Source of the DNA: Arthrobacter sp. C2
GTDB taxonomy: Bacteria; Actinomycetota; Actinomycetes; Actinomycetales; Micrococcaceae
Length of the DNA: 64,000 nt
Direction of reading: 5' to 3'
Assembly: GCA_024207135.1 (NCBI GenBank)
Contig: CP042428.1
Span: 3,100,001-3,164,000 of the forward strand
Part shown: positions 1-64,000 of the stretch, in pieces
Position numbering within the stretch: the stretch's first letter is position 1
Layout: the number at the start of each line of letters is the position of its first letter
Notes under the pieces: model-generated
Databases searched by the model: none
Told to the model about the DNA's origin: nothing
What the model saw: only the letters and a program-made list of their open reading frames with translations
Position numbers and translations under genes: made by a program

Positions 1-73
1 GGTCGCCTCGGACGTGCCCGAGGAGCTCGGCGGCACCTTCCTGAAGGTCAGCCCGGGAGTCGTGAGCTCGTGA
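1..73 (+). CDS. recF: RecF C-terminal fragment (partial, cut by window start)
   Basis: Only the last 23 codons are present, in the frame starting at base 2 and ending with TGA at 71-73. The peptide includes SDVPEELGG, which resembles the tail of actinobacterial RecF, the ATPase that loads RecA at gapped DNA. The call depends mostly on position, because recF followed by a DUF721 gene and gyrB is the standard order next to the actinobacterial origin. The stop overlaps the next start in a GTGA arrangement, so the two genes are probably translationally coupled. The fragment is too short to identify on its own. Confidence 0.65.
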   Translation, partial: VASDVPEELGGTFLKVSPGVVSS

Positions 74-621
74 GCGAGGAAAAGGACCCGCATGCCCCCG
101 AGGCGCTGGATGCATCCCGCGCCATCCTCAACCGCATGCGCGAATCCGCAATCAGCCGCGGCGAAGCCCGGATCGACGCGGCCAAGGCCGCCAAGTTCGA
201 GGAAAACGTCGCTGCACGCAAGGCCAAGCGGCGGGCCAGCGCCGCACCGGCGAAATACACCGACGGGCGCGACCCCCAGGAAATCGGCAACCTCTTTGGC
301 AGGATCGTCCGTGACCGCGGCTGGAGCGCACCGGTGGCCGTGGGCTCGGTGCTCTCGCGCTGGAGCGAGCTGGTGGGCCCGCAGATTGCCGCGCACTGCA
401 AGCCCGAGTCCTTCGAGGATTCCACCGTGGTGGTGCGCTGCGACTCCACGACCTGGGCCACCCAGATGCGCCTGCTCTCCCACGAACTGCTCAAGCATTT
501 CGACAAGGAACTGGGCCATGGGGTGATCACCGTGATCCGGGTTCTGGGGCCGGCGGCACCCACCTGGCGGCACGGCGGACGCTCGGTCAAGGGCCGCGGT
601 CCGCGGGACACCTACGGCTAG
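70..621 (+). CDS. DUF721 / DciA-like protein
   Basis: This 183-residue protein has a charged N-terminal half, rich in Ala, Lys and Arg, and a C-terminal DUF721 domain at about residues 75-160. DUF721 proteins include DciA, which loads or activates the replicative helicase in bacteria that lack DnaC. The role here is inferred from the family and the place between recF and gyrB, where actinobacterial homologues usually sit. The GTG start overlaps the recF stop by 4 nt, which fixes the start and suggests coupled translation. The protein is soluble, with no signal or membrane segment. Length fits the actinobacterial family. Confidence 0.85.
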   Translation: MSEEKDPHAPEALDASRAILNRMRESAISRGEARIDAAKAAKFEENVAARKAKRRASAAPAKYTDGRDPQEIGNLFGRIVRDRGWSAPVAVGSVLSRWSELVGPQIAAHCKPESFEDSTVVVRCDSTTWATQMRLLSHELLKHFDKELGHGVITVIRVLGPAAPTWRHGGRSVKGRGPRDTYG

Positions 622-778
622 GAAAACCAAAACGCGTAGCTGGCCCACTGGCGCGCTCACAGCGCCCAAACCACATAGCCCCCCACTTGAGGCCGAACCA
701 ATCGCTCCTAAGTATGGTTGGCGGCCATTGGCGGCATGTTGCCGCCGGTCAATGTCCGATTGTTTTGGCGATACGCGG

Positions 779-784
779 TAGAAT
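779..784 (+). promoter_or_regulatory. Candidate gyrB promoter -10 box and leader stem-loop
   Basis: TAGAAT at 779-784 is a good -10 match about 95 nt before the gyrB start, but no clear -35 hexamer is visible at the right spacing. Just downstream, 793-802 and 808-817 form a 10-bp inverted repeat (one G-T pair) around a 5-nt loop, so it would lie at the very 5' end of the transcript. The rest of 622-879 shows nothing I can name. Confidence 0.35.
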
Positions 785-879
785 TGGTACAGGCGTTTTG
801 TCAGTGCGACAAGACGCTGGTTCATGATCGGGCACCTTCGGTGTTCGGCCTTCCACTGTTTGAGGAGTCTGTAGCACCT

Positions 880-2973
<2,094 letters not shown>

Positions 2974-3033
2974 TCCAGCCCCGCCGCCGACACGCGTTTC
3001 AGACACAGACTTTTTGACTAGAGGAAGAAATCG

Positions 3034-5720
<2,687 letters not shown>

Positions 5721-5724
<4 letters not shown>

Positions 5725-6296
5725 GCACCCCGAATACGCCCCGCCCGGCGGGCGGCACTGGTGGTACCCGTCCGGCACCGCCACGGCAGGCACCCGTAGG
5801 CGCCCAGCGTCCCGCAGGAGCACCGCGACCGGGCACGGCCCCGCGCCCCGCAGGTGCACAGCAGCGCCCCGCAGGCGCTCCCCGCCCCGGGGCTCCGCGC
5901 CCGCAGCAGCTGGTTCGCCCGGCCCCCAAGGCCAAGGTCCGCAAGGCCCGCCTGCTCATTTCCAAGGTCGACCCCTGGTCGGTGCTGAAGATGGCGTTCC
6001 TGCTGTCGGTGGCCCTGGGCATCGTGACCGTCGTCGCTTCCGTGGTCTTCTGGTCGGTGCTCGATTTGACCGGGATCTTCGCGTCAATCAACGGCCTGGT
6101 CGGCGAGATCGTCGGCACCGAAGGCGGCTTCGACCTGATGAAGATCGCGTCCCTCGGACAGGTTGCCTCGTTCGCCACCATCATCGCCGTGGTGAATGTG
6201 GTATTGCTCACGGCGCTCTCGATGCTCGCCGCGGTGCTCTACAACCTCTCTTCGACCCTGGTTGGCGGCATCGGTGTGACCCTGACCGACGATTAA
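5721..6296 (+). CDS. DUF3566 membrane protein
   Basis: This 191-residue protein has a low-complexity N-terminal third rich in Pro, Ala, Gly and Arg (residues 1-70), followed by the DUF3566 domain with two strong transmembrane helices at about 88-112 and 152-180. DUF3566 genes nearly always follow gyrA in actinobacteria, but the molecular function is not established. The GTG start overlaps the gyrA stop (GTGA), so it is the third gene of the gyrase operon. A hairpin terminator follows about 20 nt after the stop. The disordered Pro/Arg-rich cytoplasmic tail could bind partners or nucleic acid, which is only a guess. Confidence 0.85.
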
Positions 6297-6315
6297 TTCG
6301 CGGAAACACGCCAAG

Positions 6316-6366
6316 AATCGGTTCTCGGGGCCCCTTGCGAAGGGTGCCTCGAGGGCCGATTTGTTT
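6316..6366 (+). terminator. Terminator after the gyrase operon
   Basis: A near-perfect hairpin with arms at about 6316-6336 and 6340-6361 is followed by a T-rich run (TTTGTTTC). It ends the gyrB-gyrA-DUF3566 unit and separates it from tRNA-Ile. Confidence 0.6.
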
Positions 6367-6418
6367 CTTTGGCCATTTCTCGGGTAAAGTTTTATCTCGT
6401 TCCCAGCGGGAACAAAGA

Positions 6419-6492
6419 GGGCGTATAGCTCAGGCGGTTAGAGCGCTTCGCTGATAACGAAGAGGTCCCTGGTTCAAGTCCAGGTACGCCCA
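6419..6492 (+). tRNA. tRNA-Ile (GAT)
   Basis: The 74-nt sequence folds as a full cloverleaf: acceptor arms GGGCGTA and TACGCCC with discriminator A, D arm AGCTCAGGCGGTTAGAGC, anticodon stem CTTCG/CGAAG with loop CTGATAA, and T arm around GGTTCAAGTCC. The anticodon GAT reads Ile ATC and ATT. The CCA end is not encoded in full. It sits just downstream of the gyrase operon, a conserved place in this bacterial group. Confidence 0.97.
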
Positions 6493-6533
6493 CGGATTCC
6501 CTCGTCCGACCGGTAGGTGAAAGGAAAAATCCC

Positions 6534-6650
6534 ATGCGGAAATTTCTGGTGTTGGTGGCAGTAGCCGCAGGCATTATTGGTTATCGGAAATACAAGGAAT
6601 CGTCGGCCGAAAAGGCCACCTGGAGTCAGGGTACCGATAAGGTAAACTGA
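6534..6650 (+). CDS. DLW-39 family small membrane protein
   Basis: This is a 38-codon gene lying between two tRNA genes. It starts with ATG 8 nt after AAAGGA and ends 8 nt before tRNA-Ala. The peptide has one hydrophobic helix (residues 4-16, FLVLVAVAAGIIG) after MRK, then a basic and polar tail ending KATWSQGTDKVN. Size, place near gyrA and composition match the DLW-39 family of actinobacteria. The name-giving DLW triplet reads ATW here. Function is unknown; it is probably a single-pass membrane peptide. The good ribosome site and family match argue that it is real. Confidence 0.75.
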   Translation: MRKFLVLVAVAAGIIGYRKYKESSAEKATWSQGTDKVN

Positions 6651-6658
6651 ATTCATAC

Positions 6659-6731
6659 GGGGACTTAGCTCAGTTGGTAGAGCGGTAGCTTTGCAAGCTT
6701 CAGGTCAGGGGTTCGACCCCCCTAGTCTCCA
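6659..6731 (+). tRNA. tRNA-Ala (TGC)
   Basis: The 73-nt cloverleaf has acceptor arms GGGGACT and AGTCTCC with discriminator A, D arm AGCTCAGTTGGTAGAGC, anticodon TGC within CTTTGCAAG, and T arm GGGGTTCGACCCCC. It reads the GCN Ala codons. It starts 8 nt after the DLW-39 stop, so the peptide mRNA and the tRNA are probably processed from one transcript. Confidence 0.97.
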
Positions 6732-6738
6732 CCGAAGG

Positions 6739-6770
6739 AAAAGGTCCGGAACGAAAGTTCCGGGCCTTTT
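6739..6770 (+). terminator. Terminator after tRNA-Ala
   Basis: A hairpin with arms AAAAGGTCCGGAAC and GTTCCGGGCCTTTT around GAAA, ending in T residues, lies 7 nt after the tRNA. The symmetrical A and T runs would allow it to work in both directions. Confidence 0.85.
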
Positions 6771-6843
6771 CGCTTTAAGTTCGGTCCTCCCTTTTTGGGA
6801 CTGCCGTCCCACCGCTCTTTCAAGGAGGGATCGCCAAACCCCA

Positions 6844-6849
6844 TAGAGT
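6844..6849 (+). promoter_or_regulatory. Leaderless-type -10 box for the EamA gene
   Basis: TAGAGT is followed by six bases and then the GTG start, so transcription starting 7 nt after the box would begin at the start codon itself. No ribosome binding site is visible. Confidence 0.5.
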
Positions 6850-6855
6850 GGTTGG

Positions 6856-7767
6856 GTGACCTTTCTACTGGCTCTCGTGGGCGTCCTGGGCGTTGCCGCG
6901 TCGGGGCCGCTCATAGCCGCGTTTCCCGCCGTCCCCGCGCTTTCAATGGCCCTGTGGCGCAATGCCGTGGGCACGGCCGTCATGGCTGTTCCGGCGCTGG
7001 TGAACGAGCGCCGCACCTTTGGCCGGCTGCGGCGCCAGGAATGGGGGTGGACCGCCCTGGCGGCACTCTCGCTGGCCCTGCACTTCGCCTTTTTCATGAC
7101 CTCGATCCGTATGACCACGGTGGCTGCGTCCACGGCGCTGGTGTGCCTGCAGGCCGCATGGATCGCCATCTTCCAGTCGCTGCGCGGAACCAAGTACGGC
7201 TGGCGCGTGGGTGTGGGCGTGCTGCTGGCCTTCGCCGGGGTCGTGGTGATCACCGGGTTCGACATCGGGTCGGGGACCGAGGCGCTGATCGGCGACGGCC
7301 TGGCGCTCATCGGCGGGATCCTGGCCGCCTCCTACACGCTTGCCGGGTCCAAGGCCCGTGCCACGATGAGCACCAGTTCCTACACGACCATCTGTTACGG
7401 AATGACCTCGGTGCTGCTGCTGGTGATGTGCCTGCTGACGGGCGCCCCAGTATGGGGATTCGGCCTGAATGGATGGATCGGCATCCTGGCGTTGGCGTTG
7501 TGCTCCCAGGTCCTGGGGCACACGGCCCTGAACCACTTACTGACTTCGCTCGGGCCGCTGACGGTGTCAACCTTGATCTTGTTGGAGATCCCCGGTGCCG
7601 CGCTGCTGGCGGCGTTGTTCCTGGGACAGGTCCTGCCGGCGGGCACCGTCGCGGGGCTGGTCGTCATTCTTGCGGGGTTGTTCTTCGTGGTGAGGGGGCA
7701 GGGCCACGCCCAGGCCCGTGCCGCGGCCAGCACCGTGCCGCTGGCAAAGGAACAGGGCAACACCTGA
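6856..7767 (+). CDS. EamA/DMT family transporter
   Basis: This 303-residue integral membrane protein has about ten hydrophobic helices arranged as two EamA halves (about residues 1-130 and 145-285). That is the drug/metabolite transporter fold of RhaT- and YdcZ-like permeases. It probably exports or imports a small metabolite, but the substrate cannot be told from the sequence. The second half carries the typical LILLEIPGAALLAALFLGQ helix. The C-terminal tail is polar and short. The GTG start has a TAGAGT box six bases upstream and no Shine-Dalgarno sequence, so the mRNA is probably leaderless. It stands alone between tRNA-Ala and an oppositely oriented gene. Confidence 0.88.
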   Translation: MTFLLALVGVLGVAASGPLIAAFPAVPALSMALWRNAVGTAVMAVPALVNERRTFGRLRRQEWGWTALAALSLALHFAFFMTSIRMTTVAASTALVCLQAAWIAIFQSLRGTKYGWRVGVGVLLAFAGVVVITGFDIGSGTEALIGDGLALIGGILAASYTLAGSKARATMSTSSYTTICYGMTSVLLLVMCLLTGAPVWGFGLNGWIGILALALCSQVLGHTALNHLLTSLGPLTVSTLILLEIPGAALLAALFLGQVLPAGTVAGLVVILAGLFFVVRGQGHAQARAAASTVPLAKEQGNT

Positions 7768-7870
7768 CCCGAGGCTCCCCCGGGTTCCCGGAGGCTGCTC
7801 ACGGGGCACGTGCTGCCCTGTGGTTGGTTCTTGTTCCCATGGCATCGGTGTACGACCCCACGAAGACGGG

Positions 7871-8875
7871 TTACTTCTTGGCGCGAGGCCCCGGCTTCGG
7901 CGAGGAATCCCCGTTGGCTGCCTCGTCGGCGGCGGCCTTGCCGGTGTCGGCGGCGGCCTCGGCTTTGTGCTTGGCGGTGGTGGCAGCCTCGGACAATTCC
8001 TCGGCCTTCTCGGAGAGCTTCTCCTTGGCCTCGGCCACCGTATCCTTGGCGGCCTCGGTTGCCTCGGCGACATTGGCCTTGGCCTGAGCTGCTGACGCTG
8101 CCACTTCCTCGCGGACCTCCTCGACGCTTGCCGGGACATCCACCGGTCCGCTGGCACGGACGGTGGTCGGTTCCACCGGTGCCGGGGTCTTCCATGGGTC
8201 GTCGATGGGCTTGGACGCGCGCCAGGCGGCTACGGCTGCGGCACCGGCCGCGGCAATGACGGCAACGACGAGCCAGCCCTTTTTCTTCTTCGCGGGCTTC
8301 TGCACCTTTTCAATCTCCTTGCTGACGGTCTGGGCTGCTGCATTTGCCGTGTCATGGAGACGCTGGACCGTTTCGGCACTGGGCGTGAGCTTGTCGGCGA
8401 CCTGGTGCAGCGTCTCGGAGGACTTGGCCTGCTCCAGCTTGCGTGTGGTGAATTCGGCCGCCTGGCCGATCTTTTCGTTGGCGGTCGGCAGGTATTCGTT
8501 TAGGACGACATCGCGGGCGTGGCTGAGCGCGGGCGCTGCCTTCTCGATGGCCTCGTTCAATGCCGGGGTGGCGCGGTCAACGGCCTTCTGGACCCTCGGG
8601 GTGGCCTCGTCAATGGCTGCGGAGAGCCGCGGGCCCACCTTTTCAAGGGATTCCTGGAGCAGGGGGCTGACCTTGGCAACGGTCTCGGACAGCTCGTGGG
8701 CAGCCCAGTTCAATCCCTCTTGGATCTTCGGGGTTGCGGTCTCGATGCCTTTTTCAATGCGCGGAACGGCCCACTTCACTGCCGTGTCCACCTTTGGCGC
8801 TGCCCAATCCAAGGCCTGTTCGGCGCCGGTGGCAACACTTTCACCAAAGTCTCGAGCAATACGTTCTGACTTCAC
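7871..8875 (-). CDS. Membrane-anchored protein with 11-residue helical repeats
   Basis: I do not recognise a named family for this 334-residue protein. Residues 26-124 are nine consecutive 11-residue units beginning APKVDTAVKWA, VPRIEKGIETA and TPKIQEGLNWA; Pro is at position 2 in eight of them. A degenerate tenth unit may occupy 15-25. A basic stretch (KKKK) and one transmembrane helix at about 200-217 follow. The C-terminal part, 265-319, is again built of 11-mers of LEA-like composition (AKDTVAEAKEK). Such repeats form amphipathic helices, as in apolipoproteins, LEA proteins and YtxH-like stress proteins. It may be a membrane-surface or stress protein, but that is inference. It has its own transcription unit. 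Confidence 0.8.
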   Translation of the reverse strand: MKSERIARDFGESVATGAEQALDWAAPKVDTAVKWAVPRIEKGIETATPKIQEGLNWAAHELSETVAKVSPLLQESLEKVGPRLSAAIDEATPRVQKAVDRATPALNEAIEKAAPALSHARDVVLNEYLPTANEKIGQAAEFTTRKLEQAKSSETLHQVADKLTPSAETVQRLHDTANAAAQTVSKEIEKVQKPAKKKKGWLVVAVIAAAGAAAVAAWRASKPIDDPWKTPAPVEPTTVRASGPVDVPASVEEVREEVAASAAQAKANVAEATEAAKDTVAEAKEKLSEKAEELSEAATTAKHKAEAAADTGKAAADEAANGDSSPKPGPRAKK

Positions 8876-9036
8876 AGTGAACCCCTTTGATCGTTTCGGA
8901 TGCTTCGTCCCAGCCTACGACCTCCACTTGGCTTGCGGCCATTACCTGCCCGGCATATATACAAACGTGTAGCCGTGTTCACTGAACGCGTAGCCATTCG
9001 CAGCGGCGGTTCAAGCGCTCATGGAAGAATGACTGC

Positions 9037-9582
9037 ATGACTGCAATCCCAACGCACACAGCCACCATCCACACCAACTTGGGCGACATCGTCGTCAACC
9101 TTTTTGGCAACCACGCCCCCAAGACCGTGAAGAACTTCGTTGGCCTGGCCACCGGCGAACAGACCTGGACCGACCCGCGCAGCGGTGAGGAAAAGGTCAA
9201 CACCCCGTTGTACAACGGCACGATCTTCCACCGCATCATCTCCGATTTCATGATCCAGGGCGGCGACCCGCTGGGCCAGGGCACCGGCGGTCCGGGCTAC
9301 CGCTTCGACGACGAGATCAACCCCGAGCTCGATTTCCGCGAACCGTACAAGCTGGCCATGGCCAACGCCGGCATCCAGATGGGCCAGGGCACCAACGGGT
9401 CCCAGTTCTTCATCACCTCGATCCCGACCACCTGGCTGCAGGGCAAGCACACCATCTTCGGCGATGTCACCGACGAGGCCTCGCGCAAGCTGGTTGACGC
9501 ACTGAACGTCGTTCCGACCGATGGCCGCGACAAGCCGCTGGAAGACGTCGTCATCAGCAGCATCGACGTCGCGGCAGTCTAG
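9037..9582 (+). CDS. Cyclophilin-type peptidyl-prolyl isomerase
   Basis: This 181-residue cytosolic protein speeds cis-trans isomerisation of Xaa-Pro bonds. It is a single cyclophilin domain with the signature FHRIISDFMIQGGDP (catalytic Arg in FHRI, residue about 66), then GTNGSQFFIT and the tryptophan/leucine segment WLQGKHTIFGDV. No signal peptide is seen, so it corresponds to the cytoplasmic PpiA/PpiB type found near gyrA in many actinobacteria. Start is the ATG at 9037, with GGAAG about 12 nt upstream. It is monocistronic: a 262-bp gap with a long inverted repeat separates it from the rhomboid gene. Confidence 0.95.
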   Translation: MTAIPTHTATIHTNLGDIVVNLFGNHAPKTVKNFVGLATGEQTWTDPRSGEEKVNTPLYNGTIFHRIISDFMIQGGDPLGQGTGGPGYRFDDEINPELDFREPYKLAMANAGIQMGQGTNGSQFFITSIPTTWLQGKHTIFGDVTDEASRKLVDALNVVPTDGRDKPLEDVVISSIDVAAV

Positions 9583-9622
9583 GCACGTGGTTCCGGCGTA
9601 TCTCGTGCGCCGCTGATCGTGG

Positions 9623-9709
9623 ACGGCCCCATCGACCGCCCCGCCCGTTTGTTGTTCACCTCGCGGTCGCAAAGTGAATGACGTGGGCGGCGTGGGTGGA
9701 TGGGGCCGT
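9623..9709. repeat. Long imperfect inverted repeat between ppi and the rhomboid gene
   Basis: Arms at about 9623-9647 and 9683-9709 share GGCCCCATC/GATGGGGCC and partly matching flanks. A short inner pair TTCAC/GTGAA lies at about 9654-9680, and GTTTTG follows the right arm. It could be the ppi terminator or a structured RNA. The rest of 9583-9844 shows nothing I can name. Confidence 0.4.
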
Positions 9710-9844
9710 TTTGCATCCTTGGGCAGGTGAAGTCCGCAACCGGCCAGGCGCCGGGGCCCTCCCGCAGGGTGCGAGCCAAGGGAACCAAAGACCGGCCCCG
9801 TGCCATCGGGGCCATGAACGTACTTACACAGGAGCGTCATTTCC

Positions 9845-10708
9845 ATGTCTTATGGACTGTCCAACCCGAACCAGGCCGCACAGGCCCCGGTCTGCCCCAG
9901 GCATCCCGACCGGATCTCCTATGTCACCTGCCAGCGGTGCTCCCGCCCGGCCTGTCCGGAATGCCAGGTGACTGCCGCGGTCGGAACCCAATGCGTGGAT
10001 TGCGTGCGCGAAGCCAACAAACAGATCCCCGGCACCCGGACCGTCTTCGGCGGCAAGGCCACCGACGGCCGGCCGATCGTCACCTATGTGCTGATCGCCA
10101 TCAATGCCGTGGTCTTCGCGCTGCAGATGACGATCCCGAGCTTCACCAACCACCTGGTTTACGCGGGACTGTACACCAGCGGATACTTCGAGCCCGAGCC
10201 GTGGCGGATGATCACCTCGATCTTTGCCCACTCCACTTCCTTCATCGGGCACATCGCCTTCAACATGTACGCGCTGTACATCTGCGGACGCGTGCTCGAA
10301 CCGATGCTGGGACGGCTGCGCTTCCTGGCCCTGTACCTGGTGGCCGGGTTGGGCGGATCCGTTGCGGTGCTGCTGATCACGGATCCCCGTGTCCCGGTCC
10401 TGGGCGCTTCGGGTGCGGTCTTTGGGCTGTTCGCGGCAATGTTCGTGCTCTTGCGTTCGCGTGGCGTCCAGTCGATGCAGATCGTCATCCTGATCGTCAT
10501 CAACCTGGCCATCGGCTTCATTTTCCCGGGCATCGCCTGGGAAGCCCATGTCGGTGGGATGGTCCTGGGCGCGGCAGTGGCGGCCGTCATGGCTTATTCG
10601 CCCAAGGGCCCCAGGCAGGCCGCCATGCAATGGGCAGGCACCGCCTTGCTGGTGTTGTTGCTGGTGGCCTTGACTTTGTACGGGGCCGTCAACGTTCGAG
10701 TTGGATAG
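9845..10708 (+). CDS. Rhomboid family intramembrane serine protease with N-terminal zinc finger
   Basis: Rhomboids cut transmembrane substrates inside the membrane. This 287-residue protein has a cytosolic N-terminal Cys/His cluster (residues 17-53: CPRHP, CQRC, CPEC, CVDC) that looks like a B-box-type zinc finger. Six or seven helices follow. The catalytic Ser189 is in GASGAVFGL and His235 in the helix reading WEAHVGGMVLGA. The HIAFNMYAL helix carries the conserved Asn. This zinc-finger-rhomboid build is common in actinobacteria next to cyclophilin and the gyr genes. Its substrate is unknown. The gene ends 27 nt before a DnaA-box cluster. Confidence 0.93.
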   Translation: MSYGLSNPNQAAQAPVCPRHPDRISYVTCQRCSRPACPECQVTAAVGTQCVDCVREANKQIPGTRTVFGGKATDGRPIVTYVLIAINAVVFALQMTIPSFTNHLVYAGLYTSGYFEPEPWRMITSIFAHSTSFIGHIAFNMYALYICGRVLEPMLGRLRFLALYLVAGLGGSVAVLLITDPRVPVLGASGAVFGLFAAMFVLLRSRGVQSMQIVILIVINLAIGFIFPGIAWEAHVGGMVLGAAVAAVMAYSPKGPRQAAMQWAGTALLVLLLVALTLYGAVNVRVG

Positions 10709-10734
10709 CCAGATCGGCACTAGCGGGACAAAAG

Positions 10735-11170
10735 TTGTCCACATGGGTTATCCACACTGTTAATAACTCACAACCATGTAATTCACCTGCAACGGACCGG
10801 CTCCAGCGCCCGCGCTGACGCCGGTCCGCTCTGGTTTTGGACAGCTTTCAATGAATATGCACAATTTCATCCACACCTGTGGATAACTTAGTGCACAACC
10901 TGTGCAGGGTCGCTTTGCGCCGTTCGAACATCGGCCGTGAGTAATCTTCGAAAGTATGAACTAATCCGCGTGAATACGCGGAAGCGGGAGGGTTCTCGGC
11001 CCCGCCCCGGCGCGTTGTCCACACTCCTTATCCACAGTGTTAATAACTTACGCACATGTAATTCACAATGGTCGAAACCGCGCCAGGACGATGATGTAGG
11101 TGCAAAAGGGGCGAAACCCACAGCCTTATCCCCACCTGTGGATAACCTTCGTGCACAGCATGTTCCTAAG
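10735..11170. repeat. Duplicated DnaA-box cluster (origin-like or titration site)
   Basis: The 579 bp between 10709 and 11287 have no gene but hold six exact DnaA 9-mers (TTRTCCACA): 10735, 10748, 11015 and 11028 on the plus strand, and 10878-10886 and 11137-11145 on the minus strand. One-mismatch boxes at 10867 and 11126 face the last two, forming head-to-head pairs. The layout is duplicated: the boxes at 10735 and 10748, GTTAATAACT at 10759 and ATGTAATTCAC at 10776 all recur exactly 280 bp later, and the inverted pair recurs 259 bp later. The main actinobacterial origin lies between dnaA and dnaN, probably just left of this window, so this would be a second cluster. It may titrate DnaA, regulate it or act as an origin component. 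Confidence 0.8.
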
Positions 11171-11287
11171 TTTCGACCGGTTCCGTGGTCGCGTCCACCT
11201 GTGCAGCACGGCAGAAAACTGGAAAGCTGGATTTCAGCTGGCGTGCAAGCGCGCCGAGCGAATCCACAACACCGCGGGAGAACTTCG

Positions 11288-12253
11288 ATGCACCAGAACT
11301 GGATCCACCTCGAGCACGTCGGTGCGTGGACCGAACTGACCAACAAATTGGCGGCAGTCGACGATACGGATGAATTCTACGAAGCCGAAGATTTGTTGGA
11401 GGAGCTCAACGAGCCGGGCGTCGATCCGGCACGAGACACCCTCGGGTTGTGGGACAAGGACACCATGGTGGGGTTCGGGCAGCTCCGGCTCGGGGAGCAG
11501 CTGCGCGACGGACGCGGACGCGTTTCCATTGGCGGTGGAATCGCACCCGAATACCGGCGCCAAGGCCATGGAACCTTGGTCATGGACGTTCTTGAAGCCA
11601 GGGCCGGGGAAAAAATGGCCCAACGGCACCCGGGCGTCGATTACACCATTGACGTGTGGGGAAACGCCCCGGGGCACAGTGCCGGAGCGATGGCGGTGGC
11701 ACGCGGTTATGAGCCGGCGCGCTTTTTTCAGGACATGACCCTGGTGCCGGGAGATTTCCGGCCCCATCGACGGCCGGCCAGCGTCCCGGAGGACACCGTG
11801 CTGGTTCCATACTCCCCCGGCATCGCCGAGGCCGTCAGGCTCCTGGACAACGAGGCGTTTGCCGACCATTGGGGCTCGGCCCCCAAAAGCACGGATGAGT
11901 GGGTGGCCATGACGGGTGCGCGTTCTTTCAGGACCAACTATTCCCGGGTCCTGCTCGAGGGGCACGGAGAGGACCGGCCGGCACGCGCGCTCAGCCACGT
12001 GCTGGGCGCCGAATGGGTTGGCAAGGAGCTGTACATATCCCGCGTGGGCACCGCGCGGGCCGCGCGGGGCCTCGGGTATGCGGCATGGACGCTCTCCACG
12101 GTGGTCGCTGCGGCCTTCGGCGACGGATTCACCAAGGTGGACCTGTCGGTGGATGCCCAGAGCCCCACGGGGGCCCTGGGGCTCTACGAACGGCTGGGTT
12201 TCAAGGTGGTCCGCCGTGGGACGGTCTACCGAAAGGCCGTCGCGGAGCTCTGA
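11288..12253 (+). CDS. Tandem GNAT-domain acetyltransferase
   Basis: This 321-residue protein carries two GNAT folds. The N-terminal half has the acetyl-CoA motif RRQGHG (about residue 90) and the C-terminal half has the weaker ARGLGYA followed by GALGLYERLGFKVVRRG, the usual end of an acetyltransferase. The tandem build resembles mycothiol synthase and related actinobacterial GNAT proteins, but sequence cues for MshD are not strong, so the substrate is left open. The frame is open further upstream through the DnaA-box region; ATG at 11288 was chosen because GGAGA lies 7 nt before it and the domain begins soon after. Confidence 0.85.
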   Translation: MHQNWIHLEHVGAWTELTNKLAAVDDTDEFYEAEDLLEELNEPGVDPARDTLGLWDKDTMVGFGQLRLGEQLRDGRGRVSIGGGIAPEYRRQGHGTLVMDVLEARAGEKMAQRHPGVDYTIDVWGNAPGHSAGAMAVARGYEPARFFQDMTLVPGDFRPHRRPASVPEDTVLVPYSPGIAEAVRLLDNEAFADHWGSAPKSTDEWVAMTGARSFRTNYSRVLLEGHGEDRPARALSHVLGAEWVGKELYISRVGTARAARGLGYAAWTLSTVVAAAFGDGFTKVDLSVDAQSPTGALGLYERLGFKVVRRGTVYRKAVAEL

Positions 12254-12293
12254 GACACCACGGGCACCGCGGAAGGCAGGGCCCTGCGGGCCA

Positions 12294-12914
12294 TCAGCCC
12301 AGAAGCGGCAGCAACAGCGACACGGCCAGCACGGCCATCAGGGTGGCGATGACGGCATCGAGAACCCGCCAGGACCTCGGGTTGGCGAAGAACCCCCGCA
12401 GGTAGCGCGCGCCGAAGCCCAGTCCGGTGAACCACAGCACGCTGGCCAAGGCCGCGCCGGTGCCGAAGACCCAGCGCCCGGTCTCGCCTTGGGCCGAGGC
12501 GATGGAGCCGAGCAGGATCACGGTATCCAGGTACACATGGGGATTGAGCCACGTCAGGGCAAGGGCAGTGAGGGCGACGGTGCGGCGCGGGGTCGGGGTC
12601 GCCGCGGTGCTGGCTTCCATCCCCAGCGGGCTGAAGGCCCGGCGGGCCGCAAAGTAGGCATAGGCAAGCAGGAATGCAGCCCCGCCGGCCCGGGCGACGG
12701 AAATGAACCACGGGGCCACCGCCAGCAGGGCGCCAAGCCCGGCAATTCCGGCGAAAATCAGCAGGGCATCGGACACCAGGCAAATCAACACCGTCGTGCG
12801 AACATGTTCACGTCGGATGCCCTGGCGCAAGACAAACGCGTTCTGGGCGCCAATGGCAACAATCAGCGACAGGCCCGTGGCCAGGCCGGATACAAAGGGG
12901 AAGAACATCACCAA
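12294..12914 (-). CDS. lysE: LysE/ArgO family amino acid exporter
   Basis: This 206-residue membrane protein exports basic amino acids, probably Lys or Arg. It has six predicted helices and the family opening, with GLSLIVAIGAQNAFVLRQG in the first helix and the conserved Pro-His segment LTWLNPHVYLDT near residue 140. It is divergent from a LysG/ArgP-type regulator 69 bp away, the classical arrangement in Corynebacterium where LysG with lysine or arginine turns on lysE. Start may be either of two Met codons two residues apart. The substrate call rests on the family and the regulator pairing. Confidence 0.92.
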   Translation of the reverse strand: MVMFFPFVSGLATGLSLIVAIGAQNAFVLRQGIRREHVRTTVLICLVSDALLIFAGIAGLGALLAVAPWFISVARAGGAAFLLAYAYFAARRAFSPLGMEASTAATPTPRRTVALTALALTWLNPHVYLDTVILLGSIASAQGETGRWVFGTGAALASVLWFTGLGFGARYLRGFFANPRSWRVLDAVIATLMAVLAVSLLLPLLG

Positions 12915-12983
12915 CCGAGACTAGGCGTTCCGCCAAAGACGTGTCGAGCTAAAGAATCTTAGTGTCCATTAGGATCGCTAACT

Positions 12984-13892
12984 ATGGACTTCCCCGCGGA
13001 ACAACTGCAGACCTTCAAGGCCGTCATCGAAGCAGGAACGCTGGAACGTGCGGCAGGGGAACTGAACATCACGGCCTCCGCGGTGAGCCAACGGCTCAAG
13101 GCCCTGGAAAGGCAGGCCGGAAGCGTGCTGTTCATTCGCTCGCGACCCATCCGCACCACCGGAAGCGGGGACGTCCTGCTCCGGTTGGCGCGCGAGATCC
13201 ACATGCTTTCCACCGAGGCGCACCGGGCGCTCGGGCTTGAATCCGCCGACGGCCATGTTCCCCGCCGAACCGAGCTCAGCATTGCCGTGAACGCCGATTC
13301 CCTGGCCAGCTGGTTCGTCCCGGTGCTCCGGGGCTTGGCGGACCAGGAACTGATGACCTGCGAGATCCTGCGGCACGACGAGGCACATTCCACGGAGCTG
13401 CTTCGTTCGGGCCAGGTCATGGGCGTGGTGACCACCAAAAGCACCCCGGTCCAGGGATGCTCCTCGGTGCACCTGGGAGCCATGCGCTACCGGGCGATGG
13501 CCACCCCCGGATTCCGGGACCGCTGGCTGCCGGGGAACGACCACCGAGCCGAACTTGCGGCCGCGCCCATGGTGAGTTTCGACCGCACCGATGGCCTGCA
13601 ACGGGGGCTGCGCCGAAAGATCGTTGGCTCCACCCGCGCGGTCGCGCCGGTGGAGCACTTTGTCCCGGACTCACGCGTCTATGTTGCCTCGGTGGCGGCC
13701 TCGCTGGGGTGGGGCATGATTCCCGAGATCCAGGAACCCGACGACGGTTCGCTGGTCAGCCTCCACGCGTCATGGACCAGCGAGGTGCGGCTCTACTGGC
13801 AACGGTGGAAGGTCCCCTCCAAGGCCCTGGACCTGCTCACGGCGCTGGTCCTGGAAGCGGCCCGGGACGCAGGGCTGGACCGGGAGCCATAA
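12984..13892 (+). CDS. lysG: LysG/ArgP-type LysR transcriptional regulator
   Basis: This 302-residue LysR-type regulator has an N-terminal winged helix-turn-helix (residues 3-60, FKAVIEAGTLERAAGELNIT then SAVSQRLKALE) and a C-terminal periplasmic-binding-like effector domain (about 90-295). It belongs to the ArgP/IciA/LysG subgroup and should activate the divergent lysE gene in response to basic amino acids. The 69-bp shared intergenic region holds both start sites and must contain the operator, though I could not pick out a convincing palindrome. The next gene follows after 53 bp with its own promoter. Confidence 0.92.
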   Translation: MDFPAEQLQTFKAVIEAGTLERAAGELNITASAVSQRLKALERQAGSVLFIRSRPIRTTGSGDVLLRLAREIHMLSTEAHRALGLESADGHVPRRTELSIAVNADSLASWFVPVLRGLADQELMTCEILRHDEAHSTELLRSGQVMGVVTTKSTPVQGCSSVHLGAMRYRAMATPGFRDRWLPGNDHRAELAAAPMVSFDRTDGLQRGLRRKIVGSTRAVAPVEHFVPDSRVYVASVAASLGWGMIPEIQEPDDGSLVSLHASWTSEVRLYWQRWKVPSKALDLLTALVLEAARDAGLDREP

Positions 13893-13933
13893 GGCCGGGG
13901 CAAAAGAAGCTACTGCCAGGTAACCTCCGCGGC

Positions 13934-13939
13934 TAGGCT
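13934..13939 (+). promoter_or_regulatory. Leaderless-type -10 box for the DUF4442 gene
   Basis: TAGGCT is followed by GGGCCC and then the ATG at 13946. The same spacing occurs before serS and several other genes here. Confidence 0.5.
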
Positions 13940-13945
13940 GGGCCC

Positions 13946-14488
13946 ATGAGCAGCCGGAACACCGCCAGGCCCAGGACCGCGGCCTCGATCCTCAACGCCC
14001 TGCGAACGGCCGTGCCAAGGATCGCGGGAAACCCCCGGGTGGTGCGGCACGGGATGTCCCTCTGGCCGCCGTTCTGGGGCGCCGGCATCAAGGTCAAGCA
14101 CATCTCCGCCGACTGGCGCAGTGCGACGGTCGTCTTGCGCCAACGCCCCTGGAACATGAACTACGTCGGAACCCACTTCGGCGGATCACTGTTCGCCATG
14201 ACCGATCCGTTTTGGATGATGATGATCCTGCACAACATCGGTCCCGGACACATCGTGTGGGACAAGAGCGGCGAGATCGATTTCCGAAAGCCCGGAAGCG
14301 GGACCCTGGCATGTCGTTTTGAACTGGGCCAGGCCCAGTTGGAACAGCTCAAGGAAGCGGTGGCCAGGGACGGGAAGGCCACGAAATGGTTCGCCGTCGA
14401 CATCTTCGACGAATCGGGCCGGATCGTGGCGACGGTGCGCAAGGAAGTCTATGTACGTGCCAAGCACCTGGCGCCGGAAACCGCTTGA
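13946..14488 (+). CDS. DUF4442 hotdog-fold protein
   Basis: This 180-residue soluble protein matches the DUF4442 family, a hotdog-fold group related to PaaI-type acyl-CoA thioesterases. The centre holds the hotdog helix NYVGTHFGGSLFAMTDPFWMMM (residues about 72-93, written here in two parts: NYVGTHFGGSLF and AMTDPFWMMM). Activity on an acyl-CoA or acyl-ACP is a family-level inference; no substrate can be assigned. A TAGGCT box six bases before the ATG and absence of a Shine-Dalgarno sequence suggest a leaderless mRNA. It converges on the DUF3817 gene with a 29-bp gap. Confidence 0.85.
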   Translation: MSSRNTARPRTAASILNALRTAVPRIAGNPRVVRHGMSLWPPFWGAGIKVKHISADWRSATVVLRQRPWNMNYVGTHFGGSLFAMTDPFWMMMILHNIGPGHIVWDKSGEIDFRKPGSGTLACRFELGQAQLEQLKEAVARDGKATKWFAVDIFDESGRIVATVRKEVYVRAKHLAPETA

Positions 14489-14517
14489 GCAGTACCCGGT
14501 GCACCATCGAAGTGGTG

Positions 14518-15024
14518 CTAGTTCCCTCCGCCGGGAGGGCCGATGAACAGCAACACCGCGGTGATGGCGGCCACCAGAACGATGCCTGCCACCGCCGCCA
14601 GCCAGGGGCGGCGCAGGGCAAGGGCCTGGATCTTCTCGATGGGGCCCCGCGGGGTGTCCCCGCCCGGGGCCAGGCGCCACGTGTCGCTGAGCAACCCGCG
14701 TCGCAACATCGCCCGCTCAAAGGGGAGGGTGGCGAAGGGAACGACCGCGGAGGCCAGCCCAAGAATGCCGCGACCGGCACTCCAGCGCTCGTTGGCCCAG
14801 ACGAAGATGGTCACCAGGCCGTAGGCAATGAACACCACGCCGTGGAACATGCCGAAGATGCGGACGTAGATTTCCGGTCCCACGCCGTACTTGATGACCA
14901 TGGCGATGATCAGCAACGCCCAGGTGACCATTTCTGCGGCGGCCAGAAAGCCGTACAGGCGCTTCGGGGAAAGCTTGGAAGTGGCAGTGGCCGAGGGGGT
15001 ACCGGCAAGATCGTGGCGAACCAT
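14518..15024 (-). CDS. DUF3817 membrane protein
   Basis: This 168-residue protein has a hydrophilic N-terminus, then the DUF3817 core with three hydrophobic helices (about residues 24-45, 58-76 and 86-100), including GFLAAAEMVTWALLIIAMVI and the conserved FGMFHGVVFIAY. A fourth helix lies near the C-terminus (LAAVAGIVLVAAITAVLLF), which is an addition to the three-helix family core. Function is unknown. A 234-bp gap on its upstream side, before the crgA stop, shows no gene. It is probably expressed alone. Confidence 0.85.
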   Translation of the reverse strand: MVRHDLAGTPSATATSKLSPKRLYGFLAAAEMVTWALLIIAMVIKYGVGPEIYVRIFGMFHGVVFIAYGLVTIFVWANERWSAGRGILGLASAVVPFATLPFERAMLRRGLLSDTWRLAPGGDTPRGPIEKIQALALRRPWLAAVAGIVLVAAITAVLLFIGPPGGGN

Positions 15025-15258
15025 GGGTGTTTGGCGTGCCTTTCTGGAAGTTGGCGTGAACGGCGCACGCGGCGGGGCTAAGTTGCCGGGCCTTGGAAGG
15101 AAATTCCCGCGGGAGCCGCCGGCGTTCCCTGGGGAGGGAACCCGGGACAGGGAACGCGGCCGCCTGCGGCAGGGCCCGGGGCGGACAGGCCATCGGTGTC
15201 TTCTAGGACCGGCCGGTGGTCGGGTGGTGGGTTGCGTTGCGGGCCCGAAGGCCGGGTG

Positions 15259-15510
15259 CTAGCGCCACCCCGTGGTCATGAAGAAACCAACCATGGCAAT
15301 GCCGAAGCCGATCACGATGTTCCAACCGCCGATGCCGGGGATCGGAAACGCGGTCTGGGCAAGGTAGTAGACCATGATCCAGATGAGACCCAGGATCATC
15401 AGGCCGAACATGACCGGCTTGTACCACTTGGGCATCGGCTTGTCGTAGGCCGCCGTGTCGCTGCCGCCCTGTGGCTTGCGGTTCTTCCGACGGGTCTTGG
15501 ATTCAGGCAC
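15259..15510 (-). CDS. crgA: Cell division protein CrgA
   Basis: CrgA is a small divisome protein of actinobacteria that interacts with FtsZ, FtsI and other factors and coordinates septum formation. This 83-residue version has a basic N-terminus (ESKTRRKNRK), then two transmembrane helices at about 28-48 (WYKPVMFGLMILGLIWIM) and 62-80, and ends FFMTTGWR. GTG at 15510 was chosen over an upstream ATG because AAGGAG sits five to six bases before it and the product then has the normal CrgA length. Its place beside the pkn/pbp locus matches the order in mycobacteria (crgA next to trpG and pknB). Confidence 0.93.
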   Translation of the reverse strand: MPESKTRRKNRKPQGGSDTAAYDKPMPKWYKPVMFGLMILGLIWIMVYYLAQTAFPIPGIGGWNIVIGFGIAMVGFFMTTGWR

Positions 15511-15693
15511 TGCTGCTCCTTGGGTCTTCTGCCGCCGGCACGATCCAACGGGCACGTGTCGAAACGGTAGGCTAGGTAAGTGTGTGTCGTCAGGGAACTG
15601 CTTCCCAACGTCACGCTTTGATCCAATACTATCCGCTCAAACTGGACGCCGCCGGGTATCGCGGCGTCCCACGTGGCAGTGAGGGAACTTCGC

Positions 15694-16446
15694 ATGACTC
15701 GATCCGCAGTGCGGGCGCGGACCAGGCCAACGGTGGGCCAACGCCTGCTGGGCGGGTTCGGTGAAACCCTCATCACCCTTGGCATCATCCTGCTGCTCTT
15801 TGTCGGCTGGGAATTGTGGTGGACCAACATCGACGCGGACCGTGCGCAGACGCAAGTCACCTCGGAATTCGTCCAAGGCCTCCAGGTTGGCCCGGGGGAC
15901 GGAACCAGCGCTCCGGAAAAGGATTTTGGCCCGGCCCCCATCACCGAGATCCCCGACGGGGAAACCTTCGGCGTCTTCTACATCCCGCGCTTCGGCAGCA
16001 ACTTCGCGCACCCGGTGACCAACGGCGTGGGCATGGACGTGCTCAACAACGTCGGCATCGGCCACTACCCCGACACCCAGGAGCCCGGCGAGCTCGGGAA
16101 CTTTGCCGTGGCCGCGCACCGCCAGACGCACGGCCAGGTGTTCTGGAACATCGACAAGTTCCAGGCCGGGGACAAGATCTACCTGCAGACCCGCAAGGGC
16201 TTCTACACCTATGAATGGCGCGACACCGAGATCGTGCACCCCTCGCAGGGCGAGGTGCTGCTGCCGGTGCCGCACGACCCGGGTGCCAAGCCCACGACCT
16301 CGATGCTGACGATGACCAGTTGCCACCCGCCATTCACCACCCGCATGCGCATCATCGCTTACGCGGAGCTGGAATCCTGGCGTCCGGCCGATGCCGGTCC
16401 CCCGGCGGAAATCGCCGACCTGGTGAAAAAGACGATGGAAAAGTAG
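15694..16446 (+). CDS. srtE: Class E sortase
   Basis: Sortases join surface proteins to the cell wall or to each other at an LPXTG-like signal; class E enzymes typically prefer LAXTG. This 250-residue protein has an N-terminal transmembrane anchor (about residues 25-45) and an extracellular sortase domain. The catalytic triad is visible: His142 (AAHRQTHG), Cys210 (LTMTSCHPP) and Arg217 or Arg219 in TTRMRII. ATG at 15694 was preferred to a start seven codons upstream because GAGGGA precedes it. No substrate protein with a sorting signal lies nearby. A 55-residue membrane protein gene follows 11 bp later. Confidence 0.92.
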   Translation: MTRSAVRARTRPTVGQRLLGGFGETLITLGIILLLFVGWELWWTNIDADRAQTQVTSEFVQGLQVGPGDGTSAPEKDFGPAPITEIPDGETFGVFYIPRFGSNFAHPVTNGVGMDVLNNVGIGHYPDTQEPGELGNFAVAAHRQTHGQVFWNIDKFQAGDKIYLQTRKGFYTYEWRDTEIVHPSQGEVLLPVPHDPGAKPTTSMLTMTSCHPPFTTRMRIIAYAELESWRPADAGPPAEIADLVKKTMEK

Positions 16447-16457
16447 GACACGGACAC

Positions 16458-16625
16458 ATGTACGCATGGATTTTCAGGACCCTGCCCGGTCCCCTGTGGT
16501 TCCGCATCATTTTGGCACTGGCGCTGGTCGCCGGCGTCGTACTATTGCTGATGAACTATGTCTTCCCGTGGCTGAGCCAGTACAGCCCCTGGACCGAATC
16601 AACGATTGGCCTGATGCTGCTGTGA
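16458..16625 (+). CDS. Small membrane protein between sortase and amidotransferase
   Basis: This 55-residue protein has one clear transmembrane helix (about residues 15-36, WFRIILALALVAGVVLLLMN) followed by a short extracytoplasmic tail with SQYSPWTEST. Its stop overlaps the GTG of the next gene in a GTGA arrangement, and it begins 11 bp after the sortase stop, so the three genes probably form one operon. Such a short protein is common at this place in related genomes. Function is unknown; a role with the sortase or the division locus is only suggested by position. Confidence 0.7.
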   Translation: MYAWIFRTLPGPLWFRIILALALVAGVVLLLMNYVFPWLSQYSPWTESTIGLMLL

Positions 16626-17272
16626 ACGCCCCCAAGATCCTGGTGATCGACAACTACGACAGCTTTGTCTACACCCTGGTGGGGTACCTGCAGGAGCTGG
16701 GCGCCGAGACCACCGTGATCCGCAACGACGACCTGTCCCTGGCCGAGGTCACTGAACTGGCGCAGGCACGCGACGGGGTCCTGGTCTCCCCCGGGCCCGG
16801 CACCCCGGCCGAGGCCGGTGTCTGCATCGAGGTGATCAAGTGGTGCGGGCAGCAGCGCAAGCCGATGCTCGGGGTCTGCCTGGGCCACCAGGCCCTCGCC
16901 GAGGCCTACGGCGGGGTTGTCACGCACGCCGAGGAACTGATGCATGGCAAGACCTCCCCGGTCTTCCACCACGGGCACCCGGTCTTCGCGCACATCCCCA
17001 GCCCGTTCACGGCCACCCGGTACCACTCGCTGGCTGCCGTGCGATCGAGCATCCCGGAGATCCTGGAAATCACCGCCGAGACCGAAAACGGGGTCATCAT
17101 GGGACTGGCCCACCGCGACGCGCCCCTGTGGGGCGTGCAGTTCCACCCCGAGTCGGTGCTCACCGAGGGCGGCTACCAGATGCTGGGCAACTGGCTCGAA
17201 TCCCTGGGCCTGGCCGGGGCGGCCGCGCATGCGTCAACGCTCAGCCCGCTGATCCGGGATGCCGGGGCCTGA
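16622..17272 (+). CDS. pabA: TrpG/PabA-type glutamine amidotransferase
   Basis: This is the glutaminase subunit of anthranilate or aminodeoxychorismate synthase, which supplies ammonia for tryptophan or folate synthesis. The 216-residue class I amidotransferase domain opens with LVIDNYDSFVYTL, has the oxyanion segment SPGPGTP, nucleophile Cys86 in GVCLGHQ, and the His175-Pro-Glu177 pair in FHPESVLTEGG. No TrpE/PabB partner is nearby. The mycobacterial homologue at this position, next to pknB, is annotated trpG but may serve both pathways. GTG start overlaps the preceding stop by 4 nt. A terminator lies 22 nt after the stop. Confidence 0.92.
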   Translation: MNAPKILVIDNYDSFVYTLVGYLQELGAETTVIRNDDLSLAEVTELAQARDGVLVSPGPGTPAEAGVCIEVIKWCGQQRKPMLGVCLGHQALAEAYGGVVTHAEELMHGKTSPVFHHGHPVFAHIPSPFTATRYHSLAAVRSSIPEILEITAETENGVIMGLAHRDAPLWGVQFHPESVLTEGGYQMLGNWLESLGLAGAAAHASTLSPLIRDAGA

Positions 17273-17293
17273 GACAAGACCCGCAGCCAGAAG

Positions 17294-17342
17294 AAGAAGG
17301 GTCCCTGCCCGTGAAGATCATTCACGGTCAGGGACCCTTCTT
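17294..17342. terminator. Bidirectional terminator between pabA and pknB
   Basis: Hairpin arms AAGAAGGGTCCCTG and CAGGGACCCTTCTT enclose an inner pair GTGAA/TTCAC. A residues on one side and T residues on the other would let it end both converging transcripts. Confidence 0.85.
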
Positions 17343-17365
17343 GCTGGAACCGGGCTTCGCCCCCG

Positions 17366-19294
17366 CTACGGGGTCGGTGTGGGGCTCGGTGTGGCCTGGC
17401 CGCTTGGCGTGGGCGTGGTTTCCGGCGGCTGCCCCGAGGTCGAGGGCGCCTCGGAGGAAGTGTCCGTCGGTTCGGGCTCGGCCGGCTTCACGGCAACCGT
17501 GACCGTGATGGTGCCGCCCTGCGGGGAAGTGCTGACATCACCCGTGGAGGACTTCTGCGCGATGATCGTCCCGGGTTTCACCACCGCGTTCTCCTCCTCG
17601 AGGACTTCGATGCGCAGACCGACCTTCGGATCCTCCAGCGCCTCGGTGGCCTCGGGAACCGTCATGTCGATGAGCCGCGGAACCTCCACCAGCCCGGTGG
17701 AAAGGACCAGATCGATCGTGGTGCCGACCTTGACGGTCTTGCCCAGCTTCGGCTCGGTGTTCACCAGCCAGTCGGTGGGGATCGAGGGATCGTTGACCCG
17801 GGAGACCGAACCGATCTCAAAGCCCAGGTCCTGCAAGGCCTGGCGGGCCCCGGCCTCGGATTGGCCGGCGAGCCCCGCGGGCAGGACCCGCGACTCGGGC
17901 CCCTTGGAAACCATCAGGCGCACCGTGGAACCCTTGCGGACATCCCTGGTGGCGGCGGGATCGGTTTCCACGACGAGCCCGCTCTTGACGTCGTCGTCGA
18001 AGACCGTCTCGACCTTGGACACCAGCTGCAGCTCGGTCAGTGACGCCTCGGCCTTGGCCTGCGTCATCTCGACCAGGTTGGGAATGGTGACGGGGGCGTT
18101 GCGTTCCGCCTCCGCACGCATCCAATTGTAGAAAAAGAGGCCGGAAACCACCAGGGCGAGGGCCAGGACCAGCGAAATCGCAATGGTCCAGGTGCGCCTG
18201 GATTTCGACCGTTGCTCGTCGCGTTCGCGCCGCAGGTTCTGTTCCCACATCGGACCGGCGTCCCAGCGCTCGTCCCCGGGCACCGGTTCCAGATAGCCGG
18301 TGTGGGTCAGCGGTGCCTGGGCGCCGGTGGCCGGGGACCCCGGCGAGGGGAATCCAGGGGCGGCCAGCGCGGCAACCGTCGCCTGCTCCTCGGCCTGGGC
18401 CTGGGACTGGGGCATCGGCGCGGTGAGTTCCTCCGGGGCCAGGGCAATCCCGGCGCGGGCGTTGGCAAGGGCCTTGGCAAACGCGGCGGCATCGTCGTAG
18501 CGGTCCTCGCGGTCCTTGGCCAGGGCCTTGAGCACCACGTCGTCGAAGATCGGGTCCAGCTCGGGCACCAGGGTGCTGGGGGCCGGAGCATGCTCGCCCA
18601 CGTGCTGGTAGGCGACCGAGACCGGCGAATCCCCGGTGAAGGGAGGCCGTCCGCTGAACAGTTCGTAGAGCAGGCAGCCGGTGGAGTACAGGTCGGTGCG
18701 GGCGTCCACGGCCTCGCCGCGGGCCTGCTCCGGGGAAAGGTACTGGGCGGTGCCCACGACCGTCTGCGTCTGGGTCATGGTGCTGGCGGAGTCGGCCAGG
18801 GCGCGGGCAATGCCGAAGTCCATGACCTTGAGGTTGCCGCGTTCGGTGACCATGATGTTGGCCGGCTTGATGTCGCGGTGCACGATCCCCATGGAATGGG
18901 AATGCTCCAACGCCTCCAGCACCCCCAGGACATACTTGATGGCCTGCTCGCGGGTCATTTCCCCGGACTTGATGAGGTCCCGCAGGGTGCGCCCGCGGAC
19001 GTACTCCATCACGATGAAGGGCAGCTCAACGGTCGAACCGGAAACCACCTGTTCCTCTTCGCCGGTGTCGAAGACTGACACGATGTTGGGGTGGTTCAGC
19101 CCGGCCACGGCCTTGGCCTCGCGCCGGAAGCGCGCCTGCACCATGGGGTCGCGCGCCATTTCGGCACGCAGGAGCTTGATGGCGACCTTGCGCCCCAGGA
19201 CCTGGTCGATGCCCAGGTGCACGTCGGCCATGCCGCCGCGCCCAATGAGCTCCTTCACGACGTAGCGGCCGTTGAGAATCCGTTCCTCGGTCAC
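17366..19294 (-). CDS. pknB: Ser/Thr protein kinase PknB with PASTA domains
   Basis: PknB senses muropeptides or lipid II and phosphorylates cell-wall and division proteins. The 642-residue protein has a kinase domain (about 10-275) with Lys40 (VAIK), catalytic Asp141 (HRDIKPAN), the DFG motif and a Thr-rich activation loop (172-178) before GTAQYLSPEQ. A juxtamembrane segment, one transmembrane helix (about 375-395), three extracellular PASTA repeats and a Ser/Thr/Pro tail follow. Many homologues have four PASTA units; I can place three with confidence. It is the last gene of the fhaA-to-pknB operon, 20 nt after pknA. Start is GTG. Confidence 0.96.
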   Translation of the reverse strand: MTEERILNGRYVVKELIGRGGMADVHLGIDQVLGRKVAIKLLRAEMARDPMVQARFRREAKAVAGLNHPNIVSVFDTGEEEQVVSGSTVELPFIVMEYVRGRTLRDLIKSGEMTREQAIKYVLGVLEALEHSHSMGIVHRDIKPANIMVTERGNLKVMDFGIARALADSASTMTQTQTVVGTAQYLSPEQARGEAVDARTDLYSTGCLLYELFSGRPPFTGDSPVSVAYQHVGEHAPAPSTLVPELDPIFDDVVLKALAKDREDRYDDAAAFAKALANARAGIALAPEELTAPMPQSQAQAEEQATVAALAAPGFPSPGSPATGAQAPLTHTGYLEPVPGDERWDAGPMWEQNLRRERDEQRSKSRRTWTIAISLVLALALVVSGLFFYNWMRAEAERNAPVTIPNLVEMTQAKAEASLTELQLVSKVETVFDDDVKSGLVVETDPAATRDVRKGSTVRLMVSKGPESRVLPAGLAGQSEAGARQALQDLGFEIGSVSRVNDPSIPTDWLVNTEPKLGKTVKVGTTIDLVLSTGLVEVPRLIDMTVPEATEALEDPKVGLRIEVLEEENAVVKPGTIIAQKSSTGDVSTSPQGGTITVTVAVKPAEPEPTDTSSEAPSTSGQPPETTPTPSGQATPSPTPTP

Positions 19295-19314
19295 TGTGAA
19301 ACCACCGTCATCGC

Positions 19315-21180
19315 CTAATCCGTCGACGGGCTCGGGCCCGTGGATTGGCCCTTGCCCTTGCCGGGACCGTCCGCGGCAGGTGCCGAGGTCTCAGCGGCCG
19401 GGCTCGAAGGCGCGGTCGTGGACGGGGTGGGCTCCGACGGACCCAGGGACAGGATGTAGGTGACCGTGGAGCCGGGCTCGACCTTGGTGCCGCCAGGCAC
19501 GCTTTGGCCGATCACGGTTCCCTTGGCCAGCGGGCTTTCCTGGGCCTCCCCTTCGTTGGGCACAAGGCCCAGCGCTGTCAGCGCCGCGGCGGCCTGCTCG
19601 CCGTCGTTGCCATACAAATCGGGCACCGAGACCTTTGCCGGGACGGCATAGGTCAGCGTCACGGTGGATCCGACGGGCAGCTCGCCGACGGGGGAAACCT
19701 TGATGACAGTGTCCGCAGCCTCGGAGCTTTCCTTGCCCACGGACTCCACCGTGAAGCCTAGGCCTTTCAGGGTCGCGGTGGCATCCTTGTAGTCCTTGCC
19801 CAGGAATTCGTTCTGGGACACCGTCACGGTGGACGGGGCGGTGCTGGTCGGGGCGCTCGATCGGGTCGGCGTGGTTTCGGTTTCGCTCGGCTCGGTGCTG
19901 GGTGACGAGGATTCCGTGGTCGGGGCCGTGGTCGTGATGCTTGGGCTGCTTTCCGGGGTCTTGTTTCCGGTGAGCATGGGCAGCAGCCAGGCTCCGAGGA
20001 TCGCGAGGATCACCAGGGCGATCAGCGCGATCAGCGGTGTGGTCCAGGGGCTGCGGCCCTTCTTGGCCGGGGTGCGCCGGTCGGCGACCTCCTGCTCGTG
20101 GACGCCAACGGGTTCTTCCTCCCACTGCTGGGATGCCCCCATGAAGGAATCGAAGTTCTGCTCGTCGTCCTGTGCCTGCGGCGCGGGAACCTGCGGCAGG
20201 GCATTGGTGGCCGGTGCCGGCCCGGCAACCGTCGGGTCGACCGGGGGAAGGGCAACAGTCGCGTTGCCTTGCGTGATCGGCGTCTGGCTGATGGCCTGGG
20301 TGGCGGCATCGGAGCCCGAGAAGAGCAGCATGCCGGGCACGGCGAGCGTCGCAGTCTCCGGGTTTCCGGCGCGGATGGCGTCTGCTGCCACCGCGAGGGA
20401 CTCGGCGTCGGCCGGCCGGTCGGCCGGGTCCTTGGCCAGCATCGACATCACCAGCGAGCGCACCGGCACCGGAATGTTTTCCGGCAGCGGCGGCGGGGTG
20501 TCGTTGACCTGGGCCAGGGCGATGGCGATCTGCGATTCGCCGGTGAACGGGCGACGTCCGGCAAGCAATTCGTAGCCGATCACGCCCAGGGCATAGATGT
20601 CGGAGCTGCCGGTGGCCTGCTGGCCGGTGGCCTGCTCCGGGGCGAGGTACTGGGCGGTGCCCATGACCTGGCCGGTGGCCGTCAGCGGGACCTGGTCGGC
20701 AATGCGGGCAATGCCGAAGTCGGTGATCTTCACTCGTCCGTCGGGGAGCATCAGCAGGTTGCCCGGCTTCACGTCGCGGTGCACCAGTCCCTGGATGTGG
20801 GCGGCGGCAAGCGCCTTGGCGGTCTGCGAAATGATCGACAGGGTGCGGTCGGGAGAGAGCACGCGCTCGCGTTCGATGATGGTCGACAGCGGCTGGCCGG
20901 GAACCAGCTCCATGACCAGGTAGGCGGAACCCTCTTCTTCCCCGTAGTCGAAGACGCTGGCGATGCCGTTGTGGTTCAGCAGTGCGGTGTGGCGCGCCTC
21001 GACGCGGAAGCGCTGGAGGAACCCGGGATCCCCGGTGTATTCCTCCTTGAGGATCTTGATTGCCACCAGGCGGCCAAGGACCTGGTCCCTGGCCCTCCAC
21101 ACCTCACCCATGCCACCTATGGCAATACGGTCGGTCAGCTTGTATCGACCGCCCAGGGTGATACCGGAAATTGGCCTCAC
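19315..21180 (-). CDS. pknA: Ser/Thr protein kinase, PknA-like, with PASTA domains
   Basis: This 621-residue kinase corresponds in position to mycobacterial PknA. The kinase domain (about 12-270) has Lys42 (VAIKILKEE), Asp136 (HRDVKPGN), DFG and [11 protein letters not shown] long Ala/Pro/Gln linker, a transmembrane helix near 385-405, a Ser/Thr-rich extracellular stretch and two PASTA repeats follow (the second with [13 protein letters not shown]). Mycobacterial PknA lacks PASTA repeats, so this protein may sense wall fragments itself. It ends in a low-complexity tail. Its ATG overlaps the pbpA stop by 4 nt. Confidence 0.95.
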
Positions 21181-22640
21181 TGGTTGAACACCGCCTCTAG
21201 AATCTTCTTCAGGTTGGGACTGGTCAACGAGGAACCAGTCTTGAAATCAATCTTTTCAAAAACTATTGTCACAGCCACCTGCGGGTCGTCCGCCGGGGCG
21301 AACCCGGTGATCCAGGAGTTCACCAGAGGTGGGCCGCAAGGATCGGTCGTACAGGGAACCACCGAGGTTCCGGTCTTCGCGGCGACGTCCAGTCCCGGAA
21401 CCTGCGCCCGGACGGCCGTGCCGCGCTTGACCGGACCGCGCATCAGGTCGGTGACCTGGTCTGCGATGTCCTTGCTGGTCGCGGTGCTGAATTCCTTGGG
21501 CTTGCTTTCGGAGAGCACCCGCAGGTCCGGGGCGATGACCTGCTTGATCAGGTTCGGTTCCATGATCACCCCGTCGTTGGCGATGCCCATGGCCGCCATG
21601 TTCATCTGCATGGCCGTGGCCCGCACATTGAATTCGCCGATGACCGACTGGCCGAGTTCCGCGGGGCTGAGGTCGGGCGGGAAGACGCTCGGCTCCACCC
21701 GCAGCGGGATCTTCACCTGCTGGCCGAAGCCGAAGCGTTCGGTGACCTCCTCGTAGGGGGCCTTGCCCAGCTTTTCGCTCATCTGCACGAACGGGGTGTT
21801 GCAGCTTTGCGCCACGATCTCCGCGAAGCTCGCCTCGGGGATGGCCGCGCAATTGCCGCCGTAGAAGTTTCTCAGCGGCGTCTTGGTTCCCGGCAGGATG
21901 ACGCTCGAAGGGTTCTTGAGCACCGTGTCGGCGGTGTACTGGCCCGATTCCAGGGCCGCGACCATGTCGAAGATCTTGAAGGTGGAGCCCGGGGCGATGA
22001 GGTTGTAGATGGCCGGGTTCCGGTACGGGCTCAGGTCCTTGGTGTCGGAGAGCTTCTTCATGTTCGCCGCGGCCTGCTTGGAGCTGTGCACGGCCAGGAG
22101 ATTGGTGTCGTAGCTCGGCTTGGAGGCCATGGCCAGGATGTTTCCGGTCTTGGGCTCCGAGACGATGATGGTTCCGCGGGTTCCGTCCGGAATCAGGCCG
22201 TAGACGAATTTCTGCAGCTGGCCGTCGATGGTGAGCTCGACCGAGGCACCCTCGTTCTCCTTGCCGGAGAACAGGTTGACCAGCCTGTCGAAGAACTGGT
22301 CCTGGCTCTGGCCGGTCAATTCGTCATTCATGACCGATTCGAGCTGCGTGGATCCGTTGGCCAGTGAGTAGAAGCCGGTCAGGTGGGAATACAAATCGGG
22401 GTCGGTGTAGACGCGCTGGTACTTGAACTGTCCGTCGGTGGCGACCGATTCGGCAATGGGCTTGCCGTCCACCAGGATTGCACCGCGGGGCAGATCGAAT
22501 TCCTTGAACAGCTGGCGGTTGTTCAACGGATTTGCGTTGAGGTCCTTCGCGGCAAAGAACTGCACGTAGCTCAGCGCACCCAGGCTCAGTACAAAGAGCA
22601 GCATGACGGCGATCCAGGTGTTGCGGATGGCTTGGTTCAT
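21177..22640 (-). CDS. pbpA: Penicillin-binding protein PbpA (class B transpeptidase)
   Basis: PbpA cross-links peptidoglycan and works with the SEDS polymerase encoded just upstream. The 487-residue protein has a short cytosolic start, one transmembrane helix (about 8-30), a dimerisation region and the transpeptidase domain. Its active-site motifs are Ser219-Thr-Phe-Lys222 (APGSTFKI), Ser279-Cys-Asn (QSCNTPF) and Lys422-Thr-Gly (AAKTGTS). Length fits actinobacterial PbpA. It overlaps rodA and pknA by 4 nt on each side, so the trio should be translated together. PknB phosphorylates PbpA in mycobacteria, which suits the clustering. Confidence 0.96.
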
Positions 22641-24043
22641 CGCTGTGCCCCCTTTCGCGGTGCAAGGAGGCCGGGCGAACGGCGAGGTGCCTTCGTGGCG
22701 ACCTCCGCGGTGGCCGAAACCCCGGAAACCATGGGGCGGCGTGAATTATGGGAAATCAACAGCAGCAAGGCGACAATGATCCAGTTCGAGAGCAGGGAGG
22801 AACCGCCGGCGGCCATGAACGGCGTCGTCAGGCCGGTCAGCGGGATCAGTCGGGTCACGCCGCCGATGACGACGAAGCACTGCAACCCGAGGGTGAATGA
22901 GAACCCGGTGGCCAGCAGCTTGCCGAAGGTGTCGCGCGAGCCGAGGGCGGCACGCATGCCGCGGCTGATCAGGATCAAATACAGCAGCACGATGGCGGAG
23001 ATCCCAATGAGGCCAAGTTCCTCGCCCAGCGAGGCGACAATCATGTCGCTGTTGGCCAGGGGCACCATGTAGGGGCTACCGTTGCCCAGCCCGGTGCCCA
23101 TCAGCCCGCCGTTGGCGAGCCCGAAGAGCCCCTCGACGATTTGCCGGCTGCCGCCGATTGCATGGTAGATGTCGGGGTCGAAGGCGTTGAGCCAGCCGTC
23201 GATCCGTCGGGTCACGTGGCTCATGGTCAGGTAGGCGAAGGTTCCGCCGCCGACCAGCATCAGGGTCCCGATGACGATCCAGCTCACACGAGCGGTGGCG
23301 ACGTAAATCATCACCATGAACAGCCCGAAGAAGAGGATGGAGGAACCGAGGTCGCGCTGGACGACCAGGACGCCGATGCTGACCAGCCAGGCCACGATCA
23401 TCGGGCCGAGGTCCCGGGAGCGGGGCAGCTGCAGCGGGCCGACCTTCCGGCCGGCCAACAGGATCAGTTCCCGGTTGGAGGATAGATAGCCGGCAAAGAA
23501 TATGGCCAGGGTGATCTTGGCAAGCTCGCCGGGCTGGAAGGAAAGCCCAAAGAAACGCACCCAGATCCGTGCACCGTTGATCTCCACGCCCAGTCCCTTG
23601 ATCAGCGGGAGCAGGAGCAACAGCACCGAGGCCGCCAGGGCGATGTAGGTGAAGCGGCGCAGGACGCGGTGGTCGCGGATGGTCCACAGGACGATCATGG
23701 CCACAACCATGGCAACGCCGGTCCACATGATCTGGCGGAAGGCGGTGTCGTCGGTCTTCGCCAGGTCGATGCGGTGGATCATGGCCAGGCCGATGCCGTT
23801 GAGGGCAACCGTCACCGGAAGTATCACCGGATCTGCATATTTCGCCCAGATGCGCAGGACGATGTGGAAGACCAGGGCAAGCCCGACCAGGATCAGGCCC
23901 TGGGAAATGAATTCCTGGCTCAATCCGTCATCGCTGTTGATGCCCACGAGGTAGTAGGCACCCATGGCGACGGCCAGGGCCAGCAGCAGCAGGAGCAATT
24001 CCATGTTGCGCCGTGGGACCGGCGCGGTTTCCAACTCGCTCAC
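22637..24043 (-). CDS. rodA: SEDS glycosyltransferase RodA/FtsW
   Basis: SEDS proteins polymerise lipid II into glycan strands. The 468-residue protein has about ten to twelve hydrophobic helices with family motifs such as GARIWVRFFGLSFQPGEL (here WVRFFGLSFQPGELAK), DLGSS, GNGSPYMVPLANSD and the terminal helix near TTPFMAAGGSSLLSNW. It is called RodA and not FtsW because it sits in the fha-pstP-rodA-pbpA-pkn cluster, where actinobacteria keep rodA. It has a basic C-terminal tail of about 30 residues. It overlaps pstP and pbpA by 4 nt each. A specific partnership with PbpA is established for such neighbouring pairs as a class. Confidence 0.95.
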   Translation of the reverse strand: MSELETAPVPRRNMELLLLLLALAVAMGAYYLVGINSDDGLSQEFISQGLILVGLALVFHIVLRIWAKYADPVILPVTVALNGIGLAMIHRIDLAKTDDTAFRQIMWTGVAMVVAMIVLWTIRDHRVLRRFTYIALAASVLLLLLPLIKGLGVEINGARIWVRFFGLSFQPGELAKITLAIFFAGYLSSNRELILLAGRKVGPLQLPRSRDLGPMIVAWLVSIGVLVVQRDLGSSILFFGLFMVMIYVATARVSWIVIGTLMLVGGGTFAYLTMSHVTRRIDGWLNAFDPDIYHAIGGSRQIVEGLFGLANGGLMGTGLGNGSPYMVPLANSDMIVASLGEELGLIGISAIVLLYLILISRGMRAALGSRDTFGKLLATGFSFTLGLQCFVVIGGVTRLIPLTGLTTPFMAAGGSSLLSNWIIVALLLLISHNSRRPMVSGVSATAEVATKAPRRSPGLLAPRKGAQR

Positions 24044-25461
24044 GGTTTGATCTCCTGACAGTACGAGGGCAGGACCGGCAAGGTCCCGGCCGCACCCGGA
24101 TTTTCCGGAACGACCACGGGGCAGCGTTGCTTGGCTGTCACCAGCAGCTCCCCGACCATGGTCTGGGCGTGCGCCAGGTCCCGCGCCGGGAGAGCGGAAT
24201 CAATGCGCTGCTGCGTGTATTGCGGAAGTGCGTCCAGGGGAATGTCGGTCACGGTGTCAACATGCGAGAGCTTCAACGGTCCGAGGTCCTGCGAGACACC
24301 CTTGAAGATGGCCACGTGGCCGTCTTGGTTGCCCACGAAGTACTGGGTCTGCGTCCACAGGTAGCCCCAACCGCACACCGCGGCAAGGATCAGGGTCATC
24401 AAGGCCAGGAACGTCGGGACCAGCCAGCGCCGCGGGCGCCGCGAGACGGACTCGTAGTCGTCCTGTTCCCCCGCAGCCTGGGCGGCCGGGGTCTTGTGCG
24501 TGAGTATTGCCGCGGCGCGCTTCTCGCCCGAGCGCTGGGTGACGATCGGGATCTTGCCCGACTGGGTCGCCAGCTCGGCTGCGCCAACCAGGAGGTGGGG
24601 CCGCTTGGACATCTCGTGGCGGATCAGCGCCGCACTGGCCTCGAGGTCGCCCTCGGCGGCAATCGTCAGCTGCCCGGTGTCCGGGGCCGGTTCGTCGACG
24701 GCGACCAATTCCTCGCTCGGGGTCGGGACGGTCTCGCCGTTGTCCTCCACGACCTCGAAGACGACGATGGTGACGTTGTCCGGGGAGCCGTGGGCCAGCG
24801 TCGTTTCGACGAGGTCCTCGACGGTTTCCTCCAGGGAGGCGGTGCCGCGCATGATGCGTTCGGTGATGGAATCGGGAACGACGGCGTTCAGCCCGTCGGA
24901 GCAGAGCATCCAGCGCTCCCCCGCCTCGACGGGGTACTGGTTCACGTCGAGTTCCGGGCTCGCATCCGAATCGCCGAGCACGCGCAGCAGGACGTTCTTG
25001 TGCGGATGCATCTCGGCTTCCTCGGGCCGCAAGCGGCCCTCGTCGACGAGTCGCTGGACGAAGGTGTGGTCGTGGCTGACCTGCTCAAACACACCGTTTT
25101 TCAGGCGGTAGGCACGCGAGTCGCCGATATGGGCGAATTGCAGCACGTTGCCGGTGAGCAGCATGGCGGTGACGGTGGTTCCCATGCCCGAAAGCTTGGG
25201 ATTGGCGCTGACCAGGTCGTTAAGGACCAGGTTCGCGGCCTGGATCTCGTCGGGCAGCACCGTTTCGGCGTCGGGCGTCTCGGGGACGTCCAGGTGGACG
25301 AGGTCCAGCACGGTGGAGGCGCTGGCGACGTCCCCGCCGACGTGTCCGCCCATGCCGTCGGCCACGACGGCCAGGTAGCGTCCCACATAGGCGGAGTCGT
25401 CATTCTTGGAGCGGACCTTGCCAACATCGCTCCGCGCCGCAAACTTCAGCATCAACGCCAT
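24040..25461 (-). CDS. pstP: PP2C-family protein phosphatase PstP
   Basis: PstP removes phosphate from PknA, PknB and their substrates. The 473-residue protein has an N-terminal PPM/PP2C domain (about 5-235) with metal-binding motifs RSKNDDSAYV, VADGMGGH, SDGLNAVV and DNVTIVVFEV. A linker of about 110 residues leads to one transmembrane helix near 355-380 and a short extracytoplasmic domain with several Gln and Asp residues. That build matches mycobacterial PstP. It overlaps rodA by 4 nt and follows fhaB after 2 nt. Confidence 0.95.
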   Translation of the reverse strand: MALMLKFAARSDVGKVRSKNDDSAYVGRYLAVVADGMGGHVGGDVASASTVLDLVHLDVPETPDAETVLPDEIQAANLVLNDLVSANPKLSGMGTTVTAMLLTGNVLQFAHIGDSRAYRLKNGVFEQVSHDHTFVQRLVDEGRLRPEEAEMHPHKNVLLRVLGDSDASPELDVNQYPVEAGERWMLCSDGLNAVVPDSITERIMRGTASLEETVEDLVETTLAHGSPDNVTIVVFEVVEDNGETVPTPSEELVAVDEPAPDTGQLTIAAEGDLEASAALIRHEMSKRPHLLVGAAELATQSGKIPIVTQRSGEKRAAAILTHKTPAAQAAGEQDDYESVSRRPRRWLVPTFLALMTLILAAVCGWGYLWTQTQYFVGNQDGHVAIFKGVSQDLGPLKLSHVDTVTDIPLDALPQYTQQRIDSALPARDLAHAQTMVGELLVTAKQRCPVVVPENPGAAGTLPVLPSYCQEIKP

Positions 25462-25463
25462 GT

Positions 25464-25946
25464 CTAGGGCCTCAGCTCCATGACGGTCTTGCCGATCCGG
25501 ATCTTCTGGCCGAGTTCAACGGGCTGGGCGCGGGTCAGCTGCGCCTCGCCCAAAAAGGTTCCGTTGGTGGAACCGAGGTCTTCGATGAACCAGCGGGTTC
25601 CCTGCGGGAACAGGCGCGCATGGCGTCCCGAGGCGTAGTCGTCCTCGAGCACGATGGTTGCCTCTTGGGCGCGACCCAGCAGGATCGGACTGGCGGTGAG
25701 CTGGTGCTCGAGGCCGGTGAGCGGGCCTTCGAGGATGGCCAGGGTCTTGGCTTGCTGCTTGGCGGGGACCTCGGGCGGAGGCGCCAGCGAAGGGTCCTTG
25801 CGGATCTCCCGGGCGGTCGGTGCGCCCACGCGGGCCTTGCTGCCGATGGCGAGGTCGCGGCGAAGCGCGCCGACGATGCTCAGGACCAGCAGCCACAGCA
25901 AAATGAGAAATCCGAGCCGCAGCACGGTGAACACTAGGTCGTTCAC
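25464..25946 (-). CDS. fhaB: FHA-domain protein FhaB (FipA)
   Basis: FhaB is a small membrane protein whose FHA domain binds phosphothreonine and links kinase signalling to wall synthesis and division. The 160-residue protein has an N-terminal transmembrane helix (about residues 6-26) and a C-terminal FHA domain (about 85-155) with the diagnostic GRAQEATIVLEDDYASGRHA and DLGSTNGTFLG. Gly-Arg and Ser-x-x-His bind phosphate in the family. It overlaps fhaA by 4 nt and is followed by pstP after only 2 nt. Length is usual for the family. Confidence 0.95.
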   Translation of the reverse strand: MNDLVFTVLRLGFLILLWLLVLSIVGALRRDLAIGSKARVGAPTAREIRKDPSLAPPPEVPAKQQAKTLAILEGPLTGLEHQLTASPILLGRAQEATIVLEDDYASGRHARLFPQGTRWFIEDLGSTNGTFLGEAQLTRAQPVELGQKIRIGKTVMELRP

Positions 25947-26689
25947 GCACGGTCTCCTTGCGATTGGGGGACGAGTCGGAAGATGATGCGCGTCTGCCCC
26001 ATGGCAATGTTGGAACCGTCATGCAGCTCCGTCTCGCCGACGATCTTCCGTCCGTTGACGAAGCTTCCGTTGGTGGACCCCAGGTCAACAGCCCAGGTCG
26101 AGGGGCCGCGCTGCTCGATCTTCAGGTGCCGGCGCGAGACCCCCGGATCCTCGATGGGGATGTCGGTGTCTGCCGAGCGTCCCAGGACGATGCTGGGGTG
26201 GTTCAGGGCATAGCGTTGGCCGGAAATGTCCAGCACGGGCTGCATCCTGGCCGCAGCGCGGGGCGGAGCGGACGGGGCCGGTGGTGCGGCGGGGGTGTTG
26301 TGGACCTCGGGGGTTGAGGCATCCGAGGTGGTGGCATCGATCTCGAAGCCTCCCGGCTTGAGTTCGGGATCCTTGCGGAAATTAACCTCGACGGCGCCCT
26401 GCAGGGTGTAGCCCTGGCTCTTGGCGTGGTCCAGGGCCGCGGTGCACAGCTCCCGGGCCAGGGGGGCACCCCATTCCCGGGCCCTGGCGAAATCCTCGTC
26501 CGCGAGGCGGATGATGAAGTGGTTCGGCGCGAGGGTGCGGGCCTGGGAGATGGTCAGCGACTTCGCGTCCATTTGGTTGCGCAGGCGCGAAGCGATTTCG
26601 ACGGGCTTGACTTCGGAGCTGCCGGAGCCGCGGAAGACGCTGGTGACAAGCTTTTCAAGTCCGCGTTCAACATTGTCAATGAGACCCAT
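25943..26689 (-). CDS. fhaA: FHA-domain protein FhaA with DUF3662 domain
   Basis: FhaA is the first gene of the operon. In mycobacteria it binds the phosphorylated MviN pseudokinase domain and restrains lipid II flipping. The 248-residue protein has an N-terminal DUF3662 domain (about 1-115, MGLIDNVERGLEKLVTSVF start), a short Pro/Ala linker and a C-terminal FHA domain with LGRSADTDIPIEDPGVSRRH and DLGSTNGSFVNG. It is shorter than the mycobacterial protein because the linker is short. The 283-bp upstream gap must hold the operon promoter, but I could not fix its boxes with confidence. Confidence 0.95.
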   Translation of the reverse strand: MGLIDNVERGLEKLVTSVFRGSGSSEVKPVEIASRLRNQMDAKSLTISQARTLAPNHFIIRLADEDFARAREWGAPLARELCTAALDHAKSQGYTLQGAVEVNFRKDPELKPGGFEIDATTSDASTPEVHNTPAAPPAPSAPPRAAARMQPVLDISGQRYALNHPSIVLGRSADTDIPIEDPGVSRRHLKIEQRGPSTWAVDLGSTNGSFVNGRKIVGETELHDGSNIAMGQTRIIFRLVPQSQGDRA

Positions 26690-26972
26690 CGCTTCGCTCC
26701 CTTCCTGGTTCTAACGCGTGTGGTTCCACGGTTTATGGCATTGCGTCGCAGGGCATGGTTGCCCTACGCATTGTTCGATACTACTTGTCTTGCATTTTCT
26801 GTGGGGCTAAATGTGGTGAAACCGGCCCTCTGATCAGGAACGAATGGCCGTCTCCAAAGGTTGCTGAAGAGTGGCTCTGATCACAAAGTACCCCTCGATT
26901 AGTTGTTCGGGGCGATCTGTGTATATTATTGATCTCGCTGTTGAAGTCAATGACGAAAACAGCAGTGAATAT

Positions 26973-27056
<84 letters not shown>

Positions 27057-27064
27057 CATATGAG

Positions 27065-27098
27065 AAACAACCCCCGGTCTTCGGACCGGGGGTTGTTT
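27065..27098. terminator. Terminator after tRNA-Leu
   Basis: Arms AAACAACCCCCGGTC and GACCGGGGGTTGTTT around a TTCG tetraloop form a strong hairpin 8 nt after the tRNA, with T residues at the end. Confidence 0.9.
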
Positions 27099-27202
27099 CG
27101 TTAATTTCATCCAGGGTTCATCGGGGCACATACGGATGGACAGTGGGCGGCCTGCCCCGGTTCCTGCAAACCGTGCCTCCGCCGGAACCGGTGGATACCT
27201 GC

Positions 27203-27982
27203 CTAGGCGGCGCTGGTTGTCCCCGACCCCCGATCCATCTCCACGGCCATGGAGATTGCGGGGTTCGGGAAAAACAGCGGATAGGTGAGTCCTGCGATCG
27301 CGGCTCCCACCAAAGGCGCCACGATGAACAACCACACCTGTCCCAGCGCTGCCGGACCGGCAAACCATGCCACGCCCAGTGAGCGGGCGGGGTTCACCGA
27401 GGTGTTGGTGATCGGGATGGCGACCAGGTGGATCAGCGTCAGGGACAATCCGATGGAAATCCCGGCGAAGCCCTTGGGGGCCCGCCCATCCGTGGAGCCC
27501 AGGATGACATACAGGAAGATCGCCGTGAGGATTATCTCCGCGAGCAGCGCGGAGAGCATCGAGTAGCCGTCGGGGGAGCGGTCGGCATAGCCATTGGAGG
27601 CAAAGCCCGAGGTGACCGGATCAAAACCGTGCTTGCCGGCGGCAATGGCAAAGAGTGCCAGCCCCGCGACCGAGGCACCGAGGACCTGGGTGATCATGTA
27701 GGCGGGAACGGCCTTCCACTCGATGCGCCCGGCCAATGCTGCACCAAAGGTGACAGCGGGATTGAAGTGGGCACCGGAGATGTGGCCTACCGCGTAGACC
27801 ATCACCAGGACGGTCAGGCCGAACGCCAGGGCAACGCCGAGGAACCCGATCCCCATGTTGACGGTGTTCGAGGAAATGACCTTGGCGGAGAAGATCGCGG
27901 CTCCGCAGCCGCCGAATACCAGGACGCCGGTGCCGAGGAACTCGGCCGCCAGGCGCGATGTCATGCTCTGAGGATGGGACAT
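27203..27982 (-). CDS. aqpZ: Aquaporin Z
   Basis: AqpZ is a water channel of the inner membrane. The 259-residue protein has six helices and two NPA half-helices, Asn74-Pro-Ala in HFNPAVTFG and Asn197-Pro-Ala in SVNPARSLG. The segment [19 protein letters not shown] carries the selectivity His185 and Arg200 typical of water-selective AqpZ; glycerol facilitators lack this His. ATG at 27982 was chosen because GGAG lies 9 nt before it; another ATG five codons upstream and a longer open frame exist but lack support. An Asp/Gly-rich loop of about 20 residues after helix 4 is longer than in E. coli. Confidence 0.93.
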
Positions 27983-28240
27983 GTGAGTTGGCTCCATGAT
28001 CACTAGCGCTGCACTGTTTTGGGTGACCCACGATAGTACGGTTGTGGTGCATTTGACCCCGTGAGCGGGGATTAACCCGTTAAAAGGTGTCACCGGCCTC
28101 CTTGCAGGGCGTTCGGCGCCGCGGATGTGATGCAAACACCGGCGATTTGGGGCAGGAGCCCACATCCCCATGCATAGACTGGGAGTCGTTCGATCTTTTC
28201 CGTAGGCAAAGAAGCATGTAGGGCAGGAGCAGTCAGCATC

Positions 28241-28939
28241 ATGGCGTCTCAGACACCGCACCAGAACGTTTCATTTCCCTCCGAAGGGCAAGCAGCGCAC
28301 GGCTACCTGGCGTTGCCCGAGGGCGGGCATGGTCCCGGCGTCATTGTCATCCAGGAATGGTGGGGACTGACCGACCACATCCGCGACGTGGCCGACCGGC
28401 TGGCGGCCGAGGGCTTCGTTGCCCTGGCACCGGATCTTTTTGGCGGCTCGGTGGCCCACGACGGGGCCGAGGCAGCCAAGATGATGTCCCAGCTTCCCGA
28501 GGAGATCGGTGCGAAGCTGCTGGCAGGGGCGGTCGACTACCTCCTGGGCCTGGACGCCGTGACCAGCGCGACCGCGGGAACCATCGGGTTCTGCATGGGC
28601 GGCGGTTTCGTGCTGGCCCTGGCGGCGCAGCAGGGACAGAAGATTTCCGCGGCCGTTCCTTTCTACGGCGTCGGCCAGGGCGTACCGGAAAGCTACACGG
28701 GCGTGCGCGCCAAGATCCAGGGGCATTACGCCAACGAGGATTCGTCCTACCCGGTGGCCAGGGCACGCGCCCAGGAAGAACAGATCCGCGCCGAATCCGG
28801 CACCGAGGTGACGTTCTTCTACTACGACGCCCCGCACGCCTTCCACAACGACGAGAACCCGTCGGGCAACTACCGGCCCGAGGCCGCGGCTGTGGCGTGG
28901 AGCCGGGCAGTGGACTTCCTGCGGCAGAATATTTCCTAA
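28241..28939 (+). CDS. Dienelactone hydrolase family protein
   Basis: This 232-residue alpha/beta hydrolase belongs to the dienelactone hydrolase family, which opens lactone rings in aromatic degradation or hydrolyses related esters. Nucleophile Cys118 lies in GFCMGGGF, and His199 in APHAFHND is the triad base; the oxyanion region is near [10 protein letters not shown]. The Cys nucleophile and EWWG segment are typical of the family. No catechol or chlorocatechol genes are nearby, so the physiological substrate is open. It is divergent from aqpZ across a 258-bp gap that shows two promoters' worth of space but no gene. Confidence 0.92.
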
Positions 28940-29003
28940 CCAGTTTTTTACACCCAAATAACGGCCGCCGAACGGGTGGCCACAGCAAAAGGAGCGTCAG
29001 AAC

Positions 29004-29435
29004 ATGGCAGAAACCATCATCGTCGGTGTTGACGGCAGCGAGACAGCACAGCGCGCCGCCGAACGCGCGGCACGCATCGCCTCCAACATGGATGCCGAAC
29101 TGGTCGTCGTGACCGCCCACACCTCGGACAACACCGAAGTCGTGAAGATCGGCACCGACACCTGGATCCTGGACGACGCGGAGCAGGCAGGAAAGGTCGC
29201 CGAGCAGTGCGCCGCAGGCCTGCGCATCACCGAGCCGACAGCCAAGATCACCGCAACGGCAGCCCACGGCAAGCCGCAGGAAGTCCTGGTTGCCGAGGCC
29301 GAGCGCCTCAACGCCACCCTGATCGTGGTCGGAAACGTCGGCATGAAGGGCCTGGGCCGCGTGCTCGGCTCCGTGGCCACCTCCGTGGCACACGCAGCCC
29401 CGTGCGATGTCTACATCGTCAAGACGGTCAAGTAG
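29004..29435 (+). CDS. Universal stress protein (UspA family)
   Basis: This 143-residue single-domain protein has the UspA fold, beginning IIVGVDGSETAQRAAERAAR and ending with the ATP-binding motif GNVGMKGLGRVLGSVATSVAH, which fits G-2x-G-9x-G(S/T). It should bind ATP and help cells under starvation or stress, as for the family. GGAGCG lies about 10 nt before the ATG. It follows the dienelactone hydrolase by 64 bp and may share its transcript. No second Usp domain is present. Confidence 0.93.
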   Translation: MAETIIVGVDGSETAQRAAERAARIASNMDAELVVVTAHTSDNTEVVKIGTDTWILDDAEQAGKVAEQCAAGLRITEPTAKITATAAHGKPQEVLVAEAERLNATLIVVGNVGMKGLGRVLGSVATSVAHAAPCDVYIVKTVK

Positions 29436-29460
29436 TCACCGCACCGTAGTTGAATCGTGG

Positions 29461-29847
29461 TTAGCTGCGGTCGCCCTTGGCGGCCGCAGCGTCACGCACA
29501 CGCTTTTCCTCTGCCCGGACGGCGGCCAGCGAGGCGCGCTCTTCCTGCAGCCACACCGGACGGTCGGCGAGCAAGGCCTCGATCTGTTCGGTGGTCAACG
29601 CCTCGGTGATTTCGGCGCGGGCCAGGCCAGCGATCGAAACGTTCAGCTTGTGGGCCACCACGGGGCGCGGATGCGGGCCGTTGGCACGCAAGTCTTCGAG
29701 CCACGCCGGCGGGTTGGCCAGCAATTCGTCGAGCCCGGCCCGGGTGACCGGACCCTCCTGGAACTCGGCCGGAGCTGCGGGCAGGTAGATGCCCAATTTC
29801 TTTGCGGCAGTCGCCGGCTTCATGTTCTGTGGGGTTTTCTCGCTCAT
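29461..29847 (-). CDS. DUF5997 family protein
   Basis: This 128-residue soluble protein matches the actinobacterial DUF5997 family. It opens with TPQNMKPATAAKKLGIYLPA and contains two similar helical segments, PAWLEDLRANGPHPRP and PVWLQEERASL, which look like an internal duplication (each preceded by a Leu-rich helix with xxLLAxxPxWL). Function is not known. It is divergent from a LysR-like effector-domain protein, a pairing seen across actinobacteria. ATG at 29847 has a TACGCT box 7 nt upstream, part of a shared palindrome. A GTG two codons earlier would also be possible. Confidence 0.8.
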   Translation of the reverse strand: MSEKTPQNMKPATAAKKLGIYLPAAPAEFQEGPVTRAGLDELLANPPAWLEDLRANGPHPRPVVAHKLNVSIAGLARAEITEALTTEQIEALLADRPVWLQEERASLAAVRAEEKRVRDAAAAKGDRS

Positions 29848-29854
29848 GTGCACT

Positions 29855-29870
29855 AGCGTACCGGTACGCT
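29855..29870. promoter_or_regulatory. Palindromic divergent promoter/operator (16-bp perfect palindrome)
   Basis: AGCGTACCGGTACGCT is a perfect inverted repeat exactly between the two divergent genes. Each half ends in TACGCT, a TANNNT-type -10 box, 7 nt from the DUF5997 ATG on one side and 6 nt from the GTG on the other. Both genes may therefore be leaderless and controlled from this one element. Confidence 0.6.
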
Positions 29871-29876
29871 GGGGTG

Positions 29877-30638
29877 GTGACAGGACTAAAAATCGCCTAT
29901 GTACCGGGCGTCACGCCCGGCAAATGGCTGACCAGGTGGAACGAACGTTATCCACAGAACCCGCTGCAGGCCCTGCGCTACGACGGGGAGGCGATCCTGG
30001 CGCGCCTGGACACCGGGGAATCGGACGTCGTCTTCGTCCGCTTTGCCACCGGAACCTCGCCGAAGACCCCCGCGATCCACGTGATTCCTCTCTACGAGGA
30101 GTCCCAAGTCGTTTGCGCAGCCAAGGACCACGACATCGAGCTCTACGAGGAGACGGTCCCCTACGCGGATCTCTCCGGCGAGAACTTCCTGGACCTGGCC
30201 GACTACCCCGAATCCGTGGGCGGGACCGCGATGGCCATGGAGGTCGCCTCCTCGGGCGCAGGCCTGCTGGTGCTGCCGATGGGCGTTGCCCGCCTGCACC
30301 ACCGCAAGGACGTGGTGCACAAGGTGCTTGAAGGCGTCCCCGGCACCAGCGTCGGCATCGCCTGGCTGGCACCGGTGGGGGACGAACCCGCCGACCCGGT
30401 CATCGAGGAATTCATCGGGGTGGTGCGCGGCCGCGGGGAGAACTCCTCCCGGCAGGCCTCGGTGGCCCAACGCCAGCAGGAACAGGCGGTCGAGGCCCGC
30501 AAACAGCGCCAGAGCAGCCAATCCGAGGCGGCCAAGGACGCGAAGAAGGCCAAGACCAAGAGGAAGGCAGCCGCCTCCGGGTCCCGGCCCGGGGCCAAGC
30601 GCGGCGCAAAGCCCGCCTCCCGCGGCCGCAAGCGCTGA
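29877..30638 (+). CDS. LysR-type substrate-binding-domain protein lacking the HTH, with basic tail
   Basis: This 253-residue protein starts directly in a LysR-type effector-binding fold (LKIAYVPGVTPGKW... VVFVRFATG... VASSGAGLLVLPMGVARLHHRKD) with no N-terminal helix-turn-helix. From about residue 188 it becomes highly basic and Ala-rich, with Gln/Arg then Lys/Arg clusters ending AKPASRGRKR, like a histone H1 tail. It may bind nucleic acid through this tail and a ligand through the folded part, which is inference. GTG at 29877 is preceded by the palindromic TACGCT box and no ribosome site. A strong hairpin terminator follows. Confidence 0.8.
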   Translation: MTGLKIAYVPGVTPGKWLTRWNERYPQNPLQALRYDGEAILARLDTGESDVVFVRFATGTSPKTPAIHVIPLYEESQVVCAAKDHDIELYEETVPYADLSGENFLDLADYPESVGGTAMAMEVASSGAGLLVLPMGVARLHHRKDVVHKVLEGVPGTSVGIAWLAPVGDEPADPVIEEFIGVVRGRGENSSRQASVAQRQQEQAVEARKQRQSSQSEAAKDAKKAKTKRKAAASGSRPGAKRGAKPASRGRKR

Positions 30639-30660
30639 TCCCTCCCTTCCGCATCGCCCA

Positions 30661-30703
30661 GGCCCGTCCGGCTCCCCGTTCCGCAGGGGGAGCCGGGCGG
30701 GCC
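30661..30703 (+). terminator. Hairpin terminator after the LysR-like gene
   Basis: Arms GGCCCGTCCGGCTCCCC and GGGGAGCCGGGCGGGCC pair with a single G-T, around an eight- to nine-base loop, and are followed by TTCGTGTT. Confidence 0.6.
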
Positions 30704-30811
30704 TTCGTGTTCGGCGGCGCCGTCCGCCCGCTTTCGCCACCGCGTGCCACCGTGCCTGTGATGCGGGAAACATGAGACGCTGGTCGCAAAGCCAATCACA
30801 AGGGAGTGCAC

Positions 30812-31621
30812 ATGGATTTCGGGACCTACCGGACTTTGCTCGTTGAACAGCGCGACGAGGCGCTGGTCGTGACCATCAACCAGCCGGCGTCGATGAACGC
30901 GCTGGCCGCCGCCGTGGTCGAGGACCTCCACGCGCTCACCGGCGTGCTGGCCGACCTCGGCACCGACGCCAACTGGCCGGTGCGCGGGATCATCATCACC
31001 GGGGCGGGGGAAAAGGCCTTCGTCGCCGGGGCCAACATCGTGGAAATGAACTTGATGGGCCCTCAGGAGGCGCTGGCCTACGGCAAGCGCATGCACGAGG
31101 TCACGTTGCGCCTCGAGGCCCTCCCGGTTCCCGTGATCGCCGCGGTCAACGGATTCGCCCTGGGTGGCGGCTGCGAACTGGCCATGGCCTGCGACTTCCT
31201 CTACGCCTCCGCCAACGCCAGCTTCGGCCAGCCCGAGGTCAACCTCGGCCTGGTGCCAGGCTTCGGCGGTTCGGTGCGCCTGCAGCAGCGCGTGGGCATC
31301 GGCATGGCCCGCGAGCTGATCTACACCGGCCGGCGCATCAAATCGGCCGAGGCGCTGCGCATCGGACTGGTCAACCGGATTCTGGAAGACAACGCGGCGC
31401 TGCTGGAGGCCGCCCTGGCCACGGTCGCCGAGATCGCCTCCAAGGCTCCAACCGCGGTGGCCAACGTGAAGCAAGCGATCAACGAGATCGCCGGGCTGGA
31501 CGTCGTCGCCGGGCTGGAGGCCGAGGCCCGCTCCTTCGTGAAGGCCTTTGCGACCGAGGATTCCGTGGTGGGGCGCGCGGCCTTCGTGGCCAAGTCCGCC
31601 CCCGAGTTCCCGGGCCGCTAA
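30812..31621 (+). CDS. Enoyl-CoA hydratase/isomerase (crotonase) family protein
   Basis: This 269-residue protein has the crotonase fold, with the CoA-binding segment AFVAGANIVEM, the oxyanion stretch FALGGGCELAMACD and FGQPEVNLGLVPGFGG. Glu residues at both usual catalytic positions are present (GGCELAMA and QPEVNLG), which fits an enoyl-CoA hydratase of fatty-acid oxidation, though the exact acyl chain cannot be read. AAGGGAG lies five bases before the ATG at 30812, so this start was preferred to a GTG two codons earlier. It overlaps the following alpha/beta hydrolase by one base (TAATG). Confidence 0.92.
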   Translation: MDFGTYRTLLVEQRDEALVVTINQPASMNALAAAVVEDLHALTGVLADLGTDANWPVRGIIITGAGEKAFVAGANIVEMNLMGPQEALAYGKRMHEVTLRLEALPVPVIAAVNGFALGGGCELAMACDFLYASANASFGQPEVNLGLVPGFGGSVRLQQRVGIGMARELIYTGRRIKSAEALRIGLVNRILEDNAALLEAALATVAEIASKAPTAVANVKQAINEIAGLDVVAGLEAEARSFVKAFATEDSVVGRAAFVAKSAPEFPGR

Positions 31622-32424
31622 TGCCGTTTACGGCCCCGCCGGCGCACCACGCCTACGGCCCGCACCCCAGCCAGTACGCCGAGCTGTGGCTCCCCGAAAC
31701 ACGCCTGCACCGGGTCATCGCCGTGATCATCCACGGCGGGTTCTGGCGGCAGGCCTACGGCGCGGAACTGGGCCGCCCGCTGGCCGCCGACCTGGCCGCG
31801 CGCGGCATCGTGTCCTGGAACCTGGAGTACCGGCGCACCGCCGGGGGCCAGGGCGGCTACCCGGAGACCTTCCACGATGTCGCGGCGGGACTCGATGCCC
31901 TTGATGCGGCGCTGGCCGCCGCCGGGATCCCGGACGGGCCGCGGATCGGGATCGGGCACTCGGCCGGAGGACACCTGGCGCTGTGGGCCGCGGGACGAAA
32001 CCTGCTGCCCCCCGGCGCCCCCGGGGCGTGCCCGCCGGAGGGCAGGACCCTTCAGGGCGTCGTCTCGCAGGCCGGGGTGCTGGACCTGCAGCTGGCCCAC
32101 GAACTGCACCTGAGCCACGGTGCCGCCGCCGAATTGATGGGCGCCACCCCGGAAGCCGCCCCGGGATCGTGGAAAAACGCGGATCCCGCGGCCCGGGCCC
32201 TGCCCGCGGTTCCGCTGGTGATGCTGCACGGGAGCAACGATGCGGACGTGCCGGTGGCCCTGGCCCGTTCCTTCGCCGCCCGCGCGCGCGCCGCAGGTGC
32301 CCCGGTGTCCTACCGGGAGCTGTCCGGGGACCACTACGGGCTGATCACCCCCGGGGACCCGGCCTGGGAAGCGAGCGTGGCGGCCCTGCTGGAACTCGGA
32401 GGGGCCCCCGCGCAACACCGCTGA
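31621..32424 (+). CDS. Alpha/beta hydrolase, HGGFW type (arylformamidase-like)
   Basis: This 267-residue alpha/beta hydrolase has the oxyanion motif HGGFW (residues about 38-42), the nucleophile elbow GHSAGG (Ser at about 120) and a C-terminal His in SGDHYGLITP, with Asp in HGSNDADVPV. The HGGxW motif is typical of kynurenine formamidases and related esterases, so formamide or ester hydrolysis is likely, but no tryptophan-degradation genes are nearby. The ATG overlaps the crotonase stop by one base, indicating translational coupling. Confidence 0.85.
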   Translation: MPFTAPPAHHAYGPHPSQYAELWLPETRLHRVIAVIIHGGFWRQAYGAELGRPLAADLAARGIVSWNLEYRRTAGGQGGYPETFHDVAAGLDALDAALAAAGIPDGPRIGIGHSAGGHLALWAAGRNLLPPGAPGACPPEGRTLQGVVSQAGVLDLQLAHELHLSHGAAAELMGATPEAAPGSWKNADPAARALPAVPLVMLHGSNDADVPVALARSFAARARAAGAPVSYRELSGDHYGLITPGDPAWEASVAALLELGGAPAQHR

Positions 32425-32527
32425 GGTGGCCGGCGGGACGGAGAGCCGCGGCACACGCTGCGCCGCCGTTGGCTACCGACCGGTATATTGAAGTCGACAC
32501 CCCCGAACCAAGGATGAGGAGCCCGAT

Positions 32528-33439
32528 GTGCTGACGGTCATAGGCGAGGCCCTGGTCGACGTGCTTTCCGGCGGGATCAGCGCGCCGCGCTCCTTCGTCG
32601 GCGGCAGCCCGCTGAACGTCGCCGTCGGCCTGGCCAAGCTGGGGCACCCCACCACCTTCATCGGACGCTGGGGCAAGGACGAGTACGGGGTGATGATCCA
32701 GCAGTCGCTGGCCGCCAACGACGTGCGCTACATCTGCGGTCCCGACGACGCCCCGACCTCCACCGCGCGCGGGATCCTGGATCCCGTGGGCGCCGCCAGC
32801 TACACCTTCGACATGCACTGGGACCTGCCCGAGCTGCCCGCCGACACCCCGGCGCTGGCCGAGGCCCGGGCCGTGCACACCGGTTCGCTGGCCACGCTCG
32901 TGGAACCGGGCGCCTCCAAGGTGCGCAAGCTCATCGAGGCCGCCCGCCCGCACGCCACGATCTCCTACGACCCCAACATCCGCCCCTCGCTGGTCACCGA
33001 CCATGCCAAGGCGGTGGCCGACGTCGAACGCTTCGTCGCGCTGGCCGACGTGGTCCGGGCCTCGGATTCGGACCTCGAGTGGCTCTACCCGCACCGCAGC
33101 GTCGAGGACACCGCCGCCGCCTGGCTGGACCTGGGCCCGGCGCTGGTCATCGCGACCTACGGTTCCGGCGGCCCCTGGGGGCTGGTGAAGGCCGGCACGG
33201 CGCGCACCGCCGCACCGGTGGTGGATGTCGCGGACACCGTGGGCGCCGGGGACTCGTTCATCTCCGCGATGATCTCCGCCCTGGAGTCCCGTGGGCTGCT
33301 GGGCAGCGAACGGCGCGAGCACCTGCACGCGCTGGACACCGGAACGCTCACCGAGATCCTGGACTATGCCGCCCGCGCGGCGGCGATCACCGTCTCGCGG
33401 CCCGGCGCAAACCCGCCGACCCGGCAAGAAATTTCCTGA
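32528..33439 (+). CDS. PfkB-family carbohydrate kinase (fructokinase-like)
   Basis: This 303-residue kinase transfers phosphate from ATP to a sugar or sugar-like hydroxyl. It has the N-terminal PfkB signature GGSPLNVAVGLAKLG and the C-terminal DTVGAGDSF with catalytic Asp242. The pattern is closest to fructokinases of the ribokinase family. Start is GTG at 32528, 13 nt after AAGGATGAGGAG-like purines. It is followed by a HAD phosphatase gene (29 bp) and a GDPD gene (53 bp), probably in one operon. The substrate is not certain. Confidence 0.9.
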   Translation: MLTVIGEALVDVLSGGISAPRSFVGGSPLNVAVGLAKLGHPTTFIGRWGKDEYGVMIQQSLAANDVRYICGPDDAPTSTARGILDPVGAASYTFDMHWDLPELPADTPALAEARAVHTGSLATLVEPGASKVRKLIEAARPHATISYDPNIRPSLVTDHAKAVADVERFVALADVVRASDSDLEWLYPHRSVEDTAAAWLDLGPALVIATYGSGGPWGLVKAGTARTAAPVVDVADTVGAGDSFISAMISALESRGLLGSERREHLHALDTGTLTEILDYAARAAAITVSRPGANPPTRQEIS

Positions 33440-33467
33440 GCACAGAGGCATGTGGGGGCAAACGGAC

Positions 33468-34292
33468 ATGGATGTGCGGCTGGTCGCCAGCGACCTGGAC
33501 GGAACCATCATCCGCGCGGACGGGACCATTTCCGCCCGCACCATCGAGGCGTTCCGCCGCGCCCGCGAGTCCGGGATGCACATCGTCTTCGTCACCGGCC
33601 GGCCGATGCGCTGGCTGGACCCGGTGCGCCGGGCCTTCGGCCACCTGGGCACCGTGATCTGCTCCAACGGCGCGGTGCTCTACGACCTGGAATCCGAGTC
33701 CCTGATCTCCGCGGCGACCATCGAACCCGCGGCGCTGCTCGAGGTCCGCGACATCATCCTGCACGCCGAGCCCACGGCCACCTTCGCGGCGGAAACCACC
33801 CGCGGACTGCACCTGGGGGCCGGATTCGCCGAACCCGGGGACACCGAACGCCTCGGGGAAATCCGGGCGCTGGACCTGGGCTCGGCGGACCTGCAGGAGG
33901 CGGGCGTGGTGAAGTTCCTGGCCAAGTCCCGCACCCGGGACTCCGACGCCTTCATGGCCGCGGTCGCCGGGCCCCTGGCGCACCTGGTCTCGGTGACACA
34001 CTCCGCCTTCGATGTCGCGCTGCTGGAAATGGCGCACGTGGACGTGGACAAGTCCGTGGCGCTGGAAGCCTATGCGGCCGCGCTGGGGATCGGCGCCGAC
34101 GAGGTCGTCGCGTTCGGGGACATGCCCAACGACCTGCGGATGCTCTCCTGGGCCGGGCACGGATACGCCATGGCCTCCGGGCACCCGAGCGCGCTCCTGG
34201 CCGCCGCCAACCTGGCCCCGGGCGTCGAGGACGACGGGGTGGCCCGCATCCTGGAGGACATCCTGACCGGACGCACACCGGAAACACGCTAG
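33468..34292 (+). CDS. HAD-superfamily Cof-type phosphatase
   Basis: This 274-residue enzyme has motif I DLDGTIIRADG, motif II in FVTGRP, a C2B cap, motif III Lys in VVKFLAK and motif IV GDMPNDLRML. This is the Cof/YidA layout that dephosphorylates sugar phosphates or flavin/PLP-type compounds. ATG at 33468 was chosen: GGGGG lies 9 nt upstream, and the protein then begins MDVRLVASDLDGT. A Met six codons earlier has an SD placed too close. It lies between a sugar kinase and a GDPD gene. Confidence 0.9.
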   Translation: MDVRLVASDLDGTIIRADGTISARTIEAFRRARESGMHIVFVTGRPMRWLDPVRRAFGHLGTVICSNGAVLYDLESESLISAATIEPAALLEVRDIILHAEPTATFAAETTRGLHLGAGFAEPGDTERLGEIRALDLGSADLQEAGVVKFLAKSRTRDSDAFMAAVAGPLAHLVSVTHSAFDVALLEMAHVDVDKSVALEAYAAALGIGADEVVAFGDMPNDLRMLSWAGHGYAMASGHPSALLAAANLAPGVEDDGVARILEDILTGRTPETR

Positions 34293-34345
34293 GCACACAT
34301 CAACCAGGCCCGTTCCTGCGGGCGGAACCGACGGGGAAGCACACC

Positions 34346-35173
34346 ATGATCGAGGCACCACGGGCCGGGACCGCACCGTACCTGCGCAACACCGCAGGCT
34401 CGCCGCTGGCCGGCTCCGCGCTGGCGTTCTCCCACCGCGGGTTCGCGCCGAACGGCGAGGAAAACACCCTCAAGGCCTTCGGTGCCGCCGTGGAGCTGGG
34501 CTTCGGCTACCTGGAGACCGACGTGCGCGCCAGCAAGGACGGGGTGCTGATGGTGTTCCACGACGAGGACCTGCGCCGGCTGGCCGGGGACAACCGCAAG
34601 GTCTCCGAATGCACCGCGGCCGAACTGGCACGGCTGCGCGTGGCGGGGGAACCGATTCCCACCTTCGACCAGCTGCTGGAGGGCTTCGGGCACGCGCACT
34701 TCAACGTCGACGTGAAGGATCCGGCCTCCGCGGACCTGCTGGCCCGCGCGATCCGGCGGCACGGGGCCGGAGACCGGGTGCTGGTGGCCTCGTTCAACGG
34801 GCGGCGCCGCAGGATGGTGCAGCGGCTGCTGGCCGCCTCCGGGGGCCCGGTGGCTGCCAGCCCCGGGGTGCTGGGGGTCGGTGCGGCGGCGCTGCTGGGT
34901 CCACTCGTCCAGCTGCCGCGTTCCTGGTTCCGCAATGTCGCGGCCCTGCAGGTCCCCGAGCGGCAGGGGGCCCTGAGGGTGGTGGGCCCGAATTTCATCC
35001 GCCATGCCCACGCCGCCGGACTGCAGGTCCACGTGTGGGTGGTCAACGAGGAAGCGGACATGCACCGGCTGCTGGAGATGGGCGTGGACGGGATCATGAG
35101 CGACAACGCCGACGTCCTGGCCCGGGTCATGGCCGTCCGCGGGATCTGGCCGCAGGACCGCCCGGCCGGCTGA
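34346..35173 (+). CDS. Glycerophosphodiester phosphodiesterase family protein
   Basis: GDPDs hydrolyse glycerophosphodiesters to glycerol-3-phosphate and an alcohol. This 275-residue TIM-barrel protein has catalytic HRGFAPNGEENT (His at about residue 33), Glu and Asp in YLETDVRASKDG, and FHDEDLRRL, then the later NVDVKD. All key GDPD residues are present. There is no signal peptide, so it is cytosolic, as is usual for the UgpQ-like group. GGGGAAG precedes the ATG. It is the last gene of the kinase-phosphatase-GDPD row and converges on the next gene after 27 bp. Confidence 0.92.
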   Translation: MIEAPRAGTAPYLRNTAGSPLAGSALAFSHRGFAPNGEENTLKAFGAAVELGFGYLETDVRASKDGVLMVFHDEDLRRLAGDNRKVSECTAAELARLRVAGEPIPTFDQLLEGFGHAHFNVDVKDPASADLLARAIRRHGAGDRVLVASFNGRRRRMVQRLLAASGGPVAASPGVLGVGAAALLGPLVQLPRSWFRNVAALQVPERQGALRVVGPNFIRHAHAAGLQVHVWVVNEEADMHRLLEMGVDGIMSDNADVLARVMAVRGIWPQDRPAG

Positions 35174-35200
35174 AACCGCGCCGGCCGGCAACCCCGCGGC

Positions 35201-36202
35201 TCAGGCCGTGGTGGCCGCCAGCGAGGCCAGCGGTTCGAGCACCTTCGGCGCCCAGCGCTGCAGGGCCGGTTCGTCGGCCTCGGCCAGCAATTGCAGCCAG
35301 GTCTCGTGGGTGTGCAGCGGGGAGATCCGCAGGGCCGGGGCCACCAGGGCGTAGAGCTCGTCCGGGGACCCGTAGTCGTCCCACGCGGCAAGGTACGCGC
35401 CGATGGCGGCGATGATCCGCGGGTCGTCGGCCGGGGCCCGGAAATCGATCCGCATCCGTTCGATGGGGCGGGCCAGCGAGGCGAAGGGGTGTGCCCAGTG
35501 CGCATCGCCGAGGTTCAGGATCCGCGGTGCGGAGGTCTCGTCGGTGGGGGCGAAAACCCGGCGGCGGTCGAAGGAGCCGTGCTCCAGGCTCAGCGGGATC
35601 GGGCCGGCGATGAGCTGCGCGCAAGCTTCTTCGATGTCCTTGAGCGCTGCGAAGGCGTGGTCGGCGTCGCGGGCCGGGATGCCCAGCGGGTGTTCCGCGG
35701 GCAGCGAGGCATGCAGGGTGAGGGCGTTGTTGAACTCCTCGGGGATCCATGCGGGATCCAGGATCTGCAGGCCGGCGTCGAACAGGGCCTCCTCGCTGGG
35801 CACGAGCTCGCGCTGCAGCCCGCCGAGGGCGCCGAGCGCGCGGGCCCACAGCTCAGGGGTCGTGGCCAGCTCGTCGAGGGTTGCGCCGTAGTCGGGGGAC
35901 AGCATCCAGCCGCGGTCCGGGTCGATCGCCAGCGGCATGACCAACCGGTCCGGGACCAGGGACGCGGCGGCGGCGGTCAACGGAGGCTCGAACAGCTGCC
36001 CGGGCGCCACGGCCTTGAAGAACAGCATCCCGGCGTCGGTGGGCACCCGCAGGTGCGTCGCGCGGATCGATGAAGATGCGTCTTGAAGTGCATCTATACG
36101 CTTGATGGAATATGCCTCGCAGGCCATGTCCACCCAAGAGAGCACCTCGGCGCGCCAACCGTCTTCCGTCCAAGTCTTAATCCACTGAGCCACGTGTTCC
36201 AT
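35201..36202 (-). CDS. Phosphotransferase (APH-fold) family protein
   Basis: This 333-residue protein has the aminoglycoside-phosphotransferase/choline-kinase fold. The N-lobe has FFKAVAP with a candidate ATP-binding Lys, and the C-lobe has LSLEHGSFDRRRVF in place of the usual HGDLHxxN loop and LNLGDAHWAHPFASL in place of the DWE-type metal site. The catalytic loop Asp of HGD is replaced by Ser, although an Asp follows two residues later, so activity is uncertain. Such proteins often phosphorylate small metabolites. No resistance role is implied. It stands alone between the GDPD gene and the ABC permeases. Confidence 0.7.
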   Translation of the reverse strand: MEHVAQWIKTWTEDGWRAEVLSWVDMACEAYSIKRIDALQDASSSIRATHLRVPTDAGMLFFKAVAPGQLFEPPLTAAAASLVPDRLVMPLAIDPDRGWMLSPDYGATLDELATTPELWARALGALGGLQRELVPSEEALFDAGLQILDPAWIPEEFNNALTLHASLPAEHPLGIPARDADHAFAALKDIEEACAQLIAGPIPLSLEHGSFDRRRVFAPTDETSAPRILNLGDAHWAHPFASLARPIERMRIDFRAPADDPRIIAAIGAYLAAWDDYGSPDELYALVAPALRISPLHTHETWLQLLAEADEPALQRWAPKVLEPLASLAATTA

Positions 36203-36265
36203 GGTAGCCAGTGAATCGTCGGCTTTGCTGGGAGAGGGTCCCGGCGCACGTTGCGCGGGGCCTGC

Positions 36266-37219
36266 CTACCCCTTGGCGGAGCCGGCCATCAGCCCGCGCA
36301 CGAAGTAGCGCTGCAGCGCGAAGAACACGGCCAGCGGCACGATCATGGCCACAAACGCCCCGGCGGTGAGCAGGTGCCAGTCCTGCCCGCGGCTTCCGGT
36401 GATCTCCGCCAGGAGCTTGGTGATCGGGGCGACCGCGCCGTCGGCGAAGATCAACGCGACCAAAAGGTCGTTCCACACCCAGAGGAACTGGAAGATCGAG
36501 AACGCGGCGATCGCCGGGGCCGTGAGCGGAAGCACGATCCGGAAGAAGATCTGCCCGTGGCTGGCCCCGTCGACCCGGGCCGCCTCGATGATCTCGTTGG
36601 GGATCTCGGCAATGAAGTTGTGCAGCAGGAAGATCGCCAGCGGCAGCGCGAAGATGGTGTGCGCGATCCACACCTGCGCGTAGCCGGCCTGCCCGAACGC
36701 GCCGATGACCGGGACCCCGAAGAGCTCCCCGGCGGCAAAGAGCCGCAGCAGCGGCACCAGCGCCATCTGGATGGGCACGATCTGCAGCGCGAAGACCAGC
36801 ACGAAGAGCAGGTCCTTGCCCGGGAAGCGCATCCAGGCGAAGGCGTAGGCGGCCATGGTGGCCAGCACCAGCGGGATCACGGTGGCCGGCAGGGTGATCG
36901 CGATCGAGTTGATGAACGACCCGGCCATGGTCAGCTGCGAGTTTCCGGCCTGCAGCACGGCGGCGTAGTTGTCGGTGGTGAAACCCCAGTTCTGGAACAG
37001 GGTCCACCAGCCGGTGGTGCGCACCTGCTGCGCCGGGCGGAACGAGGAGACCAGCAGCCCGATGGTCGGGACGGTCCACAGCGCGGCAATGAGCAGGGCC
37101 GCAAGGGTGGCCCAGCGGTTGGTCAGCCGGGTCTTGGCCAGCGAGGCGGCCGGGCGGCCGCGCCGCACCCCGGGATCGGTTGCCGCGGGGGCCTCTTCGG
37201 TTCTGGCGAGCGTGGACAT
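36266..37219 (-). CDS. Sugar ABC transporter permease (MalG-like)
   Basis: This 317-residue inner-membrane permease belongs to the carbohydrate uptake CUT1 family. It has six helices and the cytoplasmic EAA loop EAARVDGASHGQIFFRIVLP, which docks the ATPase. It carries an N-terminal tail of about 35 residues before the first helix. It overlaps the upstream permease by one base (TGATG). No ATPase gene is found in the cluster, so a shared MsmK/MalK-type ATPase elsewhere must power it, as is common in actinobacteria. A disaccharide substrate is suggested by the divergent GH65 phosphorylase. Confidence 0.93.
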   Translation of the reverse strand: MSTLARTEEAPAATDPGVRRGRPAASLAKTRLTNRWATLAALLIAALWTVPTIGLLVSSFRPAQQVRTTGWWTLFQNWGFTTDNYAAVLQAGNSQLTMAGSFINSIAITLPATVIPLVLATMAAYAFAWMRFPGKDLLFVLVFALQIVPIQMALVPLLRLFAAGELFGVPVIGAFGQAGYAQVWIAHTIFALPLAIFLLHNFIAEIPNEIIEAARVDGASHGQIFFRIVLPLTAPAIAAFSIFQFLWVWNDLLVALIFADGAVAPITKLLAEITGSRGQDWHLLTAGAFVAMIVPLAVFFALQRYFVRGLMAGSAKG

Positions 37220-38352
37220 CAGCGCATCTCCCTTTGCATCTTGATCTGCCGGGCGTTGTAGATGACGATGGGCATCACCATGAGGAAGAGGATCACGGCG
37301 AACGCCGCGGAGCGCCCGGCCTCGAAGTTGCGGAACTGGGTGTACATCTCGTTGGCGATCACCGAGGTGTCGTTGGCGCCGGCGGTCATGGTGCGCACTA
37401 TGTCGAAGACCTTCAGCGAGGCGATCGAGATGGTGGTCAGCACGACGACCAGCGAGGAGCGGATGCCCGGCAGCGTCACGTTGGCGAAGCGCTGCCAGCC
37501 GTTGGCCCCGTCAAGCTCGGCCGCCTCCAGCTGCTCGAGCGGCACCGCCTTGATCGCCGCGGAAAGGATCACCATCGCGAACCCGGTCTGCACCCAGATC
37601 AGCACGGCGATCAGCGCCACGGTGTTCCATGGGGATTCCTGCAGGAACTGCACCGGTTCCCCGCCGGCCCAGACGATCACCTGGTTCAGCAGGCCGATCT
37701 GCTCCGAGTCCGCGGGCCGCGCGGTGTAGACGAAGCGCCAGATGATCGAGGCGCCCACGAAGGAGATCGCCATCGGCATGAACACCAGGATCTTGAAGAA
37801 CTTCTCCCCGCGGGACTTGTCGATGAACACCGCGTAGGCCAACCCGGCAATCGTGGACACCGCCGGGGCGATGAGCACCCACAAGATGGTGTTCAGCACC
37901 GTGCGGATGCCCGCGGGCTGGGTGAAGATCCAGATGAAGTTCTCCAGCCCCACGAATTCGGTGCCGCGGGAGTTCATGAAGGACTGCACGGTGGTCTGGA
38001 TCGTGGGGATGACCAGTCCGGCCGCCAGCAGCAGCAGCGCGGGGGAGAGGAAGCCCACCAGCGCGAAGATGTACCCCGCCCCGTGCCGCGAGCGGTAGTC
38101 GAGCCAGAAGAGCAGCAAGCCCAGGAAGCCGGCGGCGACGATGGCCCAGGTGTAGGAATCCAGGATCGCGACCATCAGCAGCGGGAACAGGACGCAGGCG
38201 ACGGCGCGGATGATCGTGAACCTGCGCCCGCGCCGCGGGGCCAGCTCGATGAGGAAGAGCAGCAGGAGCACCACGGCGCAGAACACCCCGATGATGATCG
38301 GGATCTGCGCCAGGGTGGGCAGCGTGCTGAGCCATTGCAGGAAGTTTGTCAT
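37219..38352 (-). CDS. Sugar ABC transporter permease (MalF-like)
   Basis: This 377-residue permease is the partner of the MalG-like protein. It has three or more extra N-terminal helices (about residues 15-95), then the six-helix CUT1 core with the EAA loop EAAELDGANGWQRFANVTLP. The extra helices resemble those of the AglF/GanP-like long subunits. It follows the binding-protein gene with a 209-bp gap that holds a strong hairpin, which would lower its expression relative to the binding protein. TGATG joins it to the next permease. Confidence 0.92.
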   Translation of the reverse strand: MTNFLQWLSTLPTLAQIPIIIGVFCAVVLLLLFLIELAPRRGRRFTIIRAVACVLFPLLMVAILDSYTWAIVAAGFLGLLLFWLDYRSRHGAGYIFALVGFLSPALLLLAAGLVIPTIQTTVQSFMNSRGTEFVGLENFIWIFTQPAGIRTVLNTILWVLIAPAVSTIAGLAYAVFIDKSRGEKFFKILVFMPMAISFVGASIIWRFVYTARPADSEQIGLLNQVIVWAGGEPVQFLQESPWNTVALIAVLIWVQTGFAMVILSAAIKAVPLEQLEAAELDGANGWQRFANVTLPGIRSSLVVVLTTISIASLKVFDIVRTMTAGANDTSVIANEMYTQFRNFEAGRSAAFAVILFLMVMPIVIYNARQIKMQREMR

Positions 38353-38451
38353 GATGCGTCGGTGCCGGCCTTTCGAGGTGGCTGCCCGAGGTGCCCCGCG
38401 GTGGCGGGGTCACCTGCGCGCGATCCGGAGGCAATGCTGGAAGAGGCGTGC

Positions 38452-38475
38452 GGCCCGGGCATCGATGCCCGGGCC
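38452..38475 (-). promoter_or_regulatory. Intercistronic hairpin between binding protein and permease genes
   Basis: A 24-bp perfect palindrome (arms GGCCCGGGCATC and GATGCCCGGGCC) lies about 87 nt after the binding-protein stop. It has no T run, so it is probably a stabiliser of the upstream mRNA or an attenuator and not a full terminator. Confidence 0.6.
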
Positions 38476-38561
38476 GGGAAACCGGGTGGGGTGGTGCGCC
38501 GGCGGGTCCGGGCAGTCGGGATGACCGCTCCGGACCCGACGGGCGCGGGTGCCGCGAGGCC

Positions 38562-39902
38562 CTAGGACGAGGGCCAGCCGGCCTCGATCGCCTTGAGCAC
38601 CGTCTCGGAATCCGAGCCGTTGATCCAGTCGATCATGCCCTTCCAGAAGGTGCCGGCCCCGACGGAACCGGGCATCAGGTCGGAGGCGTCGAAGCGGAAC
38701 GTCGTCGCCGGGTCCTGCAGGATCTTCACGGCCTCCTGCAGCAGCGGGTCGGACGCGTTGGCCGGGTCCAGGCCCTTGTTGGCCGAAAGCACCCCGCCGA
38801 GCTTCACGCGGGAGTTGGCCCACTCGGCGCTGGAGAGGTACTCCTGCACCTTCACCACCGACGGGTCGTCGCTGAAGGCTCCGACGATCTCGCCGCCGCC
38901 GGTGACCGAGTTGCCGGCCCCGTCCATCGACGGGGTCACGAAGCCCCACAGATCGGCGTCCGGGCCGACGGTGCCGCCGGCCTCGGTGACGAACCCGCTG
39001 AAGAACGACGCCTGGTGGTGCAGCGAGCAGTCGCCCTTGACCAGGACGTCGGCCACCGCACCGAACTCGGTGGCGTTGATGGAGGCCACGTCGCCGTAGC
39101 CGGCGTTGACGTACTTCGGGTTCTTCAGGATCTTTCCGACCTCATCGAGCGCGGACTTGATCTGCGGGTCGGTGAACTTCACCTCGTTGGCGACCCACTG
39201 GTCGTAGACGTCCTTCCCGGACTGGCGCAGCACCAGGTCCTCGACCCAGTCGGTGCCCGGCCAGCCGGTGGCGTCCCCGGAGCCGAAGCCGGCGCACCAG
39301 GGGGCCTTGCCCTTGTCTTTCTCGATCTGCGCGGTCAGGTCCAGCAGCCCCTGCCAGGTGGTGGGGACCTCGTAGCCCTTGTCCTTGAACTCGGAGGGCG
39401 AATACCAGATCCAGCCCTTGACGCTGGCCATCAGCGGGGCCCCGTACAGGGTGCCGTCCACGGTGCCGTACTTGGCCCAGTCCTCGGACCAGCCGGAGGC
39501 GACATTGGCCTTGACGCCCTCGGGCGCCGGCTTGAGGAACCCGCGGGTGGCCAGGTCCCCCAGCAGCCCCGGCTGCGGGAAGATCGCCAGGTCCGGGGCG
39601 TTGCCGCCCTGGGCACGCACGGCGATCTGGGTCTCGAATTCCTTGGAGGACTCGTACTTGATCTTGATGTTGTTTTCCTTGGACCAGTCGGCCCAGGACT
39701 GCTCCAGCAACTTGGCCTCGGCGTCGGCGATGGTGCCGTACAAGGTGACCTCCGACTTGCCCGTCGCCGCACCGGATTCGGTGCTGGCGGCGCTGGTTTC
39801 CGGGGCGCCCGGTCCCCCGCCGCAGGCGGTGAGCACCAAGGCTGCAACCCCCAGGCCCGCCAGCGAGGCATACGCCTTTCCCCGTCGTGATGTTTTCATC
39901 AT
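38562..39902 (-). CDS. Sugar ABC transporter substrate-binding lipoprotein
   Basis: This 446-residue extracellular lipoprotein delivers the sugar to the permeases. Its signal peptide ends in the lipobox LVLTACGGG, with Cys at about residue 27, followed by a Ser/Thr/Ala-rich linker and a family 1 solute-binding fold. Trp and Tyr residues around GWIWYSPSEF and TGWPGTDWVED may stack on sugar rings. It is the first gene of the transport operon and diverges from the GH65 fusion across 504 bp. A second Met (codon 2) may be the true start. The pairing suggests an alpha-linked disaccharide such as trehalose, kojibiose or maltose, which is inference. Confidence 0.93.
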   Translation of the reverse strand: MMKTSRRGKAYASLAGLGVAALVLTACGGGPGAPETSAASTESGAATGKSEVTLYGTIADAEAKLLEQSWADWSKENNIKIKYESSKEFETQIAVRAQGGNAPDLAIFPQPGLLGDLATRGFLKPAPEGVKANVASGWSEDWAKYGTVDGTLYGAPLMASVKGWIWYSPSEFKDKGYEVPTTWQGLLDLTAQIEKDKGKAPWCAGFGSGDATGWPGTDWVEDLVLRQSGKDVYDQWVANEVKFTDPQIKSALDEVGKILKNPKYVNAGYGDVASINATEFGAVADVLVKGDCSLHHQASFFSGFVTEAGGTVGPDADLWGFVTPSMDGAGNSVTGGGEIVGAFSDDPSVVKVQEYLSSAEWANSRVKLGGVLSANKGLDPANASDPLLQEAVKILQDPATTFRFDASDLMPGSVGAGTFWKGMIDWINGSDSETVLKAIEAGWPSS

Positions 39903-40115
39903 TCCTCCTGCTCGGCCGGCTGGCCGCGGCCACCCGGTTCGTTATAGGAAGGGGAAGCGGTGAGCCGTCGGCCGCGAGCGCCGCAAGGGGGTGCCAGGCA
40001 TCCAACGGGGGCGTGCCCCAGCGGGAACGAGGCCTCCCCGGTATGGACCACCGTGGTGTCCCCCATGAAGGCGAAGGGCCGCGGCCCACAGGGGACCGAA
40101 GCTCTTCTACTGCTC

Positions 40116-40144
40116 ATCATGTAGAGCCGGCACCCGTTTTTCAA
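40116..40144 (-). promoter_or_regulatory. Candidate promoter of the sugar ABC operon
   Basis: On the minus strand TTGAAA (40144-40139) and CATGAT (40121-40116) are separated by 17 bp. The start would give a leader of about 200 nt before the binding-protein gene. The remaining 39903-40406 gap has no gene; I could not find a convincing LacI-type operator. Confidence 0.45.
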
Positions 40145-40273
40145 GGGTTTGGGGCAACATGACTGTTCGGGCAATGGCGAAGTGACTTGATCTTTTCGGG
40201 CCAGCGAAGCGCCGTGGGGCGGCCGGGCACCCCGCGCGGGCCGCGGGCGACACGGCCGGGACCCCCGGGGCGC

Positions 40274-40303
40274 TTCACGGGCGGGGGAACCGGTGGCTAG
40301 GCT
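40274..40303 (+). promoter_or_regulatory. Candidate promoter of the GH65 fusion gene
   Basis: TTCACG (40274-40279) and TAGGCT (40298-40303) are spaced by 18 bp, and the start codon is about 100 nt downstream. It lies back to back with the ABC-operon promoter, so both could be controlled from the space between. Confidence 0.4.
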
Positions 40304-40406
40304 GGAGTAAGCCGGGCCTGCCGGAACGGAAGCAATGCGGCGCATGCTCGCGCCGGAACCCTACGCGGCGCCGAAGCCGCAGCCAGAGAGATGGGAATCC
40401 AACACC

Positions 40407-43400
40407 ATGCGTGAAGCCCTCGCCACCGGCGCCCCTTACCGTCGCCGTGACTTCAAGGCCGTGCTCTTTGACCTGGACGGGGTCCTGACCCCCACGGCCG
40501 AGGTTCATCGCGATGCCTGGGCGCAGCTTTTCAACGGCTTCTTCGCGGAGGCCGGCGTGACCCGCCCCTACACCGAGGACGACTACTTCGCGCTGGTCGA
40601 CGGGCGCCCGCGTTACGAGGGGGTCGCCGCGGTGCTGGCGGATCGCGGGATCGAGCTTCCCTGGGGCCACGACACCGACGCGCCGGGCAGCACCAGCATC
40701 TGCGCGCTGGGGAACCGCAAGAACACGGTGTTCCGTGCAATCCTGCATTCGACGGGCATCGAGCCGTACCCCGGGTCGCTGGACTACCTGCGCCAGATCC
40801 AGGCCGCGGGGCTCGAGGTCGCCGTGGTTTCCTCCTCGCGCAACGCCGAGGAGGTGCTGGAGGCCGCGGGGCTGCGCGACGACTTTTCCGTGGTCATCGG
40901 GGGACTGCAGGCCGCCGCGCGCAACCTGGCCGGCAAGCCGGCCCCGGACACCTTCCTGGCCGCGGCCAGCGACCTGGGCTGGTCGCCCAACGAGTGCGTG
41001 GTCATCGAGGACGCGATCTCCGGGATCCAGGCGGCCGCGGCAGGCGGCTTCGGGATGGTGATCGGCGTGGGCAGGGACCAGCCGCACCGGGACCTGCGCG
41101 ACGCCGGGGCCGACCTGGTGCTCGACGACCTGGACGAACTGGTCAACCAGCAGGCCCGCGACGACTGGGAGCTGGACGCCTGGTCCTACACCCGCGAGCA
41201 TCCCCGTCCCATCGACCCGGGCGTGGAGCAGACTATCTTCTCGCTGGGCAACGGGTTTTTGGGTATGCGCGGGGATTCGCTGGGCATCGGGGAAAGCACC
41301 GAGGGGATGTTCATCAACGGGCTGCACGAGACCTGGAAGATCCGCCACGCCGAATCCGCGTTCGGGCTCGCCGAGGCCGGGCAGACCATGGTTGCGGCCC
41401 CCGATGCGCGCACCGTGCGGGTCTACATCAACGACGAGGCCCTGGAGATCGGGCGCACCGAGATCCTCAAGGACGAGCTGCGGCTGGACTTCAAGGACGG
41501 CACGCTGATCTCCGACACCCTCTGGCGCACCGCCCAGGGCCACCGGGTGATGGTGCGCACCCGGTCCATGGTCTCCTTCTCCGAGCGGCACCTGGCCCTG
41601 TTCCGCATCACCGTGCGGCTGCTCGACGCCCCCGCCCATGTCTTCGTGCAATCGGCGCTGATCGGCCAGTCCAATGCCCGGCCCGTCCCGACCCCGGCGG
41701 AGTCCGACGCCGGGGAGGTGCCCTTCGACCCGCGCAAGTCCGAGAGCAGCGGCGAGCCGTCGCTGCTCCCCGGCGGCACCCGGGACAAGGACGGGATCGC
41801 GGCGCTGAGCTACTACGTGCGCGGATCGAACATGTCGGTGGCCGCCGCGATCTCCCACGTGACCCGCATCGCCGGGGAGACCAGCGACTTCGTCGAGTCC
41901 TCCACCGTCACCCCCGAGCGCGTCGAGCACACGGTCTCCGCCTACCTGGAGAAGGACGAGGCGCTGCACATCGACAAGTTCGCCTCCTTCCACTCCTCGC
42001 GGCGGCACGACACCGCGGAGATGACCAGCCGCTGCGTGCGCGCGCTGAGCCACTTGGTCCCGCGCGGCGCGGACGAACTGTTCTGGGCCCAGCGCGAGTT
42101 CCTCACGGCGTTCTGGGAGAACTCCGACGTGGTGGTGCACGCGGCTGACCCGCTGCTGCAGCGCGCCGTCCGCTGGAACCTGTTCTCGCTGGCGCAGGCC
42201 TCGGCCCGCTCCGACGGGCTGGGGATCTCCGCCAAGGGGGTCTCGGGCACCGGCTACTCGGGGCACTACTTCTGGGACACCGAGATCTACGTGCTGCCGT
42301 TTTTGACCTATACCAACCCGCAATGGGCGCGCAATGCGCTGCGCGCGCGGGTCTCGATGATCCCCGCGGCCAGGCGCCGCGCGGCGACGCTGAACGAGCA
42401 CGGCATCCTCTTTCCGTGGCGCACCATCAACGGCGAGGAGGCCAGCGCCTACTACCCGGCCGGCACCGCGCAGTACCACATCAATGCGGACGTGGTGTAT
42501 TCGCTGGCCCGCTACGTGGGCGCCAGCGGGGACACCGGGCTGCTGCTGGGGGGCGGCGCGGAAATCGTGGTGGAGACCGCCCGGCTGTGGAACTCGCTGG
42601 GGTTCTGGCGCGAGACCAACAAGGGGCGCAGCTTCCACATCCACGGGGTCACCGGCCCGGACGAGTACACCGCGGTGGTCAACGACAACACCTTCACCAA
42701 CGTGATGGCGCGCTTCAACCTGAGCTACGCGGTCGAGCTGGTGGGCTACCTGGCGCGCGAATTCCCCGAGGACCACGCGCGCATCGTCGAGGAACTGGGC
42801 CTGGGTGACTCCGAGGTGCGGGACTGGCGCGATGCGGCCGCGGCGATGTTCATCCCGTTCTCCGAGACCGTGGGCATCCACCCGCAGGACGCCGGGTTCC
42901 TGAACCGCGAGGTCTGGGACATGCCGGGCACCGGTCCGGAGCACCGGCCGCTGCTGTTGCACTTCCATCCGCTGGTGATCTACCGTTTCCAGGTGCTCAA
43001 GCAGGCCGACACGGTGCTGGCGCTGTGGCTGCGTTCCTCGGACTTCTCCGCGGAGCAGAAACGCGCCGACTTCGACTACTACGATCCGCTGACCACGGGG
43101 GATTCCACGCTCTCGGCCACGGTGCAGGCGATCCTCGCCGCGGAGGTCGGCTACCGGGACCTGGCCTACGACTATTTCGAGCACGCACTGAACGTGGACC
43201 TGCTGAACCTGCACGGCAATGCGGCCGACGGGGTGCACGTGGCCTCCACCGGCGGGGTGTGGGCGGCGCTGGTCTATGGTTTTGCCGGGCTGCGCGACGA
43301 CACCGGGGCCTGGCTCTTTGACCCGCGGCTGCCCGAGGACTGGGAGGGCCTGGAATTCAATTTGCGCCGCAACGACTCCTCGGTGCACTTCCACCTCACC

Positions 43401-43664
43401 GCTGACGCGTTGACCGCCTCGTTGCGGGCCGGGGACGACGAGGTGCACTTCTCGGTGCGCGGAGCCGGGCATGCGGTGTCCCCGCAGCACCCGGTGGTGT
43501 CCGTCCAGCTGCACGGTCAGGGCCCGGTGCTTCGGGGCGAGCCGTCCATCGAGGCGGTCTTTGCGCTGCAGCGCGACGACGGTTCCCCGCTGACCTCCAG
43601 CATCAAGAAGCTGACCCACGAGGAGGAGCTGGCCAACGAGCCGCCGATCACCATCATCGGGTAG
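40407..43664 (+). CDS. Fused beta-phosphoglucomutase / GH65 disaccharide phosphorylase
   Basis: The 1085-residue protein joins two enzymes. Residues 10-245 are a HAD beta-phosphoglucomutase (nucleophile Asp22 and Asp24 in FDLDGVL, then GKPAPDTFL and EDAISGI). Residues about 260-1060 are a GH65 phosphorylase with GTGYSGHYFWDTE, general acid Glu753 in TGPDEYTAVVND and an N-terminal beta-sandwich. GH65 splits trehalose, kojibiose, nigerose or maltose with phosphate to beta-glucose-1-phosphate, and the HAD part would turn that into glucose-6-phosphate, so the fusion channels the intermediate. The order resembles mycobacterial Rv2006 without its trehalose-phosphatase part. Start at ATG 40407; an earlier in-frame Met is not supported. 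Confidence 0.92.
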   Translation: MREALATGAPYRRRDFKAVLFDLDGVLTPTAEVHRDAWAQLFNGFFAEAGVTRPYTEDDYFALVDGRPRYEGVAAVLADRGIELPWGHDTDAPGSTSICALGNRKNTVFRAILHSTGIEPYPGSLDYLRQIQAAGLEVAVVSSSRNAEEVLEAAGLRDDFSVVIGGLQAAARNLAGKPAPDTFLAAASDLGWSPNECVVIEDAISGIQAAAAGGFGMVIGVGRDQPHRDLRDAGADLVLDDLDELVNQQARDDWELDAWSYTREHPRPIDPGVEQTIFSLGNGFLGMRGDSLGIGESTEGMFINGLHETWKIRHAESAFGLAEAGQTMVAAPDARTVRVYINDEALEIGRTEILKDELRLDFKDGTLISDTLWRTAQGHRVMVRTRSMVSFSERHLALFRITVRLLDAPAHVFVQSALIGQSNARPVPTPAESDAGEVPFDPRKSESSGEPSLLPGGTRDKDGIAALSYYVRGSNMSVAAAISHVTRIAGETSDFVESSTVTPERVEHTVSAYLEKDEALHIDKFASFHSSRRHDTAEMTSRCVRALSHLVPRGADELFWAQREFLTAFWENSDVVVHAADPLLQRAVRWNLFSLAQASARSDGLGISAKGVSGTGYSGHYFWDTEIYVLPFLTYTNPQWARNALRARVSMIPAARRRAATLNEHGILFPWRTINGEEASAYYPAGTAQYHINADVVYSLARYVGASGDTGLLLGGGAEIVVETARLWNSLGFWRETNKGRSFHIHGVTGPDEYTAVVNDNTFTNVMARFNLSYAVELVGYLAREFPEDHARIVEELGLGDSEVRDWRDAAAAMFIPFSETVGIHPQDAGFLNREVWDMPGTGPEHRPLLLHFHPLVIYRFQVLKQADTVLALWLRSSDFSAEQKRADFDYYDPLTTGDSTLSATVQAILAAEVGYRDLAYDYFEHALNVDLLNLHGNAADGVHVASTGGVWAALVYGFAGLRDDTGAWLFDPRLPEDWEGLEFNLRRNDSSVHFHLTADALTASLRAGDDEVHFSVRGAGHAVSPQHPVVSVQLHGQGPVLRGEPSIEAVFALQRDDGSPLTSSIKKLTHEEELANEPPITIIG

Positions 43665-43691
43665 CGTGCCGGCGCGGCCGCGGCACGAAAA

Positions 43692-43726
43692 ACCGGGCGG
43701 GACCCCCGCGAGGGGTCCCGCCCGGT
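43692..43726 (-). terminator. Terminator of the uracil permease gene
   Basis: Arms ACCGGGCGGGACCCC and GGGGTCCCGCCCGGT enclose CGCGA. On the minus strand the hairpin is followed by five T residues, so it ends the permease transcript. The plus side lacks a T run. Confidence 0.85.
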
Positions 43727-43741
43727 GCGGGTTGCCTCCCG

Positions 43742-45067
43742 CTAGCCGAGCTTGGAGTGCGTGGCCCCGCCGATGGCCTCGATCTCCGTCGGCTCGGTGC
43801 CGCGCACCTTGGCGATGGAACGCATCAGGTGGAAGACCACCAGCGTGGCTGCGGTGCCCAGGGCGATGCCGCCGAAGTCCATGGTGCCGATCGACAGGAC
43901 GTTGTCCCCGAAGAGCGCGATGGCGATGATCAGCCCGGTGCCAGCGGTCATCAGGTTGATCGGGTTGGAGAAATCGACCTTGTTCTGCACCCAGAGCCGG
44001 GCGCCGACGATGGCGATCATCCCGTAGAGCACGATGCCCGCGCCGCCCGCAACCCCGGCCGGGATGGTATTGATCAGCACGCCGAACTTCGGGAAGAACG
44101 CCAGCGCGATGGCCACGGTGCCCGCGATCCAGTATGCGGCCGTCGAGTAGACGCGCGAGGAAGCCATGACCCCGATGTTCTCCGCGTAGGTGGTGGTGCC
44201 CGAGCCGCCGCCGAACCCGGCGATCATGGTGGCGGTGCCGTCGGCCATCAGCGCCCGGCCGTTCACGTCGTCCAGCTCGCGCCCGGTCATCAGCGCCACG
44301 GTCTTGACGTGTCCCACGTTCTCGGCGATCAGCACGAACACCACCGGCAGGAACAGCGTCAGGGTTTCGATGTGGAAGGTGGGTGCGGCGAAGTCGGGCA
44401 GCCCGAACCAGGCGGCCTGGCCGATGGCCGAGAAATCGACCTGGCCCTGCGCCCAGGCGGCGAGGTAGCCGACGATGATGCCCAGCAGGATCGACAGGCG
44501 CCCGAGCATCCCGCGGAAGAGCACCGTGGTGATGACGATGGCCAGCACCGTGGCGAAGGTGGTCAGCGGCACCTGCGTGATCTTGTCCGTGGTGGTGGTG
44601 GCCAGGTTCAACCCGATCAGCGCGACGATGGTGCCCATGACCACCGGGGGCATCAGTGCGTGGATCCAGCCGGTTCCGGCCTTCTGCACGATGAGCCCCA
44701 CGATGAACAGGCAGGCCCCGGCCATCACGATGCCGCCCAGGGCACCGCCCATCCCGTGCGTGGCCATGGCCCCGGTGACCGGCGCGATGAACGCGAAGGA
44801 GGACCCCAGGTAGGAGGGCACGCGGCCCGCGGTGATGATCAGGAACAGCAGGGTTCCGACGCCGGTGAACAGCAGCGTGGTGGTGACCGGGAAACCGGTG
44901 ATGGTCGGCACCAGCACCGTGGCGCCGAACATCGCCATGACGTGCTGGACGCCCACGCCGACGGTCTGCGGCCAGGCGAGGCGCTCGTCGGGGGCCACCA
45001 CCGTTCCGGGGGAGATGGACTTGCCGTCGCCGTGCAGGCGCCAGCCGATGCCGAATCGGTTGCTCAT
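43742..45067 (-). CDS. uraA: Uracil permease (NCS2 family)
   Basis: This 441-residue NCS2 nucleobase transporter has about 12-14 helices. It carries the UraA-like substrate Glu positions in VLIAENVGHVKTVALMTGRELDD and GGGSGTTTYAENIGVMA, which point to uracil and not to purines. Proton symport is typical. ATG at 45067 was chosen from a longer open frame because GGAAGG lies about 10 nt upstream and the first helix follows after about 45 residues. It stands between the GH65 gene and the thiamine operon, 133 bp from the latter, and may be read through from it. Ends in a strong terminator. Confidence 0.93.
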   Translation of the reverse strand: MSNRFGIGWRLHGDGKSISPGTVVAPDERLAWPQTVGVGVQHVMAMFGATVLVPTITGFPVTTTLLFTGVGTLLFLIITAGRVPSYLGSSFAFIAPVTGAMATHGMGGALGGIVMAGACLFIVGLIVQKAGTGWIHALMPPVVMGTIVALIGLNLATTTTDKITQVPLTTFATVLAIVITTVLFRGMLGRLSILLGIIVGYLAAWAQGQVDFSAIGQAAWFGLPDFAAPTFHIETLTLFLPVVFVLIAENVGHVKTVALMTGRELDDVNGRALMADGTATMIAGFGGGSGTTTYAENIGVMASSRVYSTAAYWIAGTVAIALAFFPKFGVLINTIPAGVAGGAGIVLYGMIAIVGARLWVQNKVDFSNPINLMTAGTGLIIAIALFGDNVLSIGTMDFGGIALGTAATLVVFHLMRSIAKVRGTEPTEIEAIGGATHSKLG

Positions 45068-45200
45068 GGGGTGGGGCCTTCCGGGAAGGGGCGGGAGTCG
45101 GGCGTCGGGGGCGCGCGGTGCACAGCGCAAAACCCCCTCGTGCATTTTACCCGCCCGCCGCCCGGGGCCGGTGCCCCCGGCACGTCCCGCCCCCGCGCGG

Positions 45201-46766
45201 CTACCGGGCAGCGACCGGTTCGCCGTGCCCGGCGGCGTCCGGGGCAAGGTGCCCGGACGCGCGCCGGGGTCCCGCTGCCGCCTCCGGGGCGTCGGCGGCG
45301 GTCTGCGCGAAGAACGCCAGCTCGTGGGCGCTGGAGGCCTCGAACGCACGCCACATCGCCGCCCGGGTGCGGGCATCGGCGCCCGCGTGCACAGCGGCCA
45401 CCAGGTCGATGGCCGCCGCGGTGGCGGCGTCGAACTCCGGGGAGGAATAGGTGGCCAGCCAGTCGGCGTACGGGTGGCGGTCGTGGTTGGCCGCGGCCAA
45501 CCGGGTGCCGGTGTCCTGGTAGATCCAGAAGCAGGGCAGCAACGCGGCGGTGAGCACCGCATAGTCGTCCCCGGCGGCCAGCAGGTGGTTCAGGTACGCG
45601 GTGGTGGTTGCCGAGGGCTCCGGGACCCGTTCGTCGAGCCGCCCGCGGTGCAGCTTCAGCTCCTCCTCGAGGCAGCCGCTGGCGGCCGCCGCCCAGAAGC
45701 GCTGCGAGGCGGTGTCCGGGGCCAGTTCCGCGGCCCGCGACATGGACCGCGCATAGGTGCGCAGGTACAGGGCGTCCTGGCCCAGGTAGTCCTCGAAGTG
45801 GGCCCGAGCCAGCGACCCGTCCTTCAGGGCGCGGATGAAGCCCAGCTCGTCGATGCCCGCGCGGATCGGGGCGATCCGTTCCCACCACTGCGCCAGCGGG
45901 TCCCCGGCCTGCGCCGGGCGCACCCCGTCCCAGAGCGCGGCGAAGTGGTTGACCGGGCCGTGCCCGGATCCGACGGACAGCTCGTCCGCGCGGGAGATGG
46001 CATCGGACAGCCAGTCCTTGGCACGGCGCAGCGCCGTGCCCCAGTTCCCGGTGCGCGCGTAATGCGTGGCCAGTGCGGCCGAGAGCGAGCAGCCGGTGCC
46101 GTGCGTGTTGCCGGTGGCGTGGCGCTCGGATTCGACCTCTAGCAGCACCCCGCCGGCGTCGATGAGCGCGTCGCGGCAGCGCTGGGTGGCCAGGTGCCCG
46201 CCCTTGGCCAGCACCAGCACGTCGTATTCCGCCGCGAGCATGCGTGCCTGGGACACCGCCGAGTCCCAGTCGGTGGCCTCGGGGCCGCGGGCCAGCACCG
46301 CGAGCTCGGGGATGTTGGGGGTGATCACGTCGGCATGGATGAAGAGCCGGCGCAGCGCCGCATCGGCGGCCGCATCCAGCAGCGAATCCCCGCTGGTGGC
46401 CACCATCACCGGGTCAAGCACGACGGCCGGCACGCGTCCGCCGGGGGCGCCGGCGGCACCGCGGATTGTGGCCAGCCAGGTTCCCAGCTCGTCGATGACC
46501 TGGGCGTTGGCCAGCATCCCGATCTTGATCGCGTCGATGGAGATGTCCTCGGAGATCGCAAGCAGCTGCTCGGTGAGGAATCCGGCCGGGGGCACGTGCA
46601 CGGCGCGCACGCCGCGGGTGTTTTGGGCGGTCAGCGCGCTGACCGCCGCCATCCCGTAGCCGCCGGCGGCCGCGATGGACTTCAGGTCGGCCTGGATCCC
46701 GGCGCCCCCGGAGGGGTCGGAGCCGGCAATGGACAGGATGTTCTTGGTGGAATTCATGGTGTTCAT
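45201..46766 (-). CDS. thiD: ThiD-TenA fusion (HMP-P kinase / thiaminase II)
   Basis: The 521-residue protein has an N-terminal ThiD kinase (residues about 8-265, SIAGSDPSGGAGIQADLK, then GTGCSLSAALAT) that phosphorylates hydroxymethylpyrimidine twice. A C-terminal TenA domain follows (about 290-495, YLGQDALYLRTYARSM, LPCFWIYQDTG, YSSPEFDAA), which salvages the pyrimidine by hydrolysing aminopyrimidine or thiamine. The fusion couples salvage with kinase. A short Ala/Pro-rich tail follows. The ATG overlaps the thiE stop by 4 nt; a second Met three codons in is possible. It is the last gene of the TPP-riboswitch operon. Confidence 0.94.
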   Translation of the reverse strand: MNTMNSTKNILSIAGSDPSGGAGIQADLKSIAAAGGYGMAAVSALTAQNTRGVRAVHVPPAGFLTEQLLAISEDISIDAIKIGMLANAQVIDELGTWLATIRGAAGAPGGRVPAVVLDPVMVATSGDSLLDAAADAALRRLFIHADVITPNIPELAVLARGPEATDWDSAVSQARMLAAEYDVLVLAKGGHLATQRCRDALIDAGGVLLEVESERHATGNTHGTGCSLSAALATHYARTGNWGTALRRAKDWLSDAISRADELSVGSGHGPVNHFAALWDGVRPAQAGDPLAQWWERIAPIRAGIDELGFIRALKDGSLARAHFEDYLGQDALYLRTYARSMSRAAELAPDTASQRFWAAAASGCLEEELKLHRGRLDERVPEPSATTTAYLNHLLAAGDDYAVLTAALLPCFWIYQDTGTRLAAANHDRHPYADWLATYSSPEFDAATAAAIDLVAAVHAGADARTRAAMWRAFEASSAHELAFFAQTAADAPEAAAGPRRASGHLAPDAAGHGEPVAAR

Positions 46767-47419
46767 GGCGTTTCCCCTTCCCAGAGGCTGATCAGGTCGG
46801 CGGTTGCGGTGCGCGGGTCATCCGCGGCGCAGATCGCCCGCACCACGGCCATCGAGGCGGCCCCGGAGGCCACAACGGCCGGGACGTCGGTGGCGTCGAG
46901 CCCGCCGATGGCGACCACGGGTGCGTTGCTGCGGGCCACGGCGGCGGCCAGGCCCCCGTAGCCCAGCGGCTCCGGGTGGTCCTTCTTCGTCGGGGTCGCA
47001 TGCACGGCGCCGACGCCCAGGTAGTCGATGGTGCCCGGGGCAAGCGCGTTGAGTTCGTTGGCCGCGTCGATCTCGTCGGCGGTGGAGGCCGAAAGACCGA
47101 GCACGGCGTGCGGCCCGATCAGCGTGCGGACCAGGTCCGCGGGGATGTCGGATTGGCCGATGTGCACGCCCTGCACGTCGGCGCCGCGGGCCCGTGCGGC
47201 CAGGTACACGTCCACGCGGTCGTTGACCAGCAGGGTGGCCCGCCCGGAGGTGTGCTTGGCGCAGCTTTCCACGGTGTCGACGAATTCCCCGGCGGGCAGG
47301 TCCTTGCAGCGCAGCTGGATCGTGGTGATCCCGCCGGCCACCGCTGCGGCGGCGATGTCTTCCAGCGGGCGTCCGGCGGTGGAATTCGAATCGAGGACCA
47401 GGTAGATTCCGGAGGCCAT
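46763..47419 (-). CDS. thiE: Thiamine-phosphate synthase ThiE
   Basis: ThiE condenses HMP pyrophosphate with thiazole phosphate to make thiamine phosphate. The 218-residue TIM barrel has TTIQLRCKDLP, LLVNDRVDVYLAARARG, GVHIGQSDIP, the phosphate-binding DYLGVGAVHATPTKKDH and AIGGLDATDVPAVVASGA. Typical ThiE has GVFxTxTK; here the segment is GAVHATPTK, a conservative variant. Start ATG overlaps the thiM stop by one base (TGATG), and its stop overlaps thiD by 4 nt, so the three genes are translationally coupled. The open frame further upstream lies inside thiM and is not used. Confidence 0.95.
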   Translation of the reverse strand: MASGIYLVLDSNSTAGRPLEDIAAAAVAGGITTIQLRCKDLPAGEFVDTVESCAKHTSGRATLLVNDRVDVYLAARARGADVQGVHIGQSDIPADLVRTLIGPHAVLGLSASTADEIDAANELNALAPGTIDYLGVGAVHATPTKKDHPEPLGYGGLAAAVARSNAPVVAIGGLDATDVPAVVASGAASMAVVRAICAADDPRTATADLISLWEGETP

Positions 47420-48237
47420 CAGGACAGCACCGCCGTGGCCGCGAGGTCGGCCGGGGCCAGCGCGTGCAGGGCGTCGAGGAAATGCACAGCGAAGCTTCCC
47501 GGCCCCGAGCTTGCCGCTGCGGCCCGTTCGGCGGCGGCGGAGTAGAACGCGTGGGCCGCGACGGTGGCCAACAGCGGGTCCCGGACCACGGGCAGGAAGG
47601 CCGCGCAGATCGCGCCCAGCGCGCACCCGCCGCCGGTCACCAGGGTGAGCATCTTGCTTCCGCCATGAACGTAGATGGTGCGCGCCCCGTCGGTCACCAG
47701 GTCCGCCTCCCCGGAGACGGCCACCACGGCGCCGCTGCGCAAGGCCAGGGAGCGGGCCGCGGCGGCGGCCGAATCGACCGTGTCGGTGGCCTCCACCCCG
47801 CGCCCGCCGGACCCGGCCTCGGCGAGCACCATGATCTCCGAGGCGTTGCCGCGGATCACCGTGGGGGAGGCATCGCGCAGTCCCAGGGCGAAGTCGGTGC
47901 GCACGCGCAGCGACCCGACGGCCACCGGATCCAGCACCCAGCCGGTTTCCGCGGCGTTGGCGGCGGCCACCGCCTCGGCCATGGCGGCGCGCTGCTCGGA
48001 ATGGGGGGTGCCCAGGTTCACCAGCACCGCGGAGGCCACCGACGCGAATCCGCCGGCCTCCCCGGGCACGTCGACCATCGCGGGGGAGGCCCCGGCGGCC
48101 AGCAGCACGTTGGCGGTGAAGTTGGTGACCACGGTGTTGGTCAACACCTGCACCAAGGGGGTGGAGGCCCGCAGCGCGCCCAGGGCATCGGCGAGCTCGC
48201 CGGGTGAAAAAACAATTGAAGGCGCCATGGATCCCAT
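47419..48237 (-). CDS. thiM: Hydroxyethylthiazole kinase ThiM
   Basis: ThiM phosphorylates hydroxyethylthiazole for thiamine salvage. The 272-residue ribokinase-fold protein has [28 protein letters not shown] at the N-terminus (here [18 protein letters not shown]) and the catalytic GGGCALGAI with the active-site Cys. ATG at 48237 is taken as the start because GGAGG of the riboswitch end lies 10 nt upstream; Met codons at 48246 and 48228 are alternatives but poorly spaced. It is the first gene after the TPP riboswitch, which should block its translation when thiamine pyrophosphate is plentiful. Confidence 0.93.
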
Positions 48238-48242
48238 GAGCA

Positions 48243-48331
48243 ACATCCCTCCGCTAGTACGAACTAGTTCAGGTTCTACGGGTCTTATCTCAGTCGGATC
48301 GCTGGCGCGCCGACACCCCGTGTCACTAGGC
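48243..48331 (-). ncRNA. TPP riboswitch (THI element)
   Basis: On the minus strand the region contains the conserved parts in order: ACACGGGGTG, CTGAGA, ACCC, GAACCTGA, and the closing CTAGCGGAGGGA. These form the TPP-binding core with pyrimidine and pyrophosphate arms. The end includes the thiM ribosome binding site (GGAGG), so translation control is likely. Confidence 0.95.
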
Positions 48332-48334
48332 GCG

Positions 48335-48365
48335 AGCCTATCCCACCGCACGGGCGGGGCGTCAA
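48335..48365 (-). promoter_or_regulatory. Promoter of the thiMED operon
   Basis: On the minus strand TTGACG (48365-48360) and TAGGCT (48340-48335) are 19 bp apart. Transcription would begin at about 48328, right at the 5' end of the riboswitch. Confidence 0.55.
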
Positions 48366-48405
48366 CTGCGCGTCGCGGCCTGTCGCGGCCCACGCGCACG
48401 CCGTA

Positions 48406-48411
48406 TACGCT
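48406..48411 (+). promoter_or_regulatory. Leaderless-type -10 box for the aldehyde dehydrogenase gene
   Basis: TACGCT is followed by six bases and then ATG at 48418. No ribosome binding site precedes the start. Confidence 0.5.
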
Positions 48412-48417
48412 CTAGGC

Positions 48418-49881
48418 ATGGGCATCACCGAGAATCCGCATCCATCCACCGCGCCGCGCGAGTCGCGCGCACTGAGCGAGCTCGAGCTGCCGCCGGTGGT
48501 GCCCGAGTCGCCTGAAAACATCGTGGAGATCGTCGCTTCGATGCACGACGTGGTCGCCACCCGGCTGGCCCACCCGCGGCGCTTCCGCGCCTCCCAGCTC
48601 AAGGCCCTGGAGCGGATGCTGGAGGCGCACGAGCAGGACTTCGTCGATGCGCTGGCCGATGACCTGGGCAAGAGCGGGGTCGAGGCGAGGATGACCGAGG
48701 TCGACATGGTGCGTGCCGAAATCGACCACGCGCAGCTGCACCTCTCCGAATGGATGGAGTCCAAGGCGGTCAAGATCCCGCTCGCGCTGCACCCGGCGGC
48801 AGCCAAGATCGAGCCGCAGCCGCTGGGCGTGGTGCTGGTCATCGGTGCCTGGAACTACCCGCTGCAATTGATCCTCGCCCCGCTGGTCGCCTCCATTGCC
48901 GCCGGCAACGTCACGGTGCTCAAGCCCTCGGAGCTGGCCCCGGCCACCAGCGCGCTGCTCGGGCGGCTCGTTCCGCAATTCATGGACCGGCGGGCGTGCG
49001 CCGTGGTCCAGGGCGGCGCGTCGACCTCCAAGGTCCTGCTGGAACAACACTTCGACCACATCTTCTACACCGGCGGGGAACGCGTGGGGAAGATCGTGGC
49101 CCGCGCGGCGGCCGAGCACCTGACCCCGGTGACCCTGGAGCTGGGCGGCAAGTCCCCGGCCGTGGTCATGGACGGGTCCTCGGCGGCGGTCGCCCGCCGG
49201 CTGACGTTCGGGAAGTTCATGAATGCCGGGCAGACCTGCGTGGCGCCGGACTACGTGCTGGCGGTGGGGGACGCGGCGCGGAACCTGGAAAAGCAGCTGT
49301 CAAAGGCCATCACGGGGTTCTACGGGAAGAATCCGCTGGCCAGCCGCGACTACGGGCGGATCGTGAACACGGCGCACTTCCAGCGCCTGGTGGCCATGCT
49401 GGGCGACGGGGACGTGGTCGTCGGAGGCGGGTACGACGAGGACACGCTGCAGATCGAACCGACGGTGATCACCAACGTGCACCCGGACTCGGCCCTGCTG
49501 CGCGAGGAGATCTTCGGCCCGATCCTGCCGGTCATCGCGGTGGACAGCTTCGATGCCGCCGTTCGCTTCATCAACGCGCGTCCCACCCCGCTGGTCGCCT
49601 ACCTGTTTTCCGAGAACCCGCGGCTGCAGTCGTCCTTCGGGGACCAGGTGCGCGCCGGGGCCATCGTGCACAACGCGCCGAGCCTGCACCTGGCCGTCCC
49701 CTCGCTTCCGTTCGGGGGCGTGGGAGCCTCCGGCATGGGTGCCTACCACGGGCGGCATGGGTTCGAGCGGCTCTCGCAGATGCGCGCGGTGATGGGCAAG
49801 ACCACGGTGGTGGACACGCTCAAGGCCGTCTACCCGCCGTACACCTGGGCCAAGTCAAAGATCATCAAACGCCTGATGTAG
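48418..49881 (+). CDS. Class 3-type aldehyde dehydrogenase
   Basis: This 487-residue NAD(P)-dependent enzyme oxidises fatty or aromatic aldehydes to acids. It has the short class 3 build: VIGAWNYPLQLILAPLVASI, catalytic Glu in LELGGKSPAVV, catalytic Cys in NAGQTCVAPDY, EEIFGPILPV and PFGGVGASGMG. A hydrophobic and basic C-terminus (YPPYTWAKSKIIKRLM) may touch membranes, as in fatty aldehyde dehydrogenases. The first about 40 residues are an N-terminal extension. It has a leaderless-type promoter and is divergent from the thiamine operon; no link in function is evident. Confidence 0.93.
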   Translation: MGITENPHPSTAPRESRALSELELPPVVPESPENIVEIVASMHDVVATRLAHPRRFRASQLKALERMLEAHEQDFVDALADDLGKSGVEARMTEVDMVRAEIDHAQLHLSEWMESKAVKIPLALHPAAAKIEPQPLGVVLVIGAWNYPLQLILAPLVASIAAGNVTVLKPSELAPATSALLGRLVPQFMDRRACAVVQGGASTSKVLLEQHFDHIFYTGGERVGKIVARAAAEHLTPVTLELGGKSPAVVMDGSSAAVARRLTFGKFMNAGQTCVAPDYVLAVGDAARNLEKQLSKAITGFYGKNPLASRDYGRIVNTAHFQRLVAMLGDGDVVVGGGYDEDTLQIEPTVITNVHPDSALLREEIFGPILPVIAVDSFDAAVRFINARPTPLVAYLFSENPRLQSSFGDQVRAGAIVHNAPSLHLAVPSLPFGGVGASGMGAYHGRHGFERLSQMRAVMGKTTVVDTLKAVYPPYTWAKSKIIKRLM

Positions 49882-49965
49882 ACATGCCCGGGATCGCATA
49901 CCTGTAGGTGGTCGGCTGTTTCGGGGCGGGTGCGGTGTGGCCGCGCCCGCCCCGCACCACCTGGC

Positions 49966-51603
49966 TCAGCCCAGGACGGTGTCCACGATGGTCCTGGCCT
50001 CGTCCTGCACCCGGGCCAGGTGCTCGGCGCCCAGGAACGACTCGGCGTAGATCTTGTACTTGTCCTCGGTGCCCGAGGGGCGCGCGGCGAACCAGGCGTT
50101 TTGGGTGGTGACCTTCAGCCCGCCGATCTTTGCCCCGTTGCCCGGCGCCTCGGTCAGCCGCGCGGTGATCTTTTCACCGGCCAGCGAATCGGCGGTGACG
50201 TCGCTGGCGGACAGGTTCGCCAGACGGGCCCTCTGGTCCCGGTCCGCGGCGGCGTCCAGGCGCGCATAGCTGGGGGCCCCGTGCTCGGCGGCCAGCGCCG
50301 CGTAGTGCTTGGACGGGGAAGAGCCGGTGACCGCGGTGATCTCGCTGGCCAGCAGCGCCAGCAGGATCCCGTCCTTGTCGGTGGTCCAGGTGCGCCCGTC
50401 GCGGCGCAGGAACGAGGCACCGGCCGATTCCTCGCCGCCGAAGGCACCGGTTCCGTCCAGCAGGCCCGGCACGAACCACTTGAAGCCCACCGGGACCTCC
50501 ACCAGGGTGCGCCCAAGCTTCGCGGCCACCCTGTCGATCATCGAGGAGGACACCAGGGTCTTGCCGATCCCGGCGTCCGTGGACCAGCCGGTGCGGTGGG
50601 TGTAGAGGTATTCGATGGCCACGGCCAGGAAGTGGTTGGGGTTCATCAGCCCGGCATCCGGGGTGACGATGCCATGGCGGTCGGCGTCCGCGTCGTTGCC
50701 CGTGGAGATGTCATAGGCGTCGCGCGCGGCGACCAGCGAGGCCATCGCGTGGGCCGAGGAGCAATCCATGCGGATCTTCCCGTCGGTGTCCAGGGTCATG
50801 AACGCAAAGCGCGGGTCCACCCCGGGGTTCACCACGGTCAAATCCAGCCGGTGCCGCTCGGCGATCGCGCCCCAGTAGTCCACCGCGGCACCGCCCATCG
50901 GGTCCGCGCCGATGCGCAGCCCCGAGGCGCGGATCGCGTCGAGATCCAGCACCGAGGGCAGGTCGTCGACGTAGGAGGCGAGGAAGTCGAAGGCACCGAT
51001 CTTGCCACCCAGGCGCGCGGCGCCCAGCGAGGTGCGCTTGACCCCGTCCAGCTTGGCCTCCAGCAGCTCGTTGGCGCGGTTCGCGATCCAGGACGTGGCA
51101 TCGGTGTCGGCCGGTCCGCCGTGCGGCGGGTTGTACTTCAGCCCGCCGTCGGCCGGCGGGTTGTGCGAGGGGGTGATGATGATGCCGTCGGCGCGCGGCG
51201 CATCGGGGTTGGCGTTGTGCGCCAGGATGGCGTGGCTCAGGGCGGGGGTGGGGGTCCAGCCGGTGCGCGCGTCGGCGAGGATCGGCACGTCGTTGCCGGC
51301 CAGCACCTCCAGCACCGTGTCCTGTGCGGGATCCGAGAGCGCGTGGGTGTCCTTGCCGACAAACAGCGGGCCGGTGATGCCCGCGGCGCGCCGGTATTCG
51401 ACGATTCCCTGGGTGATGGCGGCGATGTGGTCCTCGTTGAAGGAGCCGTTCATCGAGGTGCCGCGGTGTCCGGAGGTGCCGAAGGCCACGCGCTGTGCGG
51501 GGTCGGACGGATCCGGGTGGATGTCGAAGTACGCGTCGCGCACCGCTGAAAGGTCGATCAGGTCTTGGGGCAGTGCCGGGGTCCCGGCGCGAGGATGGGC
51601 CAT
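49966..51603 (-). CDS. pgm: Phosphoglucomutase, alpha-D-glucose type
   Basis: Pgm interconverts glucose-1- and glucose-6-phosphate. The 545-residue protein has phosphoserine Ser146 in IITPSHNPP, the metal loop GNDADADRHG, the sugar-binding GGEESAG and the phosphate-binding RPSGTEDKYKIYAES, plus the N-terminal FGTSGHRG. This is the E. coli Pgm type, acting on the alpha anomer. It thus complements the beta-phosphoglucomutase domain at 40 kb, which handles the other anomer. It is transcribed alone, 62 bp after a convergent-strand gap from the emfourin gene upstream. Confidence 0.95.
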   Translation of the reverse strand: MAHPRAGTPALPQDLIDLSAVRDAYFDIHPDPSDPAQRVAFGTSGHRGTSMNGSFNEDHIAAITQGIVEYRRAAGITGPLFVGKDTHALSDPAQDTVLEVLAGNDVPILADARTGWTPTPALSHAILAHNANPDAPRADGIIITPSHNPPADGGLKYNPPHGGPADTDATSWIANRANELLEAKLDGVKRTSLGAARLGGKIGAFDFLASYVDDLPSVLDLDAIRASGLRIGADPMGGAAVDYWGAIAERHRLDLTVVNPGVDPRFAFMTLDTDGKIRMDCSSAHAMASLVAARDAYDISTGNDADADRHGIVTPDAGLMNPNHFLAVAIEYLYTHRTGWSTDAGIGKTLVSSSMIDRVAAKLGRTLVEVPVGFKWFVPGLLDGTGAFGGEESAGASFLRRDGRTWTTDKDGILLALLASEITAVTGSSPSKHYAALAAEHGAPSYARLDAAADRDQRARLANLSASDVTADSLAGEKITARLTEAPGNGAKIGGLKVTTQNAWFAARPSGTEDKYKIYAESFLGAEHLARVQDEARTIVDTVLG

Positions 51604-51664
51604 GGCACCAGTTTCTCATTGATTGCCCGACGGCGCCCCGCCCACGTCGTTGGGCGTCGGGCAT

Positions 51665-51982
51665 TCAGCGGCGCGGGAGCGCAATGACGTGTTCGGCCAG
51701 GGTCCGGGCCGGGCCGGTGAGCAGGGTGTCAGGCACCGAATGGTCTTCCCCGTCGATGCTCAGCGACCAGGTGAACGCATCGCGCACCGGTGACGGTGCC
51801 TTGGCCTGCTCCAGCGCCCGCAGCTCATCCAGGGCGTCGCGGGCGATGCTGATCCAGGAGGCTTCCTGTTCGTGCCCGGGGTCCTGCGCGTGGAGTTCCA
51901 GGATCCCGGTGCGGGGAATCCCGGCGACCCCGCCGGAGCGGGCCACGCGGATGACCAGCACATCGTCGCGGTTCTCAGCCAT
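51665..51982 (-). CDS. Emfourin-type inhibitor of protealysin-like proteases
   Basis: This 105-residue cytosolic protein matches the emfourin family, which inhibits M4 protealysin-like peptidases. Residues VIRVARSGGVAGIPR near the N-terminus resemble the family's beta-strand and GG-[FV]-AG turn. The rest has a central helix (ISIARDALDELRAL) and a hydrophobic end. Its ATG lies inside the last codons of the protease gene, with 8 nt overlap. That is the arrangement known for Serratia protealysin and emfourin, and ensures that inhibitor and protease are made together. The inhibitor lacks a signal peptide, like the protease. Confidence 0.85.
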   Translation of the reverse strand: MAENRDDVLVIRVARSGGVAGIPRTGILELHAQDPGHEQEASWISIARDALDELRALEQAKAPSPVRDAFTWSLSIDGEDHSVPDTLLTGPARTLAEHVIALPRR

Positions 51983-53180
51983 GGACGGCCTCCCGGACGA
52001 CGGGTTCGACCCCGACGGCGTCCCAGGCTTCGGCCAGGGCCCGCTCGACGGAGGAGCCGGCTCCGTGGTCGCGGCGGGCCTGGAGCAGGGTCTGTTCGGC
52101 GAAGGTGCCGAAGTCCGCGTCCTGCGGCAATGAGCGGGTGGCAATCACGTTGAACCACAGGGACCCGGCGGTTTCCCAGGCGTTGCCGCCCAGCGCGGTG
52201 GCGAAGAGGTGGAACGCGTGGTTGGGGATGCCGGAGTTCAGGTGCACCCCGCCGTTGTCCTCGGCCGTGTCCACGTAGCCGGCCATGGTTGCCGGCTGCG
52301 GGTCCTTGCCCAGGATCGGGTCGTCGTAGGCGGTGCCCGGGGCGGCCATGGAACGCAGCGCCACGCCCTGGACGGCGTCGGTGAACAGGCCGGCGCCGAT
52401 CAGCCAGCTGGCCGACGCCGCGTCGTCGCCGGCCACGAACTGCTCCACCAAGGCGCCGAAGACATCGGCGATCGACTCGTTCAGCGCGCCGGACTGGCCC
52501 CGGTAGTCCAGGTTGGTGGTGTATTGCAGCAGCCCGTGCCCCAGCTCGTGCGCGATCACCGACAGCGAGGAGGTGAAGGAGTTGAAGACCTCCCCGTCCC
52601 CGTCGCCCATGACCATTTGGGTGCCGTCCCAGAACGCGTTGTCGTAGTGCTGCCCGTAGTGCACGGTGCCGCGAAGCACCAGCCCGGCGCCGTCGAGGCT
52701 GGAGCGCTTGAACATGTCCGCGAGGAACTCGTAGACCTCGCCCAGCCCGTCGTAGGCGCGGTTCGCGTCCGGATCCTGCCCCGGGTCCTGGCCCTCGGTG
52801 CGCGCGGCGGTTCCGGGGGTGGTCTCGGCTCCCTGTGCGTCGGAAATGGCCCGCACCAGGCGTCCGGCGGGGTCCAGCAGGCGGGCGATGTCGGTGTGCG
52901 TGGTGGCCCGCTCGTGCAGCAGTGCCTGGTCAAGCAGCAGTGTCCGGCGTGCGCGGGTGGCGATGCGGCGGCGGGTTTCGCGGCCCGGGCCCGCAGATTC
53001 GCCGTGTGCGTCCGGAAGCTCCCGGTCGACTTCGGCCGGCGGGAGCGCGATGAAGTCGCGCATCGCCGTCGGGGCTTCCCATGCCCCGTCGCAGGCGGCC
53101 ATCGACACCAGCAGGTACGGTGGCACCGCGTGGTGCCGGGGGTGGGGTTTTGCGGCTGGAGGTTGGGGTTCCTTGTCCAT
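51975..53180 (-). CDS. Protealysin-like M4 metallopeptidase
   Basis: This 401-residue zinc peptidase is of the thermolysin family. The N-terminal 70 residues contain the protealysin propeptide motif PPYLLVSMA, with no signal peptide. The catalytic domain has His211-Glu-x-x-His215 (HELGH), Glu235 in NESIADVFG and a later SGIPNHAFHLFATA with the catalytic His. Such proteases stay inside the cell or leave by unknown routes and cleave themselves on maturation. ATG at 53180 has GGGAGAG 8 nt upstream; the upstream open frame is a shadow of the decayed copy on the other strand. It is co-transcribed with the inhibitor gene. Confidence 0.93.
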   Translation of the reverse strand: MDKEPQPPAAKPHPRHHAVPPYLLVSMAACDGAWEAPTAMRDFIALPPAEVDRELPDAHGESAGPGRETRRRIATRARRTLLLDQALLHERATTHTDIARLLDPAGRLVRAISDAQGAETTPGTAARTEGQDPGQDPDANRAYDGLGEVYEFLADMFKRSSLDGAGLVLRGTVHYGQHYDNAFWDGTQMVMGDGDGEVFNSFTSSLSVIAHELGHGLLQYTTNLDYRGQSGALNESIADVFGALVEQFVAGDDAASASWLIGAGLFTDAVQGVALRSMAAPGTAYDDPILGKDPQPATMAGYVDTAEDNGGVHLNSGIPNHAFHLFATALGGNAWETAGSLWFNVIATRSLPQDADFGTFAEQTLLQARRDHGAGSSVERALAEAWDAVGVEPVVREAVHG

Positions 53181-53275
53181 GGTGCCAACTCTCCCACCGG
53201 ATCCTGAGCAGCCGTTGTGAGCGCGCTGTGGCCAGGCGCGAACGCCACGCTTGGGGCGAGTTGGTGCCGCCTCGA

Positions 53276-53640
53276 AGGATCCGCGCTGGTCGCAGAACCC
53301 GCACGAGGCACCTCCCCGCAACCCCTTCGGGCAGATGCCGTTGGAAGCGCCACCGATTGCCGGGGCCCGGACGGCCGCAGGGCGGGCAGCTGCCCGGCCA
53401 CCCCGTGCGGGAGGCCAGCCGGAGCCGGAAGCTTGCCGTGGTTTCCCTGGCGGCGGGCGCGAGTGGATTCCTCCCTTTGGCATGTTGCCAGTTCCCCCCG
53501 GGTCGCGGCGATAGCCTGCGGGCACCTGTCCCTGCGGCGCGAGCCGCATGCCCGCCCCTGCGGTATTCGGGCTGGTCGTCGGCCACGTGATCAACGGACG
53601 CGTCCCGGCTCGATGGCTGCGCCCGCGGTGGCTGGCTCCG
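53276..53640 (+). pseudogene. Decayed copy of the DUF4190 gene
   Basis: This stretch matches the next gene (53775-54299) in pieces, in three frames. First comes DPRWSQNPHEAPPRNP with PLEAPPIAGA, then LAVVSLAAGASGFLPLACC, then AAIACGHLSLRREPHA, and last PAPAVFGLVVGHVI. The intact gene has DPRWSQNPHAAPPRNP, ALAIVSLVTGIIAVLT, AAVICGHLALKREPHM and IAIAGLVTGYLM. At least two frameshifts break it, the middle linker is largely lost and the C-terminal half has drifted. There is no start with a ribosome site. The 594-bp gap 53181-53774 holds nothing else that I recognise. Confidence 0.75.
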
Positions 53641-53774
53641 GCGGGCTTCGCGCGGGTCCCGAACAGGGGTTGGGCGCGGTCCGTGATCGTCGCTAAGCTG
53701 GGGAGCCAGAAGCCGCGCCTGGCTGCACGAACCTCCGTTCAGTGCGGGGCCGGTAGCTGGAGGGGAAGGAACCC

Positions 53775-54299
53775 ATGGCCAAGGACGAAGACGGCGGGCA
53801 CGAGCCCGCGGCGGAGCCGTCGTTTGACGATCCGAGCGACCCGCGCTGGTCGCAGAACCCGCACGCGGCACCGCCGCGCAACCCGTACCTGGACATGCCG
53901 TTGGACGCGCCGCCGGTTGCCGGGGCCCCGAACGGCCGCGGGTACGGATTCGCCGGGCAGCACACCGGTCAACGGGCGGGCGCCCAGCCCGGCCACCCGC
54001 AGCAGTACCCGCCACAGGGCTACCCCCAACCCGGATACCCGATGCCGGTCCAGCAGCCGGCGGGCGCGTTGGCGATCGTGTCGCTGGTGACCGGAATCAT
54101 CGCGGTGCTCACCGGCGGGATGCTGATTCTTCCCCAGATTGCGGCGGTCATCTGCGGCCACCTGGCGTTGAAGCGGGAACCCCACATGCGCGGGATCGCC
54201 ATTGCCGGGCTGGTGACCGGCTACCTGATGCTGGGGTTCATCCTGCTGGGGACGCTTTTCCTCATCACCGTGTTTTCCGCCTCGATGGGTTCCTGGTAG
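53775..54299 (+). CDS. DUF4190 membrane protein
   Basis: This 174-residue protein has a disordered N-terminus (residues 1-95) rich in Pro, Gly, Gln and Tyr, with a YPPQGYPQPGYP-like run, and a DUF4190 domain with two transmembrane helices (about 98-120 and 142-166). The motif CGHLALKREPHMRGIAIAGLVTGY is the family core. Function is unknown; such proteins are common in actinobacteria. AGGGGAAGGAA precedes the ATG. A degraded duplicate lies just upstream on the same strand. A strong two-way terminator follows. Confidence 0.85.
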   Translation: MAKDEDGGHEPAAEPSFDDPSDPRWSQNPHAAPPRNPYLDMPLDAPPVAGAPNGRGYGFAGQHTGQRAGAQPGHPQQYPPQGYPQPGYPMPVQQPAGALAIVSLVTGIIAVLTGGMLILPQIAAVICGHLALKREPHMRGIAIAGLVTGYLMLGFILLGTLFLITVFSASMGSW

Positions 54300-54323
54300 C
54301 GCAAACCCCTTTGAGGCCACGTG

Positions 54324-54374
54324 AAAACAGCGGCCGCACCCGGGCTTGGATGCCGGGTGCGGCCGCTGTTTTTT
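54324..54374. terminator. Bidirectional terminator between DUF4190 and POT genes
   Basis: Arms AAAACAGCGGCCGCACCCGG and CCGGGTGCGGCCGCTGTTTT form a 20-bp perfect stem with a 9-nt loop and T-rich ends on both strands, ending both converging genes. Confidence 0.95.
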
Positions 54375-54398
54375 ATGCGGGAAGTGCGCGCGAAGGTC

Positions 54399-55856
54399 CT
54401 AGCGGACCTCGCCCATCAGCTTCTTCAGTGCCGGTGCGGACAGCAGCAGGGCAATGCCCAGCACGATCGCGGTGCCGCCCAGGGCCAGGAAGTAGGTGAT
54501 CTCGTTGCCCTCGGTGTAGAAGCCGGCCAGGATTCCGGCCAGCGTGGTGCCCAGGGACACCGAGAGGAAGAACAGCGCGATCATCTGCGTGCCGAAGGCG
54601 GCCGGGGCCAGCTTGGTGGTCACCGACTGGCCGATGGGGCTCAGCAGCAGCTCGGCCAGGGTGCACAGCAGCAGGATCCCGACCAGGGCCAGCAGCGGGG
54701 TCTTCTCCAGCGATTCCAGCGGGATGAAGACCAGGAACGCGATGCCGACGATCATCAGCGAGGCGGAGAACTTCGCCACGGTGCCCGGCTGGCGGGTGCC
54801 GAGCTTGGTCCACAGGGTGGCGAAGACGCCGGCGAGCACGATGATGAACACCGGGTTGATCGACTGGACCCAGGAAGCGGGCATTTCCCAGCCGAAGATG
54901 GTGCGGTCCAGGCGTTCCTCCGAGTACACGGCGATGAACGTGAACTGCTGCTGGAACAGTGCCCAGAACGCGGCCGAGGCGATGTACAGCGGGATGAAGG
55001 CCAGCACGTGCTTGCGCTCCACGGTGGTGACGCGCTTGGAGCGCAGCATCAGGGTGAAGTAGATGATGGAGGCCGCGATGACGGCCAGCGCGATGGCGTT
55101 GGCCAGCGTTGCCGGGGTGACGATCTTCAGCGCGAAGAGCGCCACGACCACGACGATGAAGGCCACCAGGTACAGCGCGTACTTCTTGCGTGCGCCGGCC
55201 GGCAGCGGGTTGGCCACCACGTGGACGGCCGCCGGAAGGTCCTTGCGGCCCATCATGTAGATCCCCACGCCAACGGCCATGCCGACGGCGGCGGCGGCGA
55301 AGCCGATGTGGAAGCCCCAGCGCTGGTGCAGGAAGCCGGTGAGCAGCGGGCCGAGCAGGCCGCCGATGTTCACGCCCATGTAGAAGATCGAGAACCCGGC
55401 ATCGCGGCGGGTGTCTTCCCTGGAGTACAGGGAACCGACCAAGGCCGTGGCATTGGCCTTGAGCCCGCCGGAGCCCACGGCAACCAGGACCAGGCCGATG
55501 GCCAGTCCCAGGGCGCCGGGCAGCGCGGCCAGGGCGATGTGGCCTGCCATGATGATGAACGCCGAGGACAGCAGGACCTTTTCGGAGCCGAGCAGGCGGT
55601 CCGCGAGCCAGGCGCCGAGGATTGTGCTCAGGTAGACGGCGCCGCCGTAGGCACCGACCAGGGAGAGCGCCAGGTCCTTGGACAGGCCGAGCCCGCCGTC
55701 GACGACGGAGAAGTACATGTAGTACGCCAGGATCGCTTGCATCCCGTAGAAGGAGAAGCGTTCCCACATCTCGATGCTGAACAGGTTCGAGAGCGTTTTG
55801 GGGTGGCCGAAGAATCCGGTCGAGGATCGGTCCTTCAGCGGGGTGGATATAGACAT
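54399..55856 (-). CDS. Proton-dependent oligopeptide transporter (POT/PTR family)
   Basis: This 485-residue transporter imports di- and tripeptides with protons. It has about 14 hydrophobic helices and the POT signature EMWERFSFYGMQAIL (ExxERFxYYG-type) in the first helix. Further family segments are GGWLAD-like LGAWLADRLLG, GSGGLKANATALVGSLY and FSIFYMGVNIGGLLGPLL. It resembles the DtpT/YjdL type. The next upstream gene, an amidase, starts in the same direction 52 bp away, so it is probably the first member of a short unit with this one. Confidence 0.94.
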   Translation of the reverse strand: MSISTPLKDRSSTGFFGHPKTLSNLFSIEMWERFSFYGMQAILAYYMYFSVVDGGLGLSKDLALSLVGAYGGAVYLSTILGAWLADRLLGSEKVLLSSAFIIMAGHIALAALPGALGLAIGLVLVAVGSGGLKANATALVGSLYSREDTRRDAGFSIFYMGVNIGGLLGPLLTGFLHQRWGFHIGFAAAAVGMAVGVGIYMMGRKDLPAAVHVVANPLPAGARKKYALYLVAFIVVVVALFALKIVTPATLANAIALAVIAASIIYFTLMLRSKRVTTVERKHVLAFIPLYIASAAFWALFQQQFTFIAVYSEERLDRTIFGWEMPASWVQSINPVFIIVLAGVFATLWTKLGTRQPGTVAKFSASLMIVGIAFLVFIPLESLEKTPLLALVGILLLCTLAELLLSPIGQSVTTKLAPAAFGTQMIALFFLSVSLGTTLAGILAGFYTEGNEITYFLALGGTAIVLGIALLLSAPALKKLMGEVR

Positions 55857-55908
55857 GCATTCAATTTTTCGCCCGTGACGTGCGCCATGCCTACTTTGTA
55901 GACCAATC

Positions 55909-57291
55909 TCACATTCTGGTCAGCTGGGCTGCCAGTGCCAGCAGCATGGCCTCGGAGCCCGCCCTGCCGATCATTTGCACGCCCATCGACAACCCTTCGG
56001 CGGTGGTGAACGTCGGAACGGTGATGGCCGGAAGCCCGGAGACATTCACCATCGAGGTGTAGGGCGTGTACTGGCATTGGCGCATGTAGTCGGTGTCGGC
56101 GTCCTGCGAAGTGTAGAAACCGATTTCCGGGGGAGCGAACGCCATCGCCGGGGTGAGCACCACGTCGTAGCGGCCCCACTGGGTGCGGAAGTCCGCGGCG
56201 ATTTCCGTCAGCCGGGCGGCGGCCTCCACGCTGGTCCGGTGCTCGCGCGCGGTGGCGCGTTCGCGGAAGGACCGGGCCAGGGTCCCCAGCTTCGCCTCGC
56301 TGCCCGGCGGGATCGGCGCTGCAGCCAGCCCGCTGGTCCACACCGTGGCAAAGGTTTCGGGGTAGGCGCCGTCGTAGAAGATTTCCGCCTCCTCGAGGTG
56401 GTGGCCCCGGGCGCGCAGGGACTTGATGCCCGCATCCAGCGCCCCATGGGCGTCGGATGAGAGCTTGATTGCATACGCCGAGGAGAAGGGGCTGGCGGTG
56501 CTGACCCCGACGCGCAGCCCGCGCAGCGCATCCACGGCTCCCTCGCCCAGCGACTCCAGGTAGGCGTCCCGTTGGGGGTCGACCATCGCGTCCATGAGCA
56601 GGGCCGCGTCCAGCGCGGTGCGCGCCAGCGGCCCGGAAACCGTGAGCCGCGGTGCCCCGAAGGTGTCGATGGTGCCATCGAGGATGTCGCTGGGGATGGT
56701 TCCGAGTCCGGGCTTGAGCCCGATCAGCCCGCAGGCCGAGGCCGGGATGCGCACCGATCCGCCGCCGTCGTTGCCGGGGCCGAAGGGCAGCATGCCGGCG
56801 GCCACGGCCGCGGCCTCCCCGCCGCTTGAACCCCCGGCGGAGCGGGTCGGGTCCAGCGGGTTGCGGGCGGGCGGTGCCACGTCGTTTTCCGAGTGGCAGC
56901 TCAGCCCGAACTCCGGCACCTGGGTCTTGCCCAGCGAGATTGCGCCGGCCCGCGACAACGTCGCCACCAGCGGGGAATCCTTCTGCGCAGGGGACGGTTC
57001 AAATGCCGCGGTCCCGTAGCCGGTGGGCACCCCGGCCACATCGAGCAGGTCCTTGTAGGCCAGCGGCATGCCGTGGAGCATGCCCGGGGCGTGCCCAGCG
57101 GCAAGGGCCTCGTCCGCATGCGCTGCGGCGTCCATGGCCTGCTCGGCGGTGACGGTGACGAAGGATCCCAGGGTGGGGTTGAGCGCCTCGATGCGTTCCA
57201 GGAAGTGCGCGGCGGCCTCGCGGGCCCCCACTTCCCCGTGTCGCAGCGCATCGCGAAGTTCCAGCGCTGTCAGCTCGGATATCTCGGTCAT
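55909..57291 (-). CDS. Amidase signature family protein
   Basis: This 460-residue amidase hydrolyses amide bonds using a Ser-cisSer-Lys triad, all of which can be seen: Lys80 (LAYKDLLDV), cis-Ser155 (AGGSSGGEAA) and nucleophile Ser179 (NDGGGSVRIP). Length and layout are normal. It is not GatA, because no gatC or gatB is adjacent and the sequence is typical of single-gene amidases. The substrate is unknown. AGGAG lies a few bases before two consecutive ATG codons; the second, at 57291, has the better spacing. Neighbour of a peptide transporter, which may suggest use of peptide or amide nitrogen. Confidence 0.92.
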   Translation of the reverse strand: MTEISELTALELRDALRHGEVGAREAAAHFLERIEALNPTLGSFVTVTAEQAMDAAAHADEALAAGHAPGMLHGMPLAYKDLLDVAGVPTGYGTAAFEPSPAQKDSPLVATLSRAGAISLGKTQVPEFGLSCHSENDVAPPARNPLDPTRSAGGSSGGEAAAVAAGMLPFGPGNDGGGSVRIPASACGLIGLKPGLGTIPSDILDGTIDTFGAPRLTVSGPLARTALDAALLMDAMVDPQRDAYLESLGEGAVDALRGLRVGVSTASPFSSAYAIKLSSDAHGALDAGIKSLRARGHHLEEAEIFYDGAYPETFATVWTSGLAAAPIPPGSEAKLGTLARSFRERATAREHRTSVEAAARLTEIAADFRTQWGRYDVVLTPAMAFAPPEIGFYTSQDADTDYMRQCQYTPYTSMVNVSGLPAITVPTFTTAEGLSMGVQMIGRAGSEAMLLALAAQLTRM

Positions 57292-57539
57292 CATGGACTC
57301 CTTTGCAAGCATGTGGCCACCGGTGGCGCCCGCCATTGGGCATTGCCTGTGGGAGGAAGCGGGCTTGGGCCTGACTTGAGACTAGTACGGGTTGGGTGTT
57401 GCGGTCCCGTTGCGCCCGTTTGCCCCGGTGAAACGTCCCGCTCGAGGGGCGCAACATCCGCTTCACCGAGGCGGTGGCCGAACACCCCCGGGCGCTAGGC
57501 TGGATGCCAACAGGGAATCGGGCGAGCCAAGGGAGAGCC

Positions 57540-57866
57540 ATGAGTGATTTTGAAACGGTTTCAGTAGACCAGGTGCCTGCCGGCGCACTGATCCTGGATG
57601 TTCGCGAAGAGTACGAATGGTCCGAGGGGCACGCCGCCGGGGCCATCCACATTCCGCTGGGCGAGCTTCCGGTCCGCTACGAGGAACTCGACCCGGACGA
57701 AGACACCTACATCATTTGCCGCACCGGCGGACGCTCGGCGCAGGCCGCCGCGTGGCTGGTCTCGCTGGGCTACACCGCGTTCAACATCGCGGGCGGGTCC
57801 GGGGCCTGGCTGGAAGCCGGGCTGGCACTCAAGAGCGAAAACGGCCAGGAGCCCAACGTCCGATGA
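57540..57866 (+). CDS. Rhodanese-like sulfurtransferase
   Basis: This 108-residue single rhodanese domain moves sulfane sulfur through catalytic Cys60 in the loop CRTGGRS, at the end of the DEDTYIIC strand; upstream DVREEYEWSEGHAAGAIHIPLGEL is the usual rhodanese start. The six-residue loop fits sulfur (not phosphate) chemistry. GGGAGA precedes the ATG, and TAGGCT at about 57496-57501 could be the -10 box. The stop overlaps pheA by 4 nt (ATGA), so both are made from one mRNA. Confidence 0.92.
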   Translation: MSDFETVSVDQVPAGALILDVREEYEWSEGHAAGAIHIPLGELPVRYEELDPDEDTYIICRTGGRSAQAAAWLVSLGYTAFNIAGGSGAWLEAGLALKSENGQEPNVR

Positions 57867-58792
57867 TCTATACCTATTTGGGTCCCGCGGGGACCTTCAC
57901 CGAGGCCGCCCTGCTGCAGGTTCCCGACGCGAGGGATTCCAAGCGCATCCCGGCAGCGAACGTGAATGCCGCCCTGGAGATGGTCCGCACCGGGGAGGCC
58001 GACGCGGCCATGGTCCCGATCGAGAATTCGGTCGAGGGCGGGGTCACCACCACGCTCGATGCCATCGCCACCGGCGAGGCCCTGCAAATCATGCGCGAGG
58101 CCCTGGTGACCATCACCTTCGTGCTGGCCGTGCGCCAGAACATCGATTCCATCGAGCAGATCCGCACCGTGTCCACCCACGGGCACGCTTGGGCGCAATG
58201 CCGCAATTGGGCCGAATCAAACATTCCGCAAGCGGAATTCGTCCCGGCATCCTCGACCGCTGCCGGCGCCCTGGGGTTGCTGGACGACGAGACCACCCAC
58301 GACGCGGCGATCTGCTCGCCGCTGGTCGCCGAGGAACGCGGGCTGAAGATCCTGCGCACCGGCATCGAGGACAACGCCGGCGCCGTCACCCGTTTCGTGC
58401 TGGTGACCCGCCCGGGCCCGATCCCGGCACCGACCGGCGTGGACAAGAGCACCGTCATCCTGCCGCTGGCAGAGGACCGACCGGGCGCCCTGATGGACAT
58501 CCTGGAACAGTTCGTGGTGCGCGGGGTGAACCTCAGCCGCATCGAGTCGCGTCCCACCGGCGAGGGCATGGGAAAGTACTTCTTCTCCGTGGACGTCGAC
58601 GGGCACCTGGCCCAGCAACGCGTGGCTGACGCACTGACCGGCCTGCACCGGGTCTGCCCCGACCTGCGCTTCCTGGGGTCCTACCCGGCGGCCCAGGGCC
58701 TGTCCTCCTCCGTGGATGCGCACAACTCCGACGACGCGTTCTCCAAGGCGCAGCAGTGGGTTTCCGGGCTCAAGTCCCGCCTGGCAAACTAG
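57863..58792 (+). CDS. pheA: Prephenate dehydratase
   Basis: PheA converts prephenate to phenylpyruvate for phenylalanine synthesis. The 309-residue protein opens MIYTYLGPAGTFTEAAL, has the catalytic Thr-Arg-Phe motif in AGAVTRFVLV, and ends in an ACT domain (about 205-285) with the ESRP phenylalanine-binding motif (LSRIESRPTGEG), so it should be feedback-inhibited. There is no chorismate mutase domain, as is usual for actinobacteria. The ATG overlaps the rhodanese stop. Confidence 0.96.
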   Translation: MIYTYLGPAGTFTEAALLQVPDARDSKRIPAANVNAALEMVRTGEADAAMVPIENSVEGGVTTTLDAIATGEALQIMREALVTITFVLAVRQNIDSIEQIRTVSTHGHAWAQCRNWAESNIPQAEFVPASSTAAGALGLLDDETTHDAAICSPLVAEERGLKILRTGIEDNAGAVTRFVLVTRPGPIPAPTGVDKSTVILPLAEDRPGALMDILEQFVVRGVNLSRIESRPTGEGMGKYFFSVDVDGHLAQQRVADALTGLHRVCPDLRFLGSYPAAQGLSSSVDAHNSDDAFSKAQQWVSGLKSRLAN

Positions 58793-58841
58793 CGGCAGCA
58801 ACAGGGCCGGGCACCGCCGCGAGACCGGATCTCCGGCGGTG

Positions 58842-59885
58842 TCAGGCCAGCCGGATCTTCAGCGACGCGGGCTTCACCGAAACGCTCAATCCGTTTACGA
58901 GCCCCGTGCCGTCGCCGTCGATCTGCGTGTTCATGGGTTCGTGGCACCTCAATGTCAAAGAGGCACTGGGGTAGAAGCCCATCACCGGGATGGCCCCGCG
59001 TGCCCTGAAGGCCGTCTTGAGGAAGATCCAGCCCCAGCCGGCGGCGCTGCGCGGGCTGAGCACCACCACGTCCAGCACGCCGTCGTCGATCTTGGCCTCC
59101 GGAACCAGGTCCAGGCCCTGCAGCTTCCCGCAGTTGGCGAAGAGCACCGAGCGCACGCTACGCGTCTGCTCGTTTCCGCCGTCCAGCGCGATCGAGATCT
59201 TCTTGCGCTTGCCCGGCAGGTGCCGGAAACCGGCCTCCGAGTACGCCAGCCAGCCGACCTTGGCCTTGAGCTCCTCGTTGGTGTCGTCCATGACGTCGGC
59301 ATCCGTGCCGATCCCGGCGATCACCAGGAACGCGTGTTCGCTGCTGCTCCCGTCAACGTGGTTCAGGGTGACCGAGCCGGTGTCGATGGTGCGCACCGGG
59401 CCGCGGACGGCCCCGAAGGCGGCGGTGCCGATGTCCTCGAGGGGCACCTCGACGTTGCGGGCCAGCAGGTTCCCGGTGCCCAGCGGAATCAGCCCGAGGG
59501 TTGCCTCGGTGCCGCGCAGGACCTCCGCCACGGCGCGGACCGTTCCGTCCCCGCCCGCGGCGATGACCACATCGCATCCGGCCTCCAGCGCCTGGCGTGC
59601 GGCCCCCTGGCCCGGATCCTCCACCGTGGACTCCAGCACCAAAGGCTCCACCAAGCCCGCCTCGGCACACACGTGCTGAACCGCGGAGATTGCTTCATCG
59701 GTGCCTGACTTGGAAGGATTCACCACCAGCGCGACCTTGAGCGCCGAGGTGGCGACGCCGACCACGGGCGCCAGGGAGGCCGGCCGGTTGCGGTCGACAA
59801 GCCGGCGCACGGAGAGCCAGCTAATCGTTGCGGCCGTGCCCGCGGCACCGGCGCTGATCAGGGCAAAGAGTCGATTGCGTTGCAT
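58842..59885 (-). CDS. Diacylglycerol kinase family lipid kinase
   Basis: This 347-residue protein has the DAGK catalytic domain with GGDGT at residues 111-115 and GTGNLLARN after it, the signature of lipid kinases including DgkB and YegS. An N-terminal hydrophobic helix (about 5-25) may anchor it to the membrane. It probably phosphorylates diacylglycerol or a similar lipid. GGGGAG lies four bases before the ATG. It diverges from serS across 38 bp, so the two promoters overlap. Confidence 0.92.
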   Translation of the reverse strand: MQRNRLFALISAGAAGTAATISWLSVRRLVDRNRPASLAPVVGVATSALKVALVVNPSKSGTDEAISAVQHVCAEAGLVEPLVLESTVEDPGQGAARQALEAGCDVVIAAGGDGTVRAVAEVLRGTEATLGLIPLGTGNLLARNVEVPLEDIGTAAFGAVRGPVRTIDTGSVTLNHVDGSSSEHAFLVIAGIGTDADVMDDTNEELKAKVGWLAYSEAGFRHLPGKRKKISIALDGGNEQTRSVRSVLFANCGKLQGLDLVPEAKIDDGVLDVVVLSPRSAAGWGWIFLKTAFRARGAIPVMGFYPSASLTLRCHEPMNTQIDGDGTGLVNGLSVSVKPASLKIRLA

Positions 59886-59911
59886 AGTCTCCCCAGACTA
59901 ACGGGCATTGC

Positions 59912-59917
59912 TAGGCT
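59912..59917 (+). promoter_or_regulatory. Leaderless-type -10 box for serS
   Basis: TAGGCT is followed by TAGGGC and the GTG start at 59924. The whole promoter must fit in the 38-bp gap to the divergent gene and reach into its start. Confidence 0.5.
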
Positions 59918-59923
59918 TAGGGC

Positions 59924-61210
59924 GTGATCGACGTAAAACTACTCAGTGAAAATCCAGATACCTTCCGCGCTTCGCAGCGCGCCCGCGGGGCGGATGAGTC
60001 CCTGATTGATGCGATTTTGGCCGCCGATTCGGCGCGCCGCGAGTCGATTGCATCCTTTGAGGCGCTGCGTGCCCAACAGAATGCCTTCAGCAAGAGGGTC
60101 GGAGCGGCCAAGGGCGAGGAAAAGCAGGCCCTGCTCACCGAGGTCAAGGAGCTCTCGCAGAACGTGAAGGCCGCCCAGGCGGCCTCCGACGAGGCAGCCG
60201 CGGCCTACAGCGCGCTGCAGCGCTCCATCCCCAACCTGATCCTGGATGGCGTGCCATCCGGCGGCGAGGACGACTTCACCGTCGTCAAGCACGTGGGCAC
60301 CCCGCGCGATTTCGCCGCCGAGGGCTTCGAACCGCGCGACCACCTCGAGCTCGGCGAATTGCTCGGCGCGATCGACATGGAACGCGGCGCCAAGGTTTCG
60401 GGCTCGCGCTTCTACTTCCTCAAGGGCGTCGGCGCCCGGCTGGAAATCGCGCTCATGAACATGGCCCTGGACCTGGCCCTGCAAAAAGACTTCATCCCGA
60501 TGATCACCCCGACCCTGGTCCGCCCCGAGACCATGAAGGGCACCGGCTTCGACGTCGAGCACGACGACGAGATCTACAAGCTCGAGCGCGACGACCTGTA
60601 CCTGGTGGGCACCTCCGAGGTGGCCCTGGCCGGTTACCACGCCAACGAGATCCTTGACCTGTCGGCCGGACCGACCCGCTACGCCGGCTGGTCCTCCTGC
60701 TACCGCCGAGAGGCCGGTTCCGCGGGCAAGGACACCCGCGGCATCATCCGCGTGCACCAGTTCAACAAGCTCGAGATGTTCGTCTACTGCTCCCCGGAGG
60801 AATCCGAGGCCGAACACGCCAAGCTCCTGGCCCTGGAAGAGGAAATGCTCGCCAAGGTCGAGCTGCCTTACCGCGTCATCGACACCGCGGCCGGGGACCT
60901 GGGCATGAGCGCGGCACGCAAGTTCGACTGCGAGGCCTGGGTCCCGACCCAGGACGCGTACCGCGAGCTGACCTCCACCTCCAACTGCACCACCTTCCAG
61001 GCCCGCCGCCTGAACATCCGCGAACGCGAAACCGGCGCCGACGGCAAGCCGGGCAAGACCCGCTCGGTGGCAACGCTCAACGGCACCCTGGCGACCACGC
61101 GCTGGATTGTCGCGATCCTGGAGCACCACCAGAACGCCGACGGCACCGTGAACGTGCCGGTGGCGCTGCGCCCGTACCTGGGTGGCATGGAAGTGCTTCC
61201 CGTCCTGTAG
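59924..61210 (+). CDS. serS: Seryl-tRNA synthetase
   Basis: SerS charges tRNA-Ser. The 428-residue class II enzyme has an N-terminal coiled-coil arm for tRNA (about residues 30-100), motif 2 in [24 protein letters not shown] (here [14 protein letters not shown] and IIRVHQF) and motif 3 in [18 protein letters not shown]. Motif 3 reads NGTLATTR where many family members have NGSGLAVGR, a common actinobacterial form. Start is GTG, with no ribosome site and a TAGGCT box six bases upstream. A terminator follows after 30 nt, then a HAD phosphatase gene that often sits beside serS. Confidence 0.96.
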
Positions 61211-61239
61211 GACACCGCGCCACGTGCGCCGGAAGAACC

Positions 61240-61275
61240 CGAAGGGGGATGCGGACGATGCCGCATCCCCCTTCG
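61240..61275 (+). terminator. Terminator after serS
   Basis: Arms CGAAGGGGGATGCGG and CCGCATCCCCCTTCG form a 15-bp perfect hairpin around ACGATG. The tail (GCGTTTGG) has few T residues, so termination may be partial. Confidence 0.75.
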
Positions 61276-61396
61276 GCGTTTGGTGCGCATTCCCGCCCCG
61301 GCGGCACCGCGGGTTCGGGGGAGGTTCACCCATCGTTCAGGACACATTGTGGGTTGGCTCATGTCGGGAACCGGAATTTGATGCTTCACTGGATGA

Positions 61397-62251
61397 ATGA
61401 CAGTTATGACAAGAACCGGCATCGAAGACCGGTCAGAAGCAACCGAAACCTACATGATCTGCCTTGACGTCGACGGCACCCTGGTCAACCACGACGGGGA
61501 AATGAGCCAAGCGGTCAAGGACGCGGCGCGCGCCATCGTCGCGGCGGGCCACGAGGTCGTTATTTCCACCGGCCGTTCGCTCGGGGCGACCCTGCCGGTC
61601 ATCCAGATGCTCGGCATCGAAAGCGGCTACGCGGTGTGCTGCAACGGCGGGGTGACCGCCCGCATCGACTTGTCCCTGGAGGACGGCTACGAGGTCGTCG
61701 AACGCAAGACCTTCGACCCGGCCCCCGCCCTGCGCGCGCTGGTCAAGGCGATGCCCACCGCCAAGTACGCACTGGAAGACGACCAGGGGCAATTCCTTTC
61801 CACCGAACGCTTCCAGGATGCCAGCTTCGGCGTTGTCGCCACCCCGGTGCCGCTCGATGCGATGCTCGCGGCCACCGCGGTGCGCCTGGTGGTCTTCTCC
61901 ACCGACTCGACCGCCGAGGAATTCGGCGAGGCAGTCGGCGCCATGGGCCTGTCCGGTGTCACCTACTCCGTGGGCTGGACCGCCTGGCTGGACATCGCCG
62001 CCGAGGGCGTCACCAAGGCCAGCGGCCTTGAGGTGCTGCGCGAGAAGCACGGGTTCGACATCGGGGCAACCATTGCCGTGGGCGATGGCCGCAACGACAT
62101 CGAGATGCTCGCCTGGGCAGGCCGCGGCGTGGCCATGGGCCAGGCCCCGGACGAGGTCAAGGCCGTGGCCGACGAGATTGCCGCGGGTGTGGACGACGAC
62201 GGGCTGGCAACGGTGCTGCAGGAGATCCTGGGCGAGGCCGTCCGCGCCTGA
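61397..62251 (+). CDS. HAD-superfamily Cof-type phosphatase
   Basis: This 284-residue phosphatase has motif I CLDVDGTLVNHDG, motif II VISTGRS, cap domain C2B, Lys of motif III in EGVTKASGLEVL and motif IV VGDGRNDIEML. It is the second Cof-like enzyme in the window and is not closely similar to the one at 33.5 kb. The substrate is probably a sugar phosphate. Start ATG at 61397 is chosen; ATG codons 3 and 19 codons later are possible and the latter begins right before the catalytic motif. It lies behind serS, an arrangement common in actinobacteria. Confidence 0.9.
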   Translation: MTVMTRTGIEDRSEATETYMICLDVDGTLVNHDGEMSQAVKDAARAIVAAGHEVVISTGRSLGATLPVIQMLGIESGYAVCCNGGVTARIDLSLEDGYEVVERKTFDPAPALRALVKAMPTAKYALEDDQGQFLSTERFQDASFGVVATPVPLDAMLAATAVRLVVFSTDSTAEEFGEAVGAMGLSGVTYSVGWTAWLDIAAEGVTKASGLEVLREKHGFDIGATIAVGDGRNDIEMLAWAGRGVAMGQAPDEVKAVADEIAAGVDDDGLATVLQEILGEAVRA

Positions 62252-62654
62252 GCACGCCCGGCCAACAGCCGCACCGACGGATCGTCGCCCGCGCCGGGGA
62301 ATCCTCCCCGCCTGCGAGCGGCGATCCGCCGCGTTAACGGCCCCGCAGTTCCCCGGCTCCGGCGGAACACCTCCCAAGTGCCCTGTCCACGGCGGCAGTG
62401 CAGGAGACGCACCGGCCTCGGGAAGGAAAAGCCCGGGTGCCGACCGGAAATCGCCAGGGCCCCTTGGTGCAGGCGGAATTCTTTGGGGAAAGAAGCCGCC
62501 GATATTTTATCCAATCGGTGTTTTTGCCGAGCGGGTTCCGGGCCTTGCGTTCGGCGGCCCGTCGCACGTCTCGTGCGCCCGGGATGCCCGCCCGTCGCGC
62601 GGCACACAACGGCGCCGACCGCCCCGGGCGATTCGACTGGCTATGCTTAAACCC
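62252..62654. other. 403-bp intergenic stretch with AT-rich patch
   Basis: No gene is recognised here. An AT-rich patch in GC-rich surroundings lies at about 62480-62525. It includes a 7-bp stem (CGCCGAT/ATCGGTG, one G-T pair) with a 10-base loop and a TTTTT tail, which could end the HAD transcript or a small RNA. Confidence 0.35.
62642..62647 (+). promoter_or_regulatory. Leaderless-type -10 box for the lipoprotein gene
   Basis: TATGCT lies seven bases before the ATG at 62655. No ribosome binding site is present between them. Confidence 0.5.
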
Positions 62655-63086
62655 ATGAAACGCGCCGGAACCCTTGCCCTGTCCCTGCTCGGTGCCGCGG
62701 CGCTGCTGGCCGGGTGCACCTCCCCGGACGTCATCTGCAACACCGGGGAGCCGAGCATCGAGGACGCCATGGACCATCTGGTGGCCTCCACGCTGGCCGG
62801 GGACCAGGTCGAGGTCTGCCGGGTGACCACCACGGGCGGGACCGACACCGTCGGGGAGCAATTCGATCGACTGGCGGCGCAGCTGAAGGACCTGGGGGTC
62901 GCGGCCGATTTCACGGTGAAGCCCGTGCCGGATTCGACCATGGGGCAGTGGTCCGAACTGACCCTGAGCACGCCCAGCCACCCGGAAGGGGAACGCTTCG
63001 ACGTGTTCGAGCGCGGCGGGAAGTACACGATCGGGTGGCTCGAGTTCGAGCAGGACCCGCTGCCGTCCCCGTCCGCGACGAAGTAG
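62655..63086 (+). CDS. Small lipoprotein of unknown function
   Basis: I do not recognise a family for this 143-residue protein. It has a lipoprotein signal peptide with lipobox LLAGC (Cys at about residue 20), followed by a compact domain of about 120 residues with two more Cys (VICNTG and VEVCRVTT) that could form a disulfide, and a helical stretch EQFDRLAAQLKDLG. It ends in a Pro/Ser tail. It should be anchored outside the membrane. The start at 62655 gives the typical MKRAG signal; a Met four codons earlier is also open. A TATGCT box 7 nt upstream suggests a leaderless mRNA. Confidence 0.75.
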   Translation: MKRAGTLALSLLGAAALLAGCTSPDVICNTGEPSIEDAMDHLVASTLAGDQVEVCRVTTTGGTDTVGEQFDRLAAQLKDLGVAADFTVKPVPDSTMGQWSELTLSTPSHPEGERFDVFERGGKYTIGWLEFEQDPLPSPSATK

Positions 63087-63110
63087 CGTTGCCTTCCGGC
63101 TCTGCCGATC

Positions 63111-63527
63111 TCAGATGGCGAAGAGGCCGATGACCACGCCCATCACCAGGAATGTCACCAGCTCGTGGAGGCAGTTCAACGCGGTCAGCCCCACGGGCCG
63201 GCCCTCGAAGGCGTCGTGGGTGATGAAGCGTGCGGCGGTGAACCCGCCCCAGAGGATTAGTGCTGTCAGCAGCGCGTTGGTGAGGTAGGACCCGCCATAG
63301 AAGTCAAAGGACAGGTACGTCGCCCCGGCCAGGACCCAGGCGCTGATGAAGCTGACGACGAGGGTCACCAGGATCGGGACGACGGCGCTCTTGCCGCTGC
63401 CGGGAGTCACCTTGGCCACCCGCATCCAATAGTTGCCGAAAACCTTCGGGGTGTACCAGATGCTGCCGACCACCATGGTCGAAATCGTGGCCACAATTAC
63501 GGCGATCCAATTAATTTCCGGAACCAT
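63111..63527 (-). CDS. DUF1761 membrane protein
   Basis: This 138-residue protein has four transmembrane helices and the DUF1761 start NWIAVIVATISTMVVGSIWYTPKVFG with the conserved WYTP, then GFTAARFITHDAFEG in the third helix region. Function is not known; DUF1761 proteins are found widely in bacteria. GAGGAGCAAACG precedes the ATG. It converges on the lipoprotein gene after 24 bp and follows the SatD-like gene in the same direction across 121 bp. Confidence 0.9.
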   Translation of the reverse strand: MVPEINWIAVIVATISTMVVGSIWYTPKVFGNYWMRVAKVTPGSGKSAVVPILVTLVVSFISAWVLAGATYLSFDFYGGSYLTNALLTALILWGGFTAARFITHDAFEGRPVGLTALNCLHELVTFLVMGVVIGLFAI

Positions 63528-63648
63528 CGTTTGCTCCTCGTGCCATCGTGCGGGGCCGTGTCACCGGTCCCGGCGTGCGGGTCATCAGTATCGCCGATAC
63601 TACGGCCAGAACCACTGGTTGACTAGGGAACCGGGGATTCCCGGCGGG

Positions 63649-64000
63649 CTAGGTCCCGGCCGGGGCGTCGGGGGTTTCGCTCCAATGCAGCAACCGGGCG
63701 GCCGCGGGCCGCGCCGCCCACTCCTCGACCCATGCCGAGCGGACCACTGCCTTGGAAACGGCCTGGGCGCTGATGCCCAGCTCGGCGGCGACATGCTTTT
63801 GCTGGCCGCGCACCCCCGGGGTGAGCAGGTCGAGCACGGCCCACTCGGCGGCGCTGCGGGTGCTGACAATCTGCCCGAGCAGGCGCAGCACCGCCTCGGC
63901 CTCGCCGGCGATGGCCGCCTCGGGGCCGACGACACTCAGTGGTATCCGTTCCCCGGTGTGCTCGGAACGCTCCACGGCCGTGTGCGCATAACCCAGCGCG
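63649..64000 (-). CDS. SatD-like protein, C-terminal part (cut by window end)
   Basis: The reading frame stays open through base 64000, so the N-terminus is outside the window. The 117 visible codons contain AHTAVERSEHTGERIPL, a helical region with EAVLRLLGQIV, and a helix-turn-helix-like segment KHVAAELGISAQAVSKAVVRS (here HVAAELGISAQAVSKAV). This layout fits the C-terminal half of SatD-like proteins of actinobacteria, but the N-terminal domain is needed to confirm it. A GTG at 63975 could be mistaken for a start; nothing supports that. It may be a regulator. Confidence 0.6.
   Translation of the reverse strand, partial: ALGYAHTAVERSEHTGERIPLSVVGPEAAIAGEAEAVLRLLGQIVSTRSAAEWAVLDLLTPGVRGQQKHVAAELGISAQAVSKAVVRSAWVEEWAARPAAARLLHWSETPDAPAGT

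What the first reader, a model, noticed from the sequence alone, without database searches (positions are those of the whole stretch)
10735..11170. Second DnaA-box cluster with a tandemly duplicated architecture, 8 kb downstream of gyrB
Six exact TTRTCCACA boxes lie within 411 bp; by simple base counting, one such site per about 65 kb is expected over both strands. Two near-identical modules exist: box pair, GTTAATAACT and ATGTAATTCAC repeat at exactly +280 bp, and a head-to-head box pair repeats at +259 bp. Conserved AT-rich elements next to DnaA boxes look like an unwinding or regulatory module and not random drift. The standard actinobacterial origin is between dnaA and dnaN, outside this window, so this may be a titration site (datA-like), a DnaA-reactivating site, one half of a split origin, or a relocated origin.
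Basis: partly seen in the sequence, partly recalled or inferred. Interest (0 to 1): 0.78.

Follow-up and report, generated by a model that had tools for sequence, protein, structure and literature searches.

The report
Ancient DnaA-box element near the origin
The sequence holds two tandem copies of an ancient DNA element that pairs binding sites for the replication starter protein DnaA with a second, unidentified palindromic site; relatives of the element occur in many actinobacteria close to the replication origin, and it is more likely a control site for DnaA than a second origin.

Summary
In detail: six exact DnaA boxes in 411 bp, in two near-identical modules offset by +280 and +259. The genome is a Paeniglutamicibacter relative. 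Its dnaA-dnaN gap lies 14 kb upstream and still has an oriC-like array. The cumulative GC-skew minimum falls on the cluster, but codon bias of gyrB/gyrA confounds it and other genomes disagree; skew is inconclusive.

What is new is the anatomy and its reach. Each module has a rigid ~50-bp element: DnaA box, second box, inverted third box, then a dyad AATnACAnnnnTGTnATT about 33 bp after the start of box 1. Elements of this design lie 3' of crgA in 75 of 125 class genomes tested, against 0 of 116 on the 5' side. A sequence model matches 194 of 197 family genomes. Of 18 strong-hit loci outside the class, 5 adjoin crgA and 5 more lie in its neighbourhood.

Best reading: an origin-proximal DnaA-control site (titration, or DARS-like), with a partner protein on the dyad. 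DnaA binding, function and partner are unproven. The closest published case, Streptomyces DnaA-box clusters, could not be read.

The parts
10735..10786 (+). Composite element copy A1: DnaA box 10735-10743 (+), DnaA box 10748-10756 (+), degenerate inverted box TGTTAATAA 10758-10766 (-), dyad 10766-10783
   Evidence: exact boxes; repeat D1; model R1 E 4.4e-10 in own genome (this copy was in the model); 96% identity among the seven nearest loci
10766..10783 (.). Dyad-symmetric site of copy A1 (consensus AATnACAnnnnTGTnATT), factor unknown
   Evidence: alignment A1 and column frequencies; genome search
10867..10886 (.). Module B1: head-to-head DnaA boxes TCATCCACA (+, one mismatch) and TTATCCACA (-), 2 bp apart
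   Evidence: block 10860-10892 is 99% identical among the seven nearest loci
11015..11066 (+). Composite element copy A2: DnaA box 11015-11023 (+), DnaA box 11028-11036 (+), degenerate inverted box 11038-11046 (-), dyad 11046-11063
   Evidence: model R1 E 3.7e-8 (this copy was in the model); block 11014-11066 90% identical
11046..11063 (.). Dyad-symmetric site of copy A2
11126..11145 (.). Module B2: head-to-head boxes TTATCCCCA (+, one mismatch) and TTATCCACA (-), 2 bp apart
   Evidence: block 11118-11150 is 92% identical
9845..10708 (+). rhomboid-family protease gene whose 3' end marks the element in Micrococcaceae
   Evidence: Pfam PF01694; synteny
11288..12253 (+). GNAT acetyltransferase gene downstream, between the element and crgA; found by tblastn at this place only in the seven nearest loci
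   Evidence: Pfam PF00583
15259..15555 (-). crgA, the neighbour of the element in most of the class (here 4.2 kb away)
   Evidence: Pfam PF06781

Best explanation
The cluster is an origin-proximal, non-coding control site for the initiator DnaA, and not the place where replication starts. Each copy of the core element would hold three DnaA molecules on boxes spaced about one or two helical turns apart (0, +13, +23; in many relatives 0, +10, +23), with one box facing two tandem ones, and a dimer of a second protein on the adjacent dyad. Because it is 14 kb from dnaA-dnaN it doubles soon after initiation. Bound DnaA would then be withheld from oriC (titration), or its nucleotide state changed as at datA/DARS, so that initiation is held back or re-armed; the dyad factor would gate this, as IHF/Fis do in E. 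coli. In this lineage the site was strengthened by tandem duplication and by a head-to-head box pair in each copy. Shown here: sequence, geometry, conservation, position. Inferred: DnaA binding, the dyad factor, and the regulatory effect and its sign.
For: Box density far above chance and conserved blocks with drifting spacers. Boxes 3' of rhomboid in 68 of 68 testable gyrA loci; in six Nesterenkonia loci with an inverted rhomboid gene, exact boxes lie 147-346 bp from its 3' end. Model R1: 194 of 197 Micrococcaceae genomes, 32 of 32 genera, E<=0.01 (match positions were not all checked). Class survey, 600 bp 3' of crgA: at least one exact box 81/125, at least two boxes with up to one mismatch 96/125, dyad 67/125; on the 5' side 1/116, 2/116, 0/116. 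Composite score at threshold: 75/125 sense; 0/125 after shuffling each region once; 0/116 on the 5' side. In relatives without the inserted genes the site lies between the 3' ends of convergent genes, so a promoter role is unlikely there. crgA lies 10-131 kb from dnaA in 28 of 28 single-contig genomes, median 34 kb. Box order matches the E. coli DARS core. A review states that datA-like DnaA-box clusters repress untimely initiation in B. subtilis and S. coelicolor (PMC5742627, passages). The dnaA-dnaN array is retained.
Against: No binding, ChIP or deletion data for these sites were available to me. DARS spacing is 14/12 bp and here 10/13 or 13/10, so the DARS likeness is one of order only, and in the window the third box is degenerate. 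All essential datA boxes point the same way; here they do not. 50 of 125 crgA regions score below the composite threshold in the sense direction, a few because contig ends cut them. The Streptomyces-sized family f21 has 3-6 boxes but no clear dyad, and none of its 7 genomes shown in the phylum scan matched R1. A 2017 review says the B. [quoted passage not shown] The GC-skew minimum of this genome falls on the cluster, and a codon-aware change point fits the cluster better than dnaA-dnaN; an origin would also explain both. Proximity to dnaA may follow crgA synteny alone.
Confidence: 0.62

Rival explanations
1. The cluster is a second or relocated replication origin, or one half of a bipartite origin with dnaA-dnaN.
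For: Cumulative GC-skew minimum of the 354-kb stretch at 3,111,311, about 170 bp past the last box. The codon-aware change point fits the cluster 9.3 log units better than dnaA-dnaN. Tandem boxes next to an AT-rich stretch; TTATTAACA occurs in both regions.
Against: At fourfold sites gyrA is C-rich in 79 of 80 and gyrB in 72 of 73 loci, Microbacteriaceae included, which drags any minimum to the right; the change-point optimum is at gyrA-DUF3566 (3,105-3,107 kb), not at the cluster. The minimum within the loci wanders between genomes; in G030 and G082 it lies near dnaA, in G017 the basin is flat. The genes dnaA, dnaN, recF, gyrB, gyrA and rhomboid would run head-on. No run of DnaA-trio-like triplets was seen beside the boxes by eye, whereas dnaA-dnaN has TTATTAACACTACTAA.
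Confidence: 0.08
2. The element is a transcription-control site: DnaA and the dyad factor act as regulators of a neighbouring gene (here the GNAT gene, elsewhere crgA or rhomboid).
For: Other dyads in this genome lie upstream of a glutaredoxin-nrdI-ribonucleotide reductase gene row (with a DnaA box in the same geometry), of a whiB-family gene, and of the second of two tandem NlpC/P60 genes, so the dyad looks like a regulator's operator. One weak promoter-like match in the cluster.
Against: In relatives without the inserted genes it sits between the 3' ends of convergent genes, and the downstream gene differs between genera while the element stays. Promoter-like matches are at shuffle level (1 against 0.6).
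Confidence: 0.13
3. The element is mainly a chromosome-organisation or segregation site: the dyad binds an origin-region organiser, and DnaA marks it as newly replicated.
For: crgA, its neighbour, is origin-proximal in 28 of 28 genomes; 18-bp dyad with balanced half-sites.
Against: The dyad is not a parS sequence (motif recalled). Isolated dyads lie at promoters. Proximity to dnaA may simply follow crgA synteny.
Confidence: 0.1
4. The boxes are passive remnants or chance accumulation without a function of their own.
For: 48 boxes are scattered over the genome; Streptomyces-sized genomes lack a clear dyad.
Against: Blocks 90-99% identical and spacers 54-69% among the nearest loci; rigid geometry in 23 families; reversed-pattern control zero in 197 and 396 genomes.
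Confidence: 0.02

Closest known systems
E. coli DARS1/DARS2 (DnaA-reactivating sequences)
   Same: Three-box core with one box opposite to two tandem boxes (my scan of MG1655, up to one mismatch: 0+, 14-, 26- in both; review statement); a flanking region or partner proteins contribute.
   Different: Spacing 10/13 (or mirrored 13/10) instead of 14/12; an unknown dyad instead of IHF/Fis sites; near the origin, whereas DARS lie at 17.5 and 64 min; ADP-release activity untested.
E. coli datA
   Same: Intergenic DnaA-box locus outside oriC with a partner-protein site.
   Different: Essential datA boxes all point the same way and need IHF; here orientations are mixed.
B. subtilis oriC-proximal DnaA-box clusters (DBCs)
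   Same: Clusters outside oriC whose joint deletion causes early initiation (PMC5295017, passages).
   Different: Six separate clusters; no rigid composite element with a dyad is mentioned in the passages seen.
Streptomyces coelicolor DnaA-box clusters (Smulczyk-Krawczyszyn 2006; cluster names H69, H24, D78 recalled)
   Same: DnaA-box clusters that repress untimely initiation (review statement). Streptomyces-sized family f21 has 3-6 boxes 3' of crgA, which may be one of these clusters.
   Different: The paper is not held, so identity with the crgA site is not tested; f21 lacks a clear dyad.
MtrA- or BldD-type operators of actinobacteria
   Same: An MtrA half-site (G/A)TnAC fits inside the dyad; MtrA binds oriC, the ripA promoter and whiB3 or whiB promoters in some species. 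BldD targets include whiB; the BldD half-site is recalled.
   Different: Published MtrA sites are direct repeats, whereas the frequencies here are dyad-symmetric; a 2026 paper lists whiB as an indirect target in S. venezuelae. The BldD spacer (recalled) is one base shorter.

Membership tests
Replication origin (oriC) | cluster of DnaA boxes | tested here: met
Replication origin (oriC) | DnaA-trio or AT-rich unwinding element next to the boxes | tested here: inconclusive
   GC 53% against 54% in the dnaA-dnaN gap; no run of trio-like triplets seen by eye, while dnaA-dnaN has TTATTAACACTACTAA
Replication origin (oriC) | location of the skew switch | tested here: inconclusive
Replication origin (oriC) | autonomous replication or marker-frequency peak | not testable with these tools
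   no read data or experiment
DARS | three boxes, one opposite to two tandem ones | tested here: met
   mirrored in the window copies, with a degenerate third box
DARS | conserved spacing 14/12 bp of the core boxes | tested here: not met
   10/13 or 13/10 bp here
DARS | promotes ADP release from DnaA | not testable with these tools
   needs biochemistry
datA | essential boxes in one direction | tested here: not met
   mixed orientation; datA description
datA | IHF site between the boxes | not tested
   not searched for
oriC-proximal DnaA-box clusters (DBC type) | several DnaA boxes outside oriC, near the origin | tested here: met
oriC-proximal DnaA-box clusters (DBC type) | deletion advances initiation | not testable with these tools
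   needs mutants
Known structured RNA | Rfam match | tested here: not met
   0 matches up to E 1 in window 10600-11400

The most novel reading that the evidence does not exclude
A single ~50-bp composite element (three DnaA boxes in fixed geometry plus an 18-bp dyad for a second, cell-cycle regulator) has been kept beside the origin since before the actinobacterial classes split, and is the phylum's counterpart of E. coli datA/DARS: a DnaA on/off switch coupled through the dyad factor to cell division, cell wall and nucleotide supply (whiB-type, NlpC/P60 and nrd promoters of this genome carry the same dyad).
Probability: 0.3. Interest if true: 0.88.

Novelty: new variant of a known kind. Interest (0 to 1): 0.74.

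Why it matters
How actinobacteria limit initiation to once per cycle is poorly known. A compact cis-element with exact geometry, shared by many families, gives a directly testable handle: delete 50 bp, watch initiation, and pull down the dyad-binding protein. It would also suggest that regulatory DnaA loci outside oriC can be very old, and that DARS-like box order arose, or survived, outside the proteobacteria.

Tried and rejected
Relocated origin by skew: the minimum at the cluster looked decisive. The fourfold-site model, orthologues in relatives and Pseudoglutamicibacter/NtRootA1 stretches showed that the method cannot resolve 14 kb. The codon-aware optimum lies at gyrA-DUF3566 (3,105-3,107 kb); the cluster fits 5.8 log units worse and dnaA-dnaN 15.1 worse, so by that measure the cluster fits better than dnaA-dnaN, but gyrA/gyrB codon bias drives this.

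GTTAATAAC as an unwinding element: rejected as the main reading, because in relatives the same position is an inverted DnaA box.

Structured RNA: no Rfam match. Promoter/terminator scan: nothing above shuffles.

Dyad as MtrA or BldD site: left open; half-sites fit, published arrangement or spacer does not.

Literature: ten searches were made. Those aimed at this locus were 19 (DnaA box, oriC, Arthrobacter), 34 (DnaA boxes, rhomboid, oriC), 43 (crgA, DnaA box) and 84 (DnaA ChIP-seq, Streptomyces); none of their listings showed a DnaA-box element at crgA or rhomboid. They cover open-licence papers only and the key Streptomyces paper is not held, so absence from print is not claimed.

Counts dropped: of 132 class genomes with a CrgA match, 127 loci were taken (five not fetched) and two short ones were left out, so n=125; a few of the 125 have the 3' flank cut by a contig end and count as misses. 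The 5' control has 116 because truncated loci were skipped. The composite threshold 16.8 was set after seeing the scores; shuffles and the 5' side were then scored with it. An antisense arrangement at threshold occurs in 12 of 125; overlap with the 75 sense hits was not separated. Model R1 was built from 65 elements out of these same loci, the window's two included, so hits there are by construction. One search lists only part of the non-matching genomes, and only part of the matches.

Corrected on checking: I had first written that the dyad at 3,248 kb is upstream of an NlpC/P60 gene tested; it lies 3' of that gene and upstream of a second NlpC/P60 gene.

Full report
1. Observation. Six exact TTRTCCACA boxes lie in 411 bp; 100 shuffles of the window give 0.39 on average and never more than 3. 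The 53-nt and 28-nt repeats recur at +280 and +259. Each module is: box, 4 bp, box, 1 bp, TGTTAATAA, then the dyad ending in TGTAATT, then 62-83 bp later a head-to-head box pair with a 2-bp gap. Among the seven nearest loci (L032-L038) the four box blocks are 96, 99, 90 and 92% identical to the window and the spacers 54-69%, which is the mark of selection on the boxes.

2. Place. The window is C1:3100001-3164000 of a 4,555,954-base contig. dnaA is at 3095205-3096557. gyrA has 99% identity to that of Paeniglutamicibacter psychrophenolicus. Order: gyrB, gyrA, DUF3566, tRNA-Ile, tRNA-Ala, an EamA-like gene (label by eye), cyclophilin, rhomboid, cluster, GNAT, LysE, argP-like, then crgA and sortase.

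3. Is it an origin? The dnaA-dnaN gap of this genome has two exact boxes, five with one mismatch, and TTATCCACAGTATCCACAGGGGTTATTAACACTACTAACC, which resembles a box pair followed by DnaA-trios (trio pattern recalled). Of 76 gyrA-anchored loci with dnaA and dnaN, 69 have two or more exact boxes in the gap and 58 the GTTATTAA/TTATTAACA motif. A 2025 paper places oriC of Kocuria rhizophila between dnaA and dnaN with DnaA-trio motifs, by annotation (PMC12500396, passages). The cumulative GC skew of 2.91-3.264 Mb has its minimum at 3,111,311, at the cluster. I first took this as support for a relocated origin. But gyrA is C-rich at fourfold sites in 79 of 80 loci and gyrB in 72 of 73, Microbacteriaceae included. 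A codon-aware change-point model peaks at 3,105-3,107 kb; it is 5.8 log units worse at the cluster and 15.1 worse at dnaA-dnaN, so taken alone it favours the right-hand side, for the same codon reason. The minimum within the loci lies at different genes in different relatives. In Pseudoglutamicibacter G030 and G082, with strong but blocky skew, it lies within about 10 kb of dnaA on the side away from the cluster; in Arthrobacter NtRootA1 (G017) the basin is flat. Skew is therefore inconclusive. Gene orientation and the intact dnaA-dnaN array argue for dnaA-dnaN as the origin; this is inference.

4. The element is old. In 80 gyrA loci from named genomes rhomboid was found in 69; 68 have enough flank, all 68 have at least one exact box within 2.5 kb 3' of it, and 63 have two or more. 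In Nesterenkonia, where the rhomboid-cyclophilin block is inverted, exact boxes lie 147-346 bp from the 3' end of rhomboid in all six loci that hold it. A strict pattern (two mismatches) hit 62 of 197 family genomes and the reversed pattern none. At three mismatches 32 of 396 order genomes matched, including another family (f43) in which the third box reads GTGGATAAC, and the reversed pattern matched none. That variant showed that TGTTAATAA is best read as a worn inverted DnaA box.

5. Class and phylum. Using CrgA as an anchor (132 of 138 class genomes; 125 regions analysed), 600 bp 3' of crgA has at least one exact box in 81, two or more boxes with up to one mismatch in 96, and the dyad in 67; the 5' side gives 1, 2 and 0 of 116. 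The composite (box 1, third box, dyad 32-34 bp after the start of box 1) scores above threshold in 75 of 125 (23 families), in 0 of 125 shuffled copies and in 0 of 116 5' regions; on either strand 25 of 36 families are represented. The middle box takes one of two forms: inverted at +10 (41 of 75) or direct at about +13 (34 of 75), sorted by family with two families mixed. Sequence model R1 matches 194 of 197 family genomes and 32 of 32 genera, and 90 of 246 phylum genomes at E<=0.01; part of the latter hits are partial. Of 18 loci fetched around strong hits outside the class, 5 have crgA beside the element by tblastn and a further 5 have sortase, trpG or pknB of the same neighbourhood; 8 showed no such gene at E<=1e-3. 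So a phylum-wide spread is supported for part of the hits only, and the unnamed families could not be assigned to classes by name. Failures: the Streptomyces-sized family f21 has boxes but no clear dyad (none of the 7 genomes shown matched R1), and several f28, f29 and f19 genomes lack the composite.

6. Anatomy. Column frequencies of 65 elements are dyad-symmetric: AATnACA-nnnn-TGTnATT, with A/T 0.98/0.92, A/T 0.97/0.89, C/G 1.00/1.00 and A/T 0.97/1.00 at mirrored positions. Elsewhere in this genome the dyad (one mismatch) lies at four further loci. At 547 kb it lies, with a DnaA box in the same geometry (R1 E 0.01), upstream of a glutaredoxin-family gene followed by nrdI and a ribonucleotide reductase gene. 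At 4,096 kb it is about 125 bp upstream of a whiB-family gene. At 3,248 kb it lies between two tandem NlpC/P60 genes, about 150 bp upstream of the likely start of the second (start chosen by eye). At 135.5 kb it has three exact boxes within about 0.5 kb and shares a stretch of sequence with the 547-kb promoter. This looks like the operator of a cell-cycle regulator. MtrA (oriC, ripA, whiB-type targets, but whiB indirect) and BldD (whiB target) are candidates whose published site arrangement does not quite fit.

7. Mechanism. Of the known extra-oriC DnaA loci, the box order is that of the DARS core (one box against two tandem ones; my scan of MG1655 gives 0+, 14-, 26- at both DARS; review text), not of datA (all one way). 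The spacing differs, so I do not file it as DARS. The origin-proximal location, doubling soon after initiation, suits titration or inactivation better than reactivation; E. coli DARS lie at 17.5 and 64 min, far from oriC. A review states that datA-like clusters repress untimely initiation in B. subtilis and S. coelicolor, while another stresses that the B. [quoted passage not shown] I therefore give most weight to a DnaA-control site whose sign is open: titration or inactivation about 0.4, DARS-like about 0.2.

8. Literature basis. PMC12500396, PMC6265350, PMC4585315, PMC5295017, PMC4285127, PMC5742627, PMC5650626, PMC13189361, PMC13270200 and PMC3937824 were seen as passages only; of PMC3411110 only reference-list passages appeared. 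The Streptomyces paper (J Bacteriol 188:6184) was not read; what I say of its cluster names is recalled.

Noticed in passing
G000:C1:547348-547398 (L324, L352): Third, weaker copy of the composite (DnaA box plus dyad) upstream of a glutaredoxin-family gene, nrdI and a ribonucleotide reductase gene.
   Followed up: partly
G000:C1:135501-136023 (L114, L332): Dyad and three exact DnaA boxes in a sequence that shares a stretch with the nrd promoter at 547 kb; looks like a duplicated promoter fragment.
   Followed up: partly
G000:C1:4096430-4096447 (L327, L353) and 3247997-3248014 (L331, L147): Near-perfect dyads with no exact DnaA box nearby, upstream of a whiB-family gene and between two tandem NlpC/P60 peptidase genes.
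   Followed up: partly
G000:C1:2997513-2997670 (L113): Another cluster of three exact DnaA boxes about 113 kb from the window cluster; context not examined.
   Followed up: no
G030:C1 and G082:C4 (L169-L185): Pseudoglutamicibacter has strong, blocky GC and AT skew that changes sign over tens of kb around the origin.
   Followed up: no
L093, L095, L096, L098, L099, L101: Nesterenkonia: the block from rhomboid to crgA is inverted relative to gyrA, with exact boxes staying near the 3' end of rhomboid.
   Followed up: partly
genome 3096789-3096830 (L112): dnaA-dnaN gap: TTATTAACA followed by CTACTAA, resembling a DnaA-trio run; the same 9-mer, inverted, is the degenerate third box of the window element.
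   Followed up: partly
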